Virus record (IMG/VR): IMGVR_UViG_3300036900_000100
Span: 1 to 25,031 of that record
Strand: one strand, 5' to 3'
Length of the DNA: 25,031 bases
Origin: a virus
Positions 1-25,031 of this stretch are shown piece by piece. Positions within the stretch are counted from its first letter, which is position 1; each line of letters starts with the position of its first letter. A program made the position numbers and the translations under genes. The notes under the pieces were generated by a model. That model ran no database searches, was not told the DNA's origin, and was given only the letters and a program-made list of their open reading frames with translations.

Positions 1-93
1 AAGTCCTGCCAAGATTGCGAGTTCATGTCATTGAACTCATTGATTCCGGTGGCGGTTGCTGACTCTGGGGCAAGCGCACGGGAGGAGAAATGA
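1..93 (+). CDS. C-terminal end of an unknown protein (partial)
   Basis: The frame is open from the first base to a TGA at 91-93 and encodes 30 residues, starting KSCQDCEF and ending ASAREEK. Its stop overlaps the ATG of the next gene (ATGA at 90-93), the coupling used between most neighbours here, which supports it as a real gene end. A CxxC pair (KSCQDC) is visible, as in several following small proteins. Too little remains to assign a function. Confidence 0.5.
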   Translation, partial: KSCQDCEFMSLNSLIPVAVADSGASAREEK

Positions 94-257
94 AAACGTG
101 CGATTGTTCGTTTAGCACTGGCATCTGCGGAAGCATCACGAAGGGGCATGGCAGACTTGATTTCAACGGCTATTGGGAATTTCCCTGCGACCATGCCCCT
201 AATTTCCCTGGCGGAATTGAATTGGATAAACCGCCAGATCGCACAGAGGGAGAGTGA
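90..257 (+). CDS. small Cys-rich phage protein, unknown function
   Basis: A 55-residue protein. The start is supported by a GGAGGAG ribosome site at 81-87, very close to the ATG, and by ATGA overlap with the previous gene. The N-terminal half has a CDC motif followed by STGICG and a GRLDFNGYWEFPC segment. The arrangement of cysteines with a GYWE.PC motif resembles short hypothetical proteins I know from phage early regions, probably zinc binding. No enzymatic motif is seen. The next start lies six bases after this stop. Confidence 0.7.
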   Translation: MKTCDCSFSTGICGSITKGHGRLDFNGYWEFPCDHAPNFPGGIELDKPPDRTEGE

Positions 258-263
258 AGGAAG

Positions 264-599
264 ATGTATTGCACAAATGATTTTGAAGAATCTTTGAAGC
301 AGGTTCACCTCGAAGCAAAGCCCATCCAAGTCTTGAAGGCTTGGGGCCGCGCCGAAGAAGCGGATGTTTGCTGCCACATGGATTGGTCGGGCGGTTTCGT
401 GATGGCTCTCGAAAATGGCCGCTTCGCCTATCTGACAGGATGGTGCGACTATACCGGCTGGGGATGTCGGGATGGGGCGGAGATCAGCTACGCCAATACA
501 GTCTCAGACTTCGATCTTCCCGAGGAAAATTGGGACGAAAACCCGTCAGACCTCAACAAATGGATTGCTGACAATATGCCAGCTTGGGAATCCCGATGA
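264..599 (+). CDS. conserved phage hypothetical protein (YLTGWCDYTGWG type)
   Basis: A 111-residue acidic protein beginning MYCTNDFEESL. A GGAAG ribosome site lies just upstream of the ATG. The central block, with an aromatic-rich strand FAYLTGWCDYTGWGCRDGAE at about residues 54-73, resembles a family of uncharacterised phage proteins with the pattern GRYxYLxGWCDYTGWGCxDGA. No catalytic site, signal peptide or membrane helix is visible. Its TGA overlaps the ATG of the next gene, so the two are translationally coupled. Function unknown. Confidence 0.75.
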   Translation: MYCTNDFEESLKQVHLEAKPIQVLKAWGRAEEADVCCHMDWSGGFVMALENGRFAYLTGWCDYTGWGCRDGAEISYANTVSDFDLPEENWDENPSDLNKWIADNMPAWESR

Positions 600-808
600 G
601 CACCTCCAGCGCAGAAAGAGCAGCACGGCGGATCGTCAAGGATTGGTTTTGTACGATTCATAACGACTGGCATCGAGACGTATGCGAAAGAGCCGTGGCC
701 ACCATCATCCGCGAGGAACTGGCGCGAGATAGTCATACTGCGGAATGCTGGAAGCTCCGTCATTATGGAAACAACTGCACGTGCGCACAGCCGAAGGGAG
801 GAAAATAA
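596..808 (+). CDS. small unknown protein
   Basis: A 70-residue protein when started at the ATG that overlaps the preceding stop (ATGA, 596-599); an in-frame ATG 12 bases earlier (584) is less consistent with the coupling pattern. It starts MSTSSAERAARRIVKDW and contains a His/Cys-containing C-terminal third (HTAECWKLRHYGNNCTC), possibly metal binding. It ends in TAATG, overlapping the next start, and a GGGAGG ribosome site for that gene lies within its last codons. No family recognised. Confidence 0.65.
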   Translation: MSTSSAERAARRIVKDWFCTIHNDWHRDVCERAVATIIREELARDSHTAECWKLRHYGNNCTCAQPKGGK

Positions 809-1788
809 TGCACCGAGAAAATTGTATTTGCTATGACTGTTGTCCCCCCGCACCACAGCCCGAACTTGGAACGTGCTGGTTGAATGAAATCGGCCACGGC
901 GGAAAGCATGAAAAGTCTGACCGCTGTTCGGAATGGAGAGCCGCACCACAGCCCGAGCCGACGCCGGTATGGTCGCCAAACGAGCTGCTAAATCCTGAGA
1001 TAGTTATTGACCTCTCGAAAACTATCTGCCAAGCCCGTGCCAACAATGCCATTGTTAACATGGACACAATGTGTGCCACTTGCGGCAAGCCATACGGCCA
1101 GCATTTCGAGAAATGGTGCGATAAGTACGAATCGGGTAAACAGTTTGTTCCCGAGCAGCCCTCTCTTCCTGCCGGGGCGCGAGAGCACAAGGAGAATGAG
1201 GTTATGAAGACAATTAGAGATGCCAACGGAACAACTATTTGGTGGGGCAAACCTTTAGCTGGCCGTGGGGAAGCTGCCGAGCAGGAGCAAAATAAGGCAG
1301 GCATTAGTGCCAGCTCTGGCACTACTTTTATAACTTCCTCCGCTCCAAACGAACGGCCAGCTTCCTCTCCTGCCGGGTTTTCCGAAGCCTACGCCAAGAA
1401 GGAGACAGAACGGGCGGACGCGGCAGAGCGGGACGCGCTGCAATTGATAGACGAGCGAGATTCTGCCGAAGACGCTTTACAAAAAGCTCACATTGCGCTA
1501 GGTGGAGACGGTGAGTGGACGGCCAAACTACCGCCCGAAGAATCTCCAGAAAGCGGCGATCTCAGGCTAGACGTTCCTGCTCTAGCTGAATCCTTGAGCG
1601 AGGATTTGAAGAGGATTACGCTACTGAACTCTGCAAATCTAAAAGCTCGTCAAACGGCAGAACGCGAGGTCGAGTCCCTCCGCACGGAGCTGCGGGAACT
1701 TCGGGAACATTGCGTAAGCGAACATGACTGCTCATTTTGCGGATTGGAGCGTTCCAGCGCAGAGCCGAAGGGAGAGGGGAAGCAATGA
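808..1788 (+). CDS. Cys-rich / coiled-coil protein, first of a mosaic pair
   Basis: A 326-residue protein. The start at 808 is chosen because GGGAGG lies 7-12 bases upstream and the ATG overlaps the previous TAA; an in-frame ATG at 745 would sit inside the previous gene. It is modular: an N-terminal CxxxCC-type region, two PAPQPE(P) linkers (about residues 13-55), a second CxxC region (CATCGK near residue 90), a linker, then a charged coiled coil (about residues 195-310) and a C-terminal CxFCG pair. It shares nearly identical DNA islands with the next gene. Function unknown; the layout suggests a zinc-binding scaffold or adaptor rather than an enzyme. Confidence 0.7.
   Translation: MHRENCICYDCCPPAPQPELGTCWLNEIGHGGKHEKSDRCSEWRAAPQPEPTPVWSPNELLNPEIVIDLSKTICQARANNAIVNMDTMCATCGKPYGQHFEKWCDKYESGKQFVPEQPSLPAGAREHKENEVMKTIRDANGTTIWWGKPLAGRGEAAEQEQNKAGISASSGTTFITSSAPNERPASSPAGFSEAYAKKETERADAAERDALQLIDERDSAEDALQKAHIALGGDGEWTAKLPPEESPESGDLRLDVPALAESLSEDLKRITLLNSANLKARQTAEREVESLRTELRELREHCVSEHDCSFCGLERSSAEPKGEGKQ
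941..966 (+). repeat. direct repeat A, copy 1 (PAPQPEPTP linker)
   Basis: A 26-base block encoding the APQPEPTP linker. It matches 1846-1871 at 25 of 26 bases, and an 18-base partial copy is at 848-865. Both full copies lie in the linker of the two mosaic genes. Confidence 0.85.
1387..1433 (+). repeat. direct repeat B, copy 1 (AYAKKE..ERADA coiled-coil block)
   Basis: Bases 1387-1418 match 2133-2164 at 31 of 32 positions. The overlapping stretch 1407-1433 also matches 2261-2287 with a single difference. It encodes the start of the coiled coil. Confidence 0.8.
1672..1698 (+). repeat. direct repeat C, copy 1 (ESLRTELRE)
   Basis: A 27-base block identical to 2355-2381, encoding ESLRTELRE near the end of the coiled coil of both mosaic genes. 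Confidence 0.85.
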
Positions 1789-2603
1789 GCGGACAACATG
1801 GAGCTAACTGCTACTGCGGATGCGAGCAAGCCCGCGCAGCATCCCCCGCACCGCAGCCCGAGCCGACGCCGCGATGCATGAAGTGTGGCACCCTACTAGA
1901 CCTACACGACTTTCCTATTTGTGAGCAGCCCTCCCAGCCCGCGTGCTTGTGCATAATCGGCGGCAGCGTAAACGGTGAATGCCCGATTCATGGAGACAAA
2001 GCTATGCCCGTAAAAGTTACGCAGCCCTCTCCTCTTGCCGGGGCGCAGCATGACGATCTTTGGCTTAGAAAGCGGCATTTCTTCATTACAGGTTGCGACA
2101 AAGGTGCCCTAGTAACTCTTGATGATGCTATAGCCTACGCCAAGAAGGAGAGAGAACGGGCGGATTTGTTTGAGAGAACTTTGAAGACGGCCATGATGTG
2201 TCTCGGAAGATACGGGAGAATTGAGTTTGACAGATTGAATGCCGAATTGGAACGAGCGAGAGAACGGGCGGACGCGGTAGAGCGGGAGCGGGATGAGTTC
2301 GGTACGACAATCGTTAGGCTAGATAGAGCGCTAGAATTTCGCCAAAAAGAATGCGAGTCCCTCCGCACGGAGCTGCGGGAAGTGCACGATAATCTGCACA
2401 CTTCGAGTTTGGAAAAGCAGGAATTGACGCTAAATCTTCAGGACGCCGAGCGGGAGCTGCGGGATGTGCTAGAAGCACTTGAGAAGCGGCAACGAAAAGG
2501 CCACAACGATACTTGCGCGAATATGCTTTCCGCCGAGTTTACATGCGACTGCGGATATGTTGAGGCTGAGGCCCTGCTTTCTCGTAAGGGGGAAGGGTCG
2601 TAG
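1785..2603 (+). CDS. Cys-rich / coiled-coil protein, second of the mosaic pair
   Basis: A 272-residue protein starting MSGQHGANCYCGC. The ATG at 1785 overlaps the previous stop (ATGA), and a GGGAGAGGGG purine block lies just upstream; the in-frame start at 1737 would overlap the neighbour by 52 bases. Order of modules: CYCGC, a PAPQPEPTP linker, a CMKCG and CLC...C cysteine region, a DDLWLRKRHFFITGC segment, a long Arg/Glu coiled coil (about residues 115-230) and a C-terminal DTC...CDCGY cluster. The PEPTP linker, AYAKKE-ERAD block and ESLRTELRE block also occur in the gene before. Function unknown. Confidence 0.7.
   Translation: MSGQHGANCYCGCEQARAASPAPQPEPTPRCMKCGTLLDLHDFPICEQPSQPACLCIIGGSVNGECPIHGDKAMPVKVTQPSPLAGAQHDDLWLRKRHFFITGCDKGALVTLDDAIAYAKKERERADLFERTLKTAMMCLGRYGRIEFDRLNAELERARERADAVERERDEFGTTIVRLDRALEFRQKECESLRTELREVHDNLHTSSLEKQELTLNLQDAERELRDVLEALEKRQRKGHNDTCANMLSAEFTCDCGYVEAEALLSRKGEGS
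1846..1871 (+). repeat. direct repeat A, copy 2
   Basis: The second copy of the linker block at 941-966, differing at one base, in the N-terminal part of the second mosaic gene. Confidence 0.85.
2133..2164 (+). repeat. direct repeat B, copy 2
   Basis: Copy of the coiled-coil block at 1387-1418 with one mismatch. A related third segment sits at 2261-2287. Confidence 0.8.
2355..2381 (+). repeat. direct repeat C, copy 2
   Basis: Identical over 27 bases to 1672-1698; same reading frame and same module position in the second mosaic gene. Confidence 0.85.
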
Positions 2604-2608
2604 AGTTT

Positions 2609-2890
2609 GTGCCAATGAATAAAGACACCATAAGACACAAAGTTAGAGATGCGGTTCGTCGTGGCATCTTAATCAAACCAAAGGCCTGTTCGAGTTGCGG
2701 GATGCCCACAGAAGCTCGAAAGCTGCACGGACATCATGCAAACGGTTACGAGAATCCTCTGGACGTGCAATGGGTTTGCATAAGCTGCCACAATGAGATC
2801 GACCGAGAGGCTTTGGTAAACAATGGGTTTAAATGCGTTGGTAATCTAGCTAGACAGGGAAGATTCCCAGGCGCAAAGAATGTTGTGTAA
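2609..2890 (+). CDS. small HNH-like zinc-binding protein
   Basis: A 93-residue protein from GTG 2609, or 91 residues from ATG 2615; the GGAAGGG at 2591-2597 is better spaced for the GTG, so I keep it, with doubt. It begins (MP)MNKDTIRHKVRDAVRRG, a basic helix. A zinc-type arrangement follows: CSSCG, LHGHHANGY, NPLDVQWVCISCHNEID. The order CxxC, HH, N, CxxCH matches small phage HNH-family proteins, and the HH pair would hold the catalytic His. The usual final His after CxxCH appears replaced by Asp (NEID), so nuclease activity is uncertain. It is followed by a 224-base gene-free stretch. Confidence 0.75.
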   Translation: MPMNKDTIRHKVRDAVRRGILIKPKACSSCGMPTEARKLHGHHANGYENPLDVQWVCISCHNEIDREALVNNGFKCVGNLARQGRFPGAKNVV

Positions 2891-3020
2891 CGTGCGGCGG
2901 CGTGGAAGGACACGCGGTCTGCGGATAAACCTGGTGCGATTCGGTAGCCAGCCGCAGATGCTTGGCGAACTATGCCGAGGTGCGAGCCAAAGCCGGACTG
3001 AGAAAACTCCGGCCCGCACA
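2891..3020 (+). ncRNA. candidate structured RNA (multibranched fold)
   Basis: This gene-free stretch can fold as a closed multibranch structure: closing stem GTGCGG 2892-2897 with CCGCAC 3014-3019; hairpin 1 GCGTG 2900-2904 with CACGC 2911-2915; hairpin 2 TCTGCGG 2918-2924 with CCGCAGA 2952-2958, with an inner CTGG/CCAG (2931-2934/2948-2951); hairpin 3 TTGGC 2962-2966 with GCCAA 2986-2990; hairpin 4 GCCGGA 2992-2997 with TCCGGC 3008-3013. All listed helices are perfectly complementary and nested. I do not recognise an Rfam family. A 44-codon GTG frame (2892-3026) also spans it but lacks a ribosome site. Regulatory RNA or a leader of the next gene are both possible. Confidence 0.4.
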
Positions 3021-3114
3021 AAATAGGTCCGGTTCTCGGCAAGGCCGGAGCGACGGTTGCACGCTGATCGCTAGTTGGTGGGGTCGGGAGCCGGACTGAA
3101 AGATTGGAGGGGAC
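3021..3114 (+). other. gene-free leader with further hairpin and direct repeat
   Basis: No convincing frame. TCCGG 3028-3032 can pair with CCGGA 3045-3049. The 11-mer AGCCGGACTGA at 3089-3099 repeats 2991-3001 exactly, so hairpin 4 of the upstream candidate RNA could have an alternative partner here. A strong GGAGGGG ribosome site for the next gene lies at 3106-3112. Confidence 0.4.
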
Positions 3115-3246
3115 GTGAATGGCTCTGGCTGGAGTTGGCGCAATGTACGGCGAAACATTCACTGGGACGACTTCGTTGCGGGCGCATTGATCGGGATGAT
3201 GCTGGGTTTACTGATGTGCGTGATTATTGGAGGGGCAGCAAAATGA
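3115..3246 (+). CDS. 43-residue single-pass membrane protein
   Basis: A short frame from GTG 3115 to TGA 3244-3246, preceded almost directly by GGAGGGG (3106-3112) and ending in ATGA overlap with the next gene. Residues 1-20 are polar with several Trp and Arg (SGWSWRNVRRN); residues about 21-39 form one hydrophobic helix (FVAGALIGMMLGLLMCVIIG). This could be a small holin-like or membrane-anchoring protein, but nothing assigns the role. An out-of-frame ATG at 3119 (23 codons) is less likely because it lacks the downstream coupling. Confidence 0.65.
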   Translation: MNGSGWSWRNVRRNIHWDDFVAGALIGMMLGLLMCVIIGGAAK

Positions 3247-3458
3247 CGCGACCGCTAGCGGAAATGGAACTTGAGGCTATGATCCAGGCCATCTTAGAGG
3301 CCGGCAGTGTAACCAAAGCGGCCGCAGCACTGGGAATTACCCGGGTCCGTATCTACCGCACCATGAAACGCGAGGGGATACCGCTAAAAACATCACATTT
3401 GCTCTCAACCCTTCGTCGTCAGCGGTTACTGAAGTTTAAAAACCCTGTATCATCCTGA
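3243..3458 (+). CDS. small Fis-type helix-turn-helix DNA-binding protein
   Basis: A 71-residue protein. The start at ATG 3243 overlaps the previous TGA; longer in-frame starts (3075) would run through the ribosome site of the 43-aa gene. After MTRPLAEMELEAMIQAILEAG comes SVTKAAAALGITRVRIYRTMKREGI (about residues 22-46), the pattern of the Fis-family HTH (A..LGI.R..IYR.MK). Proteins containing little more than this motif act as small transcription factors or nucleoid-associated proteins. Its position upstream of the late module suggests control of late genes, but that is inference. A basic tail (LRRQRLLKFK) follows the motif. Confidence 0.75.
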   Translation: MTRPLAEMELEAMIQAILEAGSVTKAAAALGITRVRIYRTMKREGIPLKTSHLLSTLRRQRLLKFKNPVSS

Positions 3459-3601
3459 AACAAATCCCAATAAATCCCTTGTTTTGCAATTAGTTCTATC
3501 GTATTCACATCATAAGCATTCTCAAAATTGCGACATCGCGCCGTGATTCGGGCACGTAAACCTGACCACTCACCCAATACAAGGAAATCTATTTCCCAAA
3601 T

Positions 3602-3973
3602 ATGAGCATACGACTGCCTGTGCTGTCCGAGCCTGACTTTCAGTTCCGCTTCTGGGAGAAATTCACCTGTTTAGAGGAAGCTACGGAACTGTTGCGCCGC
3701 GGGATCATCGAGGAAATTTACGATCGCAACGGCAATTTCGTCGGCATCATCAAGCCCGAGCGCCCATGCACTCCATCCGAAAGATTCCATAGGAGTTCTC
3801 TGATTGATTCCGACTGCTCACTTACAGTAGCCGACAGTTTGGGCAACGTTGGAGCCTTGAGCGAAACCGCAAACGGACGCGCAGCCGACAGGGTAGCAGC
3901 CTGGCCATATGAGCATGATCAGCTGGCTGTCGTGATTTCCGCCGGCAGAGTTTACCGGGCATCACTAGCTTAG
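3602..3973 (+). CDS. unknown protein, 123 aa
   Basis: A protein starting MSIRLPVLSEPDFQFRFWEKF. The nearest purine block (AAGGAAA, about 3581-3587) is somewhat far from the ATG, so the start is moderately sure. The N-terminal half (residues 15-55) looks like a folded alpha/beta unit with an IYDRNGNFVGIIKPERP strand-turn-strand; the C-terminal half is polar without recognisable motifs. A 143-base gene-free gap precedes it, which may hold a promoter, though I see no convincing one. Function unknown. Confidence 0.6.
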   Translation: MSIRLPVLSEPDFQFRFWEKFTCLEEATELLRRGIIEEIYDRNGNFVGIIKPERPCTPSERFHRSSLIDSDCSLTVADSLGNVGALSETANGRAADRVAAWPYEHDQLAVVISAGRVYRASLA

Positions 3974-3991
3974 TTTTTGGGAGTGTCCGAT

Positions 3992-4354
3992 GTGTCAGGC
4001 CGCCACGTTGACAAGGACGACGAACAACAGCCAGAAGAAGAATTATCGCCCTTTCAGATGATTGAAAGGGCCGTTGATCTTGCGTTACAGGCCCATGGAA
4101 TTTGGGATATAGAAATTTCCCAAACAACAGGCGAAATCGTGAAAGTCGCCGAAGCATTAGCAAAACCGGCCGGCGACATTCGGAAGGGGATGTTTGATCC
4201 CAAAAAAATATCTGCAACCGATCGGGAGTCGGTCCTCCGTGCGATCGCGATATACAAAGCGGTTGCGGCCGAAATGCTGGGCATGACTTACCAGCAAATG
4301 GAAAAGAAACTCAAGAAATATGCGGAAGAGCTCGGCGACATCAGTGATGTGTGA
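3992..4354 (+). CDS. unknown helical protein, 120 aa
   Basis: I choose GTG 3992 because GGGAG (3979-3983) is spaced 8 bases before it; TTG 3977 and GTG 3983 are in frame but overlap that site. The protein starts with an acidic segment (DKDDEQQPEEE), then amphipathic helices; ISATDRESVLRAIAIYKAVAAEMLGMTYQQMEKKLKKYAEELG is strongly helical. No family recognised. Its stop overlaps the start of the next gene (GTGA). Confidence 0.65.
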   Translation: MSGRHVDKDDEQQPEEELSPFQMIERAVDLALQAHGIWDIEISQTTGEIVKVAEALAKPAGDIRKGMFDPKKISATDRESVLRAIAIYKAVAAEMLGMTYQQMEKKLKKYAEELGDISDV

Positions 4355-4500
4355 CCAACAAAAAGAAACGCGAAATGCTGGCGTCCTGGCTCTTTGAAAT
4401 GTATTCGCGGGCCTGTCGCGAGAAGCAAGTCAAGCAAGCAAAGTTCATCAGTAATCTTTTGGCGCAGATGAGCCGCTCGGAATATCCGTTAACCCGATGA
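4351..4500 (+). CDS. 49-residue basic helical protein
   Basis: A short frame from GTG 4351, overlapping the previous stop (GTGA), to TGA 4498-4500, overlapping the next ATG (ATGA). It fills the interval between two genes exactly, which supports it. The product starts with a lysine-rich stretch (TNKKKREM), then an amphipathic helix with WLFEMYSRACREK. No strong ribosome site, consistent with coupling. Function unknown. Confidence 0.55.
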   Translation: MTNKKKREMLASWLFEMYSRACREKQVKQAKFISNLLAQMSRSEYPLTR

Positions 4501-4784
4501 ATCCAATCGTTCAATTTATTCAGCATCATCCGTACATCATTGTTTCCGCCGTCTCGGGCGCTACCGTCTGGCTTTTTAACAACGTGATTACCGTAATGAT
4601 CAGTTCCCTGCCGGCGCCGACGAAGGATTCGACAGCAAAATACATTTACTGGTTCAAAGTGGCAAACACGATCGTCGGGAATTTACAGCGGGCCCATGGA
4701 AGCAGGATTGAAGACTCGCCGAACTTCAAAGACGCCGTTCAGAAATATCTGCAACAGAATGGCATTCAGGAACCAAGGCCTTGA
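4497..4784 (+). CDS. one-helix membrane protein, holin-like candidate
   Basis: A 95-residue protein. Residues about 13-36 (YIIVSAVSGATVWLFNNVI and on) form a single hydrophobic helix; the rest is soluble (TKDSTAKYIYWFKVANTIVGNLQRAHGS). The start overlaps the previous stop (ATGA). Small membrane proteins immediately before a DUF5675 gene and a lipoprotein gene often belong to phage lysis groups, so a holin-like role is plausible but unproven. The C-terminal domain is longer than in typical class III holins. The next gene starts at a TTG overlapping this stop. Confidence 0.7.
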   Translation: MNPIVQFIQHHPYIIVSAVSGATVWLFNNVITVMISSLPAPTKDSTAKYIYWFKVANTIVGNLQRAHGSRIEDSPNFKDAVQKYLQQNGIQEPRP

Positions 4785-5260
4785 ACATTGAAGTCCGCCG
4801 GGATGTTTTCACATCTCTCTCAACGCAAGGCGAGAAATTAATCGACGGCAAGCATTTTTGTTTCACGCTTGAGCCTCCGGTCAAAAAGGATGGTTCCAAG
4901 CCTCGCGCTATACCCGAGGGAACTTATCCTCTCACGATTCGGTGGAGCGAACATTTCCAACGACACATGCCACATGTTGAAAACGTGCCGGGATTTACTG
5001 CGGTCGAGGAGCACATCGGAAATTTTCCGCGCGACACCGACGCCTGTACCTTGGTCGGTCTGATGCGCGGGCCTGATCCAAACTACATCGGGCAATCATT
5101 GGTTGCATTTACCAGGCTGATGAAAAGGTACATGGATGTTGCGACCTTAATGAACCCGGAAGAAAAATCGGACAAGTCGCACATCTGGAATGTAGGGTTC
5201 ATCACCTATACACGCGCAGCAAATTCGATGCCTGACATCGACGGAGAAATTTCGGTATGA
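4781..5260 (+). CDS. DUF5675 family protein
   Basis: A 159-residue protein from a TTG overlapping the previous TGA (TTGA). The family pattern is clear: VRRDVFTSLSTQGEKLIDG, CFTLEPP, AIPEGTYPLTI, FQRHMPHVENVPGFT, then EHIGN (His78), DTDAC (Asp85, Cys89) and LVG. DUF5675 proteins are frequent in phages and type VI/toxin loci; function is not established. The spaced His and Cys with HxGN recall L,D-transpeptidase-like sites (inference), which would fit a cell-wall role in a lysis group. The ATGA overlap couples it to the lipoprotein gene. Confidence 0.8.
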   Translation: MNIEVRRDVFTSLSTQGEKLIDGKHFCFTLEPPVKKDGSKPRAIPEGTYPLTIRWSEHFQRHMPHVENVPGFTAVEEHIGNFPRDTDACTLVGLMRGPDPNYIGQSLVAFTRLMKRYMDVATLMNPEEKSDKSHIWNVGFITYTRAANSMPDIDGEISV

Positions 5261-5682
5261 AATCAAATATTCGGCGGGTCGCGATAATCGCTTTGGCAGC
5301 CTACATTTGCATGGCTGCATCATGCGACAAATATCGTAAAGCGGGTGAGCTCGCGAAGGACGTCGCCGCCGGAGTTCTGCTCGCCCAACAAACTGAAATC
5401 ACGCTTCATAAAGCCGGGAAGATCGACGACCAAACTCACCGCGCAATCCAAGAGAAATTCCTGGCGCTTGGCGAAGCGGGAATGCGGCTCGATAAAGCAA
5501 TCAATGAATCTCATAACGCGGGGTCGGCAACTCAAGCACTGAAAGATTGCACGAACCTGCTCGACGACTTGAGTACGAATGGCCTCTTTGAAATCAAAGA
5601 TCAGCAAACAGTCAACACAATCCGCGCAATTCTTCTGACAGTTCAAACCACGCTAAACAATATCGCGGCAATCGCGAGCTAA
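5257..5682 (+). CDS. small lipoprotein
   Basis: A 141-residue protein. Basic N-terminus MKSNIRR, hydrophobic core VAIIALAAYICM and lipobox AASC, with Cys23 the likely lipidated residue, after which DKYRK begins. The remainder is helical and polar. This is a class II signal peptide, so the product should sit on a periplasmic membrane face. Next to a membrane protein and DUF5675 protein it could act as an outer-membrane lysis partner (spanin-like), but it lacks the short Pro-rich form of classic Rz1. The start overlaps the previous stop (ATGA). Confidence 0.75.
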   Translation: MKSNIRRVAIIALAAYICMAASCDKYRKAGELAKDVAAGVLLAQQTEITLHKAGKIDDQTHRAIQEKFLALGEAGMRLDKAINESHNAGSATQALKDCTNLLDDLSTNGLFEIKDQQTVNTIRAILLTVQTTLNNIAAIAS

Positions 5683-5692
5683 GGAAAACACC

Positions 5693-5875
5693 ATGGACGC
5701 ACAAGAGGTAATTCAGTTGATCGGTTTGGCGAATGCTCTTGAACCCACCGTGCTCGCGTTCATAAAAAACTTGATGCATCAGGGCCAGGGCAAAACGGGC
5801 GATGAATTCTTAGCTGAGGCGGACACAATTTGGGCGCAAATTAAAGCAAACGCTCAGAACGAACTTGGCGGATAG
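5693..5875 (+). CDS. small acidic protein, 60 aa
   Basis: Starts 10 bases after the lipoprotein stop with an AAGGAAA ribosome site. Sequence MDAQEVIQLIGLANALEPTV is amphipathic helical, followed by KGQG-like loop and an acidic helix (GDEFLAEADTIWAQIKAN). No membrane helix long enough to call. It belongs to the lysis-like group by position. Function unknown. Confidence 0.7.
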   Translation: MDAQEVIQLIGLANALEPTVLAFIKNLMHQGQGKTGDEFLAEADTIWAQIKANAQNELGG

Positions 5876-5886
5876 GAGTTTGAGAA

Positions 5887-6033
5887 TTGCCAGAGCGTAA
5901 TTCGGACCGAGAAAACGGCCCGAGTTTCAGTCTCGCAAATCTCTATACCCCGAGTGCCAGCAAAAGCTCAGAAACCTTGCAAAACTGCCGGATGTTCAGG
6001 ATTAACGCGGCGAATCTTTTGTCCGCGATGTGA
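5887..6033 (+). CDS. possible 48-residue leader ORF overlapping the HNH gene
   Basis: A TTG at 5887 has a good AGGAG ribosome site (5875-5879), better than the one for the HNH start. The frame runs 48 codons to TGA 6031-6033, starting MPERNSDRENGPSF and overlapping the HNH gene by 80 bases in another frame. The peptide has no recognisable features. It could be a translated leader coupling HNH expression, or the ribosome site may be chance. Confidence 0.25.
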   Translation: MPERNSDRENGPSFSLANLYTPSASKSSETLQNCRMFRINAANLLSAM

Positions 6034-6361
6034 ACTCGCGGGAAAGACCAAAGAAGCCAGGCCTAATTCCTATCAACGCGGCTATGACAAAGAATGGTTT
6101 GGCTATCGCAATTGGTTCCTTTCGGTTCACAGATTTTGCGCGGATCCATTCAAGAGACATCTAATTCCTGAGGTTGCAACTGTTGTTGATCACATTCAAC
6201 CTCACAAGGGCGATGTAATTCTCTTTTGGAACAAAGACAACCATCAAGCTCTCTGCAAATCCTGTCACGATTTCAAGACAGCGACAAGAGATGGCGGATT
6301 TGGGAGAGTTAGAGAAAAACCAATCCTATCAAATCCTCCTAAATTATTGATTTCAAAATAG
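5954..6361 (+). CDS. HNH endonuclease of the packaging module
   Basis: A 135-residue protein from GTG 5954. An N-terminal cysteine cluster (C9, C14, C23, C26) is followed by a helix and an HNH core: VVDHIQPHKGD (His80), WNKDNHQALC (Asn96), CKSCHDFKT (Cys101, Cys104, His105). The three defining HNH positions are present. Small HNH proteins directly upstream of P27-type TerS are common in HK97-like phages, where HK97 gp74 stimulates terminase cutting at cos; this role is inferred here from position and domain. No strong ribosome site precedes the GTG, and there is no earlier ATG/GTG/TTG in frame. Confidence 0.85.
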   Translation: MPAKAQKPCKTAGCSGLTRRIFCPRCELAGKTKEARPNSYQRGYDKEWFGYRNWFLSVHRFCADPFKRHLIPEVATVVDHIQPHKGDVILFWNKDNHQALCKSCHDFKTATRDGGFGRVREKPILSNPPKLLISK

Positions 6362-6483
6362 ATACCGGGGGTGGGAAAATCTCCACAACTTTGCATGGGA
6401 AACCGTTGGCCGGTGAAATTCACGCGTCCACAATTCAAATGAAAATGTCCACATTATGAGCTGCCTGACGAGAAGGGCCAAAC
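6362..6483 (+). other. candidate packaging (cos) region
   Basis: The 122-base gene-free gap between HNH and TerS genes. It contains a G-run CCGGGGGTGGG at 6365-6375 followed by GAAAATCTCC, and a small palindrome ACCGTTGGCCGGT near 6402-6414. In HNH/TerS/TerL phages with cohesive ends the cos site is usually in this gap. The position and G-run suggest it; the ends themselves cannot be read from sequence alone. Confidence 0.35.
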
Positions 6484-6891
6484 GTGCCGCGTCCGCGTAA
6501 ACCGACCGCCGTGCTCGAGGCCTCCGGCGCATTCATTAAGAATCCGCAGCGGAAAAGGCCTCTTGAGCCTAAGCCAACAGGTGAATTGGGCGATCCGCCA
6601 TCGCATCTCGAGCGCGAAGAGGTTCTGACGTGGCATGAAATGGCAGCTGACATCCCGCCAGGGGTAGCAACAAACGCCGACCGGCGAATGTTTGAGGTTT
6701 TGGTCTGCCTGATGGTCGGATTTAGGCATAGACGGCTGAGCGGTACAGAACTAGGGCAATTGACCTCACTATCCGGGCGTTTTGGCATGACTCCCGCCGA
6801 CCGCAGCAAAGTCAAAGTTTCGAATGATAACGCACAAGACCCGCTGGAAGATTTCCTCGGCGGAAAGCCTTCTCGAGAAGTCACACAGTAA
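6484..6891 (+). CDS. terS: terminase small subunit, P27 family
   Basis: A 135-residue protein from GTG 6484. The P27-family features are clear: basic start PRPRKPTAVLEASGAF, the Pro-rich segment EPKPTGELGDPPSHL, then LTWHEMAADIPPGVATNADR and the terminal LSGRFGMTPADRSKVKV. TerS recognises the packaging site on concatemeric DNA and recruits TerL. AGAAGGG lies about 10 bases upstream. Its 3' end overlaps TerL by 68 bases. Confidence 0.9.
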   Translation: MPRPRKPTAVLEASGAFIKNPQRKRPLEPKPTGELGDPPSHLEREEVLTWHEMAADIPPGVATNADRRMFEVLVCLMVGFRHRRLSGTELGQLTSLSGRFGMTPADRSKVKVSNDNAQDPLEDFLGGKPSREVTQ

Positions 6892-8584
6892 GCTCCCGAA
6901 AGTCAAAAAGTATTGCCTGGATGTGCTGTCAGGCTCCGTTCCTACGGGCAGATTGGTATCTCTTGCAGTGGAGCGGCACCTGCGCGACTTGGAGCGCTCC
7001 AAGGCGACGGGATCAGTGATCCTGTGGGATCAGGATGACGGACTCAGGGCGATTGAGTTCTTTGAGCGCTTTCTGTGTTTGGCTGAGGGCGAACACAATG
7101 GCCAGCCGTTCAAGTTAGAGCCATGGCAACAGTTCATCATGGCATCGCTTTTCGGCTGGAAGTCGGGCGAATTTCGCAGATTTCGAACTGCATATGTCGA
7201 AATTGGCAAAGGTAACGGAAAATCGCCCATGGCCGCGGGAATCGGGCTCTATGGTCTCCTCGCCGACCGCGAAAGCGCCGCAGAAGTCTATTCCGCAGCT
7301 GTGGTCAAGGATCAGGCAAAGATTCTGTTCCGCGATGCGGAAAATATGCGGGATGCTTCCCCGCTTTTGAAGTCAAAGATCGAGAAGCACGTCAATAACC
7401 TGTTTGTCCCGTCGAGCAATTCATTTTTCCGACCTATTTCCTCGGAAAAGCGCGGATTGGATGGCAAACGGGTCCACATGGCTCTCATAGACGAGATACA
7501 TGAGCACCCATCAGCGTTAGTAGTGGACAAGATGAGGGCCGGAACCAAGGGCCGGCGGCAAGCTCTCATCTTCGAAATCACGAATTCTGGTTACGATCGC
7601 AACTCAGTTTGCTACCAGCATCACGATTATTCCGAGAAAATTCTCAGCGGAATCATCGAAAACGACTCTTGGTTTGCTTATGTCTGCCAATTGGACGTAT
7701 GCGAAGAGTGCGCCGATGCCGGAAAAGTCTCGCCAAGCTGCGAAAAGTGCGATCAGTGGACCGACGAAGCGGTTTGGCCGAAGGTAAACCCGAATTTAGG
7801 GGTGTCGATTCAGCCGAAGTACCTCCGCGAGCAGGTTGTTGAAGCTCAGGGGATGCCGTCGAAGGAAAACATCGTCAAGCGGCTTAATTTCTGCATGTGG
7901 ACCGAGCAGGCGGTCCGCTGGCTCCCAATGGACAAGTGGGACGCCTGCAAAGGCCAGGTTGACAAGGCAATGCTCGCTAAAGCGCCCTGTTTTGCTGGCT
8001 TGGACCTGGCGAATACCAGCGATTTAGCGGCGTTGGTGCTGGTTTTTCCCGATGGCGATGGGTACAAACTGCTTCCCTACTTCTGGGTACCGGAAGAAAC
8101 AGTCCGAGTTCGCAGCGAAAAAGAGCGCATTCCCTATGACATTTGGGTGCGCGAGGGCTTTATCAAAGCGACCGAAGGCAGCGTAATCGACTATGACGTC
8201 ATCCGCGCCGACATCAATGCAATAGCCGATGAGTACAGCATTCAGGAAATCGACCTTGATCCCTGGAACGCGACCCAAATCAGGGCTCAACTCGAGGGCG
8301 ACGGCTTCGAAGTAGTCGAAATTCGCCAAGGATTTCAAACTCTCTCGGCACCAACCAAAGAACTTGAACGTTTGATCCGCGCACAGTTGCTTGAGCATGG
8401 CGGTAATCCGGTTTTGCGCTGGAATGCTTCGAACGTGAGTGTCAGAACGGATCCGGCAGGGAATTTGAAGCCCGACAAGGAACGCAGCATAGAAAAAATT
8501 GACGGAATCACGGCTTTGATCAACGCTCTCGCGCGCGCCATGACTGAGCCCATATCTTCCGGCCGACTGATGGAAATCATTTGA
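6824..8584 (+). CDS. terL: terminase large subunit (ATPase/nuclease)
   Basis: A 586-residue protein, normal for HK97-type TerL. Walker A is GKGNGKS (128-134), Walker B MALIDE (219-224). The RNase H-like nuclease has GLDLANTSD (Asp394), IDLDPWN (Asp477/479) and EKIDGI (Asp560). It packages DNA into proheads and cuts it. Between the two domains sits DVCEECADAGKVSPSCEKC (293, 296, 306, 309), a zinc-knuckle-like insertion. The ATG at 6824 gives about 23 residues ahead of the conserved KLPKVKKYCLDVLSG; no later ATG fits before the conserved region. Its stop overlaps the TTG of the portal gene. Confidence 0.95.
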   Translation: MITHKTRWKISSAESLLEKSHSKLPKVKKYCLDVLSGSVPTGRLVSLAVERHLRDLERSKATGSVILWDQDDGLRAIEFFERFLCLAEGEHNGQPFKLEPWQQFIMASLFGWKSGEFRRFRTAYVEIGKGNGKSPMAAGIGLYGLLADRESAAEVYSAAVVKDQAKILFRDAENMRDASPLLKSKIEKHVNNLFVPSSNSFFRPISSEKRGLDGKRVHMALIDEIHEHPSALVVDKMRAGTKGRRQALIFEITNSGYDRNSVCYQHHDYSEKILSGIIENDSWFAYVCQLDVCEECADAGKVSPSCEKCDQWTDEAVWPKVNPNLGVSIQPKYLREQVVEAQGMPSKENIVKRLNFCMWTEQAVRWLPMDKWDACKGQVDKAMLAKAPCFAGLDLANTSDLAALVLVFPDGDGYKLLPYFWVPEETVRVRSEKERIPYDIWVREGFIKATEGSVIDYDVIRADINAIADEYSIQEIDLDPWNATQIRAQLEGDGFEVVEIRQGFQTLSAPTKELERLIRAQLLEHGGNPVLRWNASNVSVRTDPAGNLKPDKERSIEKIDGITALINALARAMTEPISSGRLMEII

Positions 8585-9837
8585 ACTTCATTCAGCGTTC
8601 AGTAGTCAGATTTCTCAAGGCGGTCGGCTTCCCTGTTTGGACCGGATCGACGACCGACATTCCGCCTGGGGGATGGGGCGCATGGGATTGGAATGGCGAT
8701 AAACTCCGCGGCCTGGAATTGAGTTCGGTTTTTGGCTGCTGTCGCGTACTTTGCGGAGCCATCGGCTCGCTTCCCCTGCATATTTTCCGGTTGGATGAGA
8801 ACGGAATCCCGGTCAAGTACGCCGACCATCCTCTTTACTCGATCGTCCACGATCGCCCGAACGTCTACCAGACATCGATGGAGTTTCGGGAGGCCTTGGT
8901 TCTCGGGTACTGCCTTTACGGGAACGGATTTGCGGAGATTGTTCGCTCCGGCAAGCGAATTACTTCACTCATCCCGATGCGCGCCGATCGAGTGCGCATA
9001 ATTCTTAATCAAGACGGACTCAGTTATCAGTACTACGGGAACAGCACCAACGGAACGGTAAAACCCGAGGTTTACCGGCCGGAACAAGTTTTACATTTCA
9101 AGAATTTCGCGCTCGACGGCATCAATGGAATCACGCCATTGCGTCCGGATCTGGTGAATCACGGATTAGTCGCGCAAACCTACGGCTTGAACTTCCTAAG
9201 AAATGGCGCCAAGCCCGCCGGCGCTCTGACTATGCCGAAGGGCACGAAGCTGGGTGATGTTGAAACCGTCAAAAACGATTGGAAAAAGCTCCATTCTGGA
9301 GCCGACAAAGCCGGAAGCGTAGCAGTTCTCTTTGACGGAATGACCTATCAAGACATTGGATTCAATCCTGATCAAGCACAGTTCATAGAAACGCTCGAAA
9401 TGATCAACAAGCAGGTTTCAGCCTGCTACGGCGTCCCGCCAACGATGCTAGGAATCACCGACCGCACGGCAACCTATGCGGCGTCAGAACAATTTGATTT
9501 GCAATTCGCGAAGCATGTTGTCAGACCTCTCGCGGAAAAGATGGAGCAGGCTTTCAACAAGGCTCTGCTCGCAGGCGAGGCCAACGTCTACTGCAAGATG
9601 GACATGGACGAGCTCCAGCGCGGCGACACCATGAGCCAGGCCGAGTGGTTCGCAAAAGTTTCGAGTAACGGCGGAATCACTCGTAACGAGTGGCGCAAAA
9701 AGATGAACCTGCCCGGCATGGAGGGCGGCGATTCGCTCACTGTGCAATCGCAAATGGTTGAACTGAAAGATTTGCCGAAATTGTCCGCGTCAGCAGCCGC
9801 CAATCCCGGCACCGCACCGGGAGACATCCGCAAATAG
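8581..9837 (+). CDS. portal protein (HK97 gp3 family)
   Basis: A 418-residue protein from TTG 8581, overlapping the TerL stop (TTGA). Family landmarks: GLELSSVFGCCRVLCGAIGSLP, DHPLYSIVHDRPNVYQTS, EFREALVLGYCLYGNGFAEI, QVLHFKNFALDG, NFLRNGAKPAGALTMP and INKQVSACYGVPPTMLGI. The portal dodecamer sits at one capsid vertex, docks the terminase and conducts DNA. Length is normal. The tail region (SAAANPGTAPG) is disordered. An ATG nine bases after its stop begins the protease, with an AGGAG site overlapping the portal stop. Confidence 0.95.
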   Translation: MNFIQRSVVRFLKAVGFPVWTGSTTDIPPGGWGAWDWNGDKLRGLELSSVFGCCRVLCGAIGSLPLHIFRLDENGIPVKYADHPLYSIVHDRPNVYQTSMEFREALVLGYCLYGNGFAEIVRSGKRITSLIPMRADRVRIILNQDGLSYQYYGNSTNGTVKPEVYRPEQVLHFKNFALDGINGITPLRPDLVNHGLVAQTYGLNFLRNGAKPAGALTMPKGTKLGDVETVKNDWKKLHSGADKAGSVAVLFDGMTYQDIGFNPDQAQFIETLEMINKQVSACYGVPPTMLGITDRTATYAASEQFDLQFAKHVVRPLAEKMEQAFNKALLAGEANVYCKMDMDELQRGDTMSQAEWFAKVSSNGGITRNEWRKKMNLPGMEGGDSLTVQSQMVELKDLPKLSASAAANPGTAPGDIRK

Positions 9838-9845
9838 GAGCACCC

Positions 9846-10463
9846 ATGAAATACAGAGATCTCGAAATCGAAATTAAAGACATTGGCGAATCAGACGGCA
9901 CCTTTGTCGGATTGGCGTCGGTTTACGGCAATGAGGATCTCGGCGGTGACATCGTGGAACCGGGCGCGTTCACCAAAACTCTCAGCGAAAAAGGCGGCGA
10001 AGTTCCGCTTTTGTGGCAGCACAACATGCGCGAGCCCATCGGAATCGGCAGACTCACCGACACGCAAAAGGGCTTGGAGATTCAGGGAAAGCTCATTCTC
10101 ACCGTCGGCAAGGCGCGCGAAGCCTATGATCTGATGAAAAACCGCGTAATCAAAGGGCTTTCCATTGGTTATGACACTGTACGAGATGAAGTGAAGGACA
10201 AGCGCCGGCTGCTCAAGGAATTGAAGCTCTGGGAAGTCTCAGTTGTTACGTTCCCTATGAACGAGCTTGCCAATGTGCAATCAGTGAAATCGGAAGATGT
10301 GCTCGCGCGAATCGAAGCGCTGGAGCGCGCAATAAAAGTTTTGGCACCCGAAGGTCTGCACGCCGGGAAACCACCTGCAGACACTAGCGCCGCCACGAAA
10401 GACGAGATCGCGCCGGAGGTTCTCCACGCGGCTTCGCGCATTACCGAGCTTCTTCGAAGCTGA
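9846..10463 (+). CDS. prohead protease, HK97 family (S78)
   Basis: A 205-residue protein with AGGAG just upstream. The family pattern is clear: GLASVYGNEDLGGDIVEPGAF, LLWQHN (His59), RVIKGLSIGYD (Ser106), LKLWEVSVVTFPMNELA. His59 and Ser106 are the likely catalytic pair; Glu130 in LWEVS lies at the place of a third residue. The enzyme removes the delta domain of the capsid protein during maturation. Its C-terminal third is variable and Ala/Pro-rich, as usual. It is followed by the capsid gene after 26 bases. Confidence 0.95.
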   Translation: MKYRDLEIEIKDIGESDGTFVGLASVYGNEDLGGDIVEPGAFTKTLSEKGGEVPLLWQHNMREPIGIGRLTDTQKGLEIQGKLILTVGKAREAYDLMKNRVIKGLSIGYDTVRDEVKDKRRLLKELKLWEVSVVTFPMNELANVQSVKSEDVLARIEALERAIKVLAPEGLHAGKPPADTSAATKDEIAPEVLHAASRITELLRS

Positions 10464-10489
10464 AGTTAAATCCAACGGAGAAAATAAAT

Positions 10490-11929
10490 ATGAAAATCAA
10501 ATCTCGCCTACGCGCGGGAGAGCGGAAGTCTATCGCTCGTTTCCGGCAACATTTCGCAAATTCTCGGGAACTGGCCGCAATCTGCTATCGATTCGCCAGC
10601 ATGATTGCTCCAGTCGCAGTTTTGGCCATTCTTGGAATTGGAGCAGTACACGGCTATGCCGATTCCGGCCATGCTTCCACCATTGGCCATCATCTTCCAC
10701 TGATCGCCGCGACGCCGATCCTCGTGCCTGATTTGCAGAAGAAGTTGGACGGCATCGAAGGCGAACTCAAGAAGTTCATCGACAAGCACGCCGAAGAACT
10801 TAAAACCAATGGTACGGCCTCAGCCGAAACCAAGTCCGCACTCGACAAACTGGGCAATGACTGGAAGGACGCCTCTTTGCGCTTGCTCGCGCTCGAACAG
10901 AAGATGGACGCAAGCAAATTCGGCACTGGCACCGACAAAGAAGACAAGAGCATCGGCGAAATGGTCGTCGAGTCGGAAGGCTGGAAGAGTTTGCAGAATG
11001 GCGCGCCTCGCACTGGCAAAATGAAGGTCGGCACCTTCCACAAGACGGCCCTCATCAACGCCATTGGCCAAAATCAGCCTCTCGTACCGCCGAGCCGCGT
11101 CCCTGGCATCATCACGCCTGGACTTCGCCGGCTGACAATTCGGGACTTGATGCCGAGCATTCCAACCTCATCGAACTCAATCGAGTTTGTGAAGGAAACG
11201 GCGTTCACCAACAACGCGGCCCCGCAGTATTCTGCGGCCGCTTATGAAAACGTGGTCAAGGCAGAATCGGCTTTGACTTTCTCGCTCACTCCGATGCCCG
11301 TCTCGACCGTTGCGCACTGGATTCCGGTATCAAACCAGCTGCTCAGCGATGCGCCAGCCATTCAAGGCTACGTCAACACACGCTTGATGTACGGCTTGAA
11401 ATTGGCGGAAGAAGGCGAATTGCTGACCGGTTCCGGCATTCAGGGCCACCTGTCCGGACTCGTCACCAACGCGACCACGATGAGCACAACCTCAGCCGTC
11501 ACGGCAAGCGATACCTACATCGACACGCTTCGCCGTGCCGTCACTCAGGTTCAATTGTCCTATTTCGAGCCTGACGGGATCATCGTTCACCCGAGCGATT
11601 GGGAAACGATCGAACTCACCAAGGAAACCGGAACCGGAATCTCGAGCGGGATGTATGTCTATGCCAACCCGAGAGTCCAATCTGCTCCGCAGCTTTGGGG
11701 CTTGCCCGTAGTCGTAACTCAGGCCATGACGCAAGGGCAATTCCTCGTCGGCGCATTCCAGTTGGGCGCAACCATTTGGGATCGTGCGGATGCCACGGTC
11801 GAGATTAGCCGAGAACATTCCGACTACTTTGTTCGGAACATGGCGGCCATATTATGCGAGGAACGTTTGGCTCTCACAGTGTATCGTCCGTTAGCTTTTA
11901 TTTACGGGGGCTTCCCTTTTGGCAGTTAA
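10490..11929 (+). CDS. major capsid protein (HK97 gp5 fold) with N-terminal hydrophobic extension
   Basis: A 479-residue protein; CGGAGA lies at good distance before ATG 10490. Residues about 80-140 form the coiled-coil delta/scaffold domain (DLQKKLDGIEGELKKF). The shell part starts after about residue 170: GIITPGLRRLTIRDLMP, VKETAFTNNAAPQYSAA, STVAHWIPVSNQLLSDAP, GSGIQGHLSG, PDGIIVHPSDWE, LWGLPVVVTQAM and VEISREHSDYF. Capsid hexamers and pentamers assemble from it and the protease trims it. Residues 1-60 are odd: an Arg-rich stretch, then SMIAPVAVLAILGIGAVHGY (37-56), long enough for a membrane helix or signal peptide. An internal ATG at 10601 (Met38) exists but has no ribosome site. Confidence 0.95.
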   Translation: MKIKSRLRAGERKSIARFRQHFANSRELAAICYRFASMIAPVAVLAILGIGAVHGYADSGHASTIGHHLPLIAATPILVPDLQKKLDGIEGELKKFIDKHAEELKTNGTASAETKSALDKLGNDWKDASLRLLALEQKMDASKFGTGTDKEDKSIGEMVVESEGWKSLQNGAPRTGKMKVGTFHKTALINAIGQNQPLVPPSRVPGIITPGLRRLTIRDLMPSIPTSSNSIEFVKETAFTNNAAPQYSAAAYENVVKAESALTFSLTPMPVSTVAHWIPVSNQLLSDAPAIQGYVNTRLMYGLKLAEEGELLTGSGIQGHLSGLVTNATTMSTTSAVTASDTYIDTLRRAVTQVQLSYFEPDGIIVHPSDWETIELTKETGTGISSGMYVYANPRVQSAPQLWGLPVVVTQAMTQGQFLVGAFQLGATIWDRADATVEISREHSDYFVRNMAAILCEERLALTVYRPLAFIYGGFPFGS

Positions 11930-11948
11930 CTAGTTTAGTTTTAATGAC

Positions 11949-11993
11949 TTACGGCGGAATGTTCGATATAATAATCAAAGCATTCCGCCGTAA
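11949..11993 (+). promoter_or_regulatory. perfect 13-bp inverted repeat enclosing a promoter-like -10
   Basis: TTACGGCGGAATG (11949-11961) is exactly complementary to CATTCCGCCGTAA (11981-11993). TATAAT at 11967-11972 lies in the 19-base loop, and ATGACT at 11944-11949 is a 4-of-6 match to a -35 at 17 bases spacing. No T-run follows the second arm, so a terminator is less likely than an operator/promoter or an insertion-target palindrome. It would drive the downstream HNH gene. Confidence 0.5.
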
Positions 11994-12008
11994 CATTCAG
12001 ACTATTTC

Positions 12009-12548
12009 ATGCGAACGAAAGAGCAACGACACGCCGAATATCTTAAGTATCGAGATAAATGCATTGCTCGCGAGCAGCGCTACCGCGATGAAAATCCGGA
12101 AAAGATGCGCGCGCGAGATCGAGCACGATACACGCCGGAAAGAAAAGCTGCAATCATTGCTCGCACTGCAAAGCGGCGCGCAGAGAACCCAGGTTGTCGC
12201 AAGGAATCGGAACGTAGATATCGTGAGCGCCACAAAGAAGCAATCGCAGCCTACAACCGCAAATATTTCAAAGAACATCCGGATGTTGTTCGCTCAAGTC
12301 AGCATCGCCGCCGCGCACAGAAATACCTTGCGCCGTTCGATCACTTTAGAAGTCTTGAGATTTATGAGCGCGACAAATGGATGTGCGGATTGTGCGGAGA
12401 GCCTGTGAACAAAGAATTGCATCATCGCGATCCGATGTCGCCGTCACTTGATCACATCATCCCGCTCGCGAAAGGTGGGCACCATCTGCGCAGCAATTGC
12501 CAGCTTGCTCACTTGAGTTGCAACAAAAAGAAAAACTGCTTCGATTAG
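12009..12548 (+). CDS. free-standing HNH homing-type endonuclease
   Basis: A 179-residue, very basic protein. Residues 1-105 are Arg/Lys-rich helices made of loose repeats (RYRDENPEKMRARDRARY, RRYRERHKEAIAAYNRKY), probably DNA binding. The HNH core follows: CGLCGEPVN (C126, C129), SLDHIIPLAKGG (His149), LRSNCQLAHLSCNKKK (Asn163, C171, Asn172). No intron or intein is visible. Sitting with its own putative promoter between capsid and next structural gene, it looks like a selfish insertion (moron). No clear ribosome site precedes the ATG. Confidence 0.85.
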   Translation: MRTKEQRHAEYLKYRDKCIAREQRYRDENPEKMRARDRARYTPERKAAIIARTAKRRAENPGCRKESERRYRERHKEAIAAYNRKYFKEHPDVVRSSQHRRRAQKYLAPFDHFRSLEIYERDKWMCGLCGEPVNKELHHRDPMSPSLDHIIPLAKGGHHLRSNCQLAHLSCNKKKNCFD

Positions 12549-12562
12549 CCCTTCTCCGTTCA

Positions 12563-12787
12563 ATGAAATCGATTCGAGTCGTAATGCTGCGCAACTATGA
12601 AGGAATAGGCCGCGGCGAAACAAGAATTTTTGATTCGGAAACGGCGGAAACACTAATCGCCGCTGGGATCGGTGCCGAAGTAAGAGAAACAAAACCTGCA
12701 GGGCCTAAGGAATTCAAGCCTGCGGGGCCAAGCGAGATCAAGCAAGAGTTCAGCGGTAAAAAAAAAGTCAAGACGCCAAAATCCTGA
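12563..12787 (+). CDS. small post-capsid protein, possible N-terminus of a frameshift fusion
   Basis: A 74-residue protein from ATG 12563, starting MKSIRVVMLRNYEGIGRGE; longer in-frame starts (12497) overlap the HNH gene. Short proteins with this kind of beta start occur after capsid genes in HK97-like phages. The middle repeats KPAGPKEFKPAGPSEIK, a Pro/Lys linker. It ends SGKKKVKTPKS, the lysines coded by an A9 run (12758-12766). A -1 slip there enters the glycosyltransferase frame and avoids the stop at 12785. No ribosome site is obvious, perhaps because the HNH insertion displaced it. Confidence 0.6.
   Translation: MKSIRVVMLRNYEGIGRGETRIFDSETAETLIAAGIGAEVRETKPAGPKEFKPAGPSEIKQEFSGKKKVKTPKS
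12758..12766 (+). other. A9 slippery run, candidate -1 frameshift or transcriptional slippage site
   Basis: Nine adenines read as AAA AAA AAA in the small-protein frame. A -1 shift gives AGT CAA GAC GCC AAA ATC CTG ATT, the glycosyltransferase frame, which has no ATG, GTG or TTG until 12976, well inside the conserved domain. A single missing A in the assembly would look the same. Predicted fusion: 68 + 481 = 549 residues. Confidence 0.5.
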
Positions 12788-14211
12788 TTGCAGTTGAAAC
12801 CTGCCACGCGTACCGTGCAAGAGCAGATGCGCAGCGGGACACCTGGGTTAGAGACGTTCCTGGAGGAGTCGATGTCAGATTCTTTCTTGGGCGCGGCGAA
12901 GCTGAACGTGATGATGAAGTCATTCTTGATTGTGGCGACGGCTATAACGACCTTCCTGAAAAGACTCGCGCAATTATGCGCTGGTCGGTCGGTCAAGAAT
13001 ACGAAAATACCCTCAAGGTCGATGACGATACCTATTTACAGGCTAAGCGGGCAATTGAGGGCGGATTCGCATCGCATGATTACGTGGGGCGATTGCGAGG
13101 TCCGGTTGGTAAGTATCCCGCTCCTTACTGTTCAGGATTTTGCTACGGCTTGTCGAGAAGAGCAGCAGAAGTAATCGCGCAAGCAGAAATTGGTGAGCAC
13201 GCATACGAGGATCAGTTCGTTGCGCAGACGCTCTTGGATGCTGGGATTTATGCGCATCCTGATTACCGCTATCAGGTCATTACCTCAAGCCGGAACACTT
13301 GCTCAGGAACAGAAGGGCCGAGACAAGGCAACGATGTCATTGCGGCCTGTGAGTTCATCCCGCAGATTATGCGGAAAGTGCATCAAGATTGGTTGCACAA
13401 GCCTTCAGAAGTGACTTTGAATGTCCCGACCGGGCCACTGTCGCGAGTCTGCATTCTAGTTAAGACATTTTTGCGAGATGGCTATTTGCTGAGATGTTTG
13501 GCGGGCATTCAGCGGACGATGCCGGACGCCAAGATCATAATTGTTGACGATGGATATGAAAGCAGCCAAAAAATACATCTCTACAGTGAGCTACGCAGGC
13601 GCGGGCATGTGTGTGAGTGGTTGCCATTCGACTCTGGTTTTGGGGCCAAATCTAATCGCGGCGTCGAACTCTGCGACCGAGATTACGTGCTCATCGGATC
13701 AGACGACTTTGACTTTGGCGAGCCCTGCATACGTGGATATGTCGAAAAGCTGGTTGCTGTTTTGGACGCGCTCCCCGCGGTCGGCGTAGCTTCTGGGCGC
13801 GTGAACGGCAGGCCTTACGAAGCGACTCTCGACCTTGGGGAAGATTCAGTACGCGAGCATCAAGGCTATTCAGGCGAAGGCGAAGTAAATGGAATCCGAT
13901 ATTGCTATTGCGATCTCACTGTCAATTTTTCTCTTATTCGTCGGAGCGTGTTTGAGAAAGTGAAGTGGGATTCAGATGTCAAGATCGGTGGCGGCGAGCA
14001 TGGGGCGTTCTTTGTGGACGTCAAACGGGCGGGATGGAAAACGGTTTATCTCCCTGGAGTCAACATCAACGAAATGAAAGGTCCGCAGCAATGGGCGCAT
14101 CAGGCATACGGACGGTATCGCGGGCGCGCGGGAGCACCTGGCCGAATCTGCTTAAAGCGAAGGGGAATCTCAACTTATCACCTCATGGGAGGACAGGTTG
14201 AGCACTGCTAA
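12766..14211 (+). CDS. two-domain glycosyltransferase (GT31-like + GT2-like), start by recoding or non-canonical
   Basis: The frame is open from 12760. Its first conserved block (ILIAVETCHAYRARADAQRD, from 12781) lies before the first canonical start (ATG 12976), so a start at 12976 would truncate the domain. Domain 1 has TCxxR..A.R.TW, LPEKTR and KVDDDTYL (DDD at 13021-13029), then YEDQFVAQTLLDAGI, the layout of GT31 galactosyltransferases. Domain 2 (about 13430-14170) has VKTFLRDGYLLRCL, IIIVDDG, LIGSDDFDF, GGGEHGAFF, a GT2-type enzyme resembling beta-1,4-GalNAc transferases. Both GT-A metal sites look intact. It likely transfers two sugars in sequence, to a virion protein or host glycan (inference). 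Confidence 0.75.
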   Translation, partial: SQDAKILIAVETCHAYRARADAQRDTWVRDVPGGVDVRFFLGRGEAERDDEVILDCGDGYNDLPEKTRAIMRWSVGQEYENTLKVDDDTYLQAKRAIEGGFASHDYVGRLRGPVGKYPAPYCSGFCYGLSRRAAEVIAQAEIGEHAYEDQFVAQTLLDAGIYAHPDYRYQVITSSRNTCSGTEGPRQGNDVIAACEFIPQIMRKVHQDWLHKPSEVTLNVPTGPLSRVCILVKTFLRDGYLLRCLAGIQRTMPDAKIIIVDDGYESSQKIHLYSELRRRGHVCEWLPFDSGFGAKSNRGVELCDRDYVLIGSDDFDFGEPCIRGYVEKLVAVLDALPAVGVASGRVNGRPYEATLDLGEDSVREHQGYSGEGEVNGIRYCYCDLTVNFSLIRRSVFEKVKWDSDVKIGGGEHGAFFVDVKRAGWKTVYLPGVNINEMKGPQQWAHQAYGRYRGRAGAPGRICLKRRGISTYHLMGGQVEHC

Positions 14212-15399
14212 TTGAGAACCAGCGGAAACCTAGGACTCAAAAAATCGCACCTGTCGGCGGCGGTCGTTAATGCTGACGTCAGCGCGGCGAACGATTGGAA
14301 TCTCGAACAGATCGATGGCGCCGTCACAGATCTGCAGGCGCAATTAGCGGGCGCATCTGAAGGCGGAATCATCGGTCCGGAGGGTCCGGAGGGGCCTCAA
14401 GGACCCCAAGGCGAGCAAGGACCCGAAGGTCCGCAGGGGGCACAGGGATTACAAGGGCCAAAGGGCGACACTGGCGCAACCGGTCCCGCGGGAGACAAGG
14501 GCGATACTGGCGACGTAGGCCCACAAGGAGCTCCCGGGGCCACTGGCTCACAGGGTTTGCAAGGACCTCAGGGAGCGCAAGGCATTCAAGGACCGCCAGG
14601 GCCGCAAGGTGATGCTGGGCCTACCGGAGCGACAGGCGCAACGGGGGCAAGTGGGGCAACCGGTGCTCAAGGGATTCAAGGCCAAATTGGGCCTCAGGGT
14701 CCGAAAGGGGACACCGGGGATATGGGACCTCAGGGTGCTACAGGTGCAACCGGACCGCAGGGACCCTCAGGAAGTGACGCCGGTATTCCAAGTGGCTTGA
14801 TCGCGATGTGGGCGGGCTTGTTGGTGAATATCCCCTCAGGCTGGCATCTTTGCGACGGGCAATTGGGAACGCCTGATCTTCGCTCGAAGTTCATCAAGGG
14901 CGCGGCGGCCGGCATCGATCCTGGGACGCCAGGCGGCGGGACTTATACGCCTGCAGGAACCGTCTCCGCACCAAGTTTTACCGGAACGCAAGCAACGCTT
15001 ACAGGTTCGGTTTCTGCTCCTACATTCACCGGCAGTCAAGGAACCACGTCAGCGGTAAGCGCCGGAACGCCGTCCGGAACGAACAGCGCGCCGACCTTTA
15101 CCGGAAATGCAGTTGTCGCGGCTTCGACCAATAGCGGCACAAAGCTAGTCACCGGCAACACGAGCACAGGCGTTTCGCCGGTCACCACGGCAACCGGAAC
15201 AGTATCGGCGCCGACCTTCACAGGCTCGGCGATGGGCACGCACACGCACACATTGACGCCAGCAGGGACAAATTCCGCTCCAACGTTGACTATGAACGCT
15301 TATACGCCTGCAGGAACGATTGGGACGCCGACATTCACCGGAACACAGGCCAGTCCAGAGCCGAGCTATTACGCTTTGGCGTTCATTATGAAGCTATGA
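14212..15399 (+). CDS. collagen-like fibre protein with phage tail-collar domain
   Basis: A 395-residue protein from TTG 14212, immediately after the TAA of the glycosyltransferase and in the same frame; GGGAGGA (14188-14194) lies 17 bases upstream, a long spacing. Residues 1-54 are a typical fibre N-terminus ([18 protein letters not shown]). Residues 55-186 are 44 uninterrupted Gly-X-Y triplets, many GAT, GDT and GPQ, predicting a collagen triple helix. Next comes [36 protein letters not shown] (tail-collar domain), then Thr/Ser-rich repeats (SAPTFTG) and the collar end [13 protein letters not shown] trimeric receptor-binding or adhesive fibre. Thr-rich triplets are plausible sugar acceptors. 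Confidence 0.9.
14374..14769 (+). repeat. collagen triplet repeat region (44 Gly-X-Y)
   Basis: Continuous 9-base periodicity GGN-NNN-NNN encoding 44 triplets without interruption. Such repeats expand and contract by recombination, so length may vary among relatives. Confidence 0.9.
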
Positions 15400-16238
15400 A
15401 ATACCTCGTCACTGGCGCAGCAGGATTCATCGGGTCGCATCTGACCGATGCTCTTATCGCCAAAGGGCAGGACGTTATAGCCGTCGATAACCTTCTCTCT
15501 GGTTATCACGATCAAGTAAACCCAGAAGCCAAGTTCTATGAACTGGAAATCACGCGCTATGAAAAGCTGGTCGAGCTCATGCATGAAGAGAATCCGGCTG
15601 GCATATTTCATTGCGCGGCAATCGCGCGCACGCCTTGGTGTATGGATGAGCCTTTACTTGCTTCACTTACGAATGCGCATGGTACGGCGTGCGTTTTAGA
15701 GGCGGCAAGACAGGCCAAAGTTAAGCGAGTGGTGCTCTGTAGTTCCAACGTAGTCTATGCAGCGCACACCCCTTACCGTGCAACGAAGGAAATGCTCGAG
15801 CTCTGGGGGCGTTGCTACAAGGAAAGTTTTGGTCTGAGCGTCATTGCTCTCAGGTTCTCAAACGTTTACGGGCCACGGCAGTCCGAGGAAGGGCCTTCGC
15901 CGAACGTCTTTGCAGCCCTCCGAAAGTCGAAGAAAGAAAAAGGCCATCTTGAAATTACCGGCGACGGCGAACAGTCGCGGGACTTTACGCACGTCTTCGA
16001 CATCGTTCGCGGCTTAATCGCGGCAATGAACTCGGAAGTCTGCGGAGTGGTAGACCTCTGCACCGGGAAGAATTGGACCCTGAACCAAGTTGCGGGCATG
16101 TTCGGCGGGCCAGTTGAGTACCTTCCCGAGAGGCCCGGGGACGTGAAACATATTCTCCAAGATCCTCGAGATGCCGAAAAGTTGCTCGGCTGGCGGTACA
16201 AGATTGAATTGCCCAATGGCATCAAGGATTGCATATAG
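15396..16238 (+). CDS. NAD-dependent NDP-sugar epimerase (extended SDR, GalE-like)
   Basis: A 280-residue protein; ATGA overlap with the fibre gene. Rossmann motif GAAGFIG (7-13), Asp31 after the second strand for NAD ribose, CSSNVVY (Ser116/117), YRATK (Tyr127, Lys131) and RFSNVYGPRQ, with the FTHVFDIVRG segment typical of the family. The catalytic Tyr-Lys pair is intact. Known relatives interconvert UDP-glucose/galactose or their N-acetyl forms, so it probably supplies the donor for adjacent glycosyltransferases. The loop between VVY and YRATK is shorter than in typical GalE and the protein is about 50 residues short; exact substrate cannot be told. Confidence 0.9.
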   Translation: MKYLVTGAAGFIGSHLTDALIAKGQDVIAVDNLLSGYHDQVNPEAKFYELEITRYEKLVELMHEENPAGIFHCAAIARTPWCMDEPLLASLTNAHGTACVLEAARQAKVKRVVLCSSNVVYAAHTPYRATKEMLELWGRCYKESFGLSVIALRFSNVYGPRQSEEGPSPNVFAALRKSKKEKGHLEITGDGEQSRDFTHVFDIVRGLIAAMNSEVCGVVDLCTGKNWTLNQVAGMFGGPVEYLPERPGDVKHILQDPRDAEKLLGWRYKIELPNGIKDCI

Positions 16239-16247
16239 CCGGGATCA

Positions 16248-16934
16248 GTGATCCCCGCTCGCCTGACGCATCGCCAGATGACAACCCTTATCGCGGTATC
16301 AACCTGTGAGCGGGACGCTCAGAACGGCTTTAACGCGGCAATGCGGCAAACCTGGATTCGAGAGATGCCGCAAGTTGAAGGCTTCGAATATCGGCTCTTT
16401 TATGGCAAAGGCGATCGGGCGTTACTTCCGGACGAGGTTCGGCTCGATGTTCCTGACGACTATCACGGGCTACCCTTCAAAACTCGCGAATCGCTGCGGT
16501 GGGCGCTTGAGCATAACTTCGATTTCGTTTTCCGGGCTTTTTCTGACACTTGCATCAATCCTCATCGGCTGCGGACGTCAGGATTTGCGCGGCATCACTA
16601 TTTCGGCTGCTTTCCTGGGGGCTACGTTGCTGAACCGGACGCAAAAGGCCATTATGCCTATGCTTCAGGCGGTCCGGGTTACTTCACCGATCGGCTTGCT
16701 TCGCGGGAAATAGTCAACGCCGAACCAGACCGCAAAATCTATGACGCATATTGGGCGGAGGATCTCTGGGTAGGAGACGTGTTAGGCAAAGCCGGAATTC
16801 GCGGAATGGACGATAAACAATTTTGGTTCAAGTGGGCAGGCATGGCGACCGGCGCAACTACAGTCCACCTGTCGCGCGGGACTGACAATTACGACCCGAG
16901 ATGGATGTTTGAGTGTTATGAGCAGATGAAATGA
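16248..16934 (+). CDS. GT31-like glycosyltransferase, paralogue of the first domain upstream
   Basis: 228 residues from GTG 16248 (weak GGGA upstream), or 218 from ATG 16278, which matches the conserved start TTLIAVSTCERDA better; neither has a strong ribosome site. It aligns along its length with domain 1 of the large glycosyltransferase: LIAVxTC, MRQTWIREMP, LFYGKGD, DEVRLD, LPFKTRESLRW, YASGGPGYF, WAEDLWVGDVLGKAGI. At the DxD position it has RAFSDTCI instead of KVDDDTYL, so metal binding is altered and activity or donor may differ. Its stop overlaps the connector gene (ATGA), so it is cotranscribed with structural genes. Confidence 0.8.
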   Translation: MIPARLTHRQMTTLIAVSTCERDAQNGFNAAMRQTWIREMPQVEGFEYRLFYGKGDRALLPDEVRLDVPDDYHGLPFKTRESLRWALEHNFDFVFRAFSDTCINPHRLRTSGFARHHYFGCFPGGYVAEPDAKGHYAYASGGPGYFTDRLASREIVNAEPDRKIYDAYWAEDLWVGDVLGKAGIRGMDDKQFWFKWAGMATGATTVHLSRGTDNYDPRWMFECYEQMK

Positions 16935-17713
16935 GCTATTCCTCTTTCTCTTATCCATATCCTTGGCCTCACGAACCTTTGAAGATGTCGATCGTGAAGC
17001 GGTCGGCTGCGGAAGCTGAGCCGATATCGCTCGACTCGGCGAAAGCATTTCTTCAGGTGACTCACAGCCTTGACGACGATCTGATTAACAGCCTGATAAA
17101 AGCGGCAAGAGAGTATGCGGAGCTTAAAACTGGCAAAAGCCTAACCAAAAAAGAATACACGCTTGCCCTCAACCGCTTCCCTAATCTCTATTGCGACGGA
17201 ACGACCGCAATTGAGTTGTGGCCGCCGCCGCTCACCGAATGCAATGAAATCCGATATATCGGGACGGATGGAATCGACACGTCAATCAGTTCAGGGCTTG
17301 CATTCCAAGTTGACTTTGCCAGCGAGCCGGGGAGAGTGGCACCTTTGGCCGGTCAGTGCTGGCCTGCAACCCTTTGGGGAGCACTGAACGCCGTCCGGGT
17401 ACTTTTCACGGCAGGCTATGAAACCCGTTCGACTGAATCTCTTGACAATGACGCGGTAGTCGAGGAGCCGGAATCGGAAGAAGTGATCATGCCGTCGATG
17501 AACTCCCAAGTAACGCAATGGGACATCGATCGCACAATACCAAGCGATTTGCTCACGGCAATTAAGCAAGTTGTTTTGCACTGGTACAGAAACCGCGATG
17601 TCGTAATCGCCATGCCTGGCGCTGGCGGCGTCTATGCGCCTCTGCCCGTCCACTTGGACGAAATCATTTCCCAGCATCGCGTAATGAATTTAGCAATGAC
17701 TTTTCCGCAGTAA
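16931..17713 (+). CDS. head-tail connector (HK97 gp6-like)
   Basis: A 260-residue protein; ATGA overlap with the previous gene. The recognisable part is EPISLDSAKAFLQVTHSLDDDLINSLIKAAREYAELKTGKSL, then a beta-rich segment with PNLYCDGTTAIELWPPPLTECNEI and YGTDG-like IGTDG, VRVLFTAGY, and the C-terminal helix LLTAIKQVVLHWYRNRD, the pattern of gp6-like/phiE125 gp8 connectors. It forms the ring under the portal. It is somewhat longer than the family because of the acidic insertion EEPESEEV. Twenty-two bases separate it from the next gene. Confidence 0.85.
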   Translation: MSYSSFSYPYPWPHEPLKMSIVKRSAAEAEPISLDSAKAFLQVTHSLDDDLINSLIKAAREYAELKTGKSLTKKEYTLALNRFPNLYCDGTTAIELWPPPLTECNEIRYIGTDGIDTSISSGLAFQVDFASEPGRVAPLAGQCWPATLWGALNAVRVLFTAGYETRSTESLDNDAVVEEPESEEVIMPSMNSQVTQWDIDRTIPSDLLTAIKQVVLHWYRNRDVVIAMPGAGGVYAPLPVHLDEIISQHRVMNLAMTFPQ

Positions 17714-17735
17714 CCAATTCAAAGGAGAAAAAGAG

Positions 17736-18134
17736 ATGGCTTTTACCCACACAACCGGAGTTACCTACACGACTGACGCGGGGAGGCTGGCAAGCACGAC
17801 CACAGTCAAATCCGCCGATACGCAACTCGGGATCACCGATACCATTGGCGCAAACGGGGGCGTCACGCATTTCATCATTGGCGTAGACGTGAGCGAAATC
17901 GAATCAGTCTGCTTGTACTCGGACAAGGATATCACCGTGAACGTGAACGTGGACAACAATTCCGTCAAGCAGATCACATTGACCGCCGGCGTAATGGTCA
18001 CATGGAACACCGACCTTACTTCCTCAAATCCTCTCGGCACAACCGATTGGACCGGCTGCTATGTCCACAACGACACCACAGCAGTTGCGACCGTGAAGTT
18101 TCAATTCCTCGTCAATCAACCCTCCGGCTCATAA
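17736..18134 (+). CDS. probable abundant structural protein (decoration- or fibre-like), unknown family
   Basis: A 132-residue, Thr/Val-rich protein with almost continuous predicted beta strands (THFIIGVDVSEIESVCLYSD, ITVNVNVDNNSVKQITLT). An ideal AAAGGAG ribosome site precedes it and a UUCG hairpin follows, the same arrangement as the tail tube gene, suggesting high expression. It lies between connector and head-closure genes, where HK97 has no gene. I infer a virion decoration or minor structural protein. Not recognised as a known family. Confidence 0.7.
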   Translation: MAFTHTTGVTYTTDAGRLASTTTVKSADTQLGITDTIGANGGVTHFIIGVDVSEIESVCLYSDKDITVNVNVDNNSVKQITLTAGVMVTWNTDLTSSNPLGTTDWTGCYVHNDTTAVATVKFQFLVNQPSGS

Positions 18135-18159
18135 TTGAGCTTTAGGTAAAGGCCTATCG

Positions 18160-18177
18160 GGGCTCTTCGGAGCCCCT
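18160..18177 (+). terminator. UUCG hairpin downstream of the beta-rich structural gene
   Basis: GGGGCTC (18160-18166), TTCG loop, GAGCCCC (18171-18177), then TTCTCCATTT. A perfect 7-bp GC-rich stem with a stable tetraloop but a poor T-tract, so a weak terminator or an mRNA-stabilising element. The next ATG is only 9 bases after the stem and its only purine block (CGGAG) lies inside the stem. Confidence 0.6.
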
Positions 18178-18186
18178 TCTCCATTT

Positions 18187-18555
18187 ATGGCGCAACCTTT
18201 CTATACGCCTGTGGGCGAGATGGACAAGCCCATAGACATCTGGGAGCTGGCCTCAACTCCCGATGCCAGCGATGGCTCAACTCAGCCTGACACATTATTT
18301 GCTACAGACGTTCGCGCAAAAATCGAAACGCTTTGGACGACATCGCAGCCCGAGCGGTTGAGCGGCCAGGTGCTACCTGAAGTTTCGCATCGGCTTACGA
18401 TTCAGTATTTGCCAGGATTGAAAGAGAACATGTATGCGATTTACCACCATCCCGACAATGGCGATATGAGATTAGATTTCGCGCAAGTGGGGGATCCGGA
18501 CTTTAACCGCGTGGAAGTGAAGATTCTTGCAATCGCCAGGGGTAATGCTCAGTGA
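18187..18555 (+). CDS. head closure / head-tail adaptor protein
   Basis: A 122-residue protein starting MAQPFYTPVGEMDKPIDIWE. Size, order and the beta pattern (DVRAKIETLWTTSQPERLSGQ, VSHRLTIQYLPGL, FAQVGDPDFNRVEVKILA) fit the head-tail joining family (SPP1 gp16-like, PF05521). It plugs the connector so DNA stays inside until tails attach. Its GGAG-type site is in the upstream hairpin. The stop overlaps a GTG start (GTGA). Confidence 0.85.
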   Translation: MAQPFYTPVGEMDKPIDIWELASTPDASDGSTQPDTLFATDVRAKIETLWTTSQPERLSGQVLPEVSHRLTIQYLPGLKENMYAIYHHPDNGDMRLDFAQVGDPDFNRVEVKILAIARGNAQ

Positions 18556-18971
18556 GCCGAGTTGAGATTCAAGTCACCGGCCTCGAGGAGTTGCAGGAGA
18601 AGCTCAACAGCTTGCCTGTGGAGTTCTCAAGACGTGCTCTGCGAACGGCTTTACCCGCACCTGGGATTGTCTTTCGAGATGCCATTCGAGCTAGCGCACC
18701 AGTTCTGACCGGATGGCTCAAAGGTCACGTTACGGTTCGAGCAAAGACGAACAATTTCGACGAAGGATCAGTAACCACGACTTTTAGCCGCAAGGCAAAG
18801 CCTGGAGAAAATACTTCGGCAATCTACGAAGCGCTCTATGCGGAGTTTGGAACCGTGAAAGAGCCTGCGCGGCCATTCATCCGCCCTGCATTTGAATCGA
18901 GTAAGCAAAATGCACTCGACGCTTTCATTGAACGTTTAAAAGAGAACCTTTCTGCCGTCTTCCATAAATGA
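18552..18971 (+). CDS. HK97 gp10-family neck/tail-completion protein
   Basis: A 139-residue protein from GTG 18552, overlapping the previous stop. Family pattern: IQVTGLEELQEKLNSLP, FRDAIRASAPVLTGWLKGHV, YAEFGTVKEPARPFIRPAFE, ending in an amphipathic helix. The segment APVLTGWLKG and the FGT...ARPFIRPAF motif are diagnostic. Members sit at the head-tail interface. ATGA overlap with the next gene. Confidence 0.9.
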   Translation: MSRVEIQVTGLEELQEKLNSLPVEFSRRALRTALPAPGIVFRDAIRASAPVLTGWLKGHVTVRAKTNNFDEGSVTTTFSRKAKPGENTSAIYEALYAEFGTVKEPARPFIRPAFESSKQNALDAFIERLKENLSAVFHK

Positions 18972-19387
18972 TTGAAAAAGGGATTTGGCGGTACCTCGCC
19001 GACGATCCGACCGTGAGCGGAATAGTGAGCACGCGAATCTATCGCGACACAATCTTGCCCAAAGGCTATTCGCTGCCGGCAATCAATTATTTCCAAGTTC
19101 ACGGCGAGTCGATTGAATCGCTAGACGGTGACGACCTAACGGAAATCAAGCGCTTTCAGTTTTCCTGCCGAGCGGCCACGCAGGACAGAGCAACCGAATT
19201 GCGCAATGCGGTTCGGGCCTTATTTGTTCCCAAGGTCGGCAGTTCGGTCAATTACACCCTGCCCGATGGCACCTACGTGCAAGCCGCAATGTTGCACGAT
19301 GAGCGGGATTTGCCTTCCGAAGAAGGCCCGGGCGAGTCAATTCGCCACAGCATGATTGAAGTCGAGTTCACGTTTGAAAACAGCTAA
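18968..19387 (+). CDS. tail completion protein (DUF3168 / gp17-like)
   Basis: A 139-residue protein: MIEKGIWRYLADDPTVSGIVSTRIYRDTILPKGYSLPAINYFQV is the typical start of DUF3168 proteins (fold of SPP1 gp17 and lambda gpU), which cap the tail tube before head joining. Later RFQFSCRAATQDRATELRNAVRALF matches the family helix. Order right before the tail tube gene agrees. 18 bases with AAAGGAG separate it from that gene. Confidence 0.85.
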   Translation: MIEKGIWRYLADDPTVSGIVSTRIYRDTILPKGYSLPAINYFQVHGESIESLDGDDLTEIKRFQFSCRAATQDRATELRNAVRALFVPKVGSSVNYTLPDGTYVQAAMLHDERDLPSEEGPGESIRHSMIEVEFTFENS

Positions 19388-19405
19388 TTAAAGGAGAACA
19401 ACGCA

Positions 19406-19816
19406 ATGGCAACAGGCTCATTTAAAGGGCAAGGAACGACGATCACCCGGAACGGTAGCTTGATCGCTGAGATCGTCAATTATGACGGCCCAGACGGCAA
19501 AAACGAATTTGATGACGCAACTAACATGGACTCAGTTGGCGGCGATAAAGAGTTCATCCCAACACTGAGGGACAATGGATCTCTCAAATTTACCGCTAAC
19601 TTCCTCGGCATGTCGAATGCATCGCAAGCCGGACTCGTCACGGCGATGCAAGCGAATCCGCCGACGCTTGACGATTATGTATTGACATTCCCTGGAGGCC
19701 ACGGTTCGGTTAGCTTCGCGGCTTATGTCGAGAACTTCTCGCTAAAGGTTCCACATGATAAGAAAGTGGATTTTAGCGCAGCGCTGAAGATCTCCGGATC
19801 TGTCACCATCAGCTAA
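19406..19816 (+). CDS. major tail (tube) protein
   Basis: A 136-residue protein behind a strong AAAGGAG site. MATGSFKGQGTTITRNGSLIAEIVNYDGPDGK, EFDDATNMDSVGGDKEFIPTLRDNGSLKF and the final FSAALKISGSVTIS match short lambda gpV-like tube proteins. Its hexameric rings stack into the tail tube. Position between tail completion and tail chaperones is canonical, and a strong terminator follows, as usual for abundant structural genes. No Ig-like extension. Confidence 0.9.
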   Translation: MATGSFKGQGTTITRNGSLIAEIVNYDGPDGKNEFDDATNMDSVGGDKEFIPTLRDNGSLKFTANFLGMSNASQAGLVTAMQANPPTLDDYVLTFPGGHGSVSFAAYVENFSLKVPHDKKVDFSAALKISGSVTIS

Positions 19817-19855
19817 CGTCCGCTCATTCTCCCTTAACTTAGCTGGCACTGGATT

Positions 19856-19885
19856 GGGCGATTCCTGTTCTGGAGTCGCCCTTTT
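19856..19885 (+). terminator. rho-independent terminator after the tail tube gene
   Basis: GGGCGATTCC (19856-19865), loop TGTTCT, GGAGTCGCCC (19872-19881): ten pairs including one G-U, followed by TTTT. Probably partial, lowering transcription of the tail chaperones and tape measure relative to the tube. Confidence 0.85.
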
Positions 19886-19902
19886 CATTGCAAAGGAGCA
19901 AT

Positions 19903-20466
19903 ATGCAAGACTCTGCAATCAAGCGGCGATTGACTCCATTCGTTCCGTTGACTCTGGAAGTTGAGAACGGCGATGGAACAACGTTTGCCGTGGACCTAAA
20001 ACTCGCCTTCAACATGAACACGCTCGCGGCCATCGCGGAGCGCAGCAAAATCAATCTACTCGCCGACATCTTCAGTTGGATCGACGACCCGAAAGCCGTC
20101 ATTGCAGTCCTCTGGGGCGCGACACTCGTCTATCAGCCCGGATTCAATTCCGATGAAGGCTATGCAGCTATCGGCGAATACATGAGCCTGGAAAACAGGG
20201 TGCAAATCATTGAAGCACTCTTGCAGGCTTATGCCTATTTCGTTCGCAAGGATAAACGGCAAGCCTTCGTTGATTCAGCGAAGCAGATAGTTGAAATCTT
20301 GAGAACGGGAAAGTTGCCAGAAGCCCGCCCTCAGTCAGAGAGCGAGACGAAGACCCAGGCGAGCCCCTCGACCTCGACGACCTTGCAATCATCGCCATCT
20401 ACGACTTCGGACTCACCATCGAGCAATTCGGAGAGCTCACGGGACATGGTTTTGACATCCTCTTAA
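19903..20466 (+). CDS. tail assembly chaperone, unshifted product (lambda gpG analogue)
   Basis: A 187-residue protein from ATG 19903 with an AAAGGAG site; the TTG/ATG at 19888 is less well placed. Residues 1-140 (PFVPLTLEVENGDGTTFAVDLKLAFNMNTLAAIAERSKINLL, YVGT-like IGEYMSLENRVQIIEALLQAY) form the chaperone domain. After the slip site the unshifted frame gives a Ser/Thr-rich tail (QASPSTSTTLQSSPSTTSDS) that looks like out-of-frame translation. Chaperones of this kind bind the tape measure and recruit tube protein. Confidence 0.85.
   Translation: MQDSAIKRRLTPFVPLTLEVENGDGTTFAVDLKLAFNMNTLAAIAERSKINLLADIFSWIDDPKAVIAVLWGATLVYQPGFNSDEGYAAIGEYMSLENRVQIIEALLQAYAYFVRKDKRQAFVDSAKQIVEILRTGKLPEARPQSESETKTQASPSTSTTLQSSPSTTSDSPSSNSESSRDMVLTSS
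20307..20313 (+). other. GGGAAAG -1 programmed frameshift site
   Basis: In the gpG-like frame codons read ACG GGA AAG, so GGGAAAG is in the X XXY YYZ phase. It is the same heptamer as in lambda G/GT. Slipping -1 leads to GTT GCC AGA and a frame open to 20667-20669 that encodes a conserved-looking domain. Confidence 0.85.
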
Positions 20467-20669
20467 AACGGCGCATGGAAGAAAGGCGCGCCACGTTTGG
20501 CGTTCTCGTGGCAACAATGATCAATGCCGCACCATTCAGAGGCGAAGGCAAAGCTGTAAGCCCTTATGACATTTATCCCGATCCTGACGCGCAAGCACAG
20601 AGACAGAGCCCCGAAGAGCAAGAGGCATTACTGAGAGGCTTTTTCAGCCGGTTCAAAAAGAAAAATTAA
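20313..20669 (+). CDS. frameshift extension of the tail chaperone (gpGT analogue)
   Basis: After the slip, 118 codons follow: VARSPPSVRERDEDPGEPLDLDDLAIIAIYDFGLTIEQFGELTGHG, then FDILLKRRMEERRATFGVLVATM and a Pro/Gln tail ending FSRFKKKN. The segment IEQFGELTGHGFDILLKR is typical of the T domain, far more protein-like than the unshifted tail. A 64-codon ATG frame at 20475 is only its C-terminal part. The full fusion spans 19903-20669, about 254 residues. The GT form bridges tube protein and tape measure. Confidence 0.85.
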   Translation, partial: VARSPPSVRERDEDPGEPLDLDDLAIIAIYDFGLTIEQFGELTGHGFDILLKRRMEERRATFGVLVATMINAAPFRGEGKAVSPYDIYPDPDAQAQRQSPEEQEALLRGFFSRFKKKN

Positions 20670-23654
20670 ATGGCGATTACACTCGGCGAAATAGCGGTAC
20701 GGTTAACAGCCAATACCGCAGAATTTATTTCCGGATTCGGTGCCGCAGGAACGACTGCGAAACGCTTCAGGGCAGAACTGTCCGAGGCTATGGGATCGGT
20801 CGGGGAATTCCTCGAAAAGGGCCTATCCCAATTTGGAGAGTTCGGCGAAATGGTCGGTGGCACGCTGGGCAGAGCTGCATCTGCTAGCGGGCAGGCCGTA
20901 CTCGCATTCGGCAAGCTCGGCGGTTCAATGGGAACCGTCGTCGGCATAGGTGCTGGGGCCGTGGCGGGGCTGGCTGTACTTGAAGGCGGATTAGTGGGGC
21001 TCGCCATTCATTCGGCGGCAGGTGCCGCAAAACTCGGCGAGATGTCCGAGAAAGCCGGAGTCTCAACGCAGACAATGGCAGGTTTGGCACTCGCTGGTAA
21101 AGGCGTTGGCGTTGAAACGGAATCGCTTGTAAAGGCTCTCGGTTTTATGGGAGCCAATGCAGTCAAGGCTGCAATCTCGACTGACTATGCGCATACGTCA
21201 TTCGGAAGATTGGGAATCAGCATCAGAGATGCCAATGGCGCGATTAAAGACGGCGGCACGCTGTTCACAGAAGTAGTTGGCAAGATTGCTGCCCTTCCGA
21301 CATCTGAGCAAGGTTATTTTGTAAAGGCAATTTTCGGACGTGGCGGAATTGAAATTCTCCCGCTAATCAATAAGGGTGTCGAGTCCATCAATGAAAGCAT
21401 GGAGACCGCCAAAAAATTTGGCTTGGGCGACTCGGACACGGTAGCCAAGGCTAGGGAATTCAAAGAACAGGTTGACGAAACGAAAGCAGCCTTTGAAGGA
21501 ATCGCGCTTTTGGCTGCTAAAGATTTGCTGCCAACGCTGACCTACTTGGTCGAAGAGCTTGAGAAGGCTGGCGAAAAAGGTGATCTTAAAACGCTCGTTC
21601 ACGATATGGCGGAATTAACCCGCATGACTTTGGGAGTCGGCGACACCTTCAAGGCGGTATTTGAAACAATCGGGCTTTATATCGAATATGTTGGGCGAGC
21701 TACCATCGCGCTCTTTAATGCGATTGGCGCGTCGATAGAGGCAGTTGAAGACGCTGCTACCGGGGATTTTGCAGGCGCCAAACAATCTTTCACGGGTGCT
21801 TGGGGTTATCTCTACAAGCAAATGCGGGACTTCGACACGCAGTCCCGCGATATTTGGCAACGCAATGCCGATTTTATAGATGGAATTTATGGGCGCGAAA
21901 AAGTTAACCCATTCCGGGGGATGGATCTCTCCGGCCTTTCGGGCAAGCAGATCAATGCTCTAGCGGGCGGCCATGTTCAAAGCAGTTTACCTTTCAATGC
22001 CCAAGACATTCTGGACTCCTTCAAGAAAAAGCCAGGATTTGACGCCGATCTTTCAACAAAAGGCGAAGGCAAAGAAGACACCACCCTCGCCCGAATCAAA
22101 GAGCGCATTGCAGCCCTACAGGAAGAAAAGTTTGATTGGATGGCGACCGCAGCGGCAGCGGATCAAGCAGAGACTATTGTTGCGAAGGCCACAGAAAAGG
22201 CTAATGAGGCCTTCGGCAAGATGCGCACTGAAGCAGCGCGTGACAAAACCGGAGCAGCGCAAAAGTATGTAGCCGAAAATGAAGCACTAATCAAATTCCA
22301 AGCCGCCAGCATTTTCTATAGTCAGACGCTTGCCAAAACAAACGAGGATTTACAAAAGCACAATGCGGAGCTCGATGAAGCCATCGCAGCAGAAAACGCA
22401 ATGGCGGAAGCCTACAAGACAGGCGGAGCTGCAATTGTCAGTGCAGGACTTGACAAGGAATTTGCAAAGCAACAGTCAACCATCAATCAACTGAATCAGG
22501 TAATGAATGCGTCGGGAGCCCAACGTCTCCTAGATGCCGAAAAGACCAAAGAGCAAGCCCTCGCATCGGCTAAGTTGCAGACTGAACTAGGCCGGGAGGA
22601 TGCGACAGCCGGCGCGCTGAAGCCTAAATTGGATGCACTGAACGCGGCCTATCTCGTGAGTGCCGATGCAGTTCGCCAAGCCAATATTGAGTTGCAAGTG
22701 CAGCGATTCATTCAGGACGAACTGGACAAGAAAGTTGTAGTCAGCACTCAACAGATCGAGCAAAAGCGCAAGATCCTCACCGAGGCCGATAAGCAAGCCT
22801 ATGATGGAGCACTCGCCCAAGAAGCAGCGCAATTCAATCTCGCAACTCAGTATGACAATCAAATCGTCAGATTGCAGCGGATTCGAGAATTAATGCAGCA
22901 GAATGGACTCTCAACTCTCGGAGTCGAGGCTCAGATATTCGATGAGCAGAACCGGCTCTTGCATCAGTGGGATGAATGGGCGTTCAAAATCGGCACAGTT
23001 GGGCAGAAGTTCAAAGCTGTGATGGGCGAGCTCGTCATTCAGGGACGCCAGGCGGGTGCGGCTATCATGCAAGCCATCATGGGAGCAGTTGACGGAATCG
23101 AGAGTCAGCTTGCGAAACTTCTAACGGGGCAAAAAACCGATTTCAAAGGCGTCTTTACTGGGCTCGCGGAATCAGTCACCAAAGCAGAAATACAAAAGGG
23201 CGTCGGCAAACTAGCAGAGCATTTCGGCATTCATTTGCCAGGATTGACGGCAAAAGCAGACGGCTCTCAAGCCAATCCCTTTTACGTCGTGATGGCGAAT
23301 ACCGCAGGCTTCGGGAGAGTTGGCGCAGCGCAAAGCATTCCCATATTCGGGACGCCAATACTTAATCAAGGCGAAGGCGGCGGCGGTCTAGGCGGATTTC
23401 TCGGCAGTCTGCTCGGAGCCTTCGGCGGCTTCCATGCTATGGGCGGCTCCATTCCCTCGGGCAAGTGGGGAATCACAGGTGAGCATGGGCCAGAAATCGT
23501 AACCGGACCGGCAAACGTAGTTCCTGCAGGACCAACCTACAACATCACCCACAACCACAACTACCCGAATGCTGGAAGTCGGGATCTCTTCGGACGCACA
23601 CAGAAACAAAATCAAGAACGGCAGATTCGTAATTCTCGGCTGGCCTACGCATAA
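20670..23654 (+). CDS. tape measure protein
   Basis: A 994-residue protein; ATG 20670 directly follows the chaperone stop. N-terminus MAITLGEIAVRLTANTAEFISGFGAA is typical, then a hydrophobic Gly/Ala-rich region (about 75-125, TVVGIGAGAVAGLAVLEGGL), a SEKAGVSTQTMAGLALAGKGVG segment, a long alpha-helical region with coiled coil (about 460-790) and the classic end GGSIPSGKWGITGEHGPEIV. It sets tail length: by the usual 0.15 nm per residue, roughly 150 nm. It may also form the ejection channel. No peptidase or lysozyme insertion seen. TAATG overlap with the next gene. Confidence 0.95.
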   Translation: MAITLGEIAVRLTANTAEFISGFGAAGTTAKRFRAELSEAMGSVGEFLEKGLSQFGEFGEMVGGTLGRAASASGQAVLAFGKLGGSMGTVVGIGAGAVAGLAVLEGGLVGLAIHSAAGAAKLGEMSEKAGVSTQTMAGLALAGKGVGVETESLVKALGFMGANAVKAAISTDYAHTSFGRLGISIRDANGAIKDGGTLFTEVVGKIAALPTSEQGYFVKAIFGRGGIEILPLINKGVESINESMETAKKFGLGDSDTVAKAREFKEQVDETKAAFEGIALLAAKDLLPTLTYLVEELEKAGEKGDLKTLVHDMAELTRMTLGVGDTFKAVFETIGLYIEYVGRATIALFNAIGASIEAVEDAATGDFAGAKQSFTGAWGYLYKQMRDFDTQSRDIWQRNADFIDGIYGREKVNPFRGMDLSGLSGKQINALAGGHVQSSLPFNAQDILDSFKKKPGFDADLSTKGEGKEDTTLARIKERIAALQEEKFDWMATAAAADQAETIVAKATEKANEAFGKMRTEAARDKTGAAQKYVAENEALIKFQAASIFYSQTLAKTNEDLQKHNAELDEAIAAENAMAEAYKTGGAAIVSAGLDKEFAKQQSTINQLNQVMNASGAQRLLDAEKTKEQALASAKLQTELGREDATAGALKPKLDALNAAYLVSADAVRQANIELQVQRFIQDELDKKVVVSTQQIEQKRKILTEADKQAYDGALAQEAAQFNLATQYDNQIVRLQRIRELMQQNGLSTLGVEAQIFDEQNRLLHQWDEWAFKIGTVGQKFKAVMGELVIQGRQAGAAIMQAIMGAVDGIESQLAKLLTGQKTDFKGVFTGLAESVTKAEIQKGVGKLAEHFGIHLPGLTAKADGSQANPFYVVMANTAGFGRVGAAQSIPIFGTPILNQGEGGGGLGGFLGSLLGAFGGFHAMGGSIPSGKWGITGEHGPEIVTGPANVVPAGPTYNITHNHNYPNAGSRDLFGRTQKQNQERQIRNSRLAYA

Positions 23655-24301
23655 TGGCTTTCTTCGAGTGCGAGTTTCCCCGAGCAATCGGCTTTCAGCG
23701 GCAAGGTGGACCTGGATTCAATACTTCTATTGTCGCCGTCCAATCAGGCCAGGAGCAGAGAAACCGTGCATGGGCATACGCGCGCGCGGAATATCAAGCT
23801 TCACTGGTAACGCCAGTCTCAGCAGTAGGGAATACAGATACATTCATCGAACAGGTTCGCACGTTCTTTCTGCAAGTTGGCGGAATGGCGGATGGATTCA
23901 GGTTCTACGACCACCTGGACTGTACGGCTACCAACGAACCGCTAGTGCTGGTTTCCGGCTCAATCTACCAGTTGCAGAAAACCTACACGCTCGGCGGGCG
24001 AACGTACACGCGGCCAATCTACAAGCCGATTACGTCTTCGGTCATCAACTATCAGGGCGTGAATTTAACGAACACAGTTTCCATCACTTCGGGCGGAACA
24101 CTGGTTTCAACCGATCACACAACTGGACAAGTGACGCTCTCGGGAGTATCGGGAACTCCGCACGCAAGCTTTCAATATCACATTCCTGTGAGATTGACGT
24201 CGGACAAATTTGAGCCTGAAGTCGAGCCGAGCTCGAGCGGAAATCGCGTCATCAAATGGAATTCGCTAGGGCTGATTGAAGTACGACCACCAAACTACTA
24301 G
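23654..24301 (+). CDS. distal tail protein, DUF2460 family
   Basis: A 215-residue protein; ATG overlaps the tape measure stop. Pattern: FFECEFPRAIGFQRQGGPGFNTSIVAVQSGQEQRNRAWAYARAEY, then FFLQVGGMADGFRFYDHLDCTATNEPL, YQLQKTYTLGG and a C-terminal beta domain ending LIEVRPPNY. DUF2460/TIGR02217 proteins follow the tape measure in lambda-like and gene-transfer-agent tails and act at the tail tip. Normal length. Confidence 0.9.
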   Translation: MAFFECEFPRAIGFQRQGGPGFNTSIVAVQSGQEQRNRAWAYARAEYQASLVTPVSAVGNTDTFIEQVRTFFLQVGGMADGFRFYDHLDCTATNEPLVLVSGSIYQLQKTYTLGGRTYTRPIYKPITSSVINYQGVNLTNTVSITSGGTLVSTDHTTGQVTLSGVSGTPHASFQYHIPVRLTSDKFEPEVEPSSSGNRVIKWNSLGLIEVRPPNY

Positions 24302-24310
24302 GAGAAGGCA

Positions 24311-24475
24311 ATGCACGTTGAAATCTACATCTCTTTGCTTGTCGCACTTCTTGGAGCCGGATGCTATCTGATATCCCATAATTCCAAATGGGAAACTCTC
24401 GGGCTCGTCTCATTCGGCGCTGGGCTTTTGGCCTTCCTTCTGCGCACTGCGGGACTGCATTTCGGAATTGGCTAA
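24311..24475 (+). CDS. 54-residue protein with two membrane helices
   Basis: A short frame from ATG 24311 with GGAGAAGG (24301-24308) upstream and a TAA abutting the next ATG. MHVEIYISLLVALLGAGCYLI forms helix 1 (about 5-21), a polar turn SHNSKWET follows, and LGLVSFGAGLLAFLLRTAGL forms helix 2. Membrane proteins are unusual between DUF2460 and DUF2163 tail-tip genes. Possible roles are a pinholin-like lysis factor, superinfection exclusion or ejection aid; none is shown. Confidence 0.75.
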   Translation: MHVEIYISLLVALLGAGCYLISHNSKWETLGLVSFGAGLLAFLLRTAGLHFGIG

Positions 24476-25031
24476 ATGAAAGCCTGCTCCTCTGGTCTAA
24501 ATACCCACATCCAAGGCGGGCAAACCACACTCGCGACACTCTTCAAAGTGACGCGCCGCGATGGCACAGTCTTGGGCTTCACAGATCACGACGTCGATAT
24601 TGCGCTCTCTGGCATAACCTACCTTTCGACATCTTCCTATAACCGGTTCAACCTTAACGAAGGCTCAGACGCCAGCGCCAAAACCACTGAGCTCGTCGGC
24701 GCGATTGATTCGATCATTACCAGAGACGATCTCGAGCGCAGGCTCTACGACTACGCACAAATTCAATTGCTTATCTGTAACTGGGAGAGCCTCTCCGACG
24801 GCTCGATGATTCTGGCAACTGGAGCCTTCGGGCCGGTCACGATTGAAGAATTCCAGTTCAGAGTCGAGATTCGCGGCATGGCGAAACCGCTAGAGGACAT
24901 GGGCGGAGAAATCTGTGGGCCAGGCTGTCGCGTTGACTTCGGTTCGGCCAAGTGCGCACCGGGCGGTTTTCTTGCCGACGGAACCGACATCAATTCCCTT
25001 CTCCAAACTGGAACAGTCACAGCGACGGATG
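24476..25031 (+). CDS. DUF2163 family tail-tip protein (5' part; runs off the window)
   Basis: 185 codons are visible from ATG 24476, directly after the previous stop. MKACSSGLNTHIQGGQTTLATLFKVTRRDGTVLGFTDHDVDI is the family start, followed by YNRFNLNEGSDASAKTTELVGAIDS and YDYAQIQLLICNW. A cysteine set (ICGPGC...KC) lies near residues 160-175, also a family feature. DUF2163 proteins are baseplate/tip parts encoded next to DUF2460, as here. The 3' end is missing. Confidence 0.9.
   Translation, partial: MKACSSGLNTHIQGGQTTLATLFKVTRRDGTVLGFTDHDVDIALSGITYLSTSSYNRFNLNEGSDASAKTTELVGAIDSIITRDDLERRLYDYAQIQLLICNWESLSDGSMILATGAFGPVTIEEFQFRVEIRGMAKPLEDMGGEICGPGCRVDFGSAKCAPGGFLADGTDINSLLQTGTVTATD

Follow-up and report, generated by a model that had tools for sequence, protein, structure and literature searches.

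The glycosylation of virion proteins by phage-encoded glycosyltransferases (GTs) is known from a few mycobacteriophages, in which it alters antibody recognition. In these phages, capsid and tail-tube proteins are glycosylated by phage GTs (PMC12363180, PMC11256854), and for Che8, Corndog and Myrna (Freeman et al. 2023, as cited in PMC11256854 and PMC12363180) phage GTs have likewise been shown or proposed to decorate virion proteins. Related situations have been described elsewhere. The GT SgtA of Clostridioides difficile glycosylates threonines of BclA3, a collagen-like spore protein encoded by a neighbouring gene (PMC7157674). Phage SPP1 encodes in its head module, beside the capsid gene, the collagen-like capsid-surface protein gp12 (64 aa), for which the available part of the source lists no GT neighbour (PMC6316719). 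Other systems modify host glycans: Gtr-type serotype conversion (GtrA/GtrB/Gtr) relies on a membrane-spanning flippase and a polyprenol GT. TarP, encoded by a Staphylococcus aureus prophage, is a single-protein teichoic-acid enzyme. In eukaryotes, the chondroitin synthases CHSY3-CHPF display a GT31 domain joined to a second GT-A domain.

The locus compared here with these systems lies in a 25-kb IMG/VR fragment (the window) of an uncultivated HK97-type tailed phage, whose genes were called by sequence reading and HMM scans (Pfam, PHROG) (Table 1). The first-pass annotation had reported that about 5 kb separates the capsid and connector genes and holds GTs, a fibre and an epimerase; both sequence and HMM scans confirm this. 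Indeed, the 5.0-kb interval contains genes for an HNH endonuclease, a 75-aa head protein, a GT31+GT2 fusion, a fibre of collagen/collar type, an NDP-sugar epimerase and a GT31-like protein. The cassette genes are in sense orientation within the late structural operon. The TAA of the fusion abuts the TTG start of the fibre gene, and ATGA overlaps occur at the fibre/epimerase and second GT31/connector junctions. The epimerase is followed by a gap of 9 bases to a GTG (16248) or 39 bases to an ATG (16278). Linkage by overlapping or abutting codons, as first proposed, is therefore found at most junctions but not between the epimerase and the second GT31, and these junctions support a gene coupling of the co-expression type. 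As for the single structural transcript also proposed, the very strong hairpin behind the capsid gene means that it is not assured. This hairpin, which carries TATAAT in its loop and matched no family in an Rfam search, is possibly an attenuator, an RNA-stability element or a cassette promoter, and it may set cassette expression apart from that of the capsid. The HNH gene that follows is probably an independent mobile gene. The program-listed ORF of the 75-aa gene starts further upstream (TTG 12497).

Table 1. Features of the window around the glycosyltransferase cassette
Feature	Position	Strand	Evidence
HK97 portal	8581-9837		HMM scan
S78 protease	9846-10463		HMM scan
HK97 capsid	10490-11929		HMM scan
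Hairpin	11949-11994	+	starts ~20 nt past capsid stop; -31.1 kcal/mol, z -8.95
HNH homing-type endonuclease	12009-12548	+	PF01844 5e-10; phrog_338 5.8e-21
75-aa small head-module protein	12563-12787	+	phrog_2616 8.9e-7; weak phrog_748 connector
A9 run, candidate site of -1 slippage between the 75-aa and GT31-GT2 frames	12758-12766	+
GT31-like (N-terminal) + GT2-like (C-terminal) two-domain glycosyltransferase	12778-14211	+
Collagen-like fibre, tail-collar-like segment, Thr-rich repeat C-terminus	14212-15399	+	PF01391 7.8e-20; phrog_6320 tail fibre 1.7e-40
NDP-sugar epimerase/dehydratase, extended SDR type, GalE-like	15396-16238	+	PF01370 2.5e-48; phrog_540 1.7e-66
Second GT31-like protein, F[PS]DT subfamily	16278-16934	+	PF01762 9.8e-6
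gp6-like head-tail connector	16931-17713	+	PF05135 1.8e-13; phrog_442

The identification of glycosyltransferases is borne out by profile and fold searches. The fusion combines a GT31 half (PF01762, 37.3 bits for a cut-off of 23), in which the DDD metal-binding motif (KVDDDTYL) and the ED motif are intact, and a GT2 half (PF00535, 30.7 bits for a cut-off of 23.3) with the motifs VDDG and SDDFD, the latter invariant across 8 aligned sequences. In a search with the profile of the fusion, the GT2 half hit B4GALNT1 (3.8e-12) and chondroitin synthase (3.3e-7), and the GT31 half hit B3GNT2 (1.7e-4). Its structure model is poor (mean pLDDT 57.8, pTM 0.44) and its fold matches are hints only. The best structural neighbours of this model, CHSY3-CHPF and the bacterial K4CP, also carry two GT-A domains per polypeptide, but at 11–13% identity and with TM-scores of only 0.2–0.3, low because the model is poor.

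The frame of the fusion opens at 12760, behind an in-frame TAA, and contains no ATG, GTG or TTG before 12976, although homology to relatives begins at 12778 (KILIAVETC), the start-aligned codon being GCC in the window versus ATG or GTG in relatives. The fusion must therefore be entered through a non-AUG start (ATC 12781, CTG 12784 or ATT 12787) or through -1 slippage on the A9 run, of which the 75-aa ORF is the zero-frame partner. This run is the only A/T run of at least 8 in the window, for which 0.63 runs of at least 9 are expected. A frameshift-stimulating RNA structure was considered but not supported, no such fold being evident downstream of the run (z -0.01).

The second GT31-like protein (PF01762, 25.9 bits for a cut-off of 23) retains the ED motif and a C-terminal HLS but has FSD instead of DDD (AFSDT). 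The earlier description of a second GT31-like enzyme thus holds for profile match and fold but not for the usual motif, and, as this motif is missing, the protein is called no more than GT31-like. DDD is absent throughout its phage subfamily, which has CF[PS]D; judging from these sequences, F[PS]D is the norm of the clade and not a lesion. The model (pLDDT 80.5, pTM 0.85) has B3GNT2, B3GalT5, B3GalT6 and C1GalT1 as best PDB matches (query-normalised TM 0.6–0.7), and the protein is predicted to adopt a beta-1,3-glycosyltransferase-type GT-A fold. The translated epimerase carries GAAGFIG (GxxGxxG) and YRATK (YxxxK) and matches the UDP-glucose 4-epimerase 4zrm in the PDB (1e-39); among the NCBIfam matches listed, its scores fall short of the cut-offs. 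Unlike Gtr systems, the enzymes lack membrane-spanning segments (highest 19-residue hydropathy 1.34 for the fusion, 1.31 for the epimerase and 0.3 for the second GT31-like protein), and none of the Pfam-scanned window genes encodes a Gtr-type membrane-spanning flippase or polyprenol GT.

The fibre (395 aa) shows collar motif matches, a collagen part of 46 GXY triplets including 11 GXT, and a repeat C-terminus with 20% Thr and 10% Ser. Thr-rich collar fibres also occur without GT genes, which speaks against fibre glycosylation. SPP1 gp12 resembles this fibre in being collagen-like and encoded in the head module, but it is far shorter than the present protein with its collar-like and Thr-rich C-terminus. 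As for SgtA-BclA3, a GT gene adjoins a collagen-like gene with GXT triplets, both in the window and in the related contig L061 (10 of 23 triplets). However, collagen-repeat threonines are the acceptor in BclA3 and only a candidate acceptor here, and the single initiating O-GlcNAc transferase of C. difficile contrasts with a phage two-domain enzyme accompanied by a second GT31 and an epimerase. The GT2 half shares a GT2-like fold with TarP (in a poor model), which has neither fibre neighbour nor second GT31. In mycobacteriophages, capsid and tail-tube proteins have been demonstrated to carry the glycan, and the GT genes of the F1 phage Maravista lie near the genome 3' end, whereas virion glycosylation is a prediction here and the enzymes, a GT31 and a GT31-GT2, are encoded in coupling with a fibre gene.

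When viral contigs were scanned with single sequences, nothing was returned, and relatives were reached through alignment-based scans. Both window GTs have co-occurring orthologues in 7 other viral contigs (L006-L010, L044, L061), which share a set of four genes encoding a GT31-GT2, a small GT31, a CmcI-type methyltransferase and an FPDT GT31. In all 7, this set follows fibre-like genes (16–26% Ser+Thr), several relatives' fibre calls resting on position and composition, with named tail or virion matches only in L010, L009 and L004. The set closes the tail module, which does not support a capsid/connector position as a defining trait; in L007, it precedes a glucosaminidase. Identity to relatives reaches 50–53% for the fusion and 35–42% for the second GT31, and 45% and 31% in L061, the eighth pair counting the window. 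The GT31 domain of the window fusion groups with the fusions of L006-L010 and L044 (support 100/94), and the second GT31 with their FPDT enzymes (97/84, in a set of 9 including L004 and L022). Genome comparison thus shows the two predicted GTs to be inherited together in several phages, next to fibre-like genes. Phage GT genes lie in or near virion structural genes in the window and in relatives. Lone GT31 genes also occur within head modules of other phages, and GT31 genes are found between protease and capsid (L047, L053) or near the terminase (L050, L045, L016), again among virion genes. Some large phages (L018, L022, L055, L057) carry GT31 inside big sugar-biosynthesis islands.

The comparison also separates the components of the scheme first put forward. 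Both enzymes recur, but the epimerase has no significant match in the closest related contigs and is not supported as a standing donor-synthesis part. Collagen is absent from 6 of the 7 relatives, and the collagen domain is not supported as an obligate acceptor. Enzymes separated from the fibre and placed elsewhere had been named as evidence against the scheme, and this is half of what was found: the collagen fibre is mostly absent, but another fibre-like gene adjoins the enzymes. The fibre link itself is supported, including by L061, which has a collagen-like gene just upstream of the enzymes. Collagen adjoins the pair in 2 of 8 pair-bearing contigs versus 0 in the other loci scanned, an association not statistically shown. 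Related contigs are few and partly close kin, so that adjacency counts are not independent. It also counts against fibre glycosylation that the collagen fibre and epimerase are missing in most relatives and that a lone GT31 in a head module requires no fibre.

In 50,697 named phage records, the second GT31, the L010 fusion and the L010 FPDT enzyme had no hit and the window fusion had only a weak GT2 match, in Salinibacter phages; none of these queries retrieved a GT31. In bacterial genomes, one scan found nothing and another yielded only ~1,400-aa proteins encoded on chromosomes rather than in prophages of this type. A literature search for phage GT31 cassettes found no paper.

The presence of the enzyme pair beside tail-fibre genes in at least 7 other phages suggests sugar decoration of the particles by the phages themselves. 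We give about even chances to the reading that the cassette makes a short glycan and attaches it to a virion protein of the phage, most likely its encoded fibre. The enzymes could instead modify host surface glycans, causing receptor masking or superinfection exclusion as TarP does on wall teichoic acid, their position being a chance late moron insertion. Cytosolic GTs are able to act on LPS core or capsule precursors. The low-confidence likeness of the GT2 half to TarP, the bacterial GT31 relatives, some of which adjoin other GT-like or sulfotransferase-like genes, and the GT31 genes in sugar islands all fit this explanation, which we nevertheless consider unlikely. The pair comes without a membrane protein, a flippase or a polyprenol GT, and in the 7 closest contigs it stays beside fibre-like genes of the late operon, where its expression would begin too late for masking the host being infected.

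Glycosylation of the capsid or another head protein, with the collagen protein as a head-decorating fibre, would agree with the cassette's position in the window, the GT31 genes between protease and capsid in L047 and L053, the glycosylated mycobacteriophage capsids and SPP1 gp12. It appears distinctly unlikely, as the orthologous pair adjoins tail-fibre-like genes in 7 other contigs and the fibre matches tail-collar and tail-fibre profiles. Finally, the missing canonical start before the homology and the FSD of the second GT31 could betray decayed or recently acquired cargo without a working product. This is very improbable: no stop interrupts the two frames over their 1.4 and 0.65 kb, both keep the identities to relatives given above, F[PS]D is normal in its clade, and the A9 run provides an entry to the fusion frame.

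If the virion is indeed glycosylated, the epimerase would supply or alter a nucleotide-sugar donor, and the two domains of the fusion, GT31 and GT2, would act in turn to add two different sugars, the first on threonines of the GXT triplets or of the Thr-rich C-terminus. The FSD-type GT31 may be a non-catalytic partner, or else a third transferase that binds metal in an altered way. In relatives, the glycan would be capped by the CmcI-like sugar O-methyltransferase. The phage might gain a more stable fibre, a change in receptor binding or shielding. It counts against this reading that a recombinant prophage collagen produced in Escherichia coli was not glycosylated (PMC3368898).

A more far-reaching proposal, which we regard as quite improbable, is an undescribed tailed-phage system in which the GT31-GT2 and its F[PS]DT partner (possibly non-catalytic, as CHPF may be to CHSY) would equip fibres with an oligosaccharide or a polymer of short repeats, capped by O-methylation in most members. 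In the present phage, -1 slippage would then append the enzyme to a head-module protein and thereby tie it to assembling virions. The set of enzymes is small enough for in vitro reconstitution, so that the acceptor question is directly testable. If fibre decoration is true, virion glycosylation would extend to receptor-binding fibres and would also involve enzymes of a family whose best-known members synthesise O-glycans and glycosaminoglycans in animals.

The window is a 25,031-base fragment, an IMG/VR virus record, whose gene content, according to profile searches, reads as the stretch from head to tail genes in an HK97-type phage. It encodes a portal (TIGR01537 match, 7.5e-65), an S78 protease, an HK97-type capsid (41-44% identity to HK97-group capsids), a connector, tail proteins and a baseplate-hub protein that matches TIGR02218. 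The genes that the first-pass annotation had placed between capsid and connector are indeed those found there. A strong hairpin lies just 3' of the capsid gene, so that the continuity of the single structural transcript that it had proposed is not assured. This long, near-perfect hairpin has no Rfam match. The capsid ORF begins with an extension that carries a hydrophobic segment of 19 residues (FASMIAPVAVLAILGIGAV; hydropathy 2.33 on average), unusual in a major capsid protein.

Coordinates of features in the window and in comparison contigs
Feature	Contig	Position	Details
Capsid extension	window	10490-10723	~78 aa preceding HK97 gp5-like part; GGAG upstream of ATG 10490
Capsid stop	window	11929	
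Hairpin	window	11949-11994	-31.1 kcal/mol, z -8.95; TATAAT in loop
HNH gene	window		
75-aa head gene	window		
TAA after which the GT31-GT2 frame opens	window	12757-12759	
A9	window	12758-12766	only A/T run of at least 8 bases in the window, exactly where a -1 shift would join 75-aa gene and GT frame
GT31-GT2 fusion	window	12778-14211	
Collagen-like fibre	window	14212-15399	
Epimerase	window	15396-16238	
Second GT31-like gene	window	16278-16934	
Connector	window	16931-17713	
Thr/Ser-rich protein, family unknown	window	17736-18134	132 aa; distant match, 24%, at L009 904-1281
GT2 then GT31, one frame	L011	9983-11593	
GT2 then GT31, one frame	L045	4941-6500	
Lone GT31 gene	L047	9995-10615	
Lone GT31 gene	L053	9986-10609	

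The frame of the GT31-GT2 fusion contains no ATG, GTG or TTG before 12976, while its similarity to relatives already begins at 12778, where the aligned start codon is ATG or GTG in relatives and GCC in the window. As the upstream 75-aa frame runs across A9 (GGT AAA AAA AAA GTC), where a -1 slip enters the GT frame, slippage is a candidate route into the fusion. The alternative is that translation begins at a non-AUG codon close to the upstream stop; the homopolymer may also contain an assembly error.

Alignment-based searches of viral contigs found the fusion together with a GT31 of the F[PS]DT subfamily, that of the second GT31-like protein, in seven contigs (L006, L007, L008, L009, L010, L044 and L061; L005 and L010 are one contig). 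In a maximum-likelihood tree of 47 GT31 domains, each window copy falls in its own clade with partners from pair-bearing contigs (support 100/94 and 97/84); the L061 copies, outside this tree, were compared by BLAST. In all seven relatives, the pair is accompanied by two further genes, one for a small GT31 and one for a methyltransferase, which in L007 matches PF13578 and PF04989 (rhamnosyl O-methyltransferase/CmcI) and in the other six was located by tblastn; the window has neither of the two and carries the collagen fibre and epimerase instead.

In 7/7 relatives this four-gene set closes the tail module, downstream of fibre-like genes; named tail-fibre or virion-structure matches exist in L010, L009 and L004, the remaining fibre calls resting on position and Ser/Thr content. 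In L004, L022 and L057, a GT31 of the F[PS]DT type lies downstream of a fibre-like gene, as part of a larger sugar island. Long sugar-biosynthesis islands, with SDR-like epimerases/dehydratases, aminotransferase-like genes and several GTs, occur in L018, L022, L055 and L057. Because ORF calls, read by eye, reveal no capsid/connector-type insertion in the upstream stretches of four relatives (L033-L036), and the connector directly follows the capsid gene in L047, the site of the cassette looks peculiar to this phage; what recurs is the association with a fibre gene. Other GT31 genes occupy virion gene modules in which fibres are not involved: between prohead protease and capsid (L047 and L053, a different branch), near terminase genes (L050, of that same branch) or upstream of terminase (L045, L016).

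Of the 46 GXY triplets in the window fibre, 11 carry Thr at Y, and Thr makes up 20% of its C-terminal part. In L061, a collagen-like gene (23 triplets, 10 GXT) lies just upstream of the cassette, with one gene intervening; none occurs in the stretches read of the other six pair-bearing contigs. The association of collagen and GT genes is suggestive, not significant.

The GT2 half of the fusion resembles B4GALNT1 and chondroitin synthase and its GT31 half B3GNT2 (profile search), so the enzyme could add two sugars in turn, one per domain. The second GT31 carries AFSDT at the position of DDD; since the F[PS]D form is common to its phage relatives, in which the ED motif is retained, this replacement is a subfamily trait. 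Its fold, in a good predicted model, resembles B3GNT2, B3GalT and C1GalT1, but with its altered metal motif the protein may be a partner that does not catalyse transfer. The reverse domain order exists in two other phage contigs (L011, L045). In Pseudomonadota, GT31-like domains (L037-L043) form part of chromosomally encoded proteins of ~1,400 aa, and some of these adjoin sulfotransferase-like or GT-like genes.

The genes present, the families they belong to, their place in the operon, their joint inheritance and the lack of membrane anchors in the enzymes are direct observations; that the enzymes are active, which donor and acceptor they use, the order of the sugars and the advantage to the phage are inferred. 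Weighed against modification of the host surface, glycosylation of the capsid and decay of the cassette as rivals, glycosylation of a virion protein is the best supported reading, and the fibre would be the most likely acceptor of the glycan.

Phage virion glycosylation is already known (PMC12363180 and PMC11256854), as is collagen glycosylation next to a GT gene in spores (PMC7157674). What is new is the GT31-GT2/F[PS]DT pair, absent at the thresholds used from 50,697 named phage records, and the link of this pair to fibre genes in several uncultivated phages.
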